A stretch of DNA of 64,000 bases from Sphingorhabdus sp. Alg231-15 (lineage in GTDB: Bacteria > Pseudomonadota > Alphaproteobacteria > Sphingomonadales > Sphingomonadaceae): the NCBI RefSeq assembly GCF_900149705.1, contig NZ_LT703001.1, positions 2,108,001-2,172,000 of the forward strand, read 5' to 3'. Position 1 is the first letter of the stretch, and the number at the start of each line of letters is the position of its first letter. Below the pieces are notes generated by a model that searched no databases, had not been told where the DNA came from, and worked only from the letters and a program-made list of their open reading frames with translations. Shown in pieces: positions 1 through 64,000 of this stretch. Both the position numbers and the translations under genes were made by a program.

Positions 1-249
1 GCCCTGGGCTTTGACGCCGAAGAGCTGCCCAGCCTGTTCGACTGCCCCGATCTCAGCGTGACCCGCTGGGGTACTTTGCGAGTCGATCACAAGAGCATGA
101 TGACCAATCTCGACGGTGTTTTCGCGGCGGGAGATATTGTTCGCGGAGCAAGCCTTGTGGTATGGGGTATCCGGGACGGTCGCGATGTGACCGAGCATAT
201 GCACAAATTTTTGCGTGAAAAAGCAAAGGCGGAGAAACAGGCCGCTTAA
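1..249 (+). CDS. gltD: Glutamate synthase small subunit, C-terminal fragment
   Basis: The reading frame is open from base 1, so the N-terminus lies outside the window. The 82 residues visible end in the FAD-binding segment typical of GltD: TNLDGVFAAGDIVRGASL followed by a WGIRDGRD-like helix. GltD passes electrons from NADPH through FAD and Fe-S clusters to the large subunit, which makes glutamate from 2-oxoglutarate and glutamine. The partner gene gltB follows at 1219, separated by one unrelated secreted-protein gene. The identification rests on the C-terminal motif and on the context. Confidence 0.92.
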   Translation, partial: ALGFDAEELPSLFDCPDLSVTRWGTLRVDHKSMMTNLDGVFAAGDIVRGASLVVWGIRDGRDVTEHMHKFLREKAKAEKQAA

Positions 250-283
250 TCCCCTCTTTTGATCACTCAGTTCGGAGTACATA

Positions 284-1171
284 ATGAAAAATTTCTTTGC
301 GATTACCGTGAGTTCATTCGCCTTGGCCTTCAGTGTTCCTGCCGCCGCACAAGATACGGATGCAACGACAGCTGCCGCTGAAACCGAAGCACAGCCTATC
401 GATCCGGTGCGTTTGGAAGCCGCTAAGAAAACCGTCGACTATCTCTTTCCTCTCGGCACCTACGAGCGGATGATGAAGGGCACGATGGACCAGATGATGA
501 GTCAAATGATGGCTAGTATGGGCAATATGCGCATGGGTGATCTGGCCGGCGCTGGCGGTGTCTCTCGCGGTGATATCCCGGATGGACTAGGTGACAAGAC
601 ACTGGCCGAGATGGCAACCGAAATGGACCCGCACTACCAAGAGCGGACGCAAATCTCGACCAAGGTGATCATGGACGAAATGGTAGACCTGATGATCGGT
701 ATGGAGCCAGCGGTTCGCGGAGCGCTGACTAACATATATGCCCGCAAATTTTCCGTCGGCCAACTCACCGAAATGAACGGATTTTTCGCCACCGATACCG
801 GCAGCGCCTTCGCACGGGACTATATGATGGTCTTTGTCGATCCGGAAATGATGCAATCGATGATGACCATGGTCCCAGAGATGATGCAGGCGATGCCCGA
901 GATTATGAAGAAGGTCGAGGAAGCCACCGCCCATCTGCCATCCGTAAAGGTGACCGGGAACGACCCTTTCGGCTCTGTCGAGAATATTATCGAAAGCAGC
1001 GAAAATTCTGACGATGGAACAAATTGGGAAGACCCCGATAACTGGTCGGCTGAAGATCGGGAACTGGTCAACAAACTCAGTACCGATTCCGATACCGCGT
1101 TTGAAAAATATTATGAGGCGCTGGAACAGGCGCAAAAAAATGCCAAGGCAAAAATGGCTGAAAAGAAATAG
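284..1171 (+). CDS. Met-rich secreted DUF2059-like protein
   Basis: The 295-residue product has a clear Sec signal peptide (about residues 1-22, cut after AAA-Q). It is very rich in methionine, with MM pairs around residues 64-85 and again around 185-210. A region near residues 150-185 (YARKFSVGQLTEMNGFFAT) looks like the DUF2059 helix pattern, in which a residue pair before a short FY/FF stretch is conserved. The tail is acidic, then lysine-rich. GGAGT precedes the ATG. It lies between gltD and gltB and is probably co-transcribed with them. Function unknown; a periplasmic role, possibly metal or redox related because of the Met clusters, is speculation. Confidence 0.8.
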   Translation: MKNFFAITVSSFALAFSVPAAAQDTDATTAAAETEAQPIDPVRLEAAKKTVDYLFPLGTYERMMKGTMDQMMSQMMASMGNMRMGDLAGAGGVSRGDIPDGLGDKTLAEMATEMDPHYQERTQISTKVIMDEMVDLMIGMEPAVRGALTNIYARKFSVGQLTEMNGFFATDTGSAFARDYMMVFVDPEMMQSMMTMVPEMMQAMPEIMKKVEEATAHLPSVKVTGNDPFGSVENIIESSENSDDGTNWEDPDNWSAEDRELVNKLSTDSDTAFEKYYEALEQAQKNAKAKMAEKK

Positions 1172-1218
1172 ACCGCGACGTCGTTCCGGTTGTTTCCCTT
1201 AACTGAAGTGAAAAAATA

Positions 1219-4200
1219 ATGACATACTACCCAACGCCCGAGCACAAACGCCTTGCCGAAACCGGCATGTATCGGCCCGAATTTGAGTCCGATGCCTGCG
1301 GTGTCGGTCTGGTTGCGGCAACCGATGGCAAACCGTCACGGCGGGTCGTATCCTCGGCAATTGATGCATTGAAAGCGGTTTGGCATCGCGGAGCGGTAGA
1401 TGCCGATGGCATGACTGGTGACGGGGCCGGGTTGCATGTTGATTTGCCCGAGCGTTTCTTTGACGATGCGATTGCCGATAGCGGCCATAAAGTCATGCCT
1501 AACCGACTGGCCGTGGGCATGATTTTCCTGCCGCGCACGGACCTCAGTGCACAGGAAACCTGCCGGACAATTGTTGAAGCCGAGATTATCGAAGCGGGTT
1601 ACAAGATTTATGGCTGGCGGCAAGTGCCCGTCGACGTGTCCGTCATCGGTGTGAAGGCGCAAAATACCCGTCCGGAGATTGAGCAGATCATGATCGCCGG
1701 TCCGCTGCCGGATCGCCAGAGTGCACAGGAGTTTGAAAAAAACCTCTATCTCATTCGCCGTCGGATCGAGAAGAAGGTGGTAGCGGCACAAATTCACGAT
1801 TTCTATGTCTGCAGCCTGTCCTGTCGCTCGATCATCTATAAGGGTCTGTTCCTCGCGGAATCATTGTCCGTCTTTTATCCGGACCTGACCGACGAGCGTT
1901 TTGAAAGTCGCGTTGCGATCTTCCATCAGCGCTATTCGACCAATACATTCCCCCAATGGTGGCTGGCCCAGCCGTTCCGGACGCTTGCCCATAATGGTGA
2001 AGTCAACACGATCCGGGGCAATAAAAACTGGATGAAAAGTCACGAGATCAAAATGGCGAGCCTCGCTTTTGGTGATCATTCCGAAGATATCAAGCCCGTG
2101 ATCCCTGCTGGCGCTTCAGATACTGCTGCGCTGGATGCGGTGTTTGAAACCATCTGCCGCTCTGGCCGCGATGCACCGACGGCAAAGTTGATGCTCGTTC
2201 CCGAAGCTTGGCAGAATGAAGCGGAGATGCCCGCTAATCACAAAGCCATGTATGAATATATGGCAAGTGTCATGGAGCCATGGGATGGTCCAGCGGCGCT
2301 GGCCATGACCGATGGCCGATGGGCAGTGGCTGGAGTGGATCGCAATGCGCTGCGACCACTGCGCTACAATAAAACTTCTGATAATCTGCTGATCATTGGA
2401 TCGGAAACCGGTATGGTTGTCGTCCCCGAAAGCCAGATTATCGACAAGGGTCGCCTTGGCCCGGGCCAGATGATCGCGGTCGATCTGGATGAAGGTATTG
2501 TCTTCACTGACAAGGCCATCAAGGATCAAATCGCGTCCGAAGAACCTTATGCCGAGCTGGTGAAGGGTTTTCAGACCATGGATGACCTGCCCCCGGCACC
2601 GGCCAATGCAGGTATGAATTTCTCCAAGGAAGAACTCATCCGCCGCCAGACTGCTGCCGGCCATACGCTTGAGGATATGGAAGTCATCCTTGCGCCGATG
2701 GTTGAAGATGCCAAAGAAGCTATCGGTTCCATGGGTGACGACACACCGCTTGCGGTGATCAGTCTGAAACCGCGCCAAGTCAGTCATTTTTTTCGGCAGA
2801 ATTTTTCGCAAGTTACCAACCCGCCGATCGACAGCTTGCGCGAGCGCCATGTGATGAGCCTGCGCACGCGTTTTTCAAATCTTGCCAACATATTGGAGAA
2901 GGACAGCCAGAACGAAAATGTTCTGGTGCTCGACAGTCCGGTTTTGAGCTGTGGTGCCTGGGAACGGCTGAAAGACAGTTTCGGTGACGCCGTCGCGGTG
3001 ATTGATTGCACCATGTCAACAACCGGAGGCGCGATTACACTGCGCGATGCACTGGCACGGATTCGTGATGAAGCCGAACAGGCCGTGCGTCAGGGAAAGA
3101 CTGAGATTTTCCTGACGGACGACAATATTGATGAAGACAATATGGCCATTTCAATGGTTATCGCAACCGCCGCTGTGCACACCCATCTGGTGCGCAAAGG
3201 TCTGCGCGCTTATGCTTCGGTCAATGTACGGGCTGCCGAATGTCTCGATACCCATTGCTATGCCGTTCTCATCGGTGTCGGTGCGACCACGGTCAATGCC
3301 TATCTGTCTGAAGCGGCCATTGCAGACCGTCATGCGCGCGGACTGTTTGACGGGCTGACGCTCGACGAGTGCATCGCCCGCCACAAAAAGGCTGTCGACG
3401 AAGGCTTGCTGAAGATCATGTCGAAAATGGGCATTGCGGTAATTTCCAGTTATCGCGGCGGTTATAATTTTGAAGCCGTGGGTCTGTCGCGCGCGTTGTG
3501 CAATGACCTGTTCCCCGGCATGCCGACGAAAATATCCGGCGAAGGCTATGCATCGCTGTTTATCAATGCGCAGGAAAAACATGAGGCCGCTTTTGAGGCG
3601 GCCGTGGTGCGCCTGCCGGTAGGCGGATTCTACAAGCAGCGCGATGGCGGCGAAGCCCATGCCTATAGCGCCCATCTGATGCACTTGCTGCAAAGCGCGG
3701 TGGCGCATGACAGCTACTCTTCCTACCTGCAGTTTTCGCAAGGTGTTCGTGAACTGGAACCGGTTTATCTGCGCGACCTGATGGAATTTAACTACGCGCC
3801 GGAACCAATTCCGATCGATGAGGTTGAGGCGATTACCGAAATTCGCAAACGTTTCAACACACCCGGAATGTCTCTTGGCGCGCTCAGCCCGGAAGCCCAT
3901 GAAACGCTTGCTATTGCGATGAACCGTATCGGTGCGAAATCCGTATCCGGAGAAGGCGGGGAAGAGAAACGCCGCTATACGCCATTTGAGAATGGCGACA
4001 ATGCCTCCAGTCCGATCAAGCAAGTCGCGTCAGGCCGCTTTGGTGTAACAGCGGAATATCTGGGTGCCTGTGAAGAGGTTGAGATCAAGGTGGCGCAGGG
4101 TGCCAAGCCTGGAGAAGGCGGCCAATTGCCAGGATTCAAGGTCACCGAATTTATCGCCAAGCTGCGTCATTCGACACCGGGTGTCACGCTGATCAGCCCT

Positions 4201-5742
4201 CCACCGCATCATGACATCTATTCGATCGAAGATCTCGCCCAGCTGATCTATGATCTCAAGCAAATCAATCCAAAAGCGCGGGTTTGCGTCAAGCTGGTAT
4301 CTGCTGCCGGCATCGGGACAATCGCAGCGGGCGTTGCCAAGGCCCATGCTGATGTCATTCTGATTTCCGGTAATACCGGCGGGACCGGCGCATCGCCGCA
4401 AACGAGTATCAAATTTGCCGGCACGCCTTGGGAAATGGGCCTGACCGAAGCCAACCAGGTGCTAACCCTCAACGGTCTGCGGCACCGCGTGAAATTGCGC
4501 ACCGACGGCGGCCTGAAAACCGGACGCGATATTGTGATCGCCGCAATTCTGGGCGCGGAGGAATTTGGTCTTGGAACGCTGAGCCTCGTCGCCATGGGCT
4601 GCATCATGGTCCGGCAATGCCACAGCAATACCTGTCCGGTCGGCGTCTGTGTGCAGGATGAAAAACTGCGCGAGAAGTTTACCGGCACACCGGAAAAAGT
4701 AATCAATCTGATGACCTATATGGCCGAAGAAGTGCGCGAGATACTGGCACGCCTTGGCTACCGGTCGCTCGAGGAAGTCATCGGCCGCACCGAATTGCTG
4801 CGTCAGGTTAGCCGCGGGGCCGAGCATCTTGATGATCTCGACCTGAACCCGATCCTTGCGAAAGTGGACGCGCCCGATACCGAGCGTACGTTCAACCTGC
4901 CTACCCATCGCAATGAAGTGCCGGACAGTCTCGATGCACAGATGATCGCGGATGCGCAGCCGGTATTTGAACGGCGTGAAAAGATGCAGCTCACTTATAC
5001 GGTGCGCAATACTCACCGTGCGGTTGGCACGAGATTCTCGGCAGAGGTTACGGCCAGATATGGCATGACCGCGCTAAACGAGGATCATGTCCATGTCCGT
5101 CTGCGCGGCAGTGCCGGGCAATCTCTGGGTGCGTTCCTGTGCCAGGGTATCACCCTGGAAGTCTTTGGCGATGCCAATGACTATGTCGGCAAAGGCCTGT
5201 CTGGCGGCAAGATTGTCGTTCGTCCGATGGTCAGCTCCCCACTGGATTCAAAGGACAATACGATTATCGGGAACACCGTGCTTTATGGCGCGACCTCCGG
5301 CCAGCTTTTTGCGGCCGGTCAGGCCGGCGAGCGGTTTGCTGTCCGCAATTCCGGCGCTGATGTTGTCGTCGAAGGCTGCGGCGCCAATGGCTGTGAGTAC
5401 ATGACCGGCGGCAATGCCGTGATCCTTGGTGCGGTTGGCAATAATTTCGGTGCGGGCATGACCGGGGGCATGGCCTTCATCCTCGATCTCGACCGCGACT
5501 TCGAAAAGCACGCCAATCCCGAAAGCATCATCTGGCAGCGGCTCGACAGTGACTATTGGGAACAGCATCTCAAATCCCTGATCGAAGCGCATCATCGGAC
5601 CACGGACAGCAATTGGTCCGAGACAATTTTGCGCGACTGGGATCGCTGGCGGACTCGCTTCTGGCAGGTTTGTCCAAAGGAAATGGTCGATCGGTTGGAT
5701 CATCCGCTATCAGATGGGGATGCTGTCGTTGCGGCGGAGTAA
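1219..5742 (+). CDS. gltB: Glutamate synthase large subunit
   Basis: Full-length GltB of 1507 residues. The N-terminal class II glutaminase domain should begin at Cys27 (DACGVGLVAA) after removal of a short propeptide; this Cys is the nucleophile releasing ammonia from glutamine. The central and FMN-binding synthase domains follow. The 3Fe-4S ligands are Cys1128, Cys1134 and Cys1139 (CIMVRQCHSNTCPVGVC). The C-terminus is the GXGXG beta-helix domain. With GltD it forms the NADPH-dependent enzyme that assimilates ammonia in the cytoplasm. The gene is preceded by a weak Shine-Dalgarno and follows the Met-rich protein gene by 47 bases. Confidence 0.98.
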   Translation: MTYYPTPEHKRLAETGMYRPEFESDACGVGLVAATDGKPSRRVVSSAIDALKAVWHRGAVDADGMTGDGAGLHVDLPERFFDDAIADSGHKVMPNRLAVGMIFLPRTDLSAQETCRTIVEAEIIEAGYKIYGWRQVPVDVSVIGVKAQNTRPEIEQIMIAGPLPDRQSAQEFEKNLYLIRRRIEKKVVAAQIHDFYVCSLSCRSIIYKGLFLAESLSVFYPDLTDERFESRVAIFHQRYSTNTFPQWWLAQPFRTLAHNGEVNTIRGNKNWMKSHEIKMASLAFGDHSEDIKPVIPAGASDTAALDAVFETICRSGRDAPTAKLMLVPEAWQNEAEMPANHKAMYEYMASVMEPWDGPAALAMTDGRWAVAGVDRNALRPLRYNKTSDNLLIIGSETGMVVVPESQIIDKGRLGPGQMIAVDLDEGIVFTDKAIKDQIASEEPYAELVKGFQTMDDLPPAPANAGMNFSKEELIRRQTAAGHTLEDMEVILAPMVEDAKEAIGSMGDDTPLAVISLKPRQVSHFFRQNFSQVTNPPIDSLRERHVMSLRTRFSNLANILEKDSQNENVLVLDSPVLSCGAWERLKDSFGDAVAVIDCTMSTTGGAITLRDALARIRDEAEQAVRQGKTEIFLTDDNIDEDNMAISMVIATAAVHTHLVRKGLRAYASVNVRAAECLDTHCYAVLIGVGATTVNAYLSEAAIADRHARGLFDGLTLDECIARHKKAVDEGLLKIMSKMGIAVISSYRGGYNFEAVGLSRALCNDLFPGMPTKISGEGYASLFINAQEKHEAAFEAAVVRLPVGGFYKQRDGGEAHAYSAHLMHLLQSAVAHDSYSSYLQFSQGVRELEPVYLRDLMEFNYAPEPIPIDEVEAITEIRKRFNTPGMSLGALSPEAHETLAIAMNRIGAKSVSGEGGEEKRRYTPFENGDNASSPIKQVASGRFGVTAEYLGACEEVEIKVAQGAKPGEGGQLPGFKVTEFIAKLRHSTPGVTLISPPPHHDIYSIEDLAQLIYDLKQINPKARVCVKLVSAAGIGTIAAGVAKAHADVILISGNTGGTGASPQTSIKFAGTPWEMGLTEANQVLTLNGLRHRVKLRTDGGLKTGRDIVIAAILGAEEFGLGTLSLVAMGCIMVRQCHSNTCPVGVCVQDEKLREKFTGTPEKVINLMTYMAEEVREILARLGYRSLEEVIGRTELLRQVSRGAEHLDDLDLNPILAKVDAPDTERTFNLPTHRNEVPDSLDAQMIADAQPVFERREKMQLTYTVRNTHRAVGTRFSAEVTARYGMTALNEDHVHVRLRGSAGQSLGAFLCQGITLEVFGDANDYVGKGLSGGKIVVRPMVSSPLDSKDNTIIGNTVLYGATSGQLFAAGQAGERFAVRNSGADVVVEGCGANGCEYMTGGNAVILGAVGNNFGAGMTGGMAFILDLDRDFEKHANPESIIWQRLDSDYWEQHLKSLIEAHHRTTDSNWSETILRDWDRWRTRFWQVCPKEMVDRLDHPLSDGDAVVAAE

Positions 5743-5752
5743 ATAGTCTGAA

Positions 5753-6277
5753 ATGATGCCTGTATCAGATTTTGTTGTTGAAAACCTCACAGCAGCTAAT
5801 GCTGATGATATCCTCGATATCTATCAGCAAGGCATGGATACCGGTCACGCAACATTTCAAGAGCGAGCTCCCAGCTGGGATCAGTGGAACGAGAGTCATC
5901 TGCAAACGCCCCGTCTCGGTGCTTTTGTAAACACAGAGCTGGCAGGTTGGGCGGCGTTAAGTCCCACCTCATCACGCTGCGTCTACGCGGGAGTTGCTGA
6001 AGAAAGCGTCTATATCAGTACAAAGTTCAAGGGCATGGGGATTGGCCTGGCGCTTCTGCAGGCGATCATCTCTGCTTCCGAAGAGCAAGGCATATGGACA
6101 CTGACCGCAGGGATTTTTCCTGAGAATGAAGCAAGCATAAGCCTGCATAAAAAGGCGGGTTTCAAAGTCTTGGGTCGTCGGAACCGGATCGGTAAAATGG
6201 GCTTTGGTTCTTTGGCTGGCCAATGGCGCGACGTGATATCTTTGGAGCGGCGTAGCGACCACCCGAGATTTGACTAA
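5753..6277 (+). CDS. GNAT family N-acetyltransferase (phosphinothricin acetyltransferase-like)
   Basis: A 174-residue single GNAT domain. The acetyl-CoA pyrophosphate loop is visible as FKGMGIGLALLQAII (about residues 90-105), and the C-terminal part TAGIFPENEASISLHKKAGF matches the PAT/bar-like subgroup that acetylates small amines or amino-acid analogues. Two ATG codons stand next to each other at 5753 and 5756 and either could start the protein. It follows gltB by 10 bases and may be read through from it. The substrate cannot be told from sequence. Confidence 0.85.
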   Translation: MMPVSDFVVENLTAANADDILDIYQQGMDTGHATFQERAPSWDQWNESHLQTPRLGAFVNTELAGWAALSPTSSRCVYAGVAEESVYISTKFKGMGIGLALLQAIISASEEQGIWTLTAGIFPENEASISLHKKAGFKVLGRRNRIGKMGFGSLAGQWRDVISLERRSDHPRFD

Positions 6278-6340
6278 CCCAAAACATTGCAAGCCCCACC
6301 CCTATGTTCTTGTTTTGATCTTGTCTTCTGCTATGCTTGA

Positions 6341-6784
6341 TTGATGACAGATCGGCGCGATGTAGTGGCGGGGATAGGCCTGCTTGGGCTTACCGGCCTT
6401 GTCTCCTGCACACCGAAATCTGCTTCTCCATCAAGAGGAACCCACGTCATGCCCAAAATCACGCCCAATTATATGGAAATGAAAGCAACCAATCTCGGTG
6501 CGAGCAAGGCCTTTTACGAAAAGGCCTTTGGCTTTGCCTTTACCGATTATGGTCCCGAATATGCCGCAGTCGAAGGCGGGCCGGTGCAAATTGGGCTGGC
6601 GACCGGTGAAGAGCCTGCCGCGCCGATGCCGACATTTGAAAGTGATGATTTGGAAGCGGCGCTGGCGCAGGTGAAAGCGGCCGGCGGCAAAATTGTTCAA
6701 GAGATTTTTGCCTATCCCGGTGGCCGACGTTTTGAATGTCTTGATCCTTCCGGGAACCGTCTGGCCATCTATAAACCGGGTTGA
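6341..6784 (+). CDS. VOC (glyoxalase/bleomycin-resistance fold) protein with possible Tat-lipoprotein leader
   Basis: Residues about 37-147 form one VOC domain (MPKITPNYMEMK, then a FYEKAFGFAF helix, ending in FECLDPSGNRLAIYKPG). The upstream in-frame stretch carries a twin arginine (TDRRDVVAG), a hydrophobic run and a lipobox-like LVSC. The long form must start at TTG 6341 or ATG 6344 with no good Shine-Dalgarno. An internal ATG at 6449 has AAGAGGA nine bases upstream and would give a plain cytoplasmic protein of 111 residues. The substrate is unknown. The start choice is unresolved; the domain call is firm. Confidence 0.8.
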   Translation: MMTDRRDVVAGIGLLGLTGLVSCTPKSASPSRGTHVMPKITPNYMEMKATNLGASKAFYEKAFGFAFTDYGPEYAAVEGGPVQIGLATGEEPAAPMPTFESDDLEAALAQVKAAGGKIVQEIFAYPGGRRFECLDPSGNRLAIYKPG

Positions 6785-6871
6785 ACCTGCTAGCTTTTTG
6801 CGGAGTTACAACTGTTTACATTGGCCGTCCATTGGATCCCCCTGGGTTCAGCTTTGGCTCAGATGCAGGCT

Positions 6872-6888
6872 GTTAGACGGAGTCTAAC
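6872..6888. promoter_or_regulatory. Perfect inverted repeat, operator candidate
   Basis: GTTAGAC-GGA-GTCTAAC is a perfect 7-bp inverted repeat with a 3-base spacer. It lies 22 bases before the ATG of the secreted protein gene at 6911 and next to its AGGAGG. Size and symmetry suit a dimeric repressor site (TetR-like spacing), but it could also be a small hairpin in the leader. No regulator gene is adjacent. Confidence 0.4.
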
Positions 6889-6910
6889 GATAATTATCCA
6901 GGAGGCTCTT

Positions 6911-7348
6911 ATGCGACATTTTCTTGCCCTTCCCCTTTTAGCAGTATCGCTGAGTCTTGCCGCACCGGCCTCCGCCCAAGATCAGGCATCTGAATCAGAA
7001 ATGATTGAGAAGTTCAATGATCCAGCGTTTCAGGACAATATGGTGTCGGTAATGTCTGGCTTCATGACCGCGATGATGGACCTCCCTATCGGCCAATTTG
7101 CGGCTGCGATGGAGAAAGCCGTGCCCGAAGGCATGGATGACCAAGAGGCATTTTCCCGCATCGATCCTGACGCGACATTGGGTGATCTCGCCGCACGCGA
7201 CAATCCCAATTTCAATGCAGAGATGGAAGACAAGATGCGGAAAGGCACAGCCATGATGGGTATCATGGCGAGCGAATTTGGCGCATTGCTTCCCCAGCTC
7301 AAAGCCATGGGTGAAAGAATGAAACGCCGAATGGAGGATGTCGAATAG
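6911..7348 (+). CDS. Small Met-rich secreted protein of unknown function
   Basis: I chose the ATG at 6911 because AGGAGG ends five bases upstream and a signal peptide starts exactly there (MRHFLALPLLAVSLSLAAPASAQ). The 145-residue protein is helical by appearance and rich in Met, especially MSGFMTAMMD and MKRRM near the ends. In composition and in the phrases GDLAARDNP and MGIMASEFGALLPQL it resembles a shortened version of the secreted protein encoded at 284-1171. It is probably periplasmic. Function unknown. Confidence 0.75.
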   Translation: MRHFLALPLLAVSLSLAAPASAQDQASESEMIEKFNDPAFQDNMVSVMSGFMTAMMDLPIGQFAAAMEKAVPEGMDDQEAFSRIDPDATLGDLAARDNPNFNAEMEDKMRKGTAMMGIMASEFGALLPQLKAMGERMKRRMEDVE

Positions 7349-7448
7349 GGCCTCGCGCTAGCCCATTTCATGTCAGCTGACCGTCTATTGACGGTTTAAC
7401 GCATCAAGCCCCTTCCCCCACGACACAAACCCGATTAACAGCAACAAT

Positions 7449-8120
7449 ATGTGGCAGTTATTCCAATTTCCTCTTTGTCCGTTTTCGCGCAAAGTTCGCC
7501 TGCTTATGGGCGAAAAATCGGTCGGCTATGAGCTCGTCCGCGAATCGCCATGGGAACAGCGTGACCAGTTTCTCGATATGAACCCGGCAGGCCGCACACC
7601 GGTCATGCGGCATGATCAGCGGGACATTATTCTCATCGATAGCGTCGCAATCTGCGAATATATTGAAGAAACGGTCGAAAAGACGCCGATGATCAACGGA
7701 ACCGCCACCAACCGGGCCGAGATCCGCCGGCTCGTTGCCTGGTTCGACGAGCAATTTTACGGAGATGTAACCGCACCGCTGCTTTATGAACGCATGCACA
7801 AGCGCATTGTTCATCGTCAGCCACCTGATGCCAAGGTGCTGCGCGAAGCCATGCGGCGGGCCAATGTGCATCTCGATTATATCGATTATCTAATCGACCA
7901 TCGCAGCTGGCTCGCTGGCGCGACCATGAGTCTGGCTGACTTGACCGCAGCAGCACAAATATCGGTCGCGGATTATCTCGGCGGGATAGACTGGGCCGGG
8001 CATCAACAAACCAAAGCCTGGTATGCGATGTTCAAATCGCGGCCCTCTTTCCGGCCACTATTGTCGGAACGCATGGAAGTCATCAGCCCTCCGGCTCACT
8101 ATGAGAAGGTGGACTTTTAA
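7449..8120 (+). CDS. Glutathione S-transferase family protein
   Basis: A 223-residue two-domain GST. The thioredoxin-fold N-terminus contains CPFSRKVRLLMGEK, so the usual catalytic position is a Cys (Cys10), as in beta/omega or glutaredoxin-like classes. NPAGRTPVM supplies the cis-Pro and ILIDSVAICEYIEE the glutathione gamma-glutamyl contact. The helical C-terminal domain ends with SLADLTAAAQISVADYL. The stop codon overlaps the start of the DUF3224 gene (TAATG), so the two are probably co-transcribed. The substrate is unknown. Confidence 0.9.
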   Translation: MWQLFQFPLCPFSRKVRLLMGEKSVGYELVRESPWEQRDQFLDMNPAGRTPVMRHDQRDIILIDSVAICEYIEETVEKTPMINGTATNRAEIRRLVAWFDEQFYGDVTAPLLYERMHKRIVHRQPPDAKVLREAMRRANVHLDYIDYLIDHRSWLAGATMSLADLTAAAQISVADYLGGIDWAGHQQTKAWYAMFKSRPSFRPLLSERMEVISPPAHYEKVDF

Positions 8121-8584
8121 TGCCACTCGGACGGCACCTGATTGCCATGTCAGCGGTCTTGTGCCTTTCAAGTCCGGCAATCGCAAAGGATGCAACAATG
8201 ATAAAAGCCAGTGGCGCGTTTGAAGTCGAGTTGAAACCAGTATCAGGCGAAGGCGAGAGCCCGGCCCGTATGGCTTTGACCAAAAGCTTCACCGGTGACT
8301 TTGTAGGAACCAGCACTGGCCAGATGATGGCTGGCGGCAATGAAGCCACCGGCGCACGTGTCTATGTCGCATTGGAAACCATCACGGGCTCGCTCAACGG
8401 CAAACAGGGCAGTTTCATCGTTACCCATCGTGGAACCATGACCAAAGATAGTCAGGATCTGACTATCATTATCGTGCCCGATAGCGGAACCGGCGCACTT
8501 AGTGGGATAAGCGGAACCATGGACATCCAAAATGTCGATGGAAATCATAGCTACACGATTGACTATAGTTTGCCGGAAGGCTGA
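8120..8584 (+). CDS. DUF3224 domain protein with signal peptide
   Basis: A 154-residue protein. The first ~22 residues form a Sec signal (LIAMSAVLCLSSPAIA-K). The mature part matches the DUF3224 pattern through its whole length: GAFEVELKPV at the start, LTKSFTGDFVGTSTGQMM, YVALETITGSLNGKQGSF, and a final SGTGALSGISGT then a DGNHSYTIDYSL strand. This is a beta-barrel family of about 130 residues with no assigned role. Most family members lack a signal peptide, so export is a point of difference. It is translationally coupled to the preceding GST. Confidence 0.85.
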   Translation: MPLGRHLIAMSAVLCLSSPAIAKDATMIKASGAFEVELKPVSGEGESPARMALTKSFTGDFVGTSTGQMMAGGNEATGARVYVALETITGSLNGKQGSFIVTHRGTMTKDSQDLTIIIVPDSGTGALSGISGTMDIQNVDGNHSYTIDYSLPEG

Positions 8585-8600
8585 CTATTCGCCGACAATC

Positions 8601-9197
8601 CTAACGATATTTCCAGTGGCGATCCTTGCCTTCGGCCATCCATTCAACGGCTTGGGCGATCCGACGCTGCCGCGTGTCTTCCCGCTTGGCTTCGGTTATC
8701 CACTCAATATAGTCGCGCTTTTGTCCAGGCGCAAAATCATCATAACATTTTTGCGCCGCCAAATTGCTTGTCATCGCATCGGCCAAATCGTCAGGCACCG
8801 TGGGAACTTTCACCGACTTTGATCTGGCAACTTTAGCTTTCGGCACACCGGCCGCCTCCAGCCGTTTTGCAACCGAGATGATCATCTCAATCAATTCCTG
8901 ATCCGCTGGCAAATCCTCTAGGGACTCTATGCGTCCAAAATGACCCATGGCCTCTCCGGACTTGGGCGTTTCAACCCCCAGACTTTCCCAGAAACCAAAT
9001 GCAGTATGTTCTTTGAAAGCGGCCATGTTGCATAGGTTCTTGCCGCCCAATGTGAAAAACGGCATGCTCCACTTCATCGCCTCTTCGATATCCGGCCGGG
9101 CTTGATGCACCAATGCGCGAAGATGCAACAATATCGGTCTGGCAAATTCCTGTGCCTCATCAATATAGTCATCAATGCGCCCATCCCGGTTTGCCAT
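8601..9197 (-). CDS. YdeI-like protein (DUF1801 plus OmdA-type C-terminus)
   Basis: 198 residues. The N-terminal part (RPILLHLRALVHQARPDIEEAMKW, FFTLGGKNLCNMAAFKEH, GFW) is the DUF1801 / YdhG fold. The C-terminal third (VPDDLADAM, A-Q-KCYDDFAPGQKRDYIEWI, TRQRRIAQAVEWMAEGK) is the bacteriocin-protection YdeI/OmpD-associated motif. Homologues are cytoplasmic and poorly understood. It follows the GNAT gene on the same strand with one base between them, and its end converges on the DUF3224 gene. Confidence 0.87.
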   Translation of the reverse strand: MANRDGRIDDYIDEAQEFARPILLHLRALVHQARPDIEEAMKWSMPFFTLGGKNLCNMAAFKEHTAFGFWESLGVETPKSGEAMGHFGRIESLEDLPADQELIEMIISVAKRLEAAGVPKAKVARSKSVKVPTVPDDLADAMTSNLAAQKCYDDFAPGQKRDYIEWITEAKREDTRQRRIAQAVEWMAEGKDRHWKYR

Positions 9198-9198
9198 C

Positions 9199-9669
9199 CT
9201 AAGGGCCCTGCGTCGTGAGGTTCAGTTTTTTGATCATCTGCACCTTGTCCATATTTGGCGCAAAGCCATCTTTCTCGACGCCTTCTTTTGCAAAACCAAA
9301 TTTTGCGAAGAACGGCACAATTTGAGGTGTCGTGAACAGCTCGACCTCCTGAAACTGACCTGATGATTCAATTGCATGCAGGCGATATTCCGCGAGCATT
9401 CGGCCAAGTCCAGAACCATGACGATCATTATCCACCATGCCCCAGGTAAAATGCGCCTGCCCACGATCTCCCGCAGCAAAACCACCGCACCCGCAGATTT
9501 CATCGCCAGGCTCAATCACAAAATAATCGCCGTTCGGTCCATCCAGAAAATCGGCAAAGCCGGTGCGTTCACTTGAATCAAAATAACGCGGTACGTTGCT
9601 GTCAAACAAAGCGAGGCAGGCCTCTTTATCGGTCGTGAGATAGGGTCGAACGGAAGCGCTCATCGCCAT
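9199..9669 (-). CDS. GNAT family N-acetyltransferase
   Basis: 156 residues with one GNAT domain: VRPYLTTDKEACLALFDSN at the N-terminus, an acidic-Gly segment, the acetyl-CoA loop RHGSGLGRMLAEYRL (about residues 93-107), and the closing FFAKFGFAKEGVEKDGF. The start is either ATG 9669 or ATG 9663; the latter forms an ATGA overlap with the stop of ubiG, which suggests translational coupling. The substrate is unknown. This GNAT subgroup often sits beside small-molecule metabolism genes in sphingomonads (general knowledge, not checked). Confidence 0.86.
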   Translation of the reverse strand: MAMSASVRPYLTTDKEACLALFDSNVPRYFDSSERTGFADFLDGPNGDYFVIEPGDEICGCGGFAAGDRGQAHFTWGMVDNDRHGSGLGRMLAEYRLHAIESSGQFQEVELFTTPQIVPFFAKFGFAKEGVEKDGFAPNMDKVQMIKKLNLTTQGP

Positions 9670-10421
9670 TTCACCGTCATTAGATAATTGAGCGCCAGAT
9701 TGTCGGACAAGGCGAACCCATGCGAAGGGCTATAGGACAGGCCGGTCGTGTCAATTACCTGCAGGCCAGCCTGTCCCAGTAACTCCTCGAGCTCGCCCGG
9801 AGTAAAAAACTGATCATGATGATGCGTCCCCTTGGGAATGCGCCCGGTCATTTCCGCCAGATCGACGAGCATCAGTTTCGACATCGCGGTGCGATTGGGC
9901 GTGGAGACTATCATCAAGCCATCCGGCGTCAGCGCATTTGCCAGTCCGGCCACAAACATATCCGGATCATCTACATGTTCGATGACCTCAAGCGAGGTTA
10001 CCAAATCAAACCCGCTTTCGCCGAAAGTCTCGATCCCGATATTGCGATAGTCAATATCGAGCCGCTGGGGTTCCGCGTGCGCTTTGGCCGCAGCAATATT
10101 TTCCGGCGCTGCATCCAGCCCGATCACTGATGCACCCATCCGGGCCAAAGGTTCGCAAACCAGTCCAGCACCGCAGCCAACATCCAGCACGCGCTTGCCC
10201 GCCAAAGGTCTCAGATTGCTTGCCTCTGTGCCGAAATGCAGGTCGATTGCCTCCCGGATATAGCCGAGCCGCACCGGATTGAGCCGATGGAGCATGGCGG
10301 ACGATCCGTCCGGGTCCCACCAGTCGGCCGCTAAAGCGCCAAAATGCGCCGCTTCTTCTGGGTTTATCGTGCTTTTGGTTGCGCCTGAAACCGAACTCTT
10401 GCTGGTGCTTGCGTTTGTCAT
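9660..10421 (-). CDS. ubiG: Ubiquinone biosynthesis O-methyltransferase
   Basis: 253 residues. It carries out the two O-methylations of the ubiquinone pathway with S-adenosylmethionine. Motif I is VLDVGCGAG at residues 78-86, followed by GLDAAPENIAAAK. The UbiG-specific N-terminal pattern PEEAAHFGALAADWWDPDG and NPVRLGYIRE is present, as are EVIEHVDDP and the late segment GTHHHDQFFTPGELEELL. The gene is divergent from lysC across 71 bases. Coq7, another ubiquinone step, is encoded at 18.0 kb on the same strand. Confidence 0.96.
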   Translation of the reverse strand: MTNASTSKSSVSGATKSTINPEEAAHFGALAADWWDPDGSSAMLHRLNPVRLGYIREAIDLHFGTEASNLRPLAGKRVLDVGCGAGLVCEPLARMGASVIGLDAAPENIAAAKAHAEPQRLDIDYRNIGIETFGESGFDLVTSLEVIEHVDDPDMFVAGLANALTPDGLMIVSTPNRTAMSKLMLVDLAEMTGRIPKGTHHHDQFFTPGELEELLGQAGLQVIDTTGLSYSPSHGFALSDNLALNYLMTVKWR

Positions 10422-10492
10422 AACGTCTCTTTATCACAGCCCGCGCGTCTCGTTCAGACCCTTTTTCAACAGAAAGACAGATAACAGGCATC

Positions 10493-11758
10493 ATGGCACG
10501 CATAGTGATGAAATTTGGCGGCACGTCCATGGCGGGGATTGAACGTATCCGACGGGTTGCACAGATTGTGAAACAGCAATCCGACGCCGGTCATGAAGTC
10601 GCGGTGGTTGTTTCGGCAATGGCTGGCGATACCGACCGGCTGGTCAATTTCTGCCGCGAAGCCAGCTCGCTATATGATGCTGCCGAATATGATGTGGTGG
10701 TGGCAAGTGGCGAACAGGTGACATCGGGTCTGCTGGCCATCGCTTTGCAATCGCTGGGTGCGAAGGCGCGCAGCTGGCTGGGCTGGCAAATGCCGATCCG
10801 CACGATCGAGTCACACAGCAAGGCGCGGATTGAAACCATTGACGCGGATGACCTGACTGCCTCCATGCAAAGCGGTGAAATTGCTATCATTCCGGGCTTT
10901 CAGGGCATTAGCCAGGATGGCCGGATCACCACGCTTGGCCGCGGCGGTTCCGATACCAGTGCTGTCGCAATTGCCGCAGCGGTCAAGGCCGATCGTTGCG
11001 ATATCTATACAGACGTGGACGGCGTTTACACGACCGACCCGCGCATTGTAACCCGCGCACGTAAACTGAAAACGGTAACTTTTGAAGAAATGCTGGAGCT
11101 GGCAAGCGTCGGAGCGAAAGTGTTGCAAACCCGCTCGGTTGGTCTGGCAATGAAAGAAAATGTGCGCATTCAGGTATTGTCATCCTTCACCGAAGATGGC
11201 GCACCAAGTGCTGATGATCTGCCGGGAACGATGATCGTCAGCGAAAGTGAAATGGAGAAAGAGGATATGGAGCGTCAACTGATCACCGGCATTGCCCATG
11301 ACAAGAATGAATCCAAAATCACCCTGACCCGCGTGCCAGATAAACCTGGTGCCGTGGCCAATATATTTGAACCGCTGGCCGAAGCCGCGATCAATGTCGA
11401 TATGATCATTCAGAATGTCGGCCGCGAAAAAGGCGAAACCGATGTGACCTTCACTGCGCCGACCAGCGACCTCGACCGGACCATGCAAGTGCTTGAAACA
11501 GCCAAGGAAAGCATCGGCTATAACCGGCTGATCTCGGATACGAATGTCGCGAAAATCTCGGTCGTCGGCGTTGGCATGAAAAGCCATGCCGGTGTCGCCT
11601 CGACCATGTTCAAGTCACTGGCCGATCGCGGCGTCAATATTCAGGCGATTACAACATCGGAGATTAAGGTCAGTGTTTTGATCGAGGAAGATTATACCGA
11701 ACTGGCGCTCAGGGTGCTTCACACCGCTTATGGCCTGGATGCAGAGGATGCAGCTTAA
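10493..11758 (+). CDS. lysC: Aspartate kinase
   Basis: 421 residues, the usual length of alphaproteobacterial aspartokinase. The signature VMKFGGTSMAG starts at residue 5 (Lys7). GRGGSDTSAVAIAAA and CDIYTDVDGVYTTDPR define the kinase domain. Two ACT domains occupy about residues 265-415, which implies feedback control by lysine and/or threonine. The enzyme phosphorylates aspartate as the first step towards lysine, diaminopimelate, methionine and threonine, so it connects to dapE at 34.2 kb. The stop lies three bases before the following nitronate monooxygenase gene. Confidence 0.97.
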   Translation: MARIVMKFGGTSMAGIERIRRVAQIVKQQSDAGHEVAVVVSAMAGDTDRLVNFCREASSLYDAAEYDVVVASGEQVTSGLLAIALQSLGAKARSWLGWQMPIRTIESHSKARIETIDADDLTASMQSGEIAIIPGFQGISQDGRITTLGRGGSDTSAVAIAAAVKADRCDIYTDVDGVYTTDPRIVTRARKLKTVTFEEMLELASVGAKVLQTRSVGLAMKENVRIQVLSSFTEDGAPSADDLPGTMIVSESEMEKEDMERQLITGIAHDKNESKITLTRVPDKPGAVANIFEPLAEAAINVDMIIQNVGREKGETDVTFTAPTSDLDRTMQVLETAKESIGYNRLISDTNVAKISVVGVGMKSHAGVASTMFKSLADRGVNIQAITTSEIKVSVLIEEDYTELALRVLHTAYGLDAEDAA

Positions 11759-11761
11759 CTT

Positions 11762-12766
11762 ATGACTCAATCCAAACTCTCCGCGTTGATGAAACGCGGC
11801 ACCGACCTGCTTGGCAGCGAAACCGCGATCATGTGCGGCGCGATGAGCTGGGTATCCGAACGCAATCTGGTTAGCGCCATTTCCAATGCTGGCGGCTTTG
11901 GCGTCATTGCCTGCGGCGCGATGACGCCGGAATTGCTGGATACAGAAATTGCCGAAACCAAGAAGCGCACAAGCAAACCGTTTGGCGTCAACCTGATCAC
12001 CATGCATCCCGATCTGATGAAGCTTATCGAAGTCTGCGGCAATCATGACGTCAGCCATGTCGTGCTCGCTGGCGGTCTGCCGCCCAAGGGCAGCCTTGAA
12101 GCGATCAAGGAAATCGGCGCAAAGGTGATCTGCTTTGCTCCGGCGATGGCGCTGGCAAAGAAATTCATCCGCTCCGGTGTGGACGCCATTGTTATTGAGG
12201 GCATGGAAGCGGGTGGACATATCGGACCGGTTTCGACCTCAGTCCTCGCACAGGAAATCCTGCCCGAAATTGCCGATCAACTGCCGGTCTTTGTTGCTGG
12301 CGGTATTGGTACCGGTGATATGATTGGCGCCTATCTCGAAATGGGTGCCAGCGGCGTTCAACTGGGCACGCGCTTTGTCTGCGCCCATGAATCCATCGCC
12401 CATCCCGATTTCAAGAAAGCGTTCATGCGCGGTAATGCCCGTGATGCCGTGACCAGCGTGCAAGTAGACCCTCGCCTGCCTGTCATTCCTGTGCGCGCGC
12501 TGAAAAACAAAGGCACCGAAGAATTTACCCGCAAACAGATTGAAGTGGCAAAGCTGCTCGATGCGGGAGACATTGAAATGGGCGAGGCGCAATTGCAGAT
12601 CGAACATTTTTGGGCTGGCGCATTACGCAAGGCGGTGATTGACGGTGATGTCGAAAACGGGAGCGTCATGGCCGGGCAATCGGTTGGTATGGTCAAGGCG
12701 GAGGAAAGCGTCGCGGATATTATCAAGGCGCTGACGGAAGAAGCGGAAACGGCACTGGCTCGGTAA
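11762..12766 (+). CDS. Nitronate monooxygenase-family FMN protein
   Basis: 334 residues with the NMO / 2-nitropropane dioxygenase TIM barrel. Visible landmarks are MCGAMSWVSERNLVSAISNAGG, KPFGVNLITMHP, the EGMEAGGHIGPVST segment that carries the usual catalytic-region His, and FVAGGIGTGDMIGAYLEMGA with GTRFVCAHES for FMN phosphate binding. Members oxidise nitronates, but FabK-like enoyl reductases share the fold, so the true substrate is uncertain. It is tightly linked to lysC (3-base gap). Confidence 0.88.
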   Translation: MTQSKLSALMKRGTDLLGSETAIMCGAMSWVSERNLVSAISNAGGFGVIACGAMTPELLDTEIAETKKRTSKPFGVNLITMHPDLMKLIEVCGNHDVSHVVLAGGLPPKGSLEAIKEIGAKVICFAPAMALAKKFIRSGVDAIVIEGMEAGGHIGPVSTSVLAQEILPEIADQLPVFVAGGIGTGDMIGAYLEMGASGVQLGTRFVCAHESIAHPDFKKAFMRGNARDAVTSVQVDPRLPVIPVRALKNKGTEEFTRKQIEVAKLLDAGDIEMGEAQLQIEHFWAGALRKAVIDGDVENGSVMAGQSVGMVKAEESVADIIKALTEEAETALAR

Positions 12767-12883
12767 AATTTAGCGCGCTCAGAGCGAGCGGTGCTGGGTT
12801 TCAGCTTCCGAAGTTCTGCATCAAGTGTCGAGCACAAGCCTATCCGTCTTGCCTAAATAACACAGCTTCGCCATAGTCGTTCC

Positions 12884-13420
12884 ATGACAGAAACCGTTAG
12901 CACCCCCGACCCTTTCGCCGAAATGGAGCAGGACCAGGCAAGAGCTTATAATCAGGGTCTGACACCGCTCCATCCCCCGCAAAAATCGCTGATCCGTCTG
13001 AATGTTGCGATCACTGTTGGCATTATGACAATCATTGCGATCATCGTCGAATTTGCAATCCGCAACGAACTGCCACTAGCAACCGGAGCGATCATCGGGC
13101 CAGTCGCTGCCATCGCGCTATTCCTTTTCGCAATGCTGCCCGGCCGCATCTATCGCCGCTGGGGCTATGACATGGGGGATGAGCAGCTAAGGGTCTTGCG
13201 CGGCTTCATGTGGCGCACCGATACAATTGTTCCGTTTAATCGCATTCAGCATATCGATGTTGCGCAAGGGCCGTTTCAGCGAATGTTCGGGCTGTCGACC
13301 CTGATCGTGCACACCGCCGGAACGCATAATAGTATCGTCACGTTGCCCGGCCTCAGCACGCCCGATGCCGAAACCATGCGTGACATTATCAAGGGCCATA
13401 TCCGCCAAGACATGATATGA
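12884..13420 (+). CDS. bPH2-domain membrane protein, YdbS-like
   Basis: 178 residues. After an N-terminal cytoplasmic part there are two membrane helices (about residues 40-62 and 66-86), then a bacterial PH-like domain recognisable by LRVLRGFMWRTDTIVPFNRIQHIDVAQGP and a FGLSTLIVHTAG strand. This is the short partner of YdbS/YdbT pairs, which are membrane proteins of uncertain role. The end overlaps the start of the larger partner by four bases (ATGA), a sign of coupled translation and of a common complex. Confidence 0.88.
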   Translation: MTETVSTPDPFAEMEQDQARAYNQGLTPLHPPQKSLIRLNVAITVGIMTIIAIIVEFAIRNELPLATGAIIGPVAAIALFLFAMLPGRIYRRWGYDMGDEQLRVLRGFMWRTDTIVPFNRIQHIDVAQGPFQRMFGLSTLIVHTAGTHNSIVTLPGLSTPDAETMRDIIKGHIRQDMI

Positions 13421-14943
13421 GTGACCTCCCCGTAACAGCCGCAGAACCGATGGAACCGGAAACGGATGAATCCACATCTTTTCGACATCTGCATCCGCTC
13501 AGCATCATCCTGAAATCTGTTGCCGCTATCGGCCAGAATTTGATTGCAATCGGCGTGCTCTATTTCAGTGTTTTTGATCAGAATATCCTCTATGCCAGCC
13601 TCGCGGCTCTCGCCTTACTGGCCATCATCATCGGGATAACCGCGCTGATCTGGTCACGCTTCACCTATCATGTCGGGCCGAAGGAAATTCGGATAAAAAG
13701 TGGTCTGATCAGCCGCAATAACCGCTCCATTCCGTTTGACCGGATTCAGGATGTCAGTCTGGAGCAAAAACTGATCAGCCGGATATTGGGACTCGCCACT
13801 GTAAAGCTGGAAACCGGCGCAGGAGGCGGTGAGGATGGCAAACTGGATGCATTGGCACTGGTCGATGCCGAGGCAATGCGCAACAGGCTCCGTGACTATA
13901 AATCCGGCATTTCAGCCAGTGCGGCAGAGCAAGCGGAAGATGGACCTCTTGATGCTGAGGCAGAAGAGAGCACGCCGCTATTTGCGATGGACAATCGCCG
14001 AATTTTCATCGCCGGCTTGTTCAATTTTTCCTTCGTTCTACTCGCGATATTGGCGGCCATCGCCCAAAATCTCGATTTCCTGTTGCCGGACGATTTTTTC
14101 AATCCCTGGTACTGGGCCAAGCAATTGTCGGAGCAGGATGTCGTCAACGGACTAAGCTTTAGCGCACAGATTGCTGGCGCTGTTGGAGCCTTGGTTTCTT
14201 TGATTGCGGTGGGCTTGGGCAGCGGCATCATCCGTACGTTCATCCGCGAATATGGCTTCCGTTTGGATCGCGTTGATCGCGGACAGCCTGGCTTCCGGCG
14301 GCGGCGCGGGCTGTTCACGCTGACCGACATGGTCATGCCGATCCATCGGGTCCAGGCCGCCATACTGAGAACCGGTCCGGTCCGGCAGCGCTTTGGCTGG
14401 TATCATCTGAAATTCCAGTCGCTCGCCAGCGATGGCAGCGGCGAGAGCGACCATAGTGCAGCACCCTGTGCGCAAATGGGGGAAGTTGATCCTATCTTAG
14501 CCGAAACAAATATCGCCAATGTGCCGCCGGATCTGGTCTTTCAAAGAGTCAGCTCCGCGCTCTGGTGGCGGGATGCGGTCATTCTAGCCATCATATTGGG
14601 GGCCGTCAGCATTGGGGTTGGTCTGTTTGTGCAGCCAGCCTTTTACACCCTGATCTTACTTGCGATACCGATCATCACAATATTGGTGTTGAACTGGAAA
14701 CATCATCAATATGCGCTGACGAAGACGCAATTGTTCGTGCGCTCAGGCTGGTGGCGGCGCAAGCTGACGATTTTGCCAATCCGCAAGATTCAAACTGTCG
14801 ACGTCGGCCAGTCACCACTGGACCATCCCCTGGATCTGGCGACTGTTACCGTGGGTATTGCCGGTGGATCATCGATAGCCCCGCTCAAGATTAATGACAT
14901 TCCGATGGTCAGCGCCATGGCCCTGCGCGAACAGCTTATTTGA
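13417..14943 (+). CDS. bPH2-domain membrane protein, YdbT-like
   Basis: 508 residues and several membrane helices (pairs near 30-75, 195-225, 240-265 and 385-425). It contains repeated bPH2 domains, each with a version of the motif I-x-K-S-G-L-I-S-R followed by F-D-R-I-Q-D-V: near residues 88-115, a diverged copy near 280-320, and a third as FVRSGWWRRKLTILPIRKIQTVDVGQSP near 440-470. Family length is around 480-510. It pairs with the preceding YdbS-like gene through an ATGA overlap. Role unknown; some relatives influence antimicrobial sensitivity. Confidence 0.88.
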   Translation: MSDLPVTAAEPMEPETDESTSFRHLHPLSIILKSVAAIGQNLIAIGVLYFSVFDQNILYASLAALALLAIIIGITALIWSRFTYHVGPKEIRIKSGLISRNNRSIPFDRIQDVSLEQKLISRILGLATVKLETGAGGGEDGKLDALALVDAEAMRNRLRDYKSGISASAAEQAEDGPLDAEAEESTPLFAMDNRRIFIAGLFNFSFVLLAILAAIAQNLDFLLPDDFFNPWYWAKQLSEQDVVNGLSFSAQIAGAVGALVSLIAVGLGSGIIRTFIREYGFRLDRVDRGQPGFRRRRGLFTLTDMVMPIHRVQAAILRTGPVRQRFGWYHLKFQSLASDGSGESDHSAAPCAQMGEVDPILAETNIANVPPDLVFQRVSSALWWRDAVILAIILGAVSIGVGLFVQPAFYTLILLAIPIITILVLNWKHHQYALTKTQLFVRSGWWRRKLTILPIRKIQTVDVGQSPLDHPLDLATVTVGIAGGSSIAPLKINDIPMVSAMALREQLI

Positions 14944-14959
14944 CCTGACGATCAACAAT

Positions 14960-14979
14960 GGCGCTTGACAGGAAGCGCC
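14960..14979 (+). terminator. Stem-loop after the PH-domain gene pair
   Basis: GGCGCTT-GACAGG-AAGCGCC is a perfect 7-bp stem with a 6-base loop, 16 bases after the stop of the YdbT-like gene and before the DUF885 gene. There is no T-run behind it, so it may be a weak or Rho-assisted terminator or a processing/stability hairpin. Confidence 0.4.
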
Positions 14980-15024
14980 GAATATTCACGATGGTATCCA
15001 ATGATATTTTCTGGGGAAGTCGGC

Positions 15025-16818
15025 ATGATACGTGCACATCTTACAACATTGGTCTCCTTGACGGCGCTAGCCTTCACCATGCCCGTTGCGGCGCAATCCA
15101 GCGAACGGGATAGTGCCGAACATAATGTTGCGCACAAGTCGGCTGCACTGCACCAAATTATTGATGCCTTTTGGGCCTATAATCTGGAGCAATATCCCGA
15201 ATTTGCATCATCACTCGGTGTGGATGATCCGAAAGGCCGTGTCAGCAATCGCAGCCTGGAAGCTGAAGACGAGCGGGTAGAAAAAGCCAGGCAATGGCTT
15301 TCGGAACTGGATCGGATAGACCAGAACAGCCTGTCCGAAGATGACAGGACCAACTACGGCATCCTGCGCCGCAGCCTTGCCGAGCAGGTTGAGGCCAGCA
15401 CCTATGGCCAGCGTGCAATCAACTTCACCAACCGGGGTGGCTGGCATCAAAGTTTTGCTAGCATGCAGAATAATCTGCCGTTCCGTAATGCAGCTGATTA
15501 TCGGACATATATCAATCGATTGGCACAATATAGCAACGTCCATGCGCAATCCATCGCGGTGGCCAACCAAGCCCTTCAGGGCGGCTATGTGCAACCTTGT
15601 GTTTCGATGGTTGGTTATGAGACCAGCATATCGGGGCTAATCAAGGACGATCCGAAAGAATCTCGCTTCTTTGAACCCTTCAGGCGAACCAAGCCCGACG
15701 GAATTGACCAGGCCGTTTTCGACGGCCTTGCCGCTGATGCTGCCAAGGCTATTGCCACGCATATTAATCCGTCGCTGAAAGAGCATCTCGACTGGTATAC
15801 GAAAGAATATGCACCCAATTGCGCCAAGGCACCCGGCGTGTCGGCCCAACCTGGCGGCGATAAATATTACGACTTCCGCATCCGCCAGATGACGACCACC
15901 GAAAAATCTGCAGACGAGATTCACAATATCGGCTTGTCGGAAGTTGCCCGCATCCGCGCCGAGATGGTGGAAGTTGCCAAAAAGGCTGGTTTCGAAACGC
16001 GCGAGGCGTTCATAGAAGACCTGCGGACCAATCCCAAATATTATGCCAAGACACCTGAAGAGCTGATGGAAAAAGTTGCACGAGTGACCAAACTGATTGA
16101 TGGAAAAATGCCGTCGATCATCGGTAAGCTCGCGCGATTGCCCTATGGCATCAAAGAGATACCAGCAGAAACAGCGGAAGGCACCACAACAGCCTATTAT
16201 AATCCAGGGTCGCCCGATGTGGGCATTGCCGGTTTCTACTATGTCAACACATCCAAGCTGGACCAGCGGCCATTCTGGGAGATTCCCGCGCTCAGTGTCC
16301 ATGAAGCCGTCCCCGGCCATCATATGCAAATCGCACTGCAACAAGAACTCGATATGCCTGACTTTCGCAAATATGGGGCATTTTTCACCGCTTTTGTCGA
16401 GGGATGGGGCCTCTATTCCGAGCGCCTCGGCATTGAAATGGGCCTTTATGACACGCCCGCCAAGGATATGGGCCGCTTGTCCTATGAAATGTGGCGCGCC
16501 ACCCGCCTGGTGGTCGATACCGGCATTCACTCCAAGGGTTGGAGCAAGCAGCGGGCGATTGACTTCATGACCGACAATACAGCGCTTAGCGAAGCCAATA
16601 TCGAGGCAGAAGTAAACCGCTACATCAGCTGGCCCGGACAGGCACTGGCTTATAAGATGGGCGAACTCAAAATCCGCGAACTGCGCACCAAGGCAACGGA
16701 AACCCTAGGCACAAAATTTGACTTGCGCGAATTTCATGATGTCGTGCTGGGGCAAGGCGCAGTGCCGCTTGATATATTGGAAGCGCAGGTCAATCGTTGG
16801 ATTGAAGGGAAGAAATAG
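15025..16818 (+). CDS. DUF885 family secreted metallopeptidase-like protein
   Basis: I start at ATG 15025, which is preceded by GGGGAAG and opens a signal peptide (MIRAHLTTLVSLTALAF..PVAAQ); the longer frame from 14965 adds 20 residues of non-signal character. The 597-residue product matches DUF885. The zinc-site pattern HEAVPGHHMQ is clear, and VEGWGLYSERLG and ALAYKMGELKIRELR follow as in the family. Members resemble M3/M32-like peptidases. It is probably periplasmic. The next gene starts two bases after its stop. Confidence 0.87.
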   Translation: MIRAHLTTLVSLTALAFTMPVAAQSSERDSAEHNVAHKSAALHQIIDAFWAYNLEQYPEFASSLGVDDPKGRVSNRSLEAEDERVEKARQWLSELDRIDQNSLSEDDRTNYGILRRSLAEQVEASTYGQRAINFTNRGGWHQSFASMQNNLPFRNAADYRTYINRLAQYSNVHAQSIAVANQALQGGYVQPCVSMVGYETSISGLIKDDPKESRFFEPFRRTKPDGIDQAVFDGLAADAAKAIATHINPSLKEHLDWYTKEYAPNCAKAPGVSAQPGGDKYYDFRIRQMTTTEKSADEIHNIGLSEVARIRAEMVEVAKKAGFETREAFIEDLRTNPKYYAKTPEELMEKVARVTKLIDGKMPSIIGKLARLPYGIKEIPAETAEGTTTAYYNPGSPDVGIAGFYYVNTSKLDQRPFWEIPALSVHEAVPGHHMQIALQQELDMPDFRKYGAFFTAFVEGWGLYSERLGIEMGLYDTPAKDMGRLSYEMWRATRLVVDTGIHSKGWSKQRAIDFMTDNTALSEANIEAEVNRYISWPGQALAYKMGELKIRELRTKATETLGTKFDLREFHDVVLGQGAVPLDILEAQVNRWIEGKK

Positions 16819-16819
16819 G

Positions 16820-17287
16820 ATGAACATTCTTCGTACTACACTGGCGATCGCCAGTCTTGCTATCGCTGCGCCTTCTTTTGCGCAGGCTACTCCTGAGAGC
16901 ATAGCCAATTCTGTATTGGTAGACCTTAAGGCTGGTGATGCAACAAATGTTGTGGAAAACCTTTTGGCCAAGGCGCCTCTGATATCAACGGGGCCTGCCG
17001 AGAAAACCAATCTAATCAATACGCTCAACACGCTTTTCTCTAGCTATGGAGAAGTCGAGGGATGGGAGCTGGTCGGTTCGCGCTACGCTTCAAACCGGTA
17101 TGTTGAGCAAAGCTATATCGTCTTTCAAGAACAATACGCTATGTCCTTGGAGCTTAAATTCTACCGGGCCAAAGATGGTTGGAACCTGACTGCATTCAAC
17201 TTTAACGATAAACTGGAAGAGCCGATTGCAGCTCAATTTATGGCAGACTTGGCAAAGTCCCTAGAAAGTCCAGCCGCTAAAGACTGA
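16820..17287 (+). CDS. Small secreted protein of unknown function
   Basis: 155 residues starting at ATG 16820, one base after the stop of the DUF885 gene (AAATAGGATG), with GAAGGGAAG upstream. The first ~22 residues are a typical signal peptide ending SFAQ-A. The rest is a compact alpha/beta domain: a helix ending in a short ST-G pattern, then strands GWELVGSRYASNRYVEQSYIVF and MSLELKFYRAKDGWNLTAFNF. The layout resembles small secreted NTF2-like domains, but I do not assign a family. The tight spacing suggests it works with the DUF885 protein. Confidence 0.72.
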   Translation: MNILRTTLAIASLAIAAPSFAQATPESIANSVLVDLKAGDATNVVENLLAKAPLISTGPAEKTNLINTLNTLFSSYGEVEGWELVGSRYASNRYVEQSYIVFQEQYAMSLELKFYRAKDGWNLTAFNFNDKLEEPIAAQFMADLAKSLESPAAKD

Positions 17288-17298
17288 CGGACTAACCA

Positions 17299-17952
17299 TT
17301 AGCCTTCATCATCCACAGGAGCGGGCGGTGGTGTTTCATCAGCAGCCGGCGGCACCGCCAGATCATTGTCAGCTCTCGTCTCGGCTTCTTGATCCTTTAA
17401 CGCCTCTGCATCCTGTGCTTCCAGACGTGCACGCGCCTCAGCCGCGCCCGCTTCACGGGCTTCGCGCTGTGCTTCAATTTCGCGCAGACGTTCTTCGACC
17501 GCCTCCGCTTCCTCGTCGATACGCGCCAACCGCTTCTGGCGTTCTTCCTCGATCAACCGGCCCCAGTTTACCGTATCATCCTGCCCTTTCTCAGCATAGG
17601 CCTGACGCAATAGTTGCTGCGTGCAGCCGGTAAAACCGCCTGCGCCGGAGGGTGAACAGCTCTGCGTGCCGTCTTTACCGACATATTCATAGGCTCGCAC
17701 GCGCTGTGACCATGCTTCATTTTTTGCATCATTAGGATTGTCCCGCAGCGTTTCGGGTATCCGGTAGCGTTCGGATTCATCCTTGCGCGCGCAAACCACG
17801 ATCTCACCGTCCGAGCTTTGTGGACAGGGGTCATCGCCATAGATCACGAGTTGGTTCACACGGTCTCCAGCTGCGTCCTGAGCCATGGCTGGCGATGCTA
17901 TGATACCACCTGCAAGCAACAGAGGTACGGAGAAAAAAGCTGTTTTTATCAT
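17299..17952 (-). CDS. Secreted protein with Cys-containing domain and coiled-coil tail
   Basis: The start at 17952 is favoured because AAAGGA lies upstream and a signal peptide follows (MIKTAFFSVPLLLAGG..MAQD); the open frame extends 30 codons further without signal character. The 217-residue protein has an N-terminal part with four to five Cys (DDPCP, IVVCARKDE, SCSPSGAGGFTGCTQQL), likely disulfide-bonded in the periplasm, then a charged Glu/Arg/Ala coiled coil (about residues 130-195) and a proline-rich acidic tail. It looks like an uncharacterised sphingomonad family. DsbB is encoded nearby. Confidence 0.72.
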   Translation of the reverse strand: MIKTAFFSVPLLLAGGIIASPAMAQDAAGDRVNQLVIYGDDPCPQSSDGEIVVCARKDESERYRIPETLRDNPNDAKNEAWSQRVRAYEYVGKDGTQSCSPSGAGGFTGCTQQLLRQAYAEKGQDDTVNWGRLIEEERQKRLARIDEEAEAVEERLREIEAQREAREAGAAEARARLEAQDAEALKDQEAETRADNDLAVPPAADETPPPAPVDDEG

Positions 17953-18005
17953 GCTATTCCTTTGCCAGAAACTCAATGAACCCGTGCTGAAGGGCAATAA
18001 TCCCA

Positions 18006-18545
18006 TCAGATTCGTTTGGAAAGCCCGATCGCAACCTTGCATCCCAATCGAATGGCTGCGCTCAGTACCGGATAGCCGGGCGTTTCTTCGGCACCCGATT
18101 CAATTGCTGTTTGTTTATGCTCAAGTTCCTCTTCGCGAAACTCCGCAATCTTACCGAGCAGCTCAGGCTCGTTTTGCGATTCTAGCTGCTCCATCTGTTC
18201 CTGATAATGCAGGTCGATTTCTGTCTCGACCGCTGCGGTACAAGCCATCGCAGCGCGTGGCCCCATAATCGCCGTTCCCGCACCGAGCGCATAGCCCGCC
18301 GCTTTCCAGAAGGGTTGCAATATTGTCGGCCGGACATTGCGTTCCGCGATCATCCGGTCAAACGTATCCAGATGCCGCTGCTCCTGTTCTGCCATATGAT
18401 GAATCGCACTACTGTCAGGCGCATCATCGCCCATGACCGCAAGCTGACCCTTGTAGATTTGCGCCGCACCATATTCACCGGCCTGATTCACCCGAATCAT
18501 CGAGGCAATATCCGGTTTTGCTTTTCCCAGTGTCTTTTCAGTCAT
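18006..18545 (-). CDS. coq7: Demethoxyubiquinone hydroxylase family protein
   Basis: I start at ATG 18545: AAAGG lies nine bases before it, but directly against the alternative ATG 18554. The 179-residue protein has the Coq7 di-iron ligands in ferritin-like helices: NQAGEYGAAQIYKGQ (Glu24), AEQEQRHLDTF (Glu55, His58), AVETEIDLHYQEQ and EEELEHKQTAIE. It hydroxylates the ring at C6 in ubiquinone synthesis. It starts inside the end of dsbB, overlapping by eight bases. It works in the same pathway as ubiG at 9.7 kb. Confidence 0.92.
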   Translation of the reverse strand: MTEKTLGKAKPDIASMIRVNQAGEYGAAQIYKGQLAVMGDDAPDSSAIHHMAEQEQRHLDTFDRMIAERNVRPTILQPFWKAAGYALGAGTAIMGPRAAMACTAAVETEIDLHYQEQMEQLESQNEPELLGKIAEFREEELEHKQTAIESGAEETPGYPVLSAAIRLGCKVAIGLSKRI

Positions 18546-19023
18546 TGCGCTCATCCTTTCGGCCAGCTGCCATCAGAATGAAGATGAGGATTGCTCCACC
18601 GACAGACAAGAGAAAATTATATCCAGCCAGAGAAATGCCGAAGAGCGTCCAAGGCGCGACATCACAACGGACCAGCGGCGCATTCATAATGGTGTCCAGC
18701 ATATCGCCGCCACCTGATACTGTGGTCGCGCAGGATGTAATCCCTTCCCACCAACCATATTCAACACCGGCGTGGAAACCGCCAATCAAACCGCTGATCA
18801 ATATTGCCAAAGCCGCGTCAAGGACCAGAAATTTTGACCATCTGAGATGACGCAAGACAAGCGCACCCAGCGCAAAGATGATGGCGGCCAGATGCGGCCA
18901 GCGCTGCCACATACACATTTCGCACGGATAAAGACCAAATACATATTCGCTGACCAAAGCTCCGCCGAGCAAGGCCGCGGGAATGATCAGGGACAGCCAA
19001 AGGGCTGTTCGGGAAAGGGCCAT
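18538..19023 (-). CDS. dsbB: Disulfide bond formation protein B
   Basis: 161 residues with four membrane helices. The first periplasmic loop carries the CxxC pair Cys34/Cys37 (LYPCEMCMWQRWPH), and the second loop has Cys98 and Cys120 (ITSCATT, VRCDVAPW). The protein reoxidises DsbA and hands electrons to ubiquinone, which fits its overlap with coq7. The motif WQRWPH after CxxC is characteristic. It is preceded by ctpA, whose stop lies 10 bases before the start. Confidence 0.93.
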   Translation of the reverse strand: MALSRTALWLSLIIPAALLGGALVSEYVFGLYPCEMCMWQRWPHLAAIIFALGALVLRHLRWSKFLVLDAALAILISGLIGGFHAGVEYGWWEGITSCATTVSGGGDMLDTIMNAPLVRCDVAPWTLFGISLAGYNFLLSVGGAILIFILMAAGRKDERND

Positions 19024-19033
19024 AACCGGCTTC

Positions 19034-20398
19034 CTAGTTTTTGGCGGTTGCCGGTTTTGCCGATTTCTTGGCCGCAGCTTTATTCATCGCTACTTTCAGG
19101 CCTTCGGGGCCCAAACGCCCAATTGTCTGCAGGGCATAGTGCAGTTGGAAATCCTCAATGCCCTTTTCTTTCAGGCCTTCCGCCGTTTCCGTAAAACGCG
19201 GATCATCCTTGGCATCTTCTTCCAGAACATCATCTTCCAGCTTCACTTCGTTGATGAGATGCTTGCGCAGATCTGATTCGCGGAACCGTGGACGGGTCTT
19301 GTAATCAGGATCAGAGAGCTGCGGTACCATGATGTCAGGCTCGATACCGCCTTCCTGAACTGATTTCCCGGACGGGGTGTAGTAGCGCGCCGTGGTCAGG
19401 CGTAAGGCCGAGGTGTTGGATAGCGGCAGCAATGTCTGCACCGATCCTTTGCCAAAGCTACGCTCACCCATCACCAGTCCACGATGATGGTCCTGCAAGG
19501 CACCCGCAACAATTTCGGAGGCCGAAGCGGACCCTGCGTCGATGAGGACAATCACGGGAAGGCCCTTGGCGGCATCACCACTTTTCGCAAAATAGCGTTC
19601 AATGTCGGACTTGCCGCGGCCGCGTTGTGACACAATCTCTCCGCGAGAGAGGAATACATCCGACACGTTCACCGCCTCATCCAGCAGACCGCCGGGATTG
19701 GAGCGCATATCAAGAACATAGCCCAGCGGCTTTTTTCCAAGCGCCTTGTCAATACCAACAATGGCCGCCGCAACATCTGCACCGGTGTCATTTGAGAAGC
19801 TGGTGATGCTGATCACGCCGACCTTGTCTTTCACTTCCCAGTTTACCGGCTTGAGATCAATAACAGCACGATTCATTGACACATCAAAAGGTTTGTCGCG
19901 GCCAGGGCGGACGATGGTCAGCTTAATCGGCGAACCCGGCTTACCGCGCATTTCCTCGACGGCTTCATCGAGCGAGCCGCCATAAATCAGCGAACCATCG
20001 ATATGGGTAATATAGTCACCGGCCTTGACGCCCGCCTTGTCTGCCGGGGTGTCCTTAAACGGTGCAATCACCTTCACAGCGCCATCTTCCATGGTCACCG
20101 ACAGACCCAGACCGCCATAATTGCCATCGGTTTGGGTCCGCAGATTTTCAAAATCACGAGCGTCCAAAAAGCTGCTGTGGGGATCAAGACTGCCCAGCAT
20201 CCCGTTAATCGCACCCTTGATCAAATCCGCATCATCGACTTGGTCGACATAGTCCGTACGCACGCGGTCAAACACGCTCATAAACTGTTCCATCTCGCGA
20301 TAAGTATTCGCATCAACAGCAGAAATAGCAGAGGTGGTTGCGGGCAAAAGCGCCACGGTCAAAACAAGGGCTGTTGCCTGTAAAACGGGCTTTTTCAT
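19034..20398 (-). CDS. ctpA: Carboxy-terminal processing protease (S41 family)
   Basis: The start at ATG 20398 gives a signal peptide or N-terminal anchor (MKKPVLQATALVLTVALLPA); the frame extends 35 codons upstream with no such signal. The 454-residue protein has the usual N-terminal helix (YREMEQFMSVFDRV), a PDZ domain (about 90-165, GGLGLSV), and the S41 core. By the standard 25-residue spacing the Ser/Lys dyad is Ser292 (GSASASEI) and Lys317 (GERSFGKGSVQ). It acts in the periplasm, often on envelope and cell-wall enzymes. It lies directly downstream of a LytM factor gene, an arrangement common in alphaproteobacteria. Confidence 0.95.
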   Translation of the reverse strand: MKKPVLQATALVLTVALLPATTSAISAVDANTYREMEQFMSVFDRVRTDYVDQVDDADLIKGAINGMLGSLDPHSSFLDARDFENLRTQTDGNYGGLGLSVTMEDGAVKVIAPFKDTPADKAGVKAGDYITHIDGSLIYGGSLDEAVEEMRGKPGSPIKLTIVRPGRDKPFDVSMNRAVIDLKPVNWEVKDKVGVISITSFSNDTGADVAAAIVGIDKALGKKPLGYVLDMRSNPGGLLDEAVNVSDVFLSRGEIVSQRGRGKSDIERYFAKSGDAAKGLPVIVLIDAGSASASEIVAGALQDHHRGLVMGERSFGKGSVQTLLPLSNTSALRLTTARYYTPSGKSVQEGGIEPDIMVPQLSDPDYKTRPRFRESDLRKHLINEVKLEDDVLEEDAKDDPRFTETAEGLKEKGIEDFQLHYALQTIGRLGPEGLKVAMNKAAAKKSAKPATAKN

Positions 20399-20476
20399 CG
20401 AAAAATGTCCTGTAAGTCTAAATATGCCATAAATATAGGCCTGAATCGGGTTTAAAGCCAAGCACCTTAACCAAAT

Positions 20477-20503
20477 ATGACGTTGATTATCGACGAACGT
20501 CAT
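20477..20503 (-). promoter_or_regulatory. 8-bp perfect inverted repeat between the LytM-factor gene and ctpA
   Basis: ATGACGTT and AACGTCAT are perfectly complementary across an 11-base loop. Read on the plus strand the repeat runs into TTTT, but the genes on both sides are on the minus strand. It may be an operator for ctpA, a processing hairpin in the transcript, or a terminator for antisense transcription. Confidence 0.4.
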
Positions 20504-20530
20504 TTTTCGAACCGGATTTTTGAGGTCCGA

Positions 20531-21727
20531 TCAACCCACCAAGGCGGCAATGTCAATCGGCCGGCCATTGCGTCGCAATTCGACGGTTACATTGGGGTCA
20601 TCGGCACCCGAACGACCGACAGGCGCGCCCTGCACCACCCTATCGCCAACCTCTGCGGTTGTTGTTGCCAAATTGGTGATCAGGCTGGTCCAAGCGGCAT
20701 CATGCTCGATAATCAGGATATTGCCATAGCCACGATAGCGCCCGGCAAAAGCGATCCGGCCAGCGGCCGGAGCGACAATCTGCGCATCCGGTTCCACAGC
20801 AATGGTCAATCCGCGTGAGCGATAGCCGCTATCGGATATCTCACCCAATCCGGTGACAATGTCCCCGATGACCGGCAGACGGTAAGCATTGGCAACATTG
20901 CTTTTACGGCTGGGATTGCGAGCAGGTCCGTCTCCATTTTGACTGGGACGCAATAGCGGACCATCCAAGATGGATAGAGATTCACGCACCGCGCCGCTTT
21001 CTCGTATCTGATCCATCAGGTCGAGTATATCTCTCGCCTCCTCGCCCAAGGCCAACGCGCGGTCCTGCTCCAGACCGGCATCATCTGAAAACTGCTGCGC
21101 CTCGACACGTTCATTGGCTTCCAGGCCCGCTAGCCGTTTGCGCCGTTGGTCCAATTGTTTCTGGCTTTCATTGAGGGAGGCGATTGCCCGGGCGGATTGG
21201 GCCCGCAGTTTTTCGCCCTGTTCGACTTCGCTACGCAAGCTTGCTGTACGCTGTTCGATTTCAGGAACCACCGTTGCCATGATCGAGCGAATGTAGATAA
21301 GCTCATCCAGTGACCGCGGTTCAACCAGCGCCAACGCCGTCGGCTTGCGCGTCATCATCTGCAAGGCGGCAGTTAAACGCACCACTGGTCCTTGTTTCTC
21401 CGCCAACCGAGCACGCTGACGCTCTTGCAATCGTCCGACAATTGCGATGCGCGACCGCGCAGCCCGGATATCGGCCTCGGCGGCTTGAATGCGGGCAGCC
21501 AAAGACGCGGCCTCGCTCCCGATCCGGTCTGCTTCATTGGTCGCCGCCTCGGCCTGACGGCGCAAAGCATCGCTGCGTTGCCGCGCTTTGTCGGATTGCT
21601 CGCGTGCAGAGACCAGGGCGCGCTGTTCTTCTGCCAGGGAAAGTCCCGGGGTTTGCGCGGGCAGCGCCACCGCAAAAAAAGCACCCAGAATGGCCAAGCC
21701 AGTGAGAAGGAAAAGCTCGCGTGCCAT
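20531..21727 (-). CDS. EnvC-like LytM-domain factor, probably catalytically inactive
   Basis: 398 residues: a signal peptide (about 1-24), two long coiled-coil segments (about 30-100 and 160-215) and a C-terminal LytM/M23 fold. The zinc site is missing: where active enzymes have HxGxD this protein has SRGLTIAVE, and where they have HLHFEVR it has NVTVELRRNG. Fold landmarks such as GYGNILIIEHD and GAPVGRSG remain. This matches EnvC/NlpD activators, which open amidase autoinhibition during septal splitting. It is followed by ctpA and preceded by rlmH. Confidence 0.9.
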   Translation of the reverse strand: MARELFLLTGLAILGAFFAVALPAQTPGLSLAEEQRALVSAREQSDKARQRSDALRRQAEAATNEADRIGSEAASLAARIQAAEADIRAARSRIAIVGRLQERQRARLAEKQGPVVRLTAALQMMTRKPTALALVEPRSLDELIYIRSIMATVVPEIEQRTASLRSEVEQGEKLRAQSARAIASLNESQKQLDQRRKRLAGLEANERVEAQQFSDDAGLEQDRALALGEEARDILDLMDQIRESGAVRESLSILDGPLLRPSQNGDGPARNPSRKSNVANAYRLPVIGDIVTGLGEISDSGYRSRGLTIAVEPDAQIVAPAAGRIAFAGRYRGYGNILIIEHDAAWTSLITNLATTTAEVGDRVVQGAPVGRSGADDPNVTVELRRNGRPIDIAALVG

Positions 21728-21730
21728 GAT

Positions 21731-22153
21731 CTAGCCTTCCCTGTGATAGGGATGGTTGGCAATAATGGCGGTTGCTCGGAACAGTTGCTCAGCGAGCATC
21801 GCACGTACCATCAGATGTGGCCATGTCGCTTTGCCAAAGGAAAAGAGATGGTCGGCACTGCTGCGTTCTTCACTGGTCAGACCATCGGCAGCGCCGATCA
21901 GGAAGCGCGCCTCACGCACGCCATTGTCTCGCCAGCCATTGAGAATGTTGGCAAACGCTTTGCTGGTCCAGGTTTCCCCGGTTTCGTCGAGGGCGATAAT
22001 TTTGGTCTGATCCATGACTTTGGGCGTTTTTCCGCCTTGTTCTGGCAATTCGCTCAACTTCACTTCCCAGCCGATCCGCTTGACGTAACGCTCGACCATT
22101 TCCTGTTCAGGACTGCGGCCGATTTTCCCGCGAGCGACGATATGGAGCCTCAT
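21731..22153 (-). CDS. rlmH: 23S rRNA (pseudouridine1915-N3)-methyltransferase
   Basis: 140 residues from ATG 22153 (MRLHIVARGKIGRSPEQEMVERY); the longer frame begins with an Arg/Gly-rich stretch that is not part of the family. The SPOUT knot is clear: LDETGETWTSKAFANIL, FLIGAADGL and the C-terminal LMVRAMLAEQLFRATAIIANHPYH. The enzyme methylates helix 69 of 23S rRNA in assembled ribosomes. Its gene lies between rsfS and the LytM factor, with a three-base gap to the latter. Confidence 0.95.
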   Translation of the reverse strand: MRLHIVARGKIGRSPEQEMVERYVKRIGWEVKLSELPEQGGKTPKVMDQTKIIALDETGETWTSKAFANILNGWRDNGVREARFLIGAADGLTSEERSSADHLFSFGKATWPHLMVRAMLAEQLFRATAIIANHPYHREG

Positions 22154-22173
22154 AGCCGAAAAAACCGCGATTA

Positions 22174-22584
22174 TCAGGCGCCTGCCGCCTCGGCCTCGGA
22201 CGCGTCCTCTTCGCCAACCGCCCACATGCGTTCGAGATTATAGAAGCTACGCACTTCGGGGCGGAAAAGATGGATGATCACGTCACCCGCATCGATCAAC
22301 ACCCAGTCGGCATTGGCCAGTCCTTCAATTCGCGCTTCCCCGCCTGATTGTTTAACGCGTTCAGCTAGCTTTTGCGCCATGGATGCGACCTGCCGGGTCG
22401 AACGCCCTTCAGCGATGACCATATGATCGGCAATATTGCTTTTTCCTTCGAGCGGAATAGACACAATATCCTGTGCCTGATCATCATCGAGCGATTTCAT
22501 CACGAGCGCATAAAGGGCGTCTGATTCAGCCTTCCCTTCCTTGGAATTAGCCGGTTTCAGCGCTTTGGTTTTCGGTTTCGTCAA
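22174..22584 (-). CDS. rsfS: Ribosomal silencing factor
   Basis: The family core runs from about LYALVMKSLDDDQAQDIV to IIHLFRPEVRSFYNLERMW and is unmistakable; it binds ribosomal protein uL14 and blocks subunit joining under starvation. The start is uncertain. TTG 22584 has AGGA at proper distance and gives 136 residues; TTG 22611 would add nine residues and overlap the end of nadD. There is no in-frame ATG before the core. The acidic, Ala-rich C-terminus (EEDASEAEAAGA) is an extra tail. Confidence 0.92.
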   Translation of the reverse strand: MTKPKTKALKPANSKEGKAESDALYALVMKSLDDDQAQDIVSIPLEGKSNIADHMVIAEGRSTRQVASMAQKLAERVKQSGGEARIEGLANADWVLIDAGDVIIHLFRPEVRSFYNLERMWAVGEEDASEAEAAGA

Positions 22585-22604
22585 TTCAAATCCTATCAAT
22601 CTGT

Positions 22605-23237
22605 CTAGCAAAGCAGTTTACGTGTCACTGCGTCGCGAACGCAGCGATTTGCATATTGTTTGTGCCAATGGGGCCGGGCCATCCGGATCGCGGTGGCCGA
22701 GCGTGGGTCGGGACGATAGCGCAAAAATGCCAGCGCTGGCGTACTCCAATTAGTCCAGTTCATCCGCTGGCTCCCGGGCCGGACAGAGCGCCGGAGCCAT
22801 GCCATTGCGGGTGCCGCAAAAGCATCATCATCATAGCCGGGCCGGGCGATAACTGCAATCGGCAATAATCGAGCGATTTTTCGCCAGTCTTTCCAGCGAT
22901 GAAATTGTGCGAGATTGTCCGCTCCCATGATCCAGATAAATTGCCGTTTCGGATAGCGCCTGATCAGCGCTCGCAACGTGTCATATGTATATCGGGTTCC
23001 CAATGTTTGTTCGATAGCAGTGGGTCGAATTGCACTGCGCCGCGCCATTTTTCGGGCCGAAGCCAGACGGGCACCAAGTGGCGCCATATCCTTGGAACCC
23101 TCTTTCAGCGGATTGCCCGGCGACACCAGCCACCACAGCTCATCCAGCGCCAATTCCTGCATCGCAAACAGACTGATCGAGCGATGCGCGCCATGCGCAG
23201 GGTTAAAGGATCCACCCAAAAGGCCTGTGGTTTTCAT
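22605..23237 (-). CDS. nadD: Nicotinate-nucleotide adenylyltransferase
   Basis: 210 residues. It makes nicotinate adenine dinucleotide from NaMN and ATP. The nucleotidyltransferase motif GLLGGSFNPAHGAHRSIS (residues 5-22) contains the usual GSFxPxHxxH, and the second motif appears as ISSTAIR-like RSATAIR near the C-terminus. WLVSPGNPLK and FIWIMGADNLAQFHRWKDW are diagnostic. The ATG at 23237 overlaps the stop of the upstream membrane-protein gene (ATGA). It belongs to the proA-nadD-rsfS-rlmH block. Confidence 0.95.
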   Translation of the reverse strand: MKTTGLLGGSFNPAHGAHRSISLFAMQELALDELWWLVSPGNPLKEGSKDMAPLGARLASARKMARRSAIRPTAIEQTLGTRYTYDTLRALIRRYPKRQFIWIMGADNLAQFHRWKDWRKIARLLPIAVIARPGYDDDAFAAPAMAWLRRSVRPGSQRMNWTNWSTPALAFLRYRPDPRSATAIRMARPHWHKQYANRCVRDAVTRKLLC

Positions 23238-23677
23238 GATAATGTGGGCCAGGACTTCCAAGTGCCTGCGGCGTAGAAAAGACCATAGATCAGGACAATC
23301 AGTGAACTCCAGATCGCGAAACCATTGATCTTTTCAGGAGCAAATATCGCCATTGGTAACACTATCAGCCCGCGCGCCAAATAGACTGCGCTTATGGCGA
23401 CCAGGCCGGTCCGCAGCAGCGGCGGTTTCCAGACCAGCCCTGCTCCAGCGAAGGCAAACCAACTCCAGATCGCCAAAACGCACGCGATCCCGATCGTTAT
23501 GAGCGCAGGATAAAATAGGCCCTTTTCAGCCATTCTCGCCATGTCTTCGCCGGCTCCGAAAAAACGATACCAGTCGGGTCCGCCAATGATGACGCCAATA
23601 TGCAGGATGCTAGCAAGCAGGCTCAATATCCCGCCGACAACGAGCAGTTTTTGACCGAGATCCACCGTCGCCAACAT
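23234..23677 (-). CDS. Four-helix membrane protein of unknown function
   Basis: 147 residues, starting at ATG 23677, which overlaps the stop of proA by one base (TAATG). Four membrane helices are evident: about residues 10-32, 52-76, 84-106 and 114-134. The loop after helix 1 contains GGPDWYRFFGAGEDMARMAEKG, a pattern also found in uncharacterised small DoxX-like or DUF-type membrane proteins; I do not assign a family. It is coupled to nadD downstream by ATGA. Confidence 0.75.
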   Translation of the reverse strand: MLATVDLGQKLLVVGGILSLLASILHIGVIIGGPDWYRFFGAGEDMARMAEKGLFYPALITIGIACVLAIWSWFAFAGAGLVWKPPLLRTGLVAISAVYLARGLIVLPMAIFAPEKINGFAIWSSLIVLIYGLFYAAGTWKSWPTLS

Positions 23678-24930
23678 TAAGGCCGGATCTGCCCGGTTCC
23701 GCGCACGACCCATTTATAGGTGGTCAATCCCTCCAGCGCGACGGGACCGCGTGCATGCAGACGGCCAGTGGAAATTCCGATTTCCGCGCCAAGACCAAAT
23801 TCGCCGCCGTCAGCAAACTGGCTGGAGGCATTCCACATCACAATTGCGCTGTCGGTGCGCTGGATAAACTGATTGGCAACAGCTTCGTCCTCAGTCACCA
23901 CAACATCCGTATGATGGGATCCATGTTCGGCAATATGGGCAAGCGCCTCATCCACTCCACCGACCATCCGAACCGATACAATAGGGGCAAGATATTCGGT
24001 GTCCCAATCTTCGGATTCGGCTGAAACCGTTCTGGGATCAAGCTCCATGATCGCATCATCGCCGCGCACTTCACAACCGGCATCGATCAGGGCCCGGAGC
24101 ATAGGCCCTGGGGCAGGATAGTCCTGATCAATCAGTAGCGTTTCCATTGCCCCGCATACGCCAGTGCGCCGCATCTTCGCATTGACCGCGATTGCAATGG
24201 CTTTGTCCTGATTTGCCGCCTTGCCGATAAAGGTGTGACAAATACCATCAAGATGCGCGAGGACCGGAACCCGAGCCTCTTCCTGTACTCTTGCGACAAG
24301 CGACTTGCCTCCACGTGGAATGATGATGTCGATCAGGCCAGAGGCTTTCAGCATTGCCCCGACGGCCGCACGATCGGTCGTCTGAACCAGCTGGATCGCA
24401 TCTTCCGGCAGTCCTGCAGAAGCGACTCCGGCAATCATTGCCTCATGAATAGCGCGATTGCTTTCAATCGCCTCTGATCCACCGCGCAAGATGACGGCAT
24501 TGCCCGATCGTAATCCCAAGGCCGCGGCATCTGCCGTCACATTGGGCCGGCTTTCATAAATGATACCAATGACGCCAAGCGGTACCCGTACTCGCTCCAT
24601 GATCAAGCCGTTAGGCCGCTCATTCTGGTCAATTATCGCACCGACCGGGTCCGGCAGGGCCGCGACTTGCTCCACCGCAGACGCAATGACGTCAAGCCTC
24701 TGTGCATCAATCATCAACCGGTCGAGCATGGCGTCGCTGAGCTCATTAGAGCGGCCTCGGTCCATATCTTTGGCGTTGGCAGTGAGAATCGCAGACTGGC
24801 GGTGGCGCAGTTCTGCCGCCGCCGCCATCAAAGCCTTTGCTTTGTGTTCGCTAGTGACGCCAGACAAGGCTGCAAAAGCAGTACGCGCACGTCGGCCCAT
24901 ATCGGACATGATTTGCTGATGATCAGTCAT
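23677..24930 (-). CDS. proA: Glutamate-5-semialdehyde dehydrogenase
   Basis: 417 residues, family-typical. It reduces gamma-glutamyl phosphate to the semialdehyde in proline synthesis. VPLGVIGIIYESRPNVTADAAAL and LRGGSEAIESNRAI are ProA landmarks. The catalytic Cys lies in MRRTGVCGAMETLLID. SSQFADGGEFGLGAEIGISTGRLHARGPV closes the active site. It is the first gene of a minus-strand run through nadD and rsfS and is divergent from the M23 peptidase gene. No proB is visible in the window. Confidence 0.97.
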   Translation of the reverse strand: MTDHQQIMSDMGRRARTAFAALSGVTSEHKAKALMAAAAELRHRQSAILTANAKDMDRGRSNELSDAMLDRLMIDAQRLDVIASAVEQVAALPDPVGAIIDQNERPNGLIMERVRVPLGVIGIIYESRPNVTADAAALGLRSGNAVILRGGSEAIESNRAIHEAMIAGVASAGLPEDAIQLVQTTDRAAVGAMLKASGLIDIIIPRGGKSLVARVQEEARVPVLAHLDGICHTFIGKAANQDKAIAIAVNAKMRRTGVCGAMETLLIDQDYPAPGPMLRALIDAGCEVRGDDAIMELDPRTVSAESEDWDTEYLAPIVSVRMVGGVDEALAHIAEHGSHHTDVVVTEDEAVANQFIQRTDSAIVMWNASSQFADGGEFGLGAEIGISTGRLHARGPVALEGLTTYKWVVRGTGQIRP

Positions 24931-25028
24931 GCGCGCCTGCTAGCATGGCTTATGCTTTGATATAAGCAAAAATCGAAGTCGAACTGACGTCAAAATTAAA
25001 GTTTGAGGAAGTGACAAATCGCACAAAC

Positions 25029-25126
25029 GAATCGAAAAAACCCGCTACCGTCGGTTAATTTTACATTAATTTTGCAGCTCACCGCATACCTCTTTCGACT
25101 CGTCACGAGTCGCATCCACACGATTC
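25029..25126. promoter_or_regulatory. Cluster of four GANTC sites, candidate CcrM/GcrA-controlled promoter region
   Basis: GANTC occurs at 25029-25033 (GAATC), 25097-25101 (GACTC), 25107-25111 (GAGTC) and 25122-25126 (GATTC), four in 98 bases where about 0.4 would be expected by chance. The middle two are arms of a perfect palindrome CGACTCG-TCA-CGAGTCG (25096-25112). GANTC is the CcrM methylation site of alphaproteobacteria, and GcrA reads it at cell-cycle promoters. The region lies between divergent proA and the LytM peptidase-bactofilin pair. Regulatory use is inference. Confidence 0.5.
25055..25069 (+). promoter_or_regulatory. CtrA-type box
   Basis: TTAA-TTTTACA-TTAA has exactly the TTAA-N7-TTAA form bound by the cell-cycle regulator CtrA in alphaproteobacteria. 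It lies 116 bases upstream of the M23 peptidase start and is surrounded by GANTC sites. Binding is inferred from the motif only. Confidence 0.5.
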
Positions 25127-25184
25127 GCGCCGTTAACAACCCTCTGCTAGCGCGGCTTCGGGGATTAGTAAGAGTATACGGGTC

Positions 25185-26378
25185 ATGCACAATCACAAAA
25201 CCAAGGAAGGGCTTTTCGCCCGATTGGATCATATGTTCACAGATCGCGAATTTTTCATGCGCGCTAACGGACAGGTTCGGTTCCTTACCATTTCAGGACA
25301 ATTGCAGAAACGCGTCGCTATTACCGTTGCCGGAATTATCAGCCTTTGGTTGATTGTCACTCTTGCGATGACGGTCAATCAACTGACTGTAACCAGCGAA
25401 CGAATGGCATTGGCGGAGAAAGAAGCGGCTGTGAACAGCAGCCAGAGCCGAGTTGCAGCGTATAAAGAATCGATTGACGGGGTAGCGAGTGATCTCAGCC
25501 AGCGTCAGGACATACTCGATAACATGTTCAAGGAGCATTTTGGCGGCAATGCACCGATAGCAACGGATGCTGCTGATACTGACAAGCAACTTTCCGAGAA
25601 TACGGACAAGATCAGTGCCGCATTTCCGGAAGCTGCGTTTCTGGCAAAGGTGGAAGCTCGGCAGATCGCATTTGCCCGGAAACTGACCCGCGCGGCGATG
25701 AAGCGCACGGCCGATGCCGAAGCCGCGATTCGCAAATTCGGGCTCAACCCCGAAACCCTCTCTAAAACATCCGGTGCGGCAGTCGGTGGTCCGCTTATCC
25801 CGTTTTTCGACGATGACGAGAAAGAACTCCACCCCACCCTGGAACGTTTAAACAACGCTTTGGTGCGGATGGATCAACTAGAGCGTACGTTGCTCACCAT
25901 ACCATCAGCCATGCCGGCAGATATCACCATGATGTCAAGTGGTTATGGCTATCGCCGCGATCCATTCACCGGCGGCGGCGCGATGCATAGCGGCATTGAT
26001 TTCAAAGGACCGCATGGTCAGCCGATTTTATCCGCAGCCAGCGGCAAAATTACCCATGCAGGTTGGAAGTCGGGCTATGGCAAAACAGTGGAAATTACCC
26101 ATGGCAATGGCCTGATGACACGCTATGCACATCTTTCCAAAATTCATGTGGCCACTGGTCAAAAAGTGAAACAAGGATTACAAGTGGGGGCAATGGGCAG
26201 CACCGGACGTTCAACTGGCACACATCTTCATTTCGAAGTGCGGCTGAATGGCCAAGCGGTAAACCCAAGACCATTTCTGGAGGCGAATACAGATGTTCTC
26301 AAAGTCCAAGCCGTCGCAAGACAGCGAACAAACGCACCAAAGAAGCGTGCCAAAAAGTCAGGCTCCAGCCGTGGCTAG
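25185..26378 (+). CDS. M23 (LytM) peptidoglycan endopeptidase, membrane-anchored
   Basis: 397 residues. A short cytoplasmic N-terminus precedes one membrane helix (about 44-66), then a coiled-coil periplasmic stalk (70-240) and a LytM domain with a full zinc site: His268 and Asp272 (MHSGIDF), His349 in THLHFEVR, plus His316 in RYAHLS. It should cut peptide cross-links in murein. The gene overlaps the bactofilin gene by 86 bases; the overlapping part encodes only a basic tail. Pairing of a LytM peptidase with a bactofilin is known from several phyla, where the scaffold localises the hydrolase to shape the cell. Confidence 0.93.
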   Translation: MHNHKTKEGLFARLDHMFTDREFFMRANGQVRFLTISGQLQKRVAITVAGIISLWLIVTLAMTVNQLTVTSERMALAEKEAAVNSSQSRVAAYKESIDGVASDLSQRQDILDNMFKEHFGGNAPIATDAADTDKQLSENTDKISAAFPEAAFLAKVEARQIAFARKLTRAAMKRTADAEAAIRKFGLNPETLSKTSGAAVGGPLIPFFDDDEKELHPTLERLNNALVRMDQLERTLLTIPSAMPADITMMSSGYGYRRDPFTGGGAMHSGIDFKGPHGQPILSAASGKITHAGWKSGYGKTVEITHGNGLMTRYAHLSKIHVATGQKVKQGLQVGAMGSTGRSTGTHLHFEVRLNGQAVNPRPFLEANTDVLKVQAVARQRTNAPKKRAKKSGSSRG

Positions 26379-26793
26379 AAGCAGTGCAAGTAACGGATCC
26401 AGCTTCTCCATTATCGGAGACGGCATTGTCATTACCGGCAATATCGAGGCGAAAGTCGACCTGCATATTGATGGCGAAGTGATCGGCGACATCAGATGCC
26501 TGTCTCTCGTTCAGGGCCCATCGAGCAAAATCCAGGGTGCCATTGTTGCACAAAATGCCAGCCTGTCGGGCGCTGTGGAAGGCTCGATTGAAGCCGGCGA
26601 TCTTGTGATCAGCTCCAGCGCGCGAATCGGTGGCGACGTGTCTTATGAAAATGTCACAATTGAACAGGGCGGTCATGTTGACGGCAAGTTCAAGCATAAG
26701 AGCGCCAAGTCTCCAAACCTGGCCAAGACAACCGTCGATATGGCGAAAAAATCGCCGCCACTGGAACTGACCTCGGACGACAAGGCCGCTTAA
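26293..26793 (+). CDS. Bactofilin (polymer-forming cytoskeletal protein)
   Basis: 166 residues. The start at 26293 is well supported by GGAGG nine bases upstream, although it lies 86 bases inside the M23 gene. A disordered Ser/Gln/Lys-rich N-terminus is followed by the bactofilin beta-helix (about residues 38-135): SIIGDGIVITGNIEAKVDLHIDG, then repeated turns such as GDIRCLSL, SLSGAVEGSIEAGDLVI, GDVSYENVTIEQGGHVDG. The tail is Lys-rich. Bactofilins self-assemble on the inner membrane without nucleotides and recruit murein enzymes, here presumably the overlapping LytM protein. Confidence 0.94.
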   Translation: MFSKSKPSQDSEQTHQRSVPKSQAPAVARSSASNGSSFSIIGDGIVITGNIEAKVDLHIDGEVIGDIRCLSLVQGPSSKIQGAIVAQNASLSGAVEGSIEAGDLVISSSARIGGDVSYENVTIEQGGHVDGKFKHKSAKSPNLAKTTVDMAKKSPPLELTSDDKAA

Positions 26794-26841
26794 ACGGCGG
26801 TTCTTTCTTACAAATGCAATGCCGGCTCTGCCAGCGCAGGT

Positions 26842-28350
26842 TTAGTTACGCGGTGTCTGCCGGCGATAACTGAGTGCTTCTGCCACATGAAGGCGCCCAA
26901 CCTGCTCGACTCCGGCCAGATCCGCTATGGTTCGGGATACGCGCAGGACGCGCGTATAACCCCGAGCGGATAGTCGCATCGCTTCGGCGGCCTGAGCCAG
27001 TAATTTCTGACCAGCCTCATCGGGCGCGGCATATGTGTCCAAAGCATCGCCAGCAATCTCGCAATTGGTGCGGCAATCGAGGTCGGCATAGCGCTTGCTC
27101 TGCGAGGCCCGAGCCGCTGCCACTCTCGCGGCAACCAAGTCCGACCCTTCAGCGGGGGCCGGCATCGTCAGATCGGCTGCCGACAAAGCCTCAACCTCAA
27201 TATGCAAATCAATTCGGTCGAGAAGAGGTCCGGAGACCTTGGCCTGATAGTCAGCTGCACATCTTGGTGCGCGGGAACAGGCAAGGGTTGCATCACCCAG
27301 ATGGCCGCAACGGCACGGATTCATGGCCGCCACCATTTGCACGCGCGCCGGAAAGGTGACATGCGCATTGGCACGCGCGACGCTAACCTCTCCAGTTTCC
27401 AGGGGCTGACGTAGCGAATCGAGCACAGCCCGTTGAAATTCCGGCAGTTCATCGAGAAACAACACGCCCAAATGCGCCAGACTGACCTCTCCTGGACGGA
27501 CTTTCAAACCACCACCAACCAAGGCGGCCATCGAAGCGGAGTGATGCGGGTGCCTGAATGGTCGGGCTCGACTCATCTGACCGCCCTCCAATGTCCCTGC
27601 CACACTGGCAACCATAGATACTTCCAAAGCTTCGGCAGGGGATAGAGGTGGCAAGATGCCAGGCAAACAAGATGCGAGTAGTGATTTTCCCGACCCCGGC
27701 GGACCGTTCATTAACAAATTATGCCCACCCGCCGCCGCAATCTCCAATGCGCGCTTGGCGGTTTCCTGACCCTTTACGTCTTTCAAATTCGGGCCGCGCT
27801 CCGGCTCTGGCGCAGTGCCTGCTTCGGGAGGGGTCAGCACGGACTGGCCCTTGAAGTGATTGAGCAATGCTAGAAGATCATGCGGTGCCAAAATCTCGAC
27901 ATCGCCAGCCCAGGCCGCCTCTGGTCCTTGCAAGGCGGGGCAAATCAACCCTGAATTCTCGCCGGACGCGTGCAGGGCTGCGAGCAACACTCCGGGCGTC
28001 GCCGCCAGCCGCCCGTCGAGTGACAATTCCCCTACCACGACATAGCTGCCCAAGGTCTCCGCATCGATAATACCCATCGCCCCGAGCAGGGCCAAGGCAA
28101 CGGGCAGATCATAATGTGAACCCTCTTTGGGTAAATCCGCAGGCGACAGATTGATCGTGATCCGTTTGGGTGGGAGGGAAAGCCCGAGCGCTGCGATCGC
28201 GGCGCGCACCCGCTCGCGACTTTCCGCCACAGCTTTGTCTGGCAATCCCACAATATTGAAGGCCGGAATGCCTGGTGCGACCTGACATTGCACCTCAACC
28301 CCGCGCGCTTCCAAACCCAGATAGGCCACGGTGGAAACCAGTGCTACCAT
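26842..28350 (-). CDS. YifB family Mg-chelatase-like AAA ATPase (ComM-like)
   Basis: 502 residues from ATG 28350 (MVALVSTVAYLGLEARGVEVQ), the conserved N-terminus; the frame extends 18 codons further. Order of parts: N-terminal Lon-protease-like fold (to about 175), AAA module with Walker A GPPGSGKSLLA and an HPHHSAS sensor segment, LFLDELPEF as Walker B, a Cys cluster CRCGHLGDATLACSRAP, and a C-terminal Mg-chelatase helical domain (SARGYTRVLRVSRTIADL). Related ComM proteins are helicases that help branch migration in transformation. Confidence 0.95.
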   Translation of the reverse strand: MVALVSTVAYLGLEARGVEVQCQVAPGIPAFNIVGLPDKAVAESRERVRAAIAALGLSLPPKRITINLSPADLPKEGSHYDLPVALALLGAMGIIDAETLGSYVVVGELSLDGRLAATPGVLLAALHASGENSGLICPALQGPEAAWAGDVEILAPHDLLALLNHFKGQSVLTPPEAGTAPEPERGPNLKDVKGQETAKRALEIAAAGGHNLLMNGPPGSGKSLLASCLPGILPPLSPAEALEVSMVASVAGTLEGGQMSRARPFRHPHHSASMAALVGGGLKVRPGEVSLAHLGVLFLDELPEFQRAVLDSLRQPLETGEVSVARANAHVTFPARVQMVAAMNPCRCGHLGDATLACSRAPRCAADYQAKVSGPLLDRIDLHIEVEALSAADLTMPAPAEGSDLVAARVAAARASQSKRYADLDCRTNCEIAGDALDTYAAPDEAGQKLLAQAAEAMRLSARGYTRVLRVSRTIADLAGVEQVGRLHVAEALSYRRQTPRN

Positions 28351-28545
28351 CTCAACCTGCCCTATGTGCTTGCTATCGCTCGTGACAGTGACAAGACGAA
28401 TCACAAGAGTCGAGCGGGAAGCGCGGCTTGGCCGGAACCGTCAACGCAAGTCGAGATCGACGGAATTTTGCGCTTATTCTTGGTTAACTTTCTGCAAACC
28501 AACCGTCCCTACTATTTATCAAATGCTTTTTGACAAAAGCGGCCG

Positions 28546-29298
28546 ATGGAAAGTGGTATGGATCAAACAACTGATGTGAATCGGTTCGACCAAGGTCAGG
28601 GGCTAGACGACAATCTGGGGCTCAGTCTCTGGGTTACGCTATTTGCCTTTTTTGCTCTCTTTCTGCTTCCCGTCGAAAAGGCCCAAGCCGCTGATTCCGG
28701 CTATACGGTCATCGAGACCGTCGAGACGTTCACCTACGAAATCGTGGAACCGGAGCACCAGACCGGCTGGACGTCCGCTCCTGCCGAGGCAAGCTATGGC
28801 CCGTTTCGCGTCATCTCGGCTGATACAGTCGAAATGTCCGGTACTGTTGACAGCTATTCGCCCGCCTTGTTTCAGGAAATGCTGCAACATTATCCGGGTA
28901 TCAAACGGATCGAGATGATCGACTGTGACGGATCGATTGATGAAGAAGCCAATCTCAATCTCGCGCGACAGATAAGGCGCGCAGGAATCAGTACTCATGT
29001 GCCTTCGCGTGGCTCGGTACGCTCAGGTGCCGTTGAACTTTTTCTCGCTGGTGTTCGGCACACTGCCGATAAAGGCGCAGAATTTGTCGTCCACAGCTGG
29101 ATGGATGAAGACGGAAGAGAAGCCAATGACTATCCACCCAATGACCCGGTTCATGACGAATATCTAAGCTATTATAAGGAAATGGGTGTTCCAGCCGACA
29201 AGGCGCGCGCCTTTTATGCGCTGACCAACAGTGTGCCTTTTGCGGGGCAACTTAAACTGTCCCGTACGGATCTTGCACGCTTTCAGCTGGTACACTAG
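28546..29298 (+). CDS. Membrane-anchored ClpP/crotonase-fold peptidase-like protein
   Basis: 250 residues (or 246 from ATG 28558). An N-terminal hydrophobic helix (about 27-42) ending in EKAQA-A suggests an anchor or signal. The rest follows the periplasmic ClpP-like pattern: strand RIEMIDCDGSIDEEANLNLA, then ISTHVPSRGSVRSGAVELFLAG with candidate nucleophile Ser160, then KGAEFVVHSWMDEDG with candidate His183, and DDP-like NDPVHDEYLSYYKEMG. The Ser-His spacing of 23 residues is as in ClpP-fold proteins. The substrate is unknown. It is divergent from yifB. The family is uncharacterised. Confidence 0.75.
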   Translation: MESGMDQTTDVNRFDQGQGLDDNLGLSLWVTLFAFFALFLLPVEKAQAADSGYTVIETVETFTYEIVEPEHQTGWTSAPAEASYGPFRVISADTVEMSGTVDSYSPALFQEMLQHYPGIKRIEMIDCDGSIDEEANLNLARQIRRAGISTHVPSRGSVRSGAVELFLAGVRHTADKGAEFVVHSWMDEDGREANDYPPNDPVHDEYLSYYKEMGVPADKARAFYALTNSVPFAGQLKLSRTDLARFQLVH

Positions 29299-29460
29299 CC
29301 ACATATCCAAGACAAAATGCGGGTGCAGCGATTCTGCTCCGTCTTCCATTCATGCTATATGCATAAATTAGAACGATAATCGACGAGCAGCGTGATTTCT
29401 TCGACAGCGCGGCTTGCGAGCAGTGTTATGATGCATCACATAAGACGCATGAAAGTGGAT

Positions 29461-29787
29461 ATGGACGAGAAACAGAGAAAGAAACGTTGGAGATATAGGT
29501 CGGGATCGCGCTTCGCGCTCTCGATACTCGGCTTTGCGCTAATGCTGCTTTCGCCCATTGTCGGCGCTATTCCCGGCCCCGGTTTTATCATCATGTTTCC
29601 TTTGGGACTCGCTCTGGTACTGCAAAATTCACGTTGGGCGAAGAAGCGCTATGCCGATTTCAAACGGCGTTTTCCTAAATATGGCCAATGGACAGACTGG
29701 GCGATGCGCCGGAAACGGCACAAGACGCTGCCCGATGAGTTTGAACTGCCGATATTTGGTAAGGTTAAAACCAAGTCAGAAAGCTGA
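29461..29787 (+). CDS. PGPGW-type small membrane protein
   Basis: 108 residues from ATG 29461 (in-frame starts at 29392, 29431 and 29449 are possible). A basic N-terminus is followed by two membrane helices around residues 20-36 and 44-60 separated by AIPGPGFIIMF, the hallmark PGPG turn of the PGPGW family. A Lys/Arg-rich cytoplasmic tail follows (RWAKKRYADFKRRFPKYG). The function is unknown. It lies upstream of rpmH with 141 bases between. Confidence 0.78.
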   Translation: MDEKQRKKRWRYRSGSRFALSILGFALMLLSPIVGAIPGPGFIIMFPLGLALVLQNSRWAKKRYADFKRRFPKYGQWTDWAMRRKRHKTLPDEFELPIFGKVKTKSES

Positions 29788-29791
29788 GCTT

Positions 29792-29844
29792 TCTGCGCCA
29801 CTTTTTTTGTCTGCGCCTCTGGCTAATGCTTGACTTTCTGCGCC
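29792..29844 (+). repeat. Three short direct repeats TCTGCGCC upstream of rpmH
   Basis: TCTGCGCC occurs at 29792-29799, 29810-29817 and 29837-29844; the first and third copies share the longer CTTTCTGCGCC. They lie between the PGPGW gene and rpmH and overlap a possible -35 element (TTGACT, 29830-29835). They could be repeated regulator half-sites or a chance remnant of duplication. Confidence 0.4.
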
Positions 29845-29858
29845 TGCACACTTATCCG
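29830..29858 (+). promoter_or_regulatory. Possible rpmH promoter
   Basis: TTGACT (29830-29835), a 17-base spacer, and TATCCG (29853-29858). The -35 is good and the -10 is poor. Transcription from here would begin shortly before the hairpin at 29874. Confidence 0.3.
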
Positions 29859-29873
29859 CACCCTCAACAAGGT

Positions 29874-29899
29874 GGCCGCAGCTTTTAGCGGCCTTTTTT
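29874..29899 (+). terminator. Intrinsic terminator-like hairpin in front of rpmH
   Basis: GGCCGC-AGCTTTTA-GCGGCC is a perfect 6-bp GC stem followed immediately by TTTTTT, a textbook intrinsic terminator on the plus strand. rpmH begins only 30 bases after the T-run, too close for a complete separate promoter and leader, so rpmH transcripts probably cross this site. It may end PGPGW transcription, or act as an attenuator for rpmH-rnpA. Confidence 0.65.
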
Positions 29900-29928
29900 A
29901 TCGAAATTTTAGACGTAGGATAAACGCG

Positions 29929-30063
29929 ATGAAGCGCACATTTCAACCGAGCCGCCTGGTCCGCAAACGGCGCCATGGTTTCCGCGCCCGCAAAGCAACA
30001 GTCGGAGGCCGCAAAGTGTTGGCTGCCCGCCGTTCGCGTGGCCGCAAGAAGCTCTCTGCCTAA
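29929..30063 (+). CDS. rpmH: 50S ribosomal protein L34
   Basis: 44 residues from ATG 29929: [18 protein letters not shown], then [15 protein letters not shown], the full L34 sequence. TAGGA lies eight bases or so upstream. L34 stabilises the 23S rRNA in the large subunit. It heads the rpmH-rnpA-yidD-yidC group. The frame is open for 33 codons upstream, but those are not part of L34. Confidence 0.97.
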
Positions 30064-30076
30064 ACCACGCACAGCA

Positions 30077-30103
30077 TTCACCCTCAGCTTGTCTAAGGGT
30101 GAA
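30077..30103 (+). promoter_or_regulatory. Hairpin masking the rnpA Shine-Dalgarno
   Basis: TTCACCCT and AGGGTGAA form a perfect 8-bp stem over an 11-base loop between rpmH and rnpA. The right arm holds AGGG, the only Shine-Dalgarno-like sequence for the rnpA GTG at 30106. The stem would limit RnpA translation relative to L34. There is no T-run, so termination is less likely. Confidence 0.55.
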
Positions 30104-30105
30104 CA

Positions 30106-30507
30106 GTGACCGTCCGCAACAATCCTTCGGCAGGCTCTGATCGAGCGCAGCCGGGTTCCCCTATCGAGGTGATTCGCAAGCGTCCGGATTTTCTTGCCGC
30201 GAATCGCGGCAAGCGATTCGTGACGCCGAGCTTCGTTCTGCTCGCATATAGACGTCCTGAAGATCATCCGGTGGTGCCGGAATCCATTCGCTACGGTATA
30301 ACCGTGACCAAGAAGATTGGTAATGCGGTGGCCCGCAACCGAATGAAGCGCCGGTTTCGGGCACTGCTCGCTGAATTGCTCCCACAATACGGCATCGGAG
30401 GTGCAGATCATATAATGATTGGCCGCAAACAAGATGGGGAACGGGATTTCACCGTGATGAAATCAGATCTCGAAAAAGCGCTGAAACATCTCGCAAAAAA
30501 GCTATAA
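30106..30507 (+). CDS. rnpA: Ribonuclease P protein component
   Basis: 133 residues with a GTG start. The family motif KKIGNAVARNRMKRRFR (about residues 66-82) is present, with FVLLAYRRP and FTVMKSDLEKALKHL on either side. RnpA helps the RNase P RNA bind pre-tRNA leaders. The first 20 residues (NNPSAGSDRAQPGSP) are poorly conserved and could be shorter; VIRKRPDF begins the fold. It is separated from yidD by six bases. Confidence 0.95.
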   Translation: MTVRNNPSAGSDRAQPGSPIEVIRKRPDFLAANRGKRFVTPSFVLLAYRRPEDHPVVPESIRYGITVTKKIGNAVARNRMKRRFRALLAELLPQYGIGGADHIMIGRKQDGERDFTVMKSDLEKALKHLAKKL

Positions 30508-30513
30508 AGGGGC

Positions 30514-30726
30514 ATGTTGAAAGCCGTATTCATCTTCTTTGTACGCTGCTGGCAATGGGGGCCGTCCCGCATTTTGCCGCCGACCTGCCGCTATAGCCCC
30601 ACCTGCTCGGCCTATGCGATTGAAGCGATCGAAAAACACGGTGCAATTAGGGGTAGCTGGTTGGGAATGAAACGGCTATTGCGCTGTCATCCGTGGGGGG
30701 GCTCTGGTTATGACCCGGTTCCCTGA
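30514..30726 (+). CDS. yidD: Membrane protein insertion efficiency factor
   Basis: 70 residues. The YidD signature is complete: [27 protein letters not shown] then [31 protein letters not shown], with three conserved Cys. It assists YidC/Sec-dependent insertion at the inner membrane through an N-terminal amphipathic helix. It follows rnpA directly and precedes yidC by 91 bases. Confidence 0.96.
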
Positions 30727-30817
30727 ACCCAGTATTGGATAGGGCCAATTGAATAGGACAGGCACCAGTCTTATTTGGTGTAAAATCGATCTTTAAGACC
30801 AGAGTTTAGGAAAAATA

Positions 30818-32653
30818 GTGGACGACAAGCGTAATATCATCATGGCGGTCTTGCTTACCGGCATCATTCTGTTTGGCTGGCCGGTCCTGATGGAAACATT
30901 TTTCCCGGATATGGTGAATAAGAACGAAGCGGTCGAACAATCTGAACAGGCCGCTGCAGGCGCACAAGGAACCGCGCAGTCTGATGGTGCCACACCCGCT
31001 GTTTCAACCACGCCCGGCACCACTACCATCGGAGCCGACGCTGCCGCCGGTACAATCCGTCAGCTTCCCGTCGTTCTGGCCGAAAATCCGCGTGTTGCGA
31101 TTGAAACACCGCGCCTCAGAGGCTCAATCAATTTGCAGGGTGCACGGTTTGATGATCTGACCCTGACCGATCACACAACGGAACTGGACAAGGACAGCCC
31201 GCCCGTGCGCCTATTCTCCCCGTCCGGTACAAAGGACGCCTATTTCAGTCGCTTTGGTTGGGCTGGCGATGGCGTTACATTACCGGATGACAAAACGGTC
31301 TGGACCGCTGATCAGGAAAAACTGACACCCGACACACCAGTGACGCTCAGCTGGACCAACGAGACCGGCCAGACATTTTCGATCACATTTTCGATCGATG
31401 AAAACTACCTGATCACCGCCGAACAAAGCGCCACCAATCGCGGTGAAAACGCAATTGCTCTCAATCCCTTTGGTATCCTTAGCCGCGTTCGTGATCTTGA
31501 TAATGTGGCACCTGGCGAGGCTGATAGCTGGACCATCCATATCGGCCCCATGGGTGTCTTTGACGGAGCGGCAAATTTTGACACCGATTATGACGATGTT
31601 GATGAAGCCGGGGCGAGCGGCATTTCTGGCAATGCCACCAATGGTTGGGTCGGATTTACCGACAAATATTGGCTCGGCGCGCTCATTCCCGTCAGCAATG
31701 CAAAAGTGGAAGCCAAGTTTCGCGCCGGGAGCGGCGACGTCTATCAGGCACAGGTCGCGCGCGAAAATGCGCAAATCATTGCCCCGGGCAAGGTCCTAAC
31801 GACCACGACCCGCCTGTTCGCGGGAGCCAAGGAAACGGCGCTGCTCGACACGTATAAAGAACAGTATAATATTACCCTGCTCGACCGTGCAGTCGACTGG
31901 GGCTGGTTTTACTGGTTTGAAAAGCCGCTTTTCTATCTGCTCAACTGGCTGTTTGAATTTTCCGGCAACTTTGGCGTTGCTATCATCCTGATGACCTTTG
32001 TTGTGCGTGGAATCATGTTCCCGATAGCGCAAAAACAATTTGCCTCCATGGCTCAAATGCGCGCCGTGCAGCCGAAGATGAAGAAGATTCAGGAAAAATA
32101 TAAGGAAGACAAGCAAAAGCAGCAGCAAGAAATCATGAAGCTGTACAAGGATGAAAAAGTCAATCCGCTCGCCGGTTGCCTGCCCATCTTCCTTCAAATC
32201 CCGATCTTCTTTGCGCTTTATAAAGTACTGATGCTTTCGATCGAAATGCGGCATCAGCCCTTCACGCTATGGATCAAGGACCTGTCTGCGCCAGATCCGT
32301 TGACGCCGGTCAATCTTTTCGGCCTGATCCCATTTGATCCACCCAGCTTCCTCGCCGTCGGCATCCTGCCGATCCTGATGGGCATCACCATGCACTATCA
32401 GTTCAAGCTGAACCCGCAGCAAATGGATCCAATGCAGCAACAGATTTTCAGCATCATGCCGTGGATCTTGGTGTTCATTATGGCACCCTTTGCCGCCGGA
32501 CTGCAGCTTTACTGGACGGTATCCAATATTCTTACCATTGCTCAGCAAAAATGGCTCTATTCGCGCCACCCGCAGCTGAAAGAGCAAATGGCCAAGGATG
32601 CAGAAGAAAAGGCGAAAAAAGCGGCAGAAGAAAAAGCTGCTGAAACAAACTAG
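30818..32653 (+). CDS. yidC: Membrane protein insertase
   Basis: 611 residues with a GTG start after AGGAAA. The layout is that of Gram-negative YidC: N-terminal helix (about 8-26), Ala/Thr-rich linker, large periplasmic beta-domain (60-345), and five membrane helices from about 375 onwards. The conserved hydrophilic-groove region and the cytoplasmic loop (MRAVQPKMKKIQEKYKEDKQ) are present, as is NPLAGCLPIFLQIPIFFALY. The C-terminus is a Lys/Ala/Glu tail (AEEKAKKAAEEKAAE). It inserts membrane proteins with or without SecYEG. Confidence 0.97.
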   Translation: MDDKRNIIMAVLLTGIILFGWPVLMETFFPDMVNKNEAVEQSEQAAAGAQGTAQSDGATPAVSTTPGTTTIGADAAAGTIRQLPVVLAENPRVAIETPRLRGSINLQGARFDDLTLTDHTTELDKDSPPVRLFSPSGTKDAYFSRFGWAGDGVTLPDDKTVWTADQEKLTPDTPVTLSWTNETGQTFSITFSIDENYLITAEQSATNRGENAIALNPFGILSRVRDLDNVAPGEADSWTIHIGPMGVFDGAANFDTDYDDVDEAGASGISGNATNGWVGFTDKYWLGALIPVSNAKVEAKFRAGSGDVYQAQVARENAQIIAPGKVLTTTTRLFAGAKETALLDTYKEQYNITLLDRAVDWGWFYWFEKPLFYLLNWLFEFSGNFGVAIILMTFVVRGIMFPIAQKQFASMAQMRAVQPKMKKIQEKYKEDKQKQQQEIMKLYKDEKVNPLAGCLPIFLQIPIFFALYKVLMLSIEMRHQPFTLWIKDLSAPDPLTPVNLFGLIPFDPPSFLAVGILPILMGITMHYQFKLNPQQMDPMQQQIFSIMPWILVFIMAPFAAGLQLYWTVSNILTIAQQKWLYSRHPQLKEQMAKDAEEKAKKAAEEKAAETN

Positions 32654-32674
32654 GCGCGACAAGCCCTTTGGGTT

Positions 32675-32754
32675 CGTCATTCTGAACTTGATTCAGGATC
32701 CCGAGTGGGCGTCATGACCAATATCCAGGATGCTGAATCAAGTTCAGCATGACG
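32675..32754. repeat. Long imperfect inverted repeat upstream of engB
   Basis: The arms 32675-32700 and 32729-32754 match in 24 of 26 positions when one is inverted; the core of each is CTGAACTTGATTCAG or its complement. The 28-base loop contains the palindrome GTCATGAC (32711-32718). Elements of this look (CGTCATGCTGAA..TTCAGCATC) are familiar as dispersed intergenic repeats in sphingomonad-type genomes (general recollection). It lies 11 bases before the engB start and may also act as a Rho-independent-like barrier after yidC. Confidence 0.75.
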
Positions 32755-32765
32755 AGCACTAATCT

Positions 32766-33389
32766 ATGACCGAACCACTGCATCCCAAATTATTTTCCGG
32801 GCCAATTTCTTTCCTGAAATCGGCACCGCAGTTGCAGTTTTTGCCGGACCCGACAGTTCCGGAAATTGCCTTTGCGGGTCGATCCAATGTCGGCAAGTCA
32901 TCGCTAATCAATGCGCTGACCGGCCGGAACGGGCTCGCGCGGACGTCCAATACGCCTGGCCGGACCCAGGAACTGAACTTCTTCGATATAGGCGATCCGC
33001 TGATTTTCCGAATATGCGATATGCCCGGCTATGGTTTTGCCAAGGCACCGCCCAAGGTGGTCCAGAAATGGCGTTACCTGATCAATGATTATCTGCGTGG
33101 GCGACAAGTGCTCAAGCGCACTTTTGTGCTGATCGACAGCCGTCACGGGATCAAGAATACCGATGAGGATGTGCTCGAGATGCTCGACAAGGCAGCTGTC
33201 AGCTACCGGATCGTCATGACCAAGGCGGACAAGGTAAAGACAGCCGCGCTGGAAGCAACCAAAGCAAAGGTCATGGCCGAGGCAAAAAAACATCCTGCCG
33301 CGCATCCTGATCTGATCGTCACCTCTTCGGAAAAAAAGCAGGGCATTGACGAGCTGCGCATGGCGGTTCTCGAAGCCGTCCAGATTTAA
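32766..33389 (+). CDS. engB: Ribosome biogenesis GTPase EngB (YsxC/YihA)
   Basis: 207 residues. G-motifs are all present: G1 [17 protein letters not shown]2/G3 [15 protein letters not shown] and [12 protein letters not shown]4 TKADK, and G5 near [12 protein letters not shown]. EngB is an essential GTPase for late assembly of the 50S subunit. It follows yidC as in most alphaproteobacteria, but here two different inverted-repeat elements isolate it on both sides. Confidence 0.97.
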
Positions 33390-33410
33390 CACCGGTCTCT
33401 TGCCTTTTGT

Positions 33411-33488
33411 CGTCATTCCAGCGAAAGCTGGAATCCCCTAAGCTGAGGCGCTATTCTCAGGAAGATCCCAACTTTCGCTGGGATGACG
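33411..33488. repeat. Imperfect inverted repeat downstream of engB
   Basis: The arms 33411-33435 and 33464-33488 match in 22 of 25 positions when one is inverted. The left arm is itself a hairpin, TTCCAGC-GAAA-GCTGGAA, with a GNRA-type loop. The family look (CGTCATTCCAGCGAAAGCTGGAATCC) is that of REP-like elements found in many proteobacteria. It differs in sequence from the repeat at 32675-32754, though both begin CGTCAT. Confidence 0.75.
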
Positions 33489-33507
33489 CTATAATTGAAG
33501 GCTGAAC

Positions 33508-34179
33508 ATGAAACTGATAATCGGAAACAAAGCCTATTCCAGCTGGTCCATGCGTGGATGGCTCGCCTGCAAACAATCGGGGCTCTCCTTCGAGGAGCTC
33601 ACCGTGCCGCTCTATGGTGAGGATTGGGATGACATGCGAACCGGCGAAAATTTTGCCCCTTCAGGAGGCAAGGTTCCGATACTTTGGGATGGCGAAAGCG
33701 TGATCTGGGACAGTCTGGCGATTATCGATTGGCTCGCCGACAAAACCCATCGCGATCGCTTCTGGCCAAAAGACGAAACCGCCCGCGGCATGGCCCGTTC
33801 CATGGCCGCTGAGATGCACAGCGGTTTCATGGCGCTGCGCAAACAATGCCCAATGAACACGCGCAAGCGCTTTGAAGGCCTGCAGTTTACACAAGAGGTT
33901 ATTCAGGACGCTGCCCGCATCATGCAGCTATGGGCCCAGGCGCGGGCGCGCTTTGGTCGCGGCGGCCCGTTTTTGTTCGGCACTTTTGGCGCTGTCGATA
34001 TCATGTACGCCCCAATCGTATCGCGCTTCCTGACTTACGGCATTCAGGTTCCCGGCTTTGCAACATCCTACATGGACACCATGTTGGGTCATGACTGGAT
34101 GGTGGAATGGATGGAGGCCGCTGAGGAAGAACCCTGGGTGATCGAACATTTCGATACGCCAGAAGCGGCGCAAGGCTGA
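33508..34179 (+). CDS. Glutathione S-transferase family protein
   Basis: 223 residues. The N-terminal motif GNKAYSSWSMRGWLACKQSG is typical of a bacterial GST subgroup in which a Ser in SSWS replaces the catalytic Tyr/Cys. GGKVPILWDGESVIWDSLAI supplies the cis-Pro and the Ser that binds glutathione. The C-terminal domain is helical with FGAVDIMYAPIVSRF. It differs from the Cys-type GST at 7.4 kb. It is followed by dapE after eight bases. The substrate is not known. Confidence 0.9.
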   Translation: MKLIIGNKAYSSWSMRGWLACKQSGLSFEELTVPLYGEDWDDMRTGENFAPSGGKVPILWDGESVIWDSLAIIDWLADKTHRDRFWPKDETARGMARSMAAEMHSGFMALRKQCPMNTRKRFEGLQFTQEVIQDAARIMQLWAQARARFGRGGPFLFGTFGAVDIMYAPIVSRFLTYGIQVPGFATSYMDTMLGHDWMVEWMEAAEEEPWVIEHFDTPEAAQG

Positions 34180-34187
34180 GCCCTATC

Positions 34188-35330
34188 ATGAGCGAAAACA
34201 GCGCCCTTGAACTGGCCAAGCGGCTGATTGCCTGTGCAAGTATAACCCCTGCTACTGGGCCGGTGTTCGACGAAATGGAAGCGATGCTGGAACCACTTGG
34301 TTTTGAGATATCCCGTTTTATCGCTGGCGACGGGCCCGAAGATGAAGGACTAGGCGGTGCGGTCGAGAATCTCTTCGCGATCCGCAAAGGCCGAGAAGGA
34401 TCGCACCATTTTGCATTTGCCGGTCATCTCGACGTTGTTCCACCCGGCGAAGGATGGAGCAGCGATCCGTTTATTCCGGAAGTGAGGGGCGATCTGCTTC
34501 ACGGACGCGGGGCGGTAGATATGAAAGGCAGCATCGCATCCTTTGTCAGCGCATTGCATGGTCTGCCCCGCGATCTGGGAACGATCAGCTTGATCATCAC
34601 CGGTGACGAAGAAGGCCCTGCGCGTTTTGGCACCGTCGCGTTGATGGACCTGATGGCGGAGCGCGGCATTACGCCTGATCTTTGTCTGGTGGGTGAACCC
34701 ACATCGGTGAATCGGCTTGGCGATATGATGAAAATCGGCCGGCGCGGATCAGTCAATATGTGGATTACCGTCAATGGTACTCAGGGCCATGTCGCTTATC
34801 CGCATCTTGCCGACAATCCGATCACTAAGCTGGGCAAGATCCTTAGCGAAATTGACGCGGTCCGGCTTGATGAAGGCACCGACTGGTTTCAGCCAAGCAA
34901 TATCGAGTTTACCGATCTGCATGTTGGCAATCCGGCGCATAATGTCATTCCGGCCAAGGCCGAGGGACGGCTGTCGATCCGGTTTAATGATCAGCATAGC
35001 GGCGATAGTCTGAGCGCGCTGGTCCACGAAATTGTCGAGCGCCATGGCGGCGAACTCAGCCCTATCATCTCCGGCGAACCATTTCTGACGCCTCCGGGAG
35101 AATTGTCCGGGCTGATTGCCGAGGCGATTACCGAAGTCACCGGGGTGGAACCGGAACTATCGACCACTGGCGGAACATCGGATGCGCGTTTCCTATCGAA
35201 AATAGTTCCAGTGGTCGAGTTTGGCCTATGCAATGCGACGATGCACAAGCTGGATGAAGCGGTGGCGTTGGATGATTTGGATCAGTTGGCGCAAATATAC
35301 GCTTTGGTTGTGGAACGGGCACTCACCTAG
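34188..35330 (+). CDS. dapE: Succinyl-diaminopimelate desuccinylase
   Basis: 380 residues, M20 family. The di-zinc ligands are seen in FAGHLDVVPPG (His, Asp), HGRGAVDMKGSIASF (Asp), TGDEEGPA (Glu-Glu), CLVGEPTSV and a final His in NATMHKLDE. NPAHNVIPAKAEGRLSIRFN marks the dimerisation lid. The enzyme gives LL-diaminopimelate and succinate in lysine and murein synthesis, downstream of lysC at 10.5 kb. Confidence 0.96.
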   Translation: MSENSALELAKRLIACASITPATGPVFDEMEAMLEPLGFEISRFIAGDGPEDEGLGGAVENLFAIRKGREGSHHFAFAGHLDVVPPGEGWSSDPFIPEVRGDLLHGRGAVDMKGSIASFVSALHGLPRDLGTISLIITGDEEGPARFGTVALMDLMAERGITPDLCLVGEPTSVNRLGDMMKIGRRGSVNMWITVNGTQGHVAYPHLADNPITKLGKILSEIDAVRLDEGTDWFQPSNIEFTDLHVGNPAHNVIPAKAEGRLSIRFNDQHSGDSLSALVHEIVERHGGELSPIISGEPFLTPPGELSGLIAEAITEVTGVEPELSTTGGTSDARFLSKIVPVVEFGLCNATMHKLDEAVALDDLDQLAQIYALVVERALT

Positions 35331-35367
35331 AACATTGTCACCGTCGACTCGGTAATTTGATGTCGGT

Positions 35368-35928
35368 TTATCGCCGACGCCGCAAAATAATGTAAAGCGC
35401 TCCGGCCCCGCCATGGCGGGGATGGGCACGTCTGACGGCCGCTATATGCGAGGCGTGGCGAGATGCTGCCAGCCAGTCGGAAATCGCTGCCCGGATGGCA
35501 CCGCGACCACCTTCACGCCGTCGCTGCTCCTCGCTGCGCGCCTTGCCAGTGATCAGCAATATCGCACGATGACCCGCAGCGATGCTCAATTCCAGGGCAC
35601 TATCCAGCCGTCCGTGCGCAGATGACAAGGTGTATCCGTGCAGATCAATGGTTACGTCAGGCTGGACTACACCTTTGTTCAGGCGGCGGTCCCAATGGCC
35701 ATCCAATCCCGCTTTTTCGGGAATGGCAACTTGATCCCTGAGTGGAACTGCTTTGGTGGATGCTCCGCCAAACGTTTCTGCTGTAATTGGCCCGCGCACT
35801 TCTGGCAGTTTCTTTGCCACAGGTAGAGCTTTCACGCGGCTTATACGCGCCTGGTCCAGCGGCTCTACCGTCTCGATGACTTTCTGCCACAGCGCCTTTT
35901 CACCGGCGGTTAGGGGCCGGTCAGACAT
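35368..35928 (-). CDS. Smr/MutS2-type nuclease-domain protein
   Basis: 186 residues from ATG 35928; the longer frame is antisense-like sequence from mltA. The Smr domain occupies about residues 95-186: VTIDLHGYTLSSAHGRLDSAL, AILLITGKARSEEQRR, then the basic RHASHIAAVRRAHPRHGGAGALYIILRR. Smr domains cut or nick nucleic acids. The first 60 residues are a linker found in many sphingomonad and rhizobial members. It is tightly packed behind mltA (5-base gap). Confidence 0.92.
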   Translation of the reverse strand: MSDRPLTAGEKALWQKVIETVEPLDQARISRVKALPVAKKLPEVRGPITAETFGGASTKAVPLRDQVAIPEKAGLDGHWDRRLNKGVVQPDVTIDLHGYTLSSAHGRLDSALELSIAAGHRAILLITGKARSEEQRRREGGRGAIRAAISDWLAASRHASHIAAVRRAHPRHGGAGALYIILRRRR

Positions 35929-35933
35929 CGGGC

Positions 35934-37238
35934 CTAATTGCCTTGCTGGCGTTGGAGCAGCTTGGCGACACTGCCTTTGGGCAGGAAGACTAGTGCCTGT
36001 CCACGCGATGACATTCCACCAGCAATCTGGGCTGCCTCTTCTCCTGCCCCCCAAAAAGTATCGATCCGATTCGACCCCTTGATTGCGCCGCCGGTATCCT
36101 GGGCGATCCAAAGGCCGTCAGCGATATTATGCTCCATATCGAGGAAAACCGGCGCACCGAGGGGCACAAATTTGGGATCGGTGGCGACCGACGTCCGGCC
36201 CACAACCGGGTGACCCATCGCTCCCAGCGGCCCGTCACCAGTCAGTTCACGGAAGAAAATATAGCTCTTATTCTCCCGCATGATCCTGCGACCCTCTTCG
36301 GGATTGGCGCGCAGCCATTCGACTATGCCTTGCATATTGGTCTTGCCATCGGCGAGCAATCCGCGCTCGCGCATCACCCGTCCGATGCCGGTATAGTCGC
36401 GACCATTCTGTCCATCATAGCCGATCCGCATCACCGAACCGTCGGGCATGGCAACGCGGCCAGAACCTTGAATTTGCAGGAAGAAAAATTCGATATAGTC
36501 AGACGCCCAAGCCAGCTCAAGGCCCTTGCCCTGCAAGGCGCCATCGTCAATTTGCGCCCGCTCCTCAAAGGGAACCAGTCTGGTTCCATCGACCTTGCCG
36601 CGGATACGCTTGTCTTTCAGATCATCGGAAAATTGGCCAAGGTCGACATCCAGCAAATTGGATGGCCGCTTGTATATCGGCACCTGACTGCCATTGCTGC
36701 GCACACGCGATCCTTGAATCTGCGGTTCAAAATAACCGGTAGCAAAAGCTTTGCCATCACCGACCTGTACCGCTTCAAAATAGCTTTCAAAGAAACGGCG
36801 CGCGTCTCCATCTCGCCAATCCCTGGCCGCATCACAGGATTGCCGCCAATCTTCACCCTGACTCAGGCCGCTATTATCGGTGCGGCGCACTAAGGAAGAA
36901 CAACTGGCCCGAAAGGATTGCAGCGCTGCGCTTGCCTTACCCGATCGCAAGTTGAGAGATGCGATGTCGGGGCCCAGAGCAATGCCGGCTCCGGTTGCTC
37001 TTGTAGCGTCATCAGAAATGGGCGTGACTCGGTCAGCGGGAATCGCTTCAACGGTTCCCGCCGTTTGCCTGACCGGAGTTTGTCGTGCGGGGGGACGTGT
37101 CGGCTGAGAAGTCGGGACATCACCCGCAGTCCATTCACCTTCTTCAGGCGGTGCGCTGCGGGCGGTACCTTCGGGTATAATAGATAGCGAACATGCGCTG
37201 ACTAGCGCCATCGCGCCCAACAATCCCCCGATTTTCAT
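35934..37238 (-). CDS. mltA: Membrane-bound lytic murein transglycosylase A
   Basis: 434 residues from ATG 37238, which opens a lipoprotein signal (MKIGGLLGAMALVSAC) with lipobox VSAC; an alternative ATG at 37277 adds 13 residues. MltA and 3D domains are clear: ATGYFEPQIQGSRV, VPIYKRPSNLLDVDL, a segment IQGSGRVAMPDGSVMRIGYDGQNG, and the catalytic Asp region GLWIAQDTGGAIKGSNRIDTFWG. It cleaves glycan strands to 1,6-anhydro products at the outer membrane. It lies between a Tim44-like gene and smr. Confidence 0.95.
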   Translation of the reverse strand: MKIGGLLGAMALVSACSLSIIPEGTARSAPPEEGEWTAGDVPTSQPTRPPARQTPVRQTAGTVEAIPADRVTPISDDATRATGAGIALGPDIASLNLRSGKASAALQSFRASCSSLVRRTDNSGLSQGEDWRQSCDAARDWRDGDARRFFESYFEAVQVGDGKAFATGYFEPQIQGSRVRSNGSQVPIYKRPSNLLDVDLGQFSDDLKDKRIRGKVDGTRLVPFEERAQIDDGALQGKGLELAWASDYIEFFFLQIQGSGRVAMPDGSVMRIGYDGQNGRDYTGIGRVMRERGLLADGKTNMQGIVEWLRANPEEGRRIMRENKSYIFFRELTGDGPLGAMGHPVVGRTSVATDPKFVPLGAPVFLDMEHNIADGLWIAQDTGGAIKGSNRIDTFWGAGEEAAQIAGGMSSRGQALVFLPKGSVAKLLQRQQGN

Positions 37239-37266
37239 GATTTTGATGCTTTGCTCCGCGAAAGCC

Positions 37267-37956
37267 CTATGCTTCATCGGTCTCGTCGAGAATCCAGTTT
37301 GGATTAGCACTGGAAAGATCGCGCATGAAGGTCCAGACATCATGGGTCTCGACAGCATCGCTTAGCGATCCGCCGATCAGCTTGCCGTCCTTATCTTTGA
37401 CCACAGCAGCAATGTCGGCATCAAAGCGCACCGTGATCCGCGCCATCCGACGGTCATAGTCGGCATCGGCAATCCGTGCTTCTTCGATCCGCACCAGACG
37501 GTTTTCCAGAATCTCGCCATTTTTCTCGCGCGCTTCAATGGCTTCGACAAAGCTTTCATACACGTCGTCGTCACACAGCTCTTTCAACTGCTCGCGGTCA
37601 CCAGTCCAGAATGCTTCCAATATCATCCCATAGGCCGCTTTTGCGCCTTCTACGAAACGGCCCGCGTCAAAATTGCGATCCGCATTGATGATCGCGCGCA
37701 TGCCCGATTCGGCTGCAGTGTCATAGATCATCGTCGGCGGTGCCGCTGGAGCAGGGGAAGCCGGAACGATATCGGGGATAGGACTATCCTGTTTGTCCTC
37801 GCCCATCGGCCGGTCCTGAACCCGCTTATCCAAGCCATTCTCTATGTTTCGCGGGGTATGCTCCTGCTCGTGGCCGGTGCGTTTTCCCAAAACGGAATAG
37901 AGGCGCAGACCCAAAAAGGCAGCCACCATCGCTAACAGAACAATCTCGATAGTCAC
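37267..37956 (-). CDS. Tim44/TimA-like membrane adaptor protein
   Basis: 229 residues with a GTG start preceded by GGAG. One N-terminal membrane helix (about 3-20), a charged disordered linker (25-85), then the Tim44-like domain (about 90-225: FDAGRFVEGAKAAYGMILEAFWTGDREQLKELCDDDVYESF). Alphaproteobacterial relatives are linked to membrane protein handling, and the domain is homologous to mitochondrial Tim44. It is divergent from secB, another protein-export gene. Confidence 0.92.
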   Translation of the reverse strand: MTIEIVLLAMVAAFLGLRLYSVLGKRTGHEQEHTPRNIENGLDKRVQDRPMGEDKQDSPIPDIVPASPAPAAPPTMIYDTAAESGMRAIINADRNFDAGRFVEGAKAAYGMILEAFWTGDREQLKELCDDDVYESFVEAIEAREKNGEILENRLVRIEEARIADADYDRRMARITVRFDADIAAVVKDKDGKLIGGSLSDAVETHDVWTFMRDLSSANPNWILDETDEA

Positions 37957-38253
37957 GATATCTCCAATATCTCAATTCCATCCTACATAGGCGGGAAGAG
38001 CGCCAGTTTCAAATGGCTTTCGCGTCTTTCACAGGCTATTATCGGCTTCAGGAAGCGAATAACGCCCAGTTTAGCCGTAAGTTTGTGAATATGGCCTTAC
38101 GGATTGTTACTTATGTCAGACACTTATCTGCCTCAAGGACGGACCTATTTGAGGCATTGCTCTGTCCCCAATCCCCTGCTAGGCGCGCTGCAAACGGGGC
38201 ATGATGATGCCTTCTGAGTCAATTATATGAAATTTCCCGAAAGGATGAGCCAC
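37957..38253. other. Divergent intergenic region between the Tim44-like gene and secB
   Basis: 297 bases without a convincing gene. It must hold promoters for both directions. A perfect 7-bp inverted repeat CCGTAAG ... CTTACGG with a 14-base loop lies at 38075-38102 and might be an operator or a leader hairpin. I see no clear -35/-10 pair that I would defend. Confidence 0.5.
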
Positions 38254-38766
38254 ATGGCTGACGAAAATGACAATATCACAACAGCGGATCCAGCAGCCAA
38301 CGGCGCAGATAACCAGCCACAAATTGGCGTAATCTCGCAATATGTAAAAGATCTTTCGGTTGAAAACCCTAATGCACCGGACGTCTATCAGTGGGAAACC
38401 CAGCCGCAGATCGATGTACAGTTTAACATTGGATCCAAACCGGTCTCAGACGAAGTCCATGAAGTCGAGCTGAAGATCGACGTTGTCGCCAAGGCCGATC
38501 AAGGCATCGCCTTCCAGGTCGAGCTGCTTTATAGCGGCCTCTTCGGTTTGCGTAATGTTACCGAGGAGCAAGCCCATCCGTTTCTGTTTGCCGAAGCACC
38601 ACGGTTGCTCTTCCCCTTTGCCAGGGCAATTATTTCAGATGCCGTGCGGGACGCCGGTTTCCAGCCGCTAATGCTTGAGCCGATTGATTTCACGGCGCTC
38701 TATATGCAGCAGCGTGAACAGCAGGCCGCGATGCAGTCCGGAGAACAACCGGTTGGTAACGCCTAA
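38254..38766 (+). CDS. secB: Protein-export chaperone SecB
   Basis: 170 residues from ATG 38254, which has AAGGA eight bases upstream; ATG 38227 and 38245 are in frame but badly placed. SecB landmarks: IGVISQYVKDLSVENPNAPDVYQW, VELKIDVVAKADQGIAFQVELLYSGLF, FAEAPRLLFPFARAIISDAVRDAGFQPLMLEPIDF, each only partly quoted here as one continuous fold of about 150 residues. The tetramer holds precursors unfolded and hands them to SecA. It is followed by murJ. Confidence 0.96.
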   Translation: MADENDNITTADPAANGADNQPQIGVISQYVKDLSVENPNAPDVYQWETQPQIDVQFNIGSKPVSDEVHEVELKIDVVAKADQGIAFQVELLYSGLFGLRNVTEEQAHPFLFAEAPRLLFPFARAIISDAVRDAGFQPLMLEPIDFTALYMQQREQQAAMQSGEQPVGNA

Positions 38767-38809
38767 ACATCCCAACTATAACGCCTTTCGAGGCATGAAT
38801 ATGCAGCGC

Positions 38810-38827
38810 GTTCGCTTTGGGGCGAAC
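38810..38827 (+). promoter_or_regulatory. Hairpin abutting the murJ start
   Basis: GTTCGC-TTTGGG-GCGAAC is a perfect 6-bp stem whose 3' end is two bases before the TTG start of murJ at 38830. The only Shine-Dalgarno-like bases (GGGG) lie in its loop and right arm. Together with the TTG codon this suggests weak or regulated translation of murJ. Confidence 0.4.
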
Positions 38828-38829
38828 CG

Positions 38830-40419
38830 TTGAACCTGTTAAAGTCTACCGGAACCATTGCCGGACTGACCATGGTCAGTCGAATCTTCGGTTTTGTGCG
38901 CGACATCATGCTTGCGCGCGTGCTCGGCGCGGGCGCCGCGGCTGACGCCTGGCAGCTCGCGTTTCAGCTGCCCAATATCTTCCGCCGGCTATTCGCCGAA
39001 GGCGCCTTCTCAGCCGCTTTTGTGCCATTGTTCAACCGCAAGATGGAAGAAGACGAACAGCGCTCTGCCGCGCAAAATTTTGCGATTGATGTTCTGTCGG
39101 TCTTTGTCCCGATCTTGCTAATATTTTCAGCCATTATGATGTTGGCCATGCCCGCGATCATATGGTTTATCGATGATTTTGGTGAAGGCGGCCGAACCAA
39201 CAACTTTTCCATCGCATTGGCCCGCATAACCTTTCCCTATCTTGGGCTGATCAGTATCACGACGCTTTTCGCGGCGATCCTGAACAGCGTCAGCCGCTTC
39301 GCCGCTGCGGCCGCAGCGCCGATCATGCTTAATATCTGCAAGATTACCGCACTGCTGATTGCATTGTGGATCGACGGGGGGGCTGACCCTCGCCGTACCG
39401 CTTACTATCTTGCCTTCGCTGTATCGATATCCGGCCTGCTGCAAATGCTCTGGCTCTATTACTGGGCGCGCAAAGCGGGTTTCTCTTTTGCCATCCGGAA
39501 GCCAAAATTTACGGCTGATGTAAAGGAGCTTGGTATCCTGATACTCCCGGCCATTTTTGGCGCAGGTATTTATCAGATTAGCCGCTTCATCGACCTGTTC
39601 TTTCTAGGCCGTCTGCCAGAGGGCAGCTTCGTCTATCTCGCCATGGGTGACCGTCTCAACCAACTGCCGTTAGGCATAATCGGCATTGCATTGGGGACCG
39701 CCATCTTACCGGCGCTCTCCCGCTTCATTGCCAAGAATGATCAAGGCGGTGCACAGCGCTTGCAAAGCAATGCCATAGAGCTTGCCATGCTCCTGACCAT
39801 CCCGGCCGCAATGGCCTTGTTCTTTGCCGCAGGACCGCTGGTGACATCCTTCTATGTCGGCGGAAATTTCGAGGCGAGCGATGGTGCGACAACGGCCAGT
39901 GTGGTGGCGGCATTGGTAATCGGCCTGCCAGCCTATGTTCTGGTCAAGGTTCTCATCCCTGGGTTTTTTGCACGGAAGGATACAAGAACGCCGGTGTATA
40001 CGGCGGGCATTTCCCTCCTCATTAACGTCACACTCAACATCATTCTCATCCCCATATATGGAATTTACGGGCTGGCACTGGCCGGAGCGTTGGCGGCCTG
40101 GTCAAATTGCGTAATGCTCTACACCATGCTGCACAGACGCGGCCATTACCGGATTGAACTGTCTCTACTGTTGCGGATCTTCCGGATCATCCTGTCAGCG
40201 GCTGGTATGGCCGCGGTTCTTATATATGCGGTACCGCTGGGCGAAGGCCTTTATGACGGGAATGTCTGGCAGCGTATTGGATCAATTACGGTACTGGTCA
40301 GCGTCGGCGGTCTTGTCTATGCGGTGCTCGCATGGGTGACCGGCGCAGTGGACCGCGACAAAATCGCTCTGTTAACTAGGAAGAATACAGCCGAAGAGGC
40401 TGGGCAAGAAGGATCGTAA
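38830..40419 (+). CDS. murJ: Lipid II flippase MurJ (MviN)
   Basis: 529 residues with a TTG start (MNLLKSTGTIAGLTMVSRIFGFVRD, the family N-terminus). Fourteen membrane helices are expected and can be roughly followed. RIFGFVRDIMLARVLGAG and FAEGAFSAAFVPLFNR carry the Arg/Asp residues of the MOP-flippase cavity. LGIALGTAILPALSRF and YVLVKVLIPGFFARKDTRTPV are also typical. The protein moves lipid II across the inner membrane for murein synthesis, so it connects with murA at 47.6 kb. Confidence 0.96.
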   Translation: MNLLKSTGTIAGLTMVSRIFGFVRDIMLARVLGAGAAADAWQLAFQLPNIFRRLFAEGAFSAAFVPLFNRKMEEDEQRSAAQNFAIDVLSVFVPILLIFSAIMMLAMPAIIWFIDDFGEGGRTNNFSIALARITFPYLGLISITTLFAAILNSVSRFAAAAAAPIMLNICKITALLIALWIDGGADPRRTAYYLAFAVSISGLLQMLWLYYWARKAGFSFAIRKPKFTADVKELGILILPAIFGAGIYQISRFIDLFFLGRLPEGSFVYLAMGDRLNQLPLGIIGIALGTAILPALSRFIAKNDQGGAQRLQSNAIELAMLLTIPAAMALFFAAGPLVTSFYVGGNFEASDGATTASVVAALVIGLPAYVLVKVLIPGFFARKDTRTPVYTAGISLLINVTLNIILIPIYGIYGLALAGALAAWSNCVMLYTMLHRRGHYRIELSLLLRIFRIILSAAGMAAVLIYAVPLGEGLYDGNVWQRIGSITVLVSVGGLVYAVLAWVTGAVDRDKIALLTRKNTAEEAGQEGS

Positions 40420-40422
40420 GTC

Positions 40423-41418
40423 ATGCGTACAGTTTCGGGCATACAGCCCACAGGTAATCTCCATCTTGGTAATTATCTGGGTGCGATTAAAAATTGGGTG
40501 AAACTGCAGCAGGAATCCGAATGCCTGTTCTTTCTCGCCGACTTGCATGCGATTACCGTACCCAATGATCCGGCAGAATTGTCATCCAATTGCCGCGACA
40601 TGACGGCGGCCCTCATCGCAGCTGGGGTCGACACACAAAAGTCAATATTGTTCAATCAGGCTCGGGTACCCCAGCATGCCGAACTGGCCTGGCTCCTGAT
40701 TTGCAACACGCCAATGGGCTGGCTCGACCGGATGACGCAGTTCAAAGAGAAATCCGGCAAGCATAAACAGCGCAGCTCGCTGGGCCTGTACGGCTATCCT
40801 GTGCTACAGGCTGCCGATGTCCTGATCTATCAAGCCACCCATGTGCCGGTAGGCGAAGATCAGAAACAGCATCTCGAGCTGGCGCGCGACATTGCAGCAA
40901 AGTTCAACAATGATACTACCGCAGACGTTTTCACCTTGCCGGAGCCGTTTATCGGTGCGACCGCAGCGCGGATCATGTCCTTGCGCGACGGCGCGGCCAA
41001 AATGTCGAAATCGGATCCGTCTGATTTGAGCCGCATCAACATGACCGACGATGACGATACAATCGCCAAGAAAATCAAGAAGGCCCGCACCGATGCCGAG
41101 CCCCTGCCTGGCAAACTGGAGGATCTGGACGGACGTCCGGAGGCCAAAAATCTGGTTGGCATCTATGCGGCACTTGAAGACAGCAGTCCACAAGCAGTGC
41201 TCGACCAGCATACCGGAGAAGGTTTTGGGGCGTTTAAACCAGCTCTGGCCGATCTTGCCGTAGCAAAACTCGCCCCGATCCGGGAGCGGTATGAAGAGTT
41301 ACGTAAAGATGAAAGCACGATTGACACGATCTTGCGCGATGGAGCGGAACGCGCTCAGGCCTTGGCCCAACCGACGGTGGATAAAGCTTATGCTGCGTTG
41401 GGGTTGCTAAGAGACTGA
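40423..41418 (+). CDS. trpS: Tryptophanyl-tRNA synthetase
   Basis: 331 residues, class I synthetase. The HIGH-like motif is GIQPTGNLHLGNYLGAIKNW at the N-terminus and the KMSKS motif is AAKMSKSDPSD in the second half. NTPMGWLDRMTQFKEKSG and YPVLQAADVLIYQATHVPVGEDQ contact the substrates. It charges tRNA-Trp. It starts three bases after murJ ends and converges on an Lrp regulator gene. Confidence 0.97.
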   Translation: MRTVSGIQPTGNLHLGNYLGAIKNWVKLQQESECLFFLADLHAITVPNDPAELSSNCRDMTAALIAAGVDTQKSILFNQARVPQHAELAWLLICNTPMGWLDRMTQFKEKSGKHKQRSSLGLYGYPVLQAADVLIYQATHVPVGEDQKQHLELARDIAAKFNNDTTADVFTLPEPFIGATAARIMSLRDGAAKMSKSDPSDLSRINMTDDDDTIAKKIKKARTDAEPLPGKLEDLDGRPEAKNLVGIYAALEDSSPQAVLDQHTGEGFGAFKPALADLAVAKLAPIRERYEELRKDESTIDTILRDGAERAQALAQPTVDKAYAALGLLRD

Positions 41419-41437
41419 TAGCGATTGAGCCGCTATC
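41417..41437. terminator. Bidirectional hairpin shared by the trpS and Lrp-gene stops
   Basis: GATAGCG-ATTGAGC-CGCTATC is a perfect 7-bp stem. The trpS TGA (41416-41418) and the stop of the opposing Lrp gene (41433-41435) both lie in the stem. No T-run follows on either side. It probably limits read-through between convergent genes. Confidence 0.45.
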
Positions 41438-41936
41438 GGATAGGTAACAGCCCATCTCGTAGGGGGATCGCAGTCTCGAATTTCTTGCAAGACCAGACGA
41501 CATGGCTGTCATAACGCCTTATGGCAGAATTGCTCATAAAGGCCCGTTTTCCCCAATCTTCATACCATTCCAGACTCGGACCCTGCACTATCAGGCAATA
41601 GTCGACCGAACCTGAGATATGATAGCCTTGCAGAATCTCGGGCGTGGTGCGGATTTGCTCATCGAAAGCGTCAAAGGCCTCAATGCTTTCATTCTGGAAG
41701 GAAACAAGGACGACCAAACGTACGCCCATTTCACCGAGGCGCAATAGCGCGACGTCCTTTTCGATGAAGCCAGTATCGCGGAGGAGTTTCAGCCGCCGCC
41801 GCACCGCCGAAGCCGAAAGCCCTACCGCTTCACCAATATCGGCATGGGTCCGCTGGTTGTCGCGTTGAACAATATCGAGGATCCGCCGGTCAAAATCATC
41901 CAGATCGGAAACTGCTGTTGATGCGTTATTCGCCAT
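41433..41936 (-). CDS. Lrp/AsnC family transcriptional regulator
   Basis: 167 residues. N-terminal winged helix (about 10-65): FDRRILDIVQRDNQRTHADIGEAVGLSASAVRRRLKLLRDTGFI. The C-terminal RAM/ActR domain (about 75-160) should bind an amino acid. It is divergent from the S9 peptidase gene across 148 bases and may control that peptidase and the AbgT transporter behind it in response to amino acids or peptides. That link is inference from context. Confidence 0.94.
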   Translation of the reverse strand: MANNASTAVSDLDDFDRRILDIVQRDNQRTHADIGEAVGLSASAVRRRLKLLRDTGFIEKDVALLRLGEMGVRLVVLVSFQNESIEAFDAFDEQIRTTPEILQGYHISGSVDYCLIVQGPSLEWYEDWGKRAFMSNSAIRRYDSHVVWSCKKFETAIPLRDGLLPIR

Positions 41937-42084
41937 ATTACGAACTCCTAGCGCATTTTTGCGGCAAATTGATAACGATAAAAAGTGAGAATAAGCAGAA
42001 AATCGTTGCTAGATCACATCTACTTCATCTTCAACTTCCCTCAGTTTCTTTTTTGAATACCCCCAAACTCAGAAGGTCCTCATA

Positions 42085-44199
42085 ATGAATCGTACCCTTT
42101 GCCTGTTCATTGCTGTCCTCATGCTGTCCAAAGCAACCATGCCCGCTCATGCCGCCGACACTATTGTGTCACCGTCCGTCACTGAGAACCGATGTAGCGA
42201 TGGTGTGCTGGAGTGTATGGCATCCATTGAAACACCTGGTTCGCCAGCAATATCCCCGGACGGCAAAGCAGTCGCCTTCACCATCCGGACCGCGGACTGG
42301 GAGAAAAATCGCTATGATCGGGAAATTCATCTAACCGAAAACGGGAAAACGGTTCAGCTGACCAACAATCCCAAAGGATCGTCCGGCGACATTGCCTGGT
42401 CCCCCGATGGAAAACGGATTTCCTATCAAGCCAATACCGATATCGGCACCCAGCTTTTCTTGATGAACCGGGACGGCAGCAATGTCCGGCAGATCACGGC
42501 TCTGCCGGGCGGAATCAATGCCTATATCTGGTCTCCCGATGGCCGCTACATGGCTTTGAAACTGAGCGAGCGAGCGGCAAAATCCAAAGCGCAAGTCGAA
42601 AAGACTTACGGTAATTTTGCATTTGCCGATGACTATTCTGGACGCGATCATCTGTGGCTGCTCGACCTGACAAAGGCTCAAAGTGCCAATGCACCGGTTG
42701 CCGATCGCTCCGAACATGCGGACAAAGAGGCTCCGTTACGGCGGCTGACGGGGGGCACGGCCTTTACCATTGGTAGCTTCTTTGGTGGCAGCTTTACCTT
42801 CACGCCCGATAGCAAGGAAATCCTGTTTGATCATGCCAACAGCGGATCGCCTTATGATCTTGGCACGCAGGATATTTCCGCCGTCAATATCGCGACCGGC
42901 AAGCAACGTCCCATTGTTCGCCGTCCTGGTATGGATCTCGACCCTAAAGTCTCACCCGATGGTAAAACCGTGGCCTTTCATATGGGCGAGCCGCCCTATT
43001 ATTATACCCGTCAATATTGGATGGGCCTGATTCCGATTGATGGCGGAAAGATCGAACAGATCAGTAATACGACCGACAAATATAATGATGCCAATATTAT
43101 TGGCTGGCAAGGTAACGCGATATTTTTCATGTCGCACTATCGGGTCGAAAGCAATCTGTACCGCATGGACTTGGATACGCGAGTTGTCACCAATTTGACC
43201 GCTGGTCGCGGCCGGGTAGAGGGATATTCCTTTACCACTGACGGCAAAACCGTTGCTTTTGGCGCGGTGGATGGCGAGCGCGCGAAGGAGATTTACACCC
43301 GCAAGGTGACCGCGACCGGATATGCTGATGAAAAGCGCCTCACCCAATTCAGCCAGGCCATCGCCGACTGGCCGGACACCGAAGTGCGCCTGGTCCAGTG
43401 GACCACGCCGGACGGGCTGGAGCTGGAAGGCGTGCTGACCCTACCAGCTCCGGAAAACCGGCTGGATGGACCTATGCCCGTGCTGGTTGTCGCTCATGGG
43501 GGCCCATCAGTCGCCTCGCGCCCACGGCGCGTGGGGGATGAAATCTACCCCACAGAATATTGGCTGCGCAAAGGTGCCGCAATCTTTGAGCCCAATTATC
43601 GTGGTTCGGGAAGTTATACCGATGAGTTGATGGCAGCGAACGTTCGCTCCTTGGGCATCGGCTACACGGTGGACATCGAATCCGGGATCGATCACTTGAT
43701 AAAAATCGGGATAGCTGACCCCGAAAAACTTGGCGCCATGGGCTGGAGCGCCGGCGGCTCAGTGACTGCTGGCCTTGCCGTACGAACGACCCGCTTCAAG
43801 GCGTTTTCCGTGGGCGCAGGGATTACAAGCTATTCCACCTATTATGGACTAAGCGATCAGCCCACCAGTCCGCTCGCCTATCTGAAAGCAACACCTTCGG
43901 ATGATCCGGAAATTTACAAGGCAACGGGAGCCATGGGTTCGATCAAAAATGCGGTCACACCGACACTGATTCAACATGGTCGCGATGATAACCGTGTGCC
44001 CTTCGCCAATGGCATGGAATTTTTCCGCGGACTAAAGGATGCTGGCGTCGAAACCGAACTGATCATCTATGAGGATACCGGTCACGTTATTTCACGGCCT
44101 AAAGAGCGAATGGCCGCGATGGAGCATAATGCCCGCTGGTTTGACAAGCATCTCTTTGGTGATCGGGACAGTCCGGACCTTGGTTTAGTTGGCCGCTAA
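42085..44199 (+). CDS. Prolyl oligopeptidase-family (S9) serine peptidase, secreted
   Basis: 704 residues. A signal peptide (about 1-24, ending AHA-A) is followed by a TolB/beta-propeller-like domain of WSPDGK repeats (GDIAWSPDGKRI, AYIWSPDGRYM, LDPKVSPDGKTV) and a C-terminal alpha/beta hydrolase. The triad is Ser555 (GWSAGGS), Asp635 (HGRDDNRVP) and His667 (DTGHVI). It should release di- or tripeptides in the periplasm. It ends inside the end of the opposing AbgT gene (15-base overlap). Confidence 0.93.
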   Translation: MNRTLCLFIAVLMLSKATMPAHAADTIVSPSVTENRCSDGVLECMASIETPGSPAISPDGKAVAFTIRTADWEKNRYDREIHLTENGKTVQLTNNPKGSSGDIAWSPDGKRISYQANTDIGTQLFLMNRDGSNVRQITALPGGINAYIWSPDGRYMALKLSERAAKSKAQVEKTYGNFAFADDYSGRDHLWLLDLTKAQSANAPVADRSEHADKEAPLRRLTGGTAFTIGSFFGGSFTFTPDSKEILFDHANSGSPYDLGTQDISAVNIATGKQRPIVRRPGMDLDPKVSPDGKTVAFHMGEPPYYYTRQYWMGLIPIDGGKIEQISNTTDKYNDANIIGWQGNAIFFMSHYRVESNLYRMDLDTRVVTNLTAGRGRVEGYSFTTDGKTVAFGAVDGERAKEIYTRKVTATGYADEKRLTQFSQAIADWPDTEVRLVQWTTPDGLELEGVLTLPAPENRLDGPMPVLVVAHGGPSVASRPRRVGDEIYPTEYWLRKGAAIFEPNYRGSGSYTDELMAANVRSLGIGYTVDIESGIDHLIKIGIADPEKLGAMGWSAGGSVTAGLAVRTTRFKAFSVGAGITSYSTYYGLSDQPTSPLAYLKATPSDDPEIYKATGAMGSIKNAVTPTLIQHGRDDNRVPFANGMEFFRGLKDAGVETELIIYEDTGHVISRPKERMAAMEHNARWFDKHLFGDRDSPDLGLVGR

Positions 44200-45789
44200 T
44201 GGCGGTGGCGCAAATACCGGCGAAGACGGCCCCAGTGGTATTTCAAATGCCACCCAAACCATGATGAGTGCCAATCCGGCACCCAGCAACCAGAGCGCAT
44301 AAGGCAGCATCATCGCGGTCAGATTGCCTATGCCAAAATCCTTATTCCAGCGCTGGCAGAAAATCAGGATAAGCGGGAAATAGACCATCAACGGCGTGAT
44401 GATATTGGTCGCGCTATCACCAACACGATAGGCGGCGGTCGTGGTTTCGGCACTGACCCCGATCAGCATAAGCATCGGCACCAATACTGGCGCAAGCAAT
44501 GCCCATTTGGCACTCGCCGAACCAACAAAAAGGTTCATCACCGCCACGAACACAACAACCAGAGCCAACAATATCGGCGCGGGCATATCGAGACTTTGAA
44601 GGAATTCCGCGCCATGGACAGCGGTAATCAGACCAAGATTGGACCAGCCGAACATCGCGACAAAATGGGCAACCATGAAGGCGAGGACAAGAAAATAGGC
44701 CATATCGGCCATGCTGTCGCTCATCATCTTCACGAGATCACGATGGTTTTCAATATTACCTACACCTTTGCCATAGGCCCAGCCGGCGAGGAGGAAGAGC
44801 AGGAAAAAACCAGCGACCAGCGATCGATAAAAGGGGGTGAACTGCGCCTCTGCCGAAGCGGTTTCATCGATCAGTGCGGTGCCCGGGCCGAAGGTCATCG
44901 CCAGCCATAGCGCTATTACGCCCAGTGTTGCGAGGCCAGCATAGCGCAATCCGCGCTTCTCGCCCGCATTCAGAGGACGGTCCTGCGTTTCAGATGCAAC
45001 ATCTTCGCCACCCAGCTTGTTGGCGCTCGGGTTAATCGACCCGCTATAAGTCCCCAACCGCGGCTCGATGATCCGGTCGGTAACATACCAGATGACCGGC
45101 AGAAAAACGAAGGTCATCACAAAGATGAAATACCAGTTGCCGGCTATATTCGCTTCCCATCCAGTAAAAACGGTCTCTGCCGCTGCCTGGGTAATTCCGA
45201 ACAGCAATGCATCGAGCTGACCCGGGAACAGATTGGCGGAAAAGCCGCCGGATACACCGGCAAACGCGGCGGCAATTCCCGCCACCGGATGGCGACCGGC
45301 AGCTGCAAAGATGATACCGGCAAGCGGGATGAGTACAACATAGGCGGCATCAGCAGCCAGATTGCCGAGCATAGCCACCAGCGCCACGATCGGCGTGAGC
45401 AATATCGTTGGTGCGTTGCGGACACCGGCCCGCATAGCAGTGCCGAAAAGGCCTGACCGCTCCGCGACACCGGCACCCAGCATCACGACCAACACATAAC
45501 CAAGCGGATGGAAATGTGTAAAAGTCTTGGGCATTTCCACCCATAGCCGCCTGATATTGTCAGCAGAGAACAGGCTAGAGGCCGCAATGACGGTCCGTTC
45601 GCCGGTTTCAGGATCCACTTCGATCGGATGAACCGCAGACCAGCTGAGCAAGTCCGCCACAACCGACAATGCGACAACAAAGAGAATCAAGTAGAAAAAC
45701 AGAAAGACCGGGTCAGGAAGCTTGTTGCCAGTTCTTTCGATCCAGCCGAAAAAACCCTTGTTCAGACTTTGCGTCCCGCCATTTGTCAT
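44185..45789 (-). CDS. AbgT family transporter
   Basis: 534 residues, polytopic, about 11-13 helices. N-terminal GFFGWIERTGNKLPDPVFLFFYLI, then LGYVLVVMLGAGVAERSGLFGTAMR, FSANLFPGQLDALLFG and the conserved VGDSATNIITPLMVYFPLI are AbgT hallmarks. Founding members take up p-aminobenzoyl-glutamate, while others export sulfonamides using the proton gradient. Its 3' end overlaps the S9 peptidase gene in antisense, and a peptide- or amino-acid-linked role is a reasonable guess. Confidence 0.93.
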   Translation of the reverse strand: MTNGGTQSLNKGFFGWIERTGNKLPDPVFLFFYLILFVVALSVVADLLSWSAVHPIEVDPETGERTVIAASSLFSADNIRRLWVEMPKTFTHFHPLGYVLVVMLGAGVAERSGLFGTAMRAGVRNAPTILLTPIVALVAMLGNLAADAAYVVLIPLAGIIFAAAGRHPVAGIAAAFAGVSGGFSANLFPGQLDALLFGITQAAAETVFTGWEANIAGNWYFIFVMTFVFLPVIWYVTDRIIEPRLGTYSGSINPSANKLGGEDVASETQDRPLNAGEKRGLRYAGLATLGVIALWLAMTFGPGTALIDETASAEAQFTPFYRSLVAGFFLLFLLAGWAYGKGVGNIENHRDLVKMMSDSMADMAYFLVLAFMVAHFVAMFGWSNLGLITAVHGAEFLQSLDMPAPILLALVVVFVAVMNLFVGSASAKWALLAPVLVPMLMLIGVSAETTTAAYRVGDSATNIITPLMVYFPLILIFCQRWNKDFGIGNLTAMMLPYALWLLGAGLALIMVWVAFEIPLGPSSPVFAPPPLAAN

Positions 45790-45904
45790 AGAGCCTGATC
45801 CCCACCGCGTTGAAATATCGACCTATTCATAGGCATGCATGCACGCCAATGGTCAAGAATAATGGTGATTGATAGATACCGTCTATTGATGAACCGGACA
45901 TGGC

Positions 45905-46519
45905 TTAACTGTCGAAAACAGCCCATATATTATGCAAACCCTTGGGCTTTTCCATCGCCCGCAAAGCATGCAAAGCGCGCTCCAGATCAAGACGATAATA
46001 GGCAATCGCATCTTGGCTTCGTAACATTTCAGCACCGAGAGCAGCTATCAGGCCGGCGGCTTTTCTGTTTTCACGCAATATCGCAATATCCAGCTCGCGC
46101 AGCCCCTGCTCCAGGCAGTTGCTGAACAAGGCAGCGATGAGCACGCGTGACACACCTTTGCTTTGATAGTCATCGAGCACTGCAATGGCAAACTCCCCTC
46201 TAGCCGGATCATCACTATTCCTGATCGCATGGGCGGCAGCAATGGCCGGGTGGTCATCCGCATCAAGATTAACCACACCCCAGGCAATATGGTCAAAGCC
46301 GTCTACGGCCGATAGCTTTTCCACCACCGATGGCGGGGCAATTTTAAAGCTGGAGAAGAAGCGCAAATAGCGCGAGCGATCAGATAATTCCATGATTCCG
46401 CGCTCAATCTTACCTTGATCAGACGGATGAATCGGGCGCAGGCAAACCTTCATCCCGGAACGCAGCTCTGTCACAATCGAACAGGGCAATTCGGGGGTGG
46501 CATCGCTTTTCTGGGACAT
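45905..46519 (-). CDS. GNAT family N-acetyltransferase (Pat-like domain)
   Basis: 204 residues from ATG 46519 (AAAGGG upstream); the open frame runs 28 codons further. The start of the domain, CLRPIHPSDQGKIERGIMELSDRSRYLRFF, is the pattern of the GNAT domain of protein acetyltransferases such as Pat. LDDYQSKGVSRVLIAALF is the acetyl-CoA loop. Here the GNAT domain stands alone, without the NDP-forming acyl-CoA synthetase part or a cyclic-nucleotide domain. The target is unknown. Confidence 0.88.
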   Translation of the reverse strand: MSQKSDATPELPCSIVTELRSGMKVCLRPIHPSDQGKIERGIMELSDRSRYLRFFSSFKIAPPSVVEKLSAVDGFDHIAWGVVNLDADDHPAIAAAHAIRNSDDPARGEFAIAVLDDYQSKGVSRVLIAALFSNCLEQGLRELDIAILRENRKAAGLIAALGAEMLRSQDAIAYYRLDLERALHALRAMEKPKGLHNIWAVFDS

Positions 46520-46694
46520 GAATAGCCCTTTCTGGGAGAAGGAAAGTGCCATTGCGTTTAACAAATTTTGCGCCGGATTGAAAACTTTGCCGCTAGGCAG
46601 CACCAGAGCAGAAGCAAAAAAAGCTGTCCTAAACTCCCACGATTATGCCATTATCAATTCAACAGATTGAAACGATTCTTTGAGGAGAAAAAAG

Positions 46695-47537
46695 ATGGCC
46701 ACCGCTGTACAGGATACCGGTAGTGCAATGAATGTTGATGCCGGGTTCAACATTCCCGATCCGACCACCATTGAGCGGCTTGAAGGCAAAGTCTCTGATG
46801 CAGAATGGAAACTGCGTTGTGATCTCGCCGCGACCTATCGGCTATGTGCAATGCATGCCTGGACCGATCTGGTCTTCACTCACATCTCCGCGCGTCTGCC
46901 TGATGAGGATGGTGAAGAACGTTTTCTGATCAATCCTTATGGAGTGATGTTTGACGAGATGACCGCCAGTTCGCTGGTCAAGATCGACCTTGAAGGCAAT
47001 ATCAAACAGGACACGCCCTATTTCATCAATCCTGCCGGGTTCACCATCCACAGTGCTTTGCATAGCGCTCGCGAAGATGCCGGCTGCGTGATTCATGTCC
47101 ACACGCCTTATGGTATTGCGGTTTCCGTCCAGAAAGAAGGCCTGCGCCGCTACACCCAATTTTCAATGCAGGTTCACGATGATCTGGCTTATCATGACTA
47201 TGAGGGCATCGCGCTGGACCTTGATGAACGCGAGCGCCTAGTTGCCGACGTGGGTGACAAGAATCTCCTCATCTTGCGCAATCATGGGACGTTGACTGTG
47301 GGTAAAAATTGCGCGCTCGCTTTCTTGCGCATGTATTTCCTCGAAAATGCCTGCAAGACACAAATTCTGGCGCAAGCTGTTGGCGGTGAACAGCATTTGC
47401 ATGAGGAACCAGAAGAGATGGGTAATCGGGTCCATCAACAAACCGCGCCTGCCTTTATGCCGGGCCTGGGTGACAATCTGGTCTGGCCTGGTCTGATGCG
47501 CAAATTGAATCGCAGCAATCCCGGTTTTGACCACTAA
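46695..47537 (+). CDS. Class II aldolase/adducin family protein
   Basis: 280 residues from ATG 46695, with GAGGAG seven bases upstream. The fold shows the zinc-binding His residues in CVIHVHTPYGIAVSVQ and in LRNHGTLTVG, and an active-site Glu-like HSALHSAREDAG segment. LCAMHAWTDLVFTHISARLP and FLINPYGVMFDEMTASSL are typical of the adducin-like branch rather than fuculose or ribulose phosphate aldolases, so the substrate is not known. It is divergent from the GNAT gene and precedes murA. Confidence 0.9.
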   Translation: MATAVQDTGSAMNVDAGFNIPDPTTIERLEGKVSDAEWKLRCDLAATYRLCAMHAWTDLVFTHISARLPDEDGEERFLINPYGVMFDEMTASSLVKIDLEGNIKQDTPYFINPAGFTIHSALHSAREDAGCVIHVHTPYGIAVSVQKEGLRRYTQFSMQVHDDLAYHDYEGIALDLDERERLVADVGDKNLLILRNHGTLTVGKNCALAFLRMYFLENACKTQILAQAVGGEQHLHEEPEEMGNRVHQQTAPAFMPGLGDNLVWPGLMRKLNRSNPGFDH

Positions 47538-47571
47538 GCAACAGGCTTTGTAACTTTACGGAAATGATACG

Positions 47572-47590
47572 CGCTGCGACTTGCGCAGCG
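47572..47590 (+). terminator. GC-rich hairpin between the aldolase-like gene and murA
   Basis: CGCTGCG-ACTTG-CGCAGCG is a perfect 7-bp stem, 34 bases after the stop of the aldolase-like gene and 24 bases before murA. It is followed by GTACATTTT, a weak T-run. It is a plausible terminator or leader hairpin for murA. Confidence 0.5.
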
Positions 47591-47614
47591 GTACATTTTC
47601 GCTAAACCATCGCG

Positions 47615-48898
47615 ATGGATATTATCTCAATACGCGGCGGCAAAAAGCTGTCTGGCAAAATTCCGATTTCTGGCGCAAAAAACAGTGCTCTGGCGCTGTT
47701 ACCTTGCGCACTGCTCACTGACGAACCGGTCACCTTGCGCAATTTGCCGCGGCTCGCTGATGTCGACAGTTTCGGGCATTTGCTCAACCAGCTTGGCGTT
47801 TCGACAACCATTGAAGGTGCGCGACCGGAAGACTTCGGACGTGTTATGACCCTGAAGGCCGGGAAGATCACCTCTACCGAAGCACCCTATGATATTGTTC
47901 GCAAGATGCGCGCCTCGATCCTAGTACTCGGCCCTCTGCTCGCCCGCGCAGGAGAATGCCGGGTCTCGCTGCCCGGTGGTTGCGCGATTGGCAACCGCCC
48001 GATCGACTTACATTTGAAAGCGATTGAAGCGCTTGGCGCGGTAATCGAAACCACCAGTGGTTACGTCACCGCCCGCCAGCCTGATGGTGGCCTTCCCGGA
48101 GGTGAGTTCACATTTCCGGTTGTCTCGGTTGGAGCCACCGAAAATGCTTTGATGGCTGCGGTCCAGGCCAAAGGCACAAGCCGCCTCAGAAACGCAGCCC
48201 GGGAACCGGAAATTGTCGACCTTTGCAACATGCTGGTCGCGATGGGCGCAGAGATTGAAGGCATTGGGTCGTCCGACCTCACCATTCATGGTGTCTCCCG
48301 TCTACATGGTTGCACATACCGGGTCATGGCAGACCGGATCGAGGCCGGAAGCTATGCTTGTGCGGTTGGAATTACCGGCGGAGAGGTTGATCTTGTCGGT
48401 GCAAAAGCGGAAGAAATGGAAGCGACCCTTGCCGCATTGACCGAGGCCGGATTGCATATCGAACCCTATAACAAAGGAATAAAGGTTGCGGGCAATGGAA
48501 CGCTGAAACCGCTGACGCTGGAAACAGCACCCTATCCTGGCCTGGCAACGGATATGCAGGCCCAGTTAATGGCGATGCTGTGCATGGCTGATGGCGCTAG
48601 CGTCCTGACCGAGACGATCTTCGAAAACCGCTATATGCATGTGCCCGAACTTAACCGGATGGGCGCCGATATCGAAACCAAGGGGCGTACTGCGGTCGTG
48701 CGCGGAGTTGATAAAATGACCGGCGCACCCGTTATGGCCACCGATCTGCGCGCTTCGATGAGTCTGGTGATTGCTGCTCTTGCAGCAGAGGGGGAAACCC
48801 AGTTGCAGCGGATTTATCATCTGGATCGCGGCTATGAACGCCTGGAGGAAAAACTGGCTGCCGTCGGCGCGGATATTGAGCGCATCAGCGGCGACTGA
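47615..48898 (+). CDS. murA: UDP-N-acetylglucosamine 1-carboxyvinyltransferase
   Basis: 427 residues. MurA starts murein synthesis by adding enolpyruvate to UDP-GlcNAc. Lys22 (SGAKNSAL) and the fosfomycin-sensitive active-site Cys123 ([15 protein letters not shown]) are both present, and the two inside-out alpha/beta domains are complete. The closing [15 protein letters not shown] and [13 protein letters not shown] are typical. No strong Shine-Dalgarno is visible before ATG 47615. Confidence 0.97.
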
Positions 48899-48955
48899 CA
48901 ACTCGCTACCTAGCACTTATGGCAGCTTGCATGTCGGGCGCTTTTACCCTGTAAT

Positions 48956-48975
48956 CTCTCCTATAAAGAGGAGAG
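48956..48975 (+). promoter_or_regulatory. Hairpin masking the Shine-Dalgarno of the P450 cluster
   Basis: CTCTCCT-ATAAAG-AGGAGAG is a perfect 7-bp stem with a six-base loop. The right arm is the AGGAG Shine-Dalgarno of the first cluster gene (ATG 48985, 11 bases on). It could serve as a thermosensor-like or protein-regulated translation switch. Confidence 0.5.
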
Positions 48976-48984
48976 GATGAGTCC

Positions 48985-49395
48985 ATGTTTTCAGGACCAA
49001 TAGAAGACCGGCTGGCGATCCGGGAACTACACGACGCCTATTGCGATGCAGTATTGCGCACAGACCCAGATGACTGGGGTGCGCTTTGGACGGAAGACGC
49101 CGTCTGGTCGCTCATGGGCACCGAAGTTGTCGGGCGTGAAAATATCGTCAACCTGTGGAATGGCGCGATGAGCCAGTTTGATGCCGTCAGCTTTCTCGGC
49201 ATACCAGGCAGTCTGGAAGTTACCGGAGACACGGCAACAGGTCGCTATCAAACCCATGAAATCCTTGTCGAAAAGGGTGAGCCGCGGATTGCAGGTGGCC
49301 GCTATGATGACGAGTTCGTCAAGATTGATGGCCAGTGGTTCTACAAAAAACGCATATTCAATGTCGTCGCTCAACTGGGCGGACAAAAGCTTTAA
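48985..49395 (+). CDS. SnoaL-like / NTF2-fold protein
   Basis: 136 residues. The SnoaL_4-like pattern is clear: IEDRLAIRELHDAYCDAVLRTD, WGALWTEDAVWSLMG, GRENIVNLW and the late GRYDDEFVKIDGQWFYKKRIF. Proteins of this type are small isomerases, dehydratases or hydroxylating-dioxygenase beta-like subunits. It is the first gene of a four-gene cluster with an ABM monooxygenase-like protein, a P450 and an SDR. A role in breakdown or tailoring of a small organic molecule is inferred from context. Confidence 0.87.
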   Translation: MFSGPIEDRLAIRELHDAYCDAVLRTDPDDWGALWTEDAVWSLMGTEVVGRENIVNLWNGAMSQFDAVSFLGIPGSLEVTGDTATGRYQTHEILVEKGEPRIAGGRYDDEFVKIDGQWFYKKRIFNVVAQLGGQKL

Positions 49396-49409
49396 GGGAA
49401 ATTTGAAAC

Positions 49410-49751
49410 ATGGCTAAAATACTGATCGCAGCGCATATCGATGTGGAACCGGCGACACGCGAAGAATGCCTGAAAAAGGCGCAACCCTATATTGACGGCG
49501 CACTCAGTCAGGAAGGCTGTTTATGCTATAGTTGGTGCGCTGACATGCATAATCCTGCCCGTATCGAAGTGTTTGAGGAGTGGACAAACGAAGAGGCCCT
49601 CGCGCAACATTTCCAGGATGTCCATTATGCCAGCATGCTGGCCCATATCGGCAAATTCGGTCTGACCAACGCGGTCAGTGCCAAATATCGCGTGGATGCA
49701 GAGGGCCCGGTTTATAACGCAGAAGGCGTTCCAACTCCCGCCTTTGATTGA
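49410..49751 (+). CDS. ABM-domain putative quinol monooxygenase
   Basis: 113 residues with an antibiotic-biosynthesis-monooxygenase fold: ILIAAHIDVEPATREECLKKAQPYI, then GCLCYSWCADMHNPARIEVFEEWTNEEAL and HFQDVHYASMLAHIG. Such cofactor-free enzymes oxidise quinols or aromatic intermediates (YgiN type). It sits 14 bases after the SnoaL-like gene and 21 bases before the P450 gene, all on one strand with good ribosome-binding sites. Confidence 0.88.
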   Translation: MAKILIAAHIDVEPATREECLKKAQPYIDGALSQEGCLCYSWCADMHNPARIEVFEEWTNEEALAQHFQDVHYASMLAHIGKFGLTNAVSAKYRVDAEGPVYNAEGVPTPAFD

Positions 49752-49772
49752 ACCCCTAACAGGAATGAGAAC

Positions 49773-51020
49773 ATGAACGAACTGGCCTCAAAATCACTAT
49801 TCCAGCCAGATATATTGGTTGATCCCTTCGACTTTTACGAAGAACAGCGCGCCAAAAGCCCCGTCTTTCTGGATGAAGCCAGCGGTGCTTATATTGTCCT
49901 GGACTATGATCTGATATCTGAAGCGGTTGGTCGGCTCGATGATTTTTCCAATAATTTTACGGCCCTTCTTTCAGGCGGAAAATCTGACGAAGAACTGGCA
50001 AATGACCAAGAAATCCAAGCGATTCAGGCGGAAGGATGGCCGCAGGTCAATACTCTGCTGACCGCCGATCAACCGGTACACACACGGTTTCGCAAGCTCG
50101 TCAATCTCGCCTTCTCCATGCCCAAGGTAAACAAGCTGGAAGACAGCATAAGGGCCATGTCCAATGAGTTGATCGATACATTTGTCGACAAGGGCGAATG
50201 CGAATTCATGGAGGAATATGCCATTCCGATGCCGGTGCGCACTATCGCTGTGCAGCTGGGGCTGGATGTTGCCGATGCCGGTACGATCAAACGCTGGACC
50301 AATGCCTTTGTTGATCGCTTGTCAGGCATGATGACCCGCGAGCGACAATTGGAGACCGAACGTGAAGTGGTCGAATATCAACATGCGCTGAAAGCCAATA
50401 TGGACGCGCGTCGCAAAGAGGCGAAAGACGATATCCTCTCCGATCTAGTCAATGCACAGGTAGATGGCGAGCGCCCTCTGGATGATGCAGAATCCCTCTC
50501 CATCGTTCAGCAGCTGATGGTCGCGGGCAATGAAACCACAACGGCTGCATTGGGTGAAGGGTTGCGTCTGTTTGCGACCAACCCGGATCAGTATAAAAAG
50601 ATTCAGGATGACCCGTCGCTGATCCCCAATGCCGTCGAAGAAGTATTGCGGATGTCGAGCGGGTCTTCCGGTATCTGGCGAGTGATGCACCGGGATGCGG
50701 AACTGGGCGGGGTCATGCTGCCCAAGGGCGCGATGGTGATGATGCGTTATCACGCCGCCAATCGCGATCCCAAGCAGTTTGAAAACCCCAACAGCTTTCA
50801 GGTCGACCGCAAAAATGCGCGCACCCATCTCGCCTTTGGCAAGGGCATCCACATGTGCGTTGGCAACATGCTGTCACGCAAAGAGATGACCGTATCGTTC
50901 CAGCAATTTGCCGAGCGGATTGACAATATCCAGATACAGGAAGGTGCGGAACTTACCTATCCGCCCAATATGATGCTGCGCGGCCTCACCAACCTGCCGC
51001 TCACTTTTGACAAACGCTGA
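49773..51020 (+). CDS. Cytochrome P450
   Basis: 415 residues, a soluble bacterial class I P450. The I-helix oxygen-binding motif is AGNETT (residues 251-256), the K-helix ExxR is Glu290/Arg293 (EEVLRM), and the heme loop is FGKGIHMCVGN with Cys362 as thiolate ligand. It needs a ferredoxin and a reductase, which are not encoded here. Close neighbours (SnoaL-like, ABM, SDR) suggest oxidation of a terpenoid, steroid or aromatic compound; the substrate is unknown. Confidence 0.95.
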   Translation: MNELASKSLFQPDILVDPFDFYEEQRAKSPVFLDEASGAYIVLDYDLISEAVGRLDDFSNNFTALLSGGKSDEELANDQEIQAIQAEGWPQVNTLLTADQPVHTRFRKLVNLAFSMPKVNKLEDSIRAMSNELIDTFVDKGECEFMEEYAIPMPVRTIAVQLGLDVADAGTIKRWTNAFVDRLSGMMTRERQLETEREVVEYQHALKANMDARRKEAKDDILSDLVNAQVDGERPLDDAESLSIVQQLMVAGNETTTAALGEGLRLFATNPDQYKKIQDDPSLIPNAVEEVLRMSSGSSGIWRVMHRDAELGGVMLPKGAMVMMRYHAANRDPKQFENPNSFQVDRKNARTHLAFGKGIHMCVGNMLSRKEMTVSFQQFAERIDNIQIQEGAELTYPPNMMLRGLTNLPLTFDKR

Positions 51021-51042
51021 TAACAGATAAAGGGCCAAAACT

Positions 51043-51813
51043 ATGGGTATGATGGACGGAAAAGTCGCGCTGATCTCCGGCGGTGCGGAAGGTATTGGCG
51101 GGACAGCGGCCAGGCGTTTTGTCGAAGAAGGCGGCTCTGTCATGCTCGGCGATATCCAGATCGAAAAAGCGCAAGCCCATGCAGCTGCTTTGGGTGAACG
51201 CGCCGACGCGATCCAACTGGACGTGCGCGATCTTGATCAATGGCAAGCCGCGGTTAAGGCAACGCAAGACAAATTCGGCAAGATAACAACCCTGTTCAAT
51301 ATTGCCGGCATATCAGAGCCCGGTGCGGTAGATGATGTGGATCTGGACAGTTGGAGCAGAACCATCGACATTAATCTGAACGGCACCTTTTACGGATGCC
51401 GGGCGGCCTTGCCCGCCATAGTCGAGAGCGACGAAGACGGCTCGATTGTCAATGTCGGTTCGATGCTGGCCATGCGCCCCGGGTCAGGCATGGCCGCCTA
51501 TTCTGCGAGCAAAGGTGCCGTCACAGCCCTTAGCAAATCATTGGCGCTGCATTGCGCGGCACAGGGGAATAAAGTGCGGGTAAATACGGTCCACCCGGGC
51601 GCCATCGACACACCTATGTACCAGCGATATCTGGCTGCTTTTCCTGGCACCCACGAAGAGGCAGTCGTGGCCTTTAATTCCAATCATCCGATCAACCGTG
51701 TGGGCCAGGCCGAAGAAGTGGCCAATGCGATGATCTGGCTGTCCAGTTCCGGAGCCAGCTTTACCACCGCGAACGATGTTACCGTGGATGGCGGCGGTAG
51801 CTATCGCGAGTAG
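51043..51813 (+). CDS. Short-chain dehydrogenase/reductase
   Basis: 256 residues, classical SDR. The nucleotide motif is SGGAEGIGG (residues 12-20) and NIAGI lies at about 86-90. The catalytic residues are Ser140, Tyr153 and Lys157 (YSASK). HPGAIDTPM and the DVTVDGGGSYRE end are typical. An Asp after strand 2 (MLGDIQIEKA) points to NAD(H). It closes the P450 cluster and probably oxidises the alcohol made by the P450. Confidence 0.94.
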   Translation: MGMMDGKVALISGGAEGIGGTAARRFVEEGGSVMLGDIQIEKAQAHAAALGERADAIQLDVRDLDQWQAAVKATQDKFGKITTLFNIAGISEPGAVDDVDLDSWSRTIDINLNGTFYGCRAALPAIVESDEDGSIVNVGSMLAMRPGSGMAAYSASKGAVTALSKSLALHCAAQGNKVRVNTVHPGAIDTPMYQRYLAAFPGTHEEAVVAFNSNHPINRVGQAEEVANAMIWLSSSGASFTTANDVTVDGGGSYRE

Positions 51814-51825
51814 TCTGTACCAATG

Positions 51826-51850
51826 AAAAAGGGGCCGCCGAAGCCGCCCC
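51826..51850 (-). terminator. Intrinsic terminator of the minus-strand lipoprotein gene
   Basis: On the minus strand GGGGCGGC-TTCG-GCGGCCCC makes an 8-bp stem with one mismatch and a stable UUCG-type loop, directly followed by TTTTT. It lies 57 bases after the stop of the lipoprotein gene and will also stand against plus-strand transcripts of the P450 cluster. Confidence 0.75.
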
Positions 51851-51857
51851 TTCCTAT

Positions 51858-51886
51858 GCCGGATATGTGAAATGCGAAAATCCGGC
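51858..51886 (+). terminator. Second hairpin between convergent SDR and lipoprotein genes
   Basis: GCCGGAT and ATCCGGC pair perfectly over a 15-base loop. On the plus strand TTCGGTATTTTCT follows, a poor T-run. It may be a weak terminator for the P450 cluster. Confidence 0.4.
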
Positions 51887-51906
51887 TTCGGTATTTTCTG
51901 TCTAGA

Positions 51907-52665
51907 CTAACGTCCGTTATTGGCGACGATATCAACCACCGTCCCGCCGCCGGATCGCTTGTTGAGCGTAATCACAAAAGCGCCATCATCATTGCCGCGG
52001 GTTCCGCCCAAAACATGTTCGTTACCGCGCAGCAAATATTCCGCACTATAGCCGCCGCGTTTGGCCTGGGTGTAATAATAGTCCACGACATTTTTAATCG
52101 GGCTGGCGGTCGAGAAACTCACCACGCGAATATCGCAAAGGCCACCATCAACGCCGGCTGCTTCCTTAACATTGGCTTTGGGATAAACCGGAAACTCAGG
52201 TGGCATCCGGTTGGCCCAGCCCATGTCATAGCTAAGCTTCTGGTCACAGGTGCCTTTGCCGCGCTGTGCGCTTTGCGCTTCGGCTTTCGCACCCAATGTC
52301 ACGCCTTCCGATCCGCCGCAGCTGGTACATTCATCATCCGACGTCATGTTACGCGGTTTGGGCGCACTGAGCATCTTGCCTTCAAATTGAGCCGTTGCAT
52401 AAGCCTTGCCGCCTTCAGGAGGCACTTTACCGTCAACTGCGCCATTTGCGCCGCGGATCGCATTGGCGTTGGCTTGATCGGTCAAGTTGGGATCAACCAG
52501 AATCTGGTCTTCCAAAGCATCGTTCATAGCCGGGTCGGCAGTCAGGTTATCATCCAGTTCCGCCAGCTCCGCTTCATTGCCTTCGTTGCTACCACAGGCT
52601 GCCAAGGTCAACGGCAAGGTGAATGCCGTGGCTGCCAGCAAGAAGGAACGGGAAATATTTGTCAT
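51907..52665 (-). CDS. Lipoprotein of unknown function
   Basis: 252 residues. A lipoprotein signal (lipobox LAAC at about residues 20-23) is followed by an acidic spacer rich in Asp/Glu/Asn. The middle has DDECTSCGG, a CxxC-like pair. The C-terminal domain (about 150-250: FPVYPKANVKEAAG, CDIRVVSFSTASPIKNVVDYYYTQAKRGGYSAEY) is shared with sphingomonad hypothetical proteins. AGGAG lies upstream. The upstream region has a CtrA-like half-matching box. Function unknown. Confidence 0.78.
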   Translation of the reverse strand: MTNISRSFLLAATAFTLPLTLAACGSNEGNEAELAELDDNLTADPAMNDALEDQILVDPNLTDQANANAIRGANGAVDGKVPPEGGKAYATAQFEGKMLSAPKPRNMTSDDECTSCGGSEGVTLGAKAEAQSAQRGKGTCDQKLSYDMGWANRMPPEFPVYPKANVKEAAGVDGGLCDIRVVSFSTASPIKNVVDYYYTQAKRGGYSAEYLLRGNEHVLGGTRGNDDGAFVITLNKRSGGGTVVDIVANNGR

Positions 52666-52707
52666 GCAATAAGCTCCTGAATATCACGGACAATTGCACC
52701 AAAAAGC

Positions 52708-52723
52708 GTTAATTTTCTGTTAG
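52708..52723 (-). promoter_or_regulatory. CtrA-like box upstream of the lipoprotein gene
   Basis: Read on the minus strand this is CTAA-CAGAAAA-TTAAC, one base from the CtrA consensus TTAA-N7-TTAAC, 43 bases upstream of the lipoprotein start. Further half-sites (GGTTAA at 52731, TTAACC at 52752) lie behind it. Confidence 0.35.
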
Positions 52724-52778
52724 GAAACGTGGTTAAACCGGCAATCTCTCGTTAACCACCTGTCCCAAATCGGGATTT

Positions 52779-53216
52779 TCACGCAAAGCCGTCTGGACCA
52801 TCAATTTCACCGAATCGGATGAGTCTGGAAGTCAAGACAGCCGCCTGCCGGTTAACCACCGCTTTCTGATATTCGGGATCCGTCACCATCTCCAGAAACG
52901 CTCCACTATTGGGGTAGCGTGCGATGAACGAGCTATCCCATTGCTTGTCATCGGGCCCGATAACCATCGCTTCCATCTTGCCGCGCCAGATGATTGTACC
53001 GCCAACCCGTTTGAAAATCGGCCCGCTGGTTTTGCCATATTCCTCATAGGCCCGCGCGCCGCTCCAGCCATGCGCAGCATTGGGATGGCCTTCAGGATAT
53101 TGTGCTGTTCCGTGAAATTGCAGCAAGTTGAGCATGTTGATCGGCACATCACGGGGCAACGCCTTAAACGCGTCAAAATGCTCCCGCGTTGGGTCCAGAT
53201 ATCGTTCCTCGGCCAT
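52779..53216 (-). CDS. DUF1330 domain protein
   Basis: 145 residues from ATG 53216 (GGAGAGG nine bases upstream); a GTG at 53222 is too near that site. The DUF1330 ferredoxin-like fold shows VPINMLNLLQFHGTA, YEEYGKTSGPIFKRVGGTIIWRGKMEAMVIGP, and WDSSFIARYPNSGAFLEMVTDPEYQ. The family is small and uncharacterised, related to dimeric alpha/beta barrel proteins. It follows a GNAT gene by 25 bases. Confidence 0.87.
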   Translation of the reverse strand: MAEERYLDPTREHFDAFKALPRDVPINMLNLLQFHGTAQYPEGHPNAAHGWSGARAYEEYGKTSGPIFKRVGGTIIWRGKMEAMVIGPDDKQWDSSFIARYPNSGAFLEMVTDPEYQKAVVNRQAAVLTSRLIRFGEIDGPDGFA

Positions 53217-53241
53217 TTTCACCCTCTCCTCAAGTCGCGGC

Positions 53242-53793
53242 TTATTGAAATTGCTTTCTATTCTCTAACCATTGTTCGCGTGATTGGCCCCAGTCGTCAA
53301 CCCGCGCATCCTGATAAGGCGCGGGCAGCTTCGTCGGTCCGCGATTAGTCGAGCCAACCCGTTCGGCCAGTTTAATCGACGCCAGATTTTCCGGATCAAT
53401 GGTATGGCAGATATCGCTCCAACCGAGCGTTTCAACCGCATAGTTCATGCTCGCTACTGCCGCTTCCAGAGCATAGCCTTTGCCAGCATATTCTGGTGCC
53501 ACGCCCCAGCCGACTTCCGTTCCCGGCCAGCCATCGGGATACCAGGGGCCAATCCGGCCAATCCATAAATTGCTATCTTTGAGGATCAGCGAGAACATCG
53601 CATAGCCGCGCACATGCCAAGCACCGACCATAGCGCAGAGATCCCGCCAGCTTTCCGCCTGGCTTTTGACACCGCCTAGATAAGTCATCGTCGCTTCATT
53701 TGCCTGAAACGCAGCCCAAGCGGCAAAATCATCGGCATTGGGCGGGCGCAAGATCAGGCGCTCGGTTTCAATCCTGATGTCTTTGATATCCAT
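53242..53793 (-). CDS. GNAT family N-acetyltransferase (RimJ/RimL-like)
   Basis: 183 residues. It begins with IRIETERLILRPPNADDFAAWAAF and has the acetyl-CoA loop APEYAGKGYALEAAVASM and ENLASIKLAERVG near the C-terminus. Members acetylate protein N-termini, small molecules or drugs; this subgroup has no clear target. It is followed by the DUF1330 gene, probably in one transcript. Confidence 0.9.
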   Translation of the reverse strand: MDIKDIRIETERLILRPPNADDFAAWAAFQANEATMTYLGGVKSQAESWRDLCAMVGAWHVRGYAMFSLILKDSNLWIGRIGPWYPDGWPGTEVGWGVAPEYAGKGYALEAAVASMNYAVETLGWSDICHTIDPENLASIKLAERVGSTNRGPTKLPAPYQDARVDDWGQSREQWLENRKQFQ

Positions 53794-53882
53794 GGTCTTC
53801 CTCCCTCAAGCGCCCCTATTATCATAGGCTTATCGAGAGACAAACCCTTGCAAAACCGGTGCACTATACCTATAATACAGTT

Positions 53883-54104
53883 ATGGCTAATCTAATTTCT
53901 ATTCTCATCGGCGGTATCGCGCTCATATTGGCTTTTGTCGGACTGGTCCCGCTTCTTGGCTGGACCAATTGGCTAATCTTGCCCATTGCTGGCGTTGGCG
54001 CGCTGTTCGGGCTGCTTTCCTCGCGCAGCAGCGGTATGTATTTTTGCTTGATCGTCATGTGCATTTGCGCATTCCGCTTATGGATTGGAGGAGGAATTAT
54101 CTGA
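53883..54104 (+). CDS. Small membrane protein of unknown function
   Basis: 73 residues from ATG 53883. Three hydrophobic helices (about 4-22, 27-44 and 50-66) fill nearly the whole chain; GLLSSRSSGMYFCLIVM divides the last two. It resembles small sphingomonad membrane proteins without annotation. A longer frame from 53859 adds eight residues. No neighbour suggests a role. Confidence 0.7.
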   Translation: MANLISILIGGIALILAFVGLVPLLGWTNWLILPIAGVGALFGLLSSRSSGMYFCLIVMCICAFRLWIGGGII

Positions 54105-54140
54105 CTCCAACATCTGCGAAACGCGACAAATTTTGCGCGA

Positions 54141-54155
54141 AATTTGAGTCAAATT
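54141..54155. promoter_or_regulatory. 15-bp palindrome with central GANTC
   Basis: AATTTGA-G-TCAAATT is a perfect 7+1+7 palindrome in the 231-base gap before rarD. Its centre is GAGTC (54146-54150), a CcrM-type site. It may be an operator for rarD or a transcript end for the small membrane-protein gene. The rest of the gap shows nothing else I would defend. Confidence 0.35.
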
Positions 54156-54335
54156 CCGTTTAACCTATTGTTTTTGAACGATAAAATAAGCCCTACCCCA
54201 AACCATCCAAAAAGATTCCTTCCGATCCATAGGCCCGAAAATGGTCTAAGCGGCATCTTGTAGAACAGCATAATTATCGGCGCCCCAAACTAATTTATAT
54301 TGCCACCCCATCAGCCCGGGCCTAGGCGCGAAGCT

Positions 54336-55253
54336 ATGACAAGCCAAGCATCCACTAGCCGACTGGGGCTCTTACAGGCACTTCTCGCGTGCTGCATCTG
54401 GGGTGTGATGCCGATTTACTTCAAAATTTTAGAGAGTGTTGCTCCGCTCGAAGTCGTTGCCCACCGTATTATCTGGTCGGTGCCGTTGCTTTTGATCATT
54501 CTCTATTTCCGTAAAAATCTGCCCGGTTTGCGTACCGCTTGGGCACAACCGAAAATACGCGGGCCATTACTCGGCACCGCGCTGCTCATTTCCGTCAACT
54601 GGCTCGTCTACGTCTGGGCGGTACAATCGGACCATATTCTCGCCGCCAGCCTTGGCTATTTTATCAGCCCTTTGATCAGCGTTTTCCTCGGCAAAATCTT
54701 CCTCAAGGAAACGCTGAGCCGCAATCAATGGATCGCCGTCGGCATCGCTGCCATTGGCGTATCCGTTCTTGCGATGGAAGCTTGGCAAACCCTGTGGATC
54801 AGTCTCGCGCTGGCGGGGTCATGGGGGCTCTATGGCCTGGTCCGCAAAATCGCCGATGTTGGTCCGATTGTAGGGCTGACCATGGAAACAAGCTATCTGT
54901 TTCTGCCGTTCCTGCTGTTTATAGCGTGGATCACTTTTGGCACTACCGCGCCGACAACGACCACGCATTTCGGTGACAGGCTGACCATCGATATAATGCT
55001 ACTCGGCGGCGCGATGGTCACAGCGACGCCGCTGCTGCTCTTTGCCGCAGCGGTTAAGAAGATGAAGCTCAGTACGATCGGACTGACGCAGTATATCGCC
55101 CCGACGCTGCAATTTCTCATCGGGACCTTGCTCTATCGCGAGACACTCACAACATCGCATATCATCTGCTTCATTTTGATCTGGACCAGCCTTGCGATAT
55201 TCTCCGTCGACGCAATTTTCGGCAGTGCGAGCAAGAAAGCGGCCGCGACCTGA
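54336..55253 (+). CDS. rarD: EamA-family transporter RarD
   Basis: 305 residues from ATG 54336; the open frame begins 12 codons earlier. Ten membrane helices as in EamA/DMT transporters. RarD features: CCIWGVMPIYFKILESVAPLEVVAHRIIWS at the start, then ILAASLGYFISPLISVFLG and TIGLTQYIAPTLQFLIGTLLYRE. E. coli RarD was named for chloramphenicol sensitivity, but substrates are uncertain; amino acids are likely for the family. It converges on pyrC with six bases between. Confidence 0.93.
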   Translation: MTSQASTSRLGLLQALLACCIWGVMPIYFKILESVAPLEVVAHRIIWSVPLLLIILYFRKNLPGLRTAWAQPKIRGPLLGTALLISVNWLVYVWAVQSDHILAASLGYFISPLISVFLGKIFLKETLSRNQWIAVGIAAIGVSVLAMEAWQTLWISLALAGSWGLYGLVRKIADVGPIVGLTMETSYLFLPFLLFIAWITFGTTAPTTTTHFGDRLTIDIMLLGGAMVTATPLLLFAAAVKKMKLSTIGLTQYIAPTLQFLIGTLLYRETLTTSHIICFILIWTSLAIFSVDAIFGSASKKAAAT

Positions 55254-55259
55254 CTGCTG

Positions 55260-56306
55260 CTATCCGGTAATTTGCCAGCGCAGCTCTTGTCCGGCGTGAA
55301 AGGGCACGATCGTCGTCCCACCTGCTTCGATAGTGTCTGGCACCGTCACCGCAGATCGTCGCAACGTAACAGTGCCTTCATTGAGCGGTAGACCGTAAAA
55401 TTGCGGGCCATGAGTGGATGCAAAGCCTTCAAGTTTGTCGAGCGCGCCTTCTTCCTCAAAAACTGTGGCATAGCTTTCCAGCGCGTAGGGGGCATTGAAG
55501 ATACCAGCGCATCCACAAGCCGATTCCTTAGCATCGATTTCATGCGGCGCACTGTCCGTGCCCAGAAAATATTTGGGAGATCCTGATGTCGCCGCTTTGC
55601 GCAAGGCCAGCCGGTGTTGTTCGCGCTTGGCCACCGGCAAGCAATAGGCATGCGGCCGGATACCACCCTCAAACATGGCATTGCGGTTGATATGAAGATG
55701 TTGCGGTGTAACTGTAGCACCGACATTGGGACCGGCGCTATTTACAAAATCAACGGCGTCAGCGGTGGTGATATGCTCAAACACTATTTTCAGTCCCGGA
55801 AAGTGATCGACAATTTTCGACATCGTGCGTTCGATAAAAACCGCCTCCCGGTCAAACACATCGACATCCGCATCAGTGACTTCGCCGTGAATCAACAGCG
55901 GCATGCCAATATCCTGCATCCGCTCGAGCACTGGCATGATATTGGCAACATCGGTCACCCCATGAGCGCTATTTGTAGTTGCGTTGGCAGGATAGAGTTT
56001 AGCAGCGGTGAAGACGCCATTTTCGAATCCCTGCGCCATATCCTGAGCATCCGCAGTGTCGGTCAGATAGCAGGTCATAAGCGGTGTAAAGCCAGAACTC
56101 TCTTGGACTGCTGCCAATATGCGTTCCCGATAGGCTTGCGCAGCAGCCATATTGGTGACCGGCGGCGAAAGGTTGGGCATAACGATGGCGCGGGCAAATT
56201 GCCGCGCCGTATAGCTCGCCACCGAACGCAGCATATCACCATCACGCAGATGGACATGCCAGTCATCTGGCTGTCTGATCGTGATCTGGTCGGGAGATTG
56301 ATTCAT
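55260..56306 (-). CDS. pyrC: Dihydroorotase (class II)
   Basis: 348 residues. The metal-binding motif [16 protein letters not shown] is near the N-terminus. Other ligands are seen in [14 protein letters not shown] (carbamylated Lys), LLIHGEVTD and [12 protein letters not shown] (His), and LGTDSAPH (Asp). This is the E. coli-like type of about 345 residues. It closes carbamoyl-aspartate in pyrimidine synthesis. The opposing ygfZ gene starts 45 bases away. Confidence 0.96.
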
Positions 56307-56350
56307 GGTTCGGGCTTTCTTTTGACGCTGAGCGTCCCTACCTAATCTGC

Positions 56351-57100
56351 ATGACCGAAACCAGACTTAATCAGCGCGGACTGATCCGCATATCCGCTTC
56401 CGATGACAAGGAAGACTGCCGTGAATTTCTCCAAGGACTGATCACGCAGGATATGCAAGCTGTCCAGCCCACCACGCCGCAATGGGCCGCCTTGCTGACA
56501 GCACAAGGCAAAGTGCTGTTCGACTTTTTCCTGTGGGCGGATGGCGAGGACATCTTGATCGATTGCGAACAGGAACAGGCCGAAGCCCTGACCAAACGTC
56601 TGAAACTCTATCGCCTGCGCCGGAAGATCGCCATTGAGATTATCGATGATCTGACGGTGCACTGGTCCGGCGATGCCAGCGGAAAACCAGCTGACCCTCG
56701 ACTTTCTGCCATCGGTTATCGCTGGTTAGAAGAAAGCCAGAGTGGCGAAAGTGCCGATGGTACCTATAAATCCCATCGCCTCTCGCTGGGCGTGACTGAA
56801 GGCCTAGCAGAATTGGGCAGCGACAAAATATTATGGTTGGAATGCAACGCCACCGAACTGAACGGTGTCAGCTTTTCCAAGGGCTGTTATGTCGGACAGG
56901 AAAACACCGCACGGATGAATTATCGGCAAAAGGTCAATCGCAGGCTGGTCGTCGCTCCACTGGATCAGGCGGACGAAAAACGCCAGCGTGTGGCCTATCC
57001 GGATCTAGGCCTGTCCGTCGAGCATCGCCGGGTCGACGACATCACGGGCTTTGCACTGCCGGACTGGTTAAAGGCTGCCTTGGCAGATAAACCGGACTGA
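56351..57100 (+). CDS. ygfZ: Folate-binding protein YgfZ / IBA57-like
   Basis: 249 residues. The family motif [13 protein letters not shown] (about residues 176-188) contains the conserved Cys. The N-terminal half [37 protein letters not shown] is the GcvT-like fold. YgfZ uses folate to help build or repair Fe-S enzymes such as MiaB. It ends one base before the opposite end of the DUF4167 gene. Confidence 0.94.
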
Positions 57101-57101
57101 G

Positions 57102-57788
57102 TTAGGCTGCGTCGCCTTCTTGTGCGGTTTCGGTTTCTGCCGCCTTGGCTTTGACCGTACGCCGTTTGCGAACAGGCTTCTTCTCCGCTTCACCATCCGC
57201 ACCATCATCGGATTTTATCGAGATGGCAGGCGGCAGCGCGCTAGCGTCCAGGCCGTTTGATTCGCCGTTGGTTTCGGCGACTTCAGCGGCCGGCTTACGC
57301 GGGCGGCGCGCACGGACCGGTTTTTTCTCCGCTGGAGCGTCAGTCTGCCCATCTTCTTGGCCGGCCGGAGCAGCTGTATCCTGCGCATTATCCGGTTTCG
57401 CACCCCGGTCGCGTTGTTGGCGGCCACGTGGATTGCGATCCTGACGGTCGCCATCGTCCTGATCAGGCCTGTCATCGCGATCTGCATTTTGGTTGCGTTG
57501 TTCTTCGCGGGCCAGTCGCTGCTCTTCACGGCGCGCCTGGCTATCCGCATTCACGCGGAAATAATGGTCGGCAAATTGATGATAATATTCGGCATTGACG
57601 CGATCGCCATTCACCTGGGCATCCTGCGCCATTTTTTTGTATTTATCGAGCATCTGGGCCGCATTGCCACGCGCGCGATTGTCAATCCGGTTGTCCCGGT
57701 CAACACCGCCACCACCGCGGTTGCCCTGATTGCGATTACTATTGTTGTTCCGGCCACGGCGACGGCCGCCGGCCTGACGATTATTCAT
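57102..57788 (-). CDS. DUF4167 domain protein
   Basis: 228 residues from ATG 57788 (a TTG lies just upstream). The N-terminus is basic and Asn/Arg/Gly-rich (NNRQAGGRRRGRN), followed by the DUF4167 core: RGNAAQMLDKYKKMAQDAQ, NGDRVNAEYYHQFADHYFRV. The C-terminal half is low complexity with Lys/Arg and Pro/Ala. The family is restricted to alphaproteobacteria and probably binds RNA (inference from composition). Confidence 0.92.
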   Translation of the reverse strand: MNNRQAGGRRRGRNNNSNRNQGNRGGGGVDRDNRIDNRARGNAAQMLDKYKKMAQDAQVNGDRVNAEYYHQFADHYFRVNADSQARREEQRLAREEQRNQNADRDDRPDQDDGDRQDRNPRGRQQRDRGAKPDNAQDTAAPAGQEDGQTDAPAEKKPVRARRPRKPAAEVAETNGESNGLDASALPPAISIKSDDGADGEAEKKPVRKRRTVKAKAAETETAQEGDAA

Positions 57789-58027
57789 CAAATTCTGGGT
57801 GTCCTTATACCGTTAATAAACTCGGTCTTTCCTGTTATTTAACTGCCACAAGGGCAGTAACCGTGCGGCGGAAAAAATGATCCACCGCAACCCAAAAAGA
57901 TAAAAATTTGCCGGACATCAGCAATATTATCAATATCGGGGTAGGCCAGCGATTTTAGGGAAATTGCCAGAAATCATCTGGGCCTGAAACATCCTTAGCG
58001 CCTTCATACACCAAAACCAAGCAAATT
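57789..58027. other. Intergenic region between prmC and the DUF4167 gene
   Basis: 239 bases with no credible gene. It contains a short stem ACTGCC ... GGCAGT near 57849-57865 without a T-run, which may be a leader hairpin of the DUF4167 transcript. Its function, if any, is not clear. Confidence 0.4.
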
Positions 58028-58867
58028 CTATTGGCCGGCTCCCCTCCGCAAGACGGCCAACCGGTCATTTCCACCTAAATCCCTTTTGCATTCAACGCGA
58101 TAGCCATATTTCTCAGCCAGTTTTGTGACAGGAATGGCCTGATCGAAGCCGATCTCCAGCAGCGCTGTACCATTTCCGGACAATAGCCCGTCCAGCGCGG
58201 GAATGATGGTTTCGTAATCATCCATGCCAGCTTCACCGGCGAACAGTGCTTGATGGGGCTCAAAATCAGCGACCTCGCGAGACAATTCAGCCTTGGTCGA
58301 CACATATGGCGGATTCGCGAGGATCAGGTCAAAAGGTCCACCGAGACTTTCCTGCCACCCGGGTGTCGCCCAGTCGAGCAACAAGAATCTAGCCTTATCT
58401 GCGAGCTTAAGAATATCGGCATTATTGTGGGCAACGGCCAGGGCTGCGGCACTGACATCCATCCCCACACCCTGCGCTTCGGGAAACTCCGACAAAGCCG
58501 CAAGCAATAATGCGCCGCTGCCAGTGCCCAGGTCGAGAATTTTTTTGGGCAGATACGACGCACCCACTTGCACGGCTGTTTCGATTAAAATTTCGCTATC
58601 CGGCCGCGGGATCAGCACGTCGGAGCTGACTTTAAACGGCAGACTCCAAAATTCCCGCTCGCCAATGATATGCGCCACCGGCTCATGCGCCTTACGGCGT
58701 TCTAGCAAGGCCTGAAAATTTTTAGGCACAGTGAGTTTGGGCAAGTTGAGCAACATGTCCTGACGATCTGTTTCAAGCGCATGCGCCATCAGCAATTCCG
58801 CATCCAGACGCGGTGTTTCACCAACCGGTTCCAGCGCCTGCGCCGCTTCCCGCAACGCCTTGGCCAT
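58028..58867 (-). CDS. prmC: Release factor glutamine methyltransferase
   Basis: 279 residues from ATG 58867 (ATG 58876 would overlap the prfA stop and is also possible). SAM-binding motif ILDLGTGSGALLLAAL and the substrate motif NPPYVS are both clear; the N-terminal helical domain begins with AKALREAAQAL. It methylates the GGQ glutamine of RF1, encoded by the overlapping upstream gene prfA. That gene pairing is standard. Confidence 0.95.
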   Translation of the reverse strand: MAKALREAAQALEPVGETPRLDAELLMAHALETDRQDMLLNLPKLTVPKNFQALLERRKAHEPVAHIIGEREFWSLPFKVSSDVLIPRPDSEILIETAVQVGASYLPKKILDLGTGSGALLLAALSEFPEAQGVGMDVSAAALAVAHNNADILKLADKARFLLLDWATPGWQESLGGPFDLILANPPYVSTKAELSREVADFEPHQALFAGEAGMDDYETIIPALDGLLSGNGTALLEIGFDQAIPVTKLAEKYGYRVECKRDLGGNDRLAVLRRGAGQ

Positions 58868-58868
58868 A

Positions 58869-59945
58869 TCACCCATCCAGATTCGCAAGCCGGCTGGCTT
58901 CATCCTCGGCAATCAAGGCATCAACCATCTCACCGAGGCCGCCGCCTTCGACAATTTCGGGCAATTTATGCAGCGTCAGGTTGATCCGGTGATCGGTCAC
59001 TCGGCCCTGCGGATAGTTGTAGGTGCGGATGCGTTCGGAGCGATCGCCAGAGCCGACCATCGACTTGCGCGCTTCCGCTTCCTCGCTTTGGACAGCATCG
59101 CGTTCCTGCTCGTAGAGCCGCGCCGCCAACACCTTCATGGCTTGCGCCTTGTTCTTATGCTGTGATTTGCCATCCTGACACTGAACCACCAAGCCCGTGG
59201 GGAGATGGGTGATACGAATCGCGCTGTCGGTCTTGTTAACGTGCTGACCACCTGCGCCGCTTGCCCGATAGGTATCGATGCGCAGGTCTTCGGTGCGGAT
59301 ATCGATATCGACTTCTTCCGGTTCCGGCAGAATAGCCACCGTGGCGGCAGAGGTGTGAATACGCCCGCCGCTTTCCGTTTCGGGCACGCGCTGCACCCGA
59401 TGGACACCGGATTCGAACTTCAGTTTCGCAAACACGCCCTTGCCATTGATATTGGCGACCACTTCCTTGAACCCGCCCACTTCAGACGCGTTGGCCGAGA
59501 TCAGCTCGACCTTCCAGCCCTGCTCGTCGGCAAAGCGGCTATACATGCGGTAGAGATCACCGGCAAAAAGCGCCGCTTCATCACCGCCGGTGCCAGCACG
59601 AATCTCAAGCATCGCAGGGCGATCATCAGCGCTGTCCCGCGGTAATAATTTCAGCGCCAAGGCATGTTCTGCTTTTTCGAGCGCTTTCTTGACGTCGTCG
59701 AACTCATCAGCGGCCATCGCCTTCATCTCGGCATCATCGCCGGCGAGCATTTCTTCGAGACCCGTCTGCTCATCACGCAGGTGCTGGACCTCGGCCGCAG
59801 CTTCAGCCACCGGTTCAATCTCGGCATATTCCTTGGACACCTCGACAAATTTGTCACCGTCGAGATTACCAGAAGCCATCATTGCCTGCAGCTCGGCAAA
59901 GCGCGCTTCGATCTGGGCGATCCGTTGGGGCGTGATGGTGGTCAA
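58869..59945 (-). CDS. prfA: Peptide chain release factor 1
   Basis: 358 residues with a TTG start overlapping the hisS stop (TTGA). The peptidyl-hydrolysis motif is [18 protein letters not shown], and the stop-codon recognition loop is in the central region typical of RF1 (PxT-like, [18 protein letters not shown]). It ends translation at UAA and UAG. The next gene prmC modifies its GGQ. Confidence 0.97.
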
Positions 59946-61273
59946 TCAAGATCTCCCAACGCTTCAATCGCCGAATCAAGCCTCTCGCTATTAGAGTCTG
60001 CGTCATCAAAAACTTTTGCCAATTGGAGCTCCCTGGCTTGTTCAATGACTTCATCCATTGTTAATTCGGATTGTTCACCGGTGGCCAGATTTTTGAACTG
60101 CACTTTGCCTGATGCCAGCTCATCTTCACCAATGATGATGGCAGCCAGCGCTCCAGCCTGATTGCTTCGCGCCATCCGCTTCTTAAACTTGCCGCTACCG
60201 AAAATCTCACTCGAAAAATCAAAATTTCGCAGCTCGTTTGCTACCGACAGAGCTTTGGTTGTGGCTGCGTCTCCCATCGGAACAACAGCGAGCTCCAATG
60301 GTTCAGGCGCAACATCATCAAGCAACATACCCAACCGCTCAATACCAGCTGCCCAACCGACAGCCGGCGTCGCGGGACCGCCCAGCGATTCAATCAGCCC
60401 GTCATAACGGCCGCCAGCCAGCACTGTGCCCTGTGCGCCCAGTCGGTCGGTGACAAACTCAAATGCGGTGTGGCGATAATAGTCCAGGCCGCGCACCAGA
60501 CGGCTATTGCGGGTCCACGCCACCCCACACGCATCCAGCCCCTCAGTCACCTGCGCGAAAAATTCTTGCGCCTCGTCAGACAGATACGCGTCAATTTCCG
60601 GCGCGCTGTCGGCAATAGGGCGATCCTGCCGCTCCTTGCTGTCGAGGATGCGCAGCGGATTGCGTTCCAGACGGTCCTGACTGTCCTTGGACAAGTCCGC
60701 CTTATGGGCTCGAAAATGATCGACCAGAGCGTCACGCCAGGCATCACGGCTTTCGGCATCGCCCAGAGTGTTAAGCTGTAAGGTCACGCCATCGGATATG
60801 CCCAGTTCGTTCAAAAGCTGGTCCGCAAAACACAGCAATTCGACATCTGCCGCCGCTTCGCCTGCACCGATGATCTCGGCATCCAGCTGGTGAAACTGGC
60901 GATAGCGACCCTTTTGCGGGCGCTCATAACGGAACAGGGGGCCGTGTGTGGAAAGCTTCATTGGCGCATGTTGCTGCCAACCATTGGTCAGAAAGGCCCG
61001 CGAAATACCGGCGGTAAATTCGGGGCGCAGCGTCAGGCTATCGCCGCCGCGATCCTCGAAACTGTACATTTCCTTGGACACGACATCGGTAGTTTCGCCG
61101 AGCGAACGGGCAAAAACTGCAGTCGGTTCGAACACCGGCATTTGCACGCCCTTGAACCCATAAAGTCGCCGCACAAACTCAAACGTTTCCACCACATGCT
61201 GGAACCGCTCCTGGTCTTCGCCAAATATATCCTGGGTGCCGCGTACCGGTTGCGGCGTCTGAATCTTTGCCAT
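59942..61273 (-). CDS. hisS: Histidyl-tRNA synthetase
   Basis: 443 residues from ATG 61273, which starts [18 protein letters not shown] and has AAGGG upstream; the frame extends 96 codons further with unconvincing sequence. Class II motifs are present: [12 protein letters not shown] (motif 2-like start), [20 protein letters not shown], and VAGGRYDGL plus [13 protein letters not shown]. Its histidine-A motif is [15 protein letters not shown]. It charges tRNA-His and heads the hisS-prfA-prmC group. Confidence 0.97.
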
Positions 61274-61431
61274 ATTTGCCCTTTTATCTTGAGCGCGCTT
61301 TAGCCGGTGCTGCGCAAAAGCGAAAGATGGCTTATTTTCTATTGTAAATATCAGTGCTTTTCTTCCCCTCCCTCTGGACGCAGCCGCTAAAAACCGCCAT
61401 TCAGAGTTCAAGACATTAGACAGGGGATAAA

Positions 61432-63420
61432 GTGAGTATGCGTCTGGTTGCATTTTTGGGCCTGGTTTTGGCCCTTTCTTTCGTCTCGCCTGCCACCGCC
61501 GTTTCCGCCGCCATGCCAGATAAGCTGAGCAAGCCGGCCTATACTGCACCGGAAGACACAATCCCGAAAGCGCAGGATACTCCCTTCCCTGGCACCATGC
61601 GGCTGATTGTTGATGCGCGTGACAACAAACAGGGCGTGTTCAGGGTACAACAGTTTATTCCTGTCTCCGGCCCCTCCCGTCTCACTCTGCTATATCCGGA
61701 GTGGCTGCCCGGGAATCATGCGCCACGCGGCGAGATTGAAAAGCTGACCGGGCTGCGCATATTGGCGGGTAAAACAGAGCTGCCCTGGATACGTGACAAT
61801 GTCGACGTTTATGCATTTCACGTGGATATTCCGCCTGGCGTGACAGAAATTGAAGCCCTGTTCCAATTCACCTCTGCCACCACCAGCAATCAGGGTCGTA
61901 TCGTCATGGCGCCATCCATGCTGAACCTGCGCTGGCATCAGGTATCACTCTATCCGGCCGGCCATTATGTCCGTCAGATACCGGTTGAGGCTACCGCCAT
62001 TTATCCGGCAGGTTGGCGGGCAGCCAGCGCCATGCGGCCCAAGCCGAGGCAGGAGAAAACCGACAATCTAAACCGCGTAACCTATCAGAAAACCGACTAT
62101 GATACGCTGGTCGACAGCCCCGTCTTTGCCGGGAAACATTTCCAGACGCACAGGCTTAGTCGCCGCGCGCATCTCAACATTGTTGCCGATGATGGAAAAT
62201 ATCTCAAACCTGCGAAAAGCCATATCGCCAAGCACAGCAAATTGGTGCGAGAGGCCGAGGCCCTGTTTGGCAGTCAGCCTTATGACCGCTACGATTTCTT
62301 GCTCGCGCTGACCAAGGAAATGGGCAGCATCGGGATTGAGCATCATCGATCCTCTGAGAACGGGGTGAACCGCGAATATTTCACCAAATGGAATGATGGC
62401 CCAGGCCGTCGCAATTTGTTGCCGCATGAAATTGTCCATAGCTGGAACGGCAAATACCGCCGCCCGGTAGGAATGTGGACACCGGATTTTCGCGAGCCCA
62501 TGCGCGATAACCTGCTTTGGGTCTATGAAGGGCAGACGCAATTTTGGGGCTATGTATTGGGCGCCCGGTCGGGACTTTTTTCGAAGCAGGACACGCTTGA
62601 TGCCTTCGCTGCAATTGCCGCTGGCATGGATCGGCGCGTTGGACGAGAATGGCGCCCTTTGATCGACACCACCCATGATCCAATCATCTCGGCAAGGCGC
62701 CCCAAACCTTGGAGCAGCTGGCAGCGGCAGGAAGATTATTATAATGAAGGCCTGCTCATCTGGCTGGAGGTCGACGGGATAATCCGCCGCGAATCAGGCG
62801 GAAAAAGATCGCTCGAAAATTTTGCCCGTACCTTCTTCAAAGGCAAAAATGGCGACTATGGCGTTGTCACCTATCAGCTGACCGACGTCATCGAGGCGCT
62901 GAATAACGTACAGCCCTATGACTGGGCCAGCCTCATTGACGAGCGGGTCAATCGGCCAACAACAGAAGCGCCGAAGGACGGGTTGACTCTCGGCGGCTAT
63001 AAGCTGGTCTACAATGCGACGCCGAGCGACTTTATCCGCGCAAATGACAAACGCCGCAAACAACTTGATCTCAGCCATTCGATCGGCCTGGTGATGAGCG
63101 ACAAAGGCGTGGTCAAATCGGTAATGTGGGATGGCCCGGCATTCAAGGCAGGTCTGAAAACCGGCCTCACCATCACCGCGATTAATGGCAAGGCCTATAG
63201 CGCCGAAATGTTGACGCAAGCGATTGAGGAAAATCGCGGGCAAATGAATAAAATCGAGATATTTGCAAAGAATGACGATCAGTATAGCAATTTTTTGGTC
63301 GATTATTCAGGCGGGCTTCGCTATCCGCACCTCGATAAAATAACGGCGGACGAAACCGCCGGAGAGGGTGACCAGACTGAAGGGGGCATTGACCGGCTTT
63401 TGAAGCCAAAAACCAGATAA
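61432..63420 (+). CDS. M61 glycyl aminopeptidase family protein with PDZ domain
   Basis: 662 residues with a GTG start after AGGGGA. A signal peptide (about 1-24) comes first. The zinc motif is HEIVHSWNG (His332, Glu333, His336), with a third ligand probably Glu366 in [12 protein letters not shown]. The N-terminal region is the M61 beta domain, and a PDZ domain lies near 545-625 ([29 protein letters not shown]). It is likely periplasmic and acts on peptides. It is divergent from hisS. Confidence 0.94.
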
Positions 63421-63434
63421 TAGGACCATAGCCT

Positions 63435-63968
63435 ATGGACATCACCCAAATTCCTATCGGCGATAACCCGCCGGAAAGCCTCAACGTCATCATTGAAGTT
63501 CCTGTTGGCGGTGAACCCGTCAAATATGAATTTGACAAGGCATCCGGCGCACTGTTTGTCGACCGTATCCTGCATACGCCGATGCGCTACCCCGCCAATT
63601 ACGGGTTTATTCCGCATACTTTGTCACCCGATGGCGATCCATTGGACGCGCTGGTGGTGGCACGTTCGCCCTTCATGCCGGGCTGTGTTGTCAGATGCCG
63701 GCCGATCGCGGTTCTCAATCTGGAAGATGAACATGGCGGCGACGAAAAGCTGCTCTGCGTCCCGATTGATGCCACTTTCCCTTATTATCGGGCGATTGGC
63801 GAAGGCGGCGATCTGCCTGAGATCGTCATGCAGCAGATCGAGCATTTCTTCACCCATTACAAAGACCTAGAGCCGGAGAAATGGGTCCGGGTTGGCAAAT
63901 GGGGCGACGCTGAAGACGCACGCAAGGTAGTGCTGGACGCCATCGAACTGGCCAAAACAAAGAAATGA
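63435..63968 (+). CDS. ppa: Inorganic diphosphatase
   Basis: 177 residues, family I pyrophosphatase. The metal signature DGDPLDALVV is present, with VPVGGEPVKYEFDKASGALFVDRI at the start and PYYRAIGEGGDLPEIV in the middle. It hydrolyses PPi from biosynthesis. The stop overlaps the next start (ATGA at 63965). Confidence 0.97.
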   Translation: MDITQIPIGDNPPESLNVIIEVPVGGEPVKYEFDKASGALFVDRILHTPMRYPANYGFIPHTLSPDGDPLDALVVARSPFMPGCVVRCRPIAVLNLEDEHGGDEKLLCVPIDATFPYYRAIGEGGDLPEIVMQQIEHFFTHYKDLEPEKWVRVGKWGDAEDARKVVLDAIELAKTKK

Positions 63969-64000
63969 AACGGACGACGCATCTAGCGGTTGGATTGGCT
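63965..64000 (+). CDS. Start of a further gene, cut by the window end
   Basis: An ATG overlapping the ppa stop (ATGA) begins MKRTTHLAVGLA, which looks like the start of a signal peptide (basic residues then a hydrophobic run). Only 12 codons are visible, so no identity can be given. Confidence 0.4.
   Translation, partial: MKRTTHLAVGLA

Follow-up and report, generated by a model that had tools for sequence, protein, structure and literature searches.

How bacteria time the local cutting of their cell wall with the chromosome cycle is, in our judgement, largely open, and an overlapping pair of genes for an M23 peptidase and a bactofilin in a sphingomonad genome raises the question of which regulators act on the promoter ahead of them. 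The window (the whole 64-kb stretch of DNA that was analysed, G000:C1:2108001-2172000 of a 3.6-Mb genome) holds three genes at this locus. Literature is cited by PMC identifier.

23677-24930, minus strand: proA (glutamate-5-semialdehyde dehydrogenase), the divergent neighbour (NCBIfam NF001221, 573 bits, cut-off 289)
25185-26378, plus strand: lmdC-like gene, predicted to encode a cytoplasmic beta-hairpin, one membrane helix, a coiled coil and an M23 peptidase (PF01551, hydropathy, AlphaFold, alignment)
26293-26793, plus strand: bacA-like bactofilin gene with the N-terminus MFSKSKPS (PF04519, structure match, N-terminus comparison)

proA and the lmdC-like gene diverge from a common 254-base intergenic region, and the lmdC and bacA reading frames share 86 bases. 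The initial annotation had described a membrane-anchored M23 peptidase overlapping a bactofilin by this length, and the reading frames, the Pfam matches and the membrane helix all agree with that description. The M23 domain of the lmdC product (PF01551, 125 bits) contains H268, D272, H316, H347 and H349, which we take to be the zinc- and catalytic-type residues of the peptidase, and all five are 100% conserved in 75 homologues (L036, whose match crosses a stop, was excluded from the protein alignment). Hydropathy gave one N-terminal membrane helix, with a peak at residues 44-62. In the AlphaFold model, helices 38-119, 127-146 and 148-184 form a long coiled coil that is followed by the M23 domain, and the cytoplasmic strands 21-27 and 30-36 form a beta-hairpin; the global arrangement of this model is uncertain, because its mean pLDDT is 75.4 and its pTM 0.53. 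R26, G29 and Q41 are conserved in 99-100% of the 75 homologues. The bacA product carries a bactofilin domain (PF04519, 75 bits), matches the structure 2n3d (Bactofilin A) over residues 1-134 (E 1.5e-10) and gave no match in a phage-family scan, and a search across the genome found no second bactofilin. An MFS[KR] membrane tag is present at all 60 bactofilin N-termini that were compared, and the N-terminus MFSKSKPS fits MFSKQAKS, the membrane-targeting sequence of bactofilin given in PMC12448750.

LmdC has been described as a bitopic peptidase of the M23 type that binds BacA through its N-terminal cytoplasmic region, and its recruitment needs a conserved cytoplasmic beta-hairpin; lmdC and bacA share 17 bases in Hyphomonas neptunium, a similar lmdC-bacA operon is found in Rhodospirillum rubrum, and adjacent bactofilin and M23 genes occur in 226 species (PMC10945521). 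The overlap, the domains, the catalytic residues, the beta-hairpin modelled on the cytoplasmic side and the membrane tag MFSK together identify the two genes as the operon for the murein hydrolase LmdC and the bactofilin BacA that has been reported from Hyphomonas and Rhodospirillum. The pair has the same gene order and overlap as lmdC-bacA of H. neptunium and R. rubrum and likewise combines a membrane-anchored coiled-coil M23 peptidase, with a cytoplasmic beta-hairpin, and a membrane-tagged bactofilin; unlike in H. neptunium, however, the overlap is longer (86 versus 17 bases). By analogy with the published work in Hyphomonas, Rhodospirillum and Caulobacter, LmdC is predicted to be a peptidoglycan endopeptidase that would bind BacA via the beta-hairpin. 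The cooperation of bactofilins with M23 peptidases is not confined to other phyla, to which the initial annotation had referred, as it has been shown in alphaproteobacteria (PMC10945521). The available excerpt of that paper does not discuss control of the H. neptunium or R. rubrum promoters by GANTC or CtrA. The gene pair itself is known already, and the interesting part of the locus is a spaced GANTC promoter ahead of lmdC-bacA that is conserved in the family.

Conservation was counted in two sets of loci. The genus set consists of 30 loci from 60 genomes searched, all from one genus and including the window's own genome; two genomes of the genus, G002 and G008 (80-82% complete), were without a near-full-length match and are outside the 30. 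The order set consists of 29 wider Sphingomonadales loci, all of them carrying the pair, which are mutually related (many are Sphingobium) and do not represent 29 independent cases, and whose start codons were picked by script. Of the 80 loci retrieved, L002-L014 were excluded from the promoter counts as members of the same genus that mostly repeat genomes of the genus set, L015 was excluded from the order counts as the same genome as L110, and L054 was excluded because its upstream DNA was too short; L055-L081, M23 genes mainly from other bacteria, lie outside the analysis. An additional 20 loci from the family, the order and the class comprise 13 from further genomes among the 60 searched and 7 chosen for N-terminal coverage. 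Bactofilin or proA was scored as absent when tblastn with the window's protein found nothing in the locus sequence at E 1e-3. The overlap of the lmdC and bacA frames measures 74-95 bases in the genus set (29 of 30 loci) and 29-77 bases in the order set (28 of 29), and the single exception in each set (L111 and L052, respectively) has an apparently broken frame.

The intergenic region upstream of lmdC contains the following elements.

25029-25033, no strand: distal GANTC site (GAATC, with the YGAKTCK form read on the minus strand); conservation lower than at the three proximal sites
25053-25069, minus strand: CtrA-type box TTAA-N7-TTAACC, minus-strand reading TTAATGTAAAATTAACC (14 of 30 genus loci; likeness to the ctrA box)
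25097-25101, no strand: GACTC, first GANTC site of the proximal array (site 1), present in 28 of 30 genus loci
25107-25111, no strand: GAGTC, second GANTC site of the proximal array (site 2), 10 bases past site 1
25122-25126, no strand: GATTC, third proximal GANTC site (site 3), in the -35 place of the predicted promoter
25145-25150, plus strand: predicted -10 element TGCTAG, with transcription predicted to start near 25157 (near-invariant CTCTGCTA alignment block)

The coordinates initially annotated for the TTAA-N7-TTAA box (TTAATTTTACATTAA at 25055-25069) and for the GANTC sites at 25029, 25097, 25107 and 25122 are correct. GANTC is depleted in the 64-kb window (132 observed versus 285 expected), and its density in a 444-kb sample is 1.98 per kb. 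Four GANTC sites within 98 bases were found at five places in that sample, the lmdC upstream region included, and the three proximal sites of this region are the only ones in the sample that are spaced exactly N5/N10. Twenty-eight of the 30 genus loci have all three proximal sites with unchanged spacing, and the other two, L096 and L102, have lost the first site. Upstream of lmdC, the mean number of GANTC sites per 200 bp is 4.83 in the genus set and 4.62 in the order set, and none of the other 15 palindromic classes exceeds 2.40 in either set (the maximum being AA.TT in the genus set). On a tree of the 30 genomes, the 12 core positions of the proximal sites account for 2 changes and the 3 N positions for 10, where the local mean is 3.99 changes per column; the binomial probability of 2 or fewer core changes, if all 15 columns changed equally, is 4.5e-6. 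This difference between core and N positions indicates that selection maintains GANTC as such. At the distal site (25029), the Fitch changes are 2, 1, 6, 2 and 3 for G, A, N, T and C, respectively.

The same substitutions bear on another explanation of the array, namely that it is the operator of some other regulator, in which a dimeric factor would bind the inverted repeat CGACTCG-TCA-CGAGTCG and the GANTC sequences would be incidental. The 7-base inverted repeat at 25096-25112 is perfect, and the bases of the N5 spacer GTCAC are conserved (Fitch changes of 3, 1, 0, 0 and 0); however, the changes at the N positions (six at site 2, where the core has none, and three at site 1, where the core has two) destroy the repeat yet retain GANTC, and this weakens the case for an operator. 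Furthermore, the best conserved site is the -35 site (30 of 30), which is outside the repeat, and the N5/N10 array is found in only 9 of the 29 order loci, as opposed to 24 with at least three GANTC sites per 200 bp. We consider an operator of this kind unlikely to explain the array. A TCAYCGC block upstream is conserved in 23 of the 30 genus loci and in 11 of the 29 order loci, and because this block and the GTCAC spacer are conserved too, some other DNA-binding protein may be involved at the lmdC promoter.

The GATTC at 25122 lies exactly 18 bases ahead of TGCTA, which was examined as a -10 box on the strength of what we take to be the Caulobacter -10 consensus. That consensus string was not found in PMC4287350. 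The spaced element GANTC-N18-TGNTA is present in all 30 genus loci and in 24 of the 29 pair-bearing order loci (L019, L031, L034, L041 and L042 are without it), whereas spacings of 10-17 and 19-26 bases occur in 0-3 of the 29 order loci and in none of the 30 genus loci. The idea that GANTC-N18-TGNTA marks a promoter class genome-wide is not supported, since the 18-base spacing gave 4 upstream-oriented matches in 1.64 Mb compared to 0-4 for other spacings; this list misses the lmdC match itself, which the gene calling, being crude, presumably masked.

A fixed spacing of 18 bases is a requirement of sigma70, and GATTCG is the commonest -35 hexamer (27 of 30 genus loci and 21 of 24 order loci), as would be expected if lmdC were transcribed from an ordinary housekeeping sigma70 promoter in which GATTCG is the -35 sequence of this lineage and methylation is irrelevant. 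This explanation is improbable: the extra GANTC sites upstream are under the same selection, GANTC is depleted across the window, and the upstream regions that outrank lmdC for GANTC are those of ctrA and ccrM. Upstream regions were ranked on 1497 regions of 200 bp, which cover about 45% of the genome and rest on crude ORF calls; the largest counts were 5 for ctrA and 5 for ccrM, followed by seven regions with 4, and two of the nine regions with at least 4 are the lmdC and proA sides of one intergenic region. For YGAKTCK, the GcrA-type motif, the lmdC upstream region ranked first of the 1497 with 4, and the next count was 3.

The genome encodes the regulators that control through these motifs would need, and a search for ctrA and ccrM, which the initial annotation had proposed, found ctrA, gcrA and a CcrM homologue. 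The ctrA gene matches the NCBIfam equivalog NF045991 with 422 bits (cut-off 350), and gcrA matches PF07750 with 88 bits, a model that also matched the control genome of Sulfolobus acidocaldarius. The CcrM homologue has a RAMA domain (PF18755) and aligns with 348 of the 350 positions of NCBIfam NF050803, at 618 bits and thus under the cut-off of 830. GcrA is a sigma-binding activator at m6A-methylated promoters (PMC7403470); YGAKTCK has been proposed as its preferred form in Caulobacter, and GcrA control of ctrA has been predicted in Sphingomonadales (PMC7987155). Among the Caulobacter genes most downregulated without ccrM, those whose promoter GANTC is conserved across seven related species occur at five times the random frequency (PMC3973325). 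In Brevundimonas, by comparison, only 2 of 29 genes with a promoter GANTC responded to ccrM, while their Caulobacter orthologues are all ccrM-responsive, and an extended motif was reportedly not preferred (PMC7987155); a GANTC site alone therefore does not prove regulation.

Like the GcrA/CcrM-linked Caulobacter promoters, of which ctrA P1 is an example, the lmdC promoter has GANTC near the core promoter, the regulators in the genome and a CtrA motif nearby, and all four lmdC GANTC sites have the YGAKTCK form, as at those promoters (PMC7987155). A GANTC at -35 is also found at P2 of the Caulobacter CCNA_00877-00875 operon (PMC4287350, PMC7987155). The lmdC site, at approximately -35 to -31, differs from that of Caulobacter ctrA P1, which is at -28/-29 (PMC4287350, PMC7987155), and from those of the Caulobacter promoters activated at 40-60 min, which lie between -10 and -35 (PMC4287350). 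Dissimilar from the Caulobacter GcrA/CcrM promoters, moreover, the target is a bactofilin-hydrolase operon, the GANTC sites form an array, and the spacing to the -10 element is fixed family-wide. Within the genus, the ctrA upstream region likewise has a conserved GANTC array (there mostly 4-6 sites) and a CtrA-type box (TTAA-N7-TTAACC or TTAG-N7-TTAACC), but its spacing is different, and there the array is followed by the CtrA box, which faces ctrA.

With respect to the CtrA-type box at lmdC, exact TTAA-N7-TTAA occurs at 22 places in the genome, and window shuffles predict 0.39 per 64 kb, or about 22 per genome; the box by itself was therefore not accepted as an argument. More weight comes from its likeness to the box upstream of ctrA, since TTAATGTAAAATTAACC is identical at 16 of 17 positions to TTAATCTAAAATTAACC, which sits 111 bases upstream of ctrA, and from its retention in 14 of the 30 genus loci, two of which are outside the main clade, with two changes on the tree. 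Thirteen of the 16 genomes without the lmdC box are also without the exact ctrA box, the first half of which reads TTAG there; G010, G018 and G022 have the ctrA box and not the lmdC box, and G007 has the lmdC box and not the exact ctrA box. L203 and L209, from another family, have a box of their own at -142. It is nonetheless quite unlikely that the operon is mainly under CtrA control with TTAA-N7-TTAACC as the key element: the box is missing from 16 of the 30 genus loci and from all 29 order loci (the majority with the GANTC promoter), its genome-wide count is at chance, and it is separated by about 52 bases from the -35 site downstream and reads TTAACC towards proA. CtrA input to lmdC-bacA in part of the genus is plausible but clade-limited, and because the box is restricted in this way, lies about 90-100 bases upstream of the predicted start and faces proA, a role for CtrA appears weaker than one for GcrA/CcrM. 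Conservation across related genomes, which the initial annotation had named as a check on both motifs, holds for the spaced GANTC element (30 of 30 and 24 of 29 loci) and is limited for the CtrA box (14 of 30 and 0 of 29); of the joint control by CtrA and CcrM/GcrA that it suggested, the GcrA/CcrM part has sequence-level support and the CtrA part is the weaker. That the motifs serve the divergent proA instead of lmdC, as the common 254-base intergenic region and the TTAACC reading towards proA might suggest, is very improbable, because 19 of the 29 order loci lack proA as a directly adjacent divergent neighbour and 15 of these 19 keep the spaced element facing lmdC, which indicates that the element belongs with lmdC.

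The most probable reading is that the lmdC-bacA operon is driven by a GcrA/CcrM-type sigma70 promoter with GATTC at -35, with CtrA input in part of the genus. At the level of sequence, support for GcrA/CcrM control is good, and binding, methylation, the direction of the effect and the timing at the lmdC promoter are proposed by analogy. The promoter would be of the sigma70 type, with the CcrM site GATTC at -35, 18 bases before the TGCTA -10 element, and more GANTC sites upstream; GcrA on methylated GANTC, together with sigma70, would open it, and passage of the replication fork would convert full to hemi methylation and so link lmdC-bacA expression to replication, with the CtrA box as a possible second input in part of the genus. 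BacA would bind the membrane via its MFSK tag, polymerise and recruit LmdC through the cytoplasmic beta-hairpin of the latter, and the recruited LmdC would cut crosslinks locally, so that cell shape is set. Sampled GC skew flips sign at about 2.25-2.3 Mb, approximately 0.12-0.16 Mb from lmdC, and dnaA is at 1.87 Mb, so that the place of the origin is only indicated; with the likely origin given by the skew, the methylation change at lmdC would come early in replication. In the titles and abstract openings of the open-licence literature that were searched, no bactofilin operon was reported under GcrA/CcrM or CtrA transcription control, and no sphingomonad methylome, ChIP or expression data were found; bactofilin, bacA, lmdC and M23 are absent from the main text of the Hyphomonas CtrA paper (PMC7200025), the supplementary regulon tables of which may list them.

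The fixed spacing of the methylation-site promoter that sphingomonads keep suggests a part for chromosome replication in the timing of cell-wall remodelling in these bacteria. More tentatively, methylation could directly gate bactofilin-guided wall remodelling in sphingomonads, the methylation site having replaced the -35 element and the fork switching an origin-proximal operon, in an arrangement that would have arisen in this lineage and that is absent from this gene pair in the other alphaproteobacterial families sampled; we regard this as possible, although short of likely. A methylation site at a family-wide fixed distance from the -10 element offers a clean target for studying how GcrA and methylation act on sigma70 promoters, and a conserved gene pair could show how lineages differ in the clock to which they couple the same genes.

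The distribution of the promoter was compared with that of the gene pair. At least three GANTC sites in 200 bp are present in the 24 order loci noted above, and in 1 (L044) of 9 related M23 loci in which bactofilin was not found. Seventeen of the 20 additional loci carry bactofilin. GANTC-N18-TGNTA was sought in the 16 of these from other families (L197-L212, 15 with bactofilin; start codons picked by script, that of L199 being doubtful) and was found in none, and these loci have 0-3 GANTC sites in 260 bp. Because the element accompanies the pair in the family and is missing from the 16 loci of other families, the spaced GANTC promoter appears to be an invention of the sphingomonad family that tracks the lmdC-bacA pair. 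Among the same-family loci, L196 and L215, where bactofilin was not found, have 2 GANTC sites each in 260 bp, and L213 and L214, where bactofilin is present, have 7 and 6 sites, respectively, together with the spaced element.

The pentamer GGGTC, at window positions 25180-25184, directly precedes the start codon of lmdC, the membrane-anchored M23 peptidase gene. Across the genus, GGGTC was found at most 14 bases before the lmdC start in 29 of 30 loci, and GGGYC was present within 20 bases ahead of this start in 21 of the 29 wider Sphingomonadales loci; as the genome background, GGGTC occurred within 20 bases before the start of 8 of 1497 sampled genes. The element before lmdC departs from a standard ribosome-binding site. 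Further upstream, a TCAYCGC block (25079-25085) precedes the lmdC GANTC array, and this block was kept in 23/30 genus loci and 11/29 order loci. Another GATTC-N18-TGCTA (29330-29357) is intergenic, 35 bases ahead of a called ORF. At L111, the lmdC locus of genome G022, an apparent frame break lies close to the end of lmdC; the bacA match is retained.

The regions upstream of ctrA were compared across 30 genomes of the genus (L166-L195, with L184 incomplete). Their GANTC array was conserved, mostly with 4-6 sites, and many of these genomes carried TTAG-N7-TTAACC instead of the full CtrA box.

Elsewhere in the window, two adjoining genes occupy 19034-21727 on the minus strand:

19034-20503, minus strand, C-terminal processing peptidase gene (TIGR00225, 333 bits)
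20531-21727, minus strand, second M23 gene in the window, EnvC-like by NCBIfam with a score below the cut-off

A further TTAA-N7-TTAACC box was observed in the same genome (L137 1501-1515; G000:C1:1905346), 45 bases 5' of a gene encoding an M23 protein of 540 residues.
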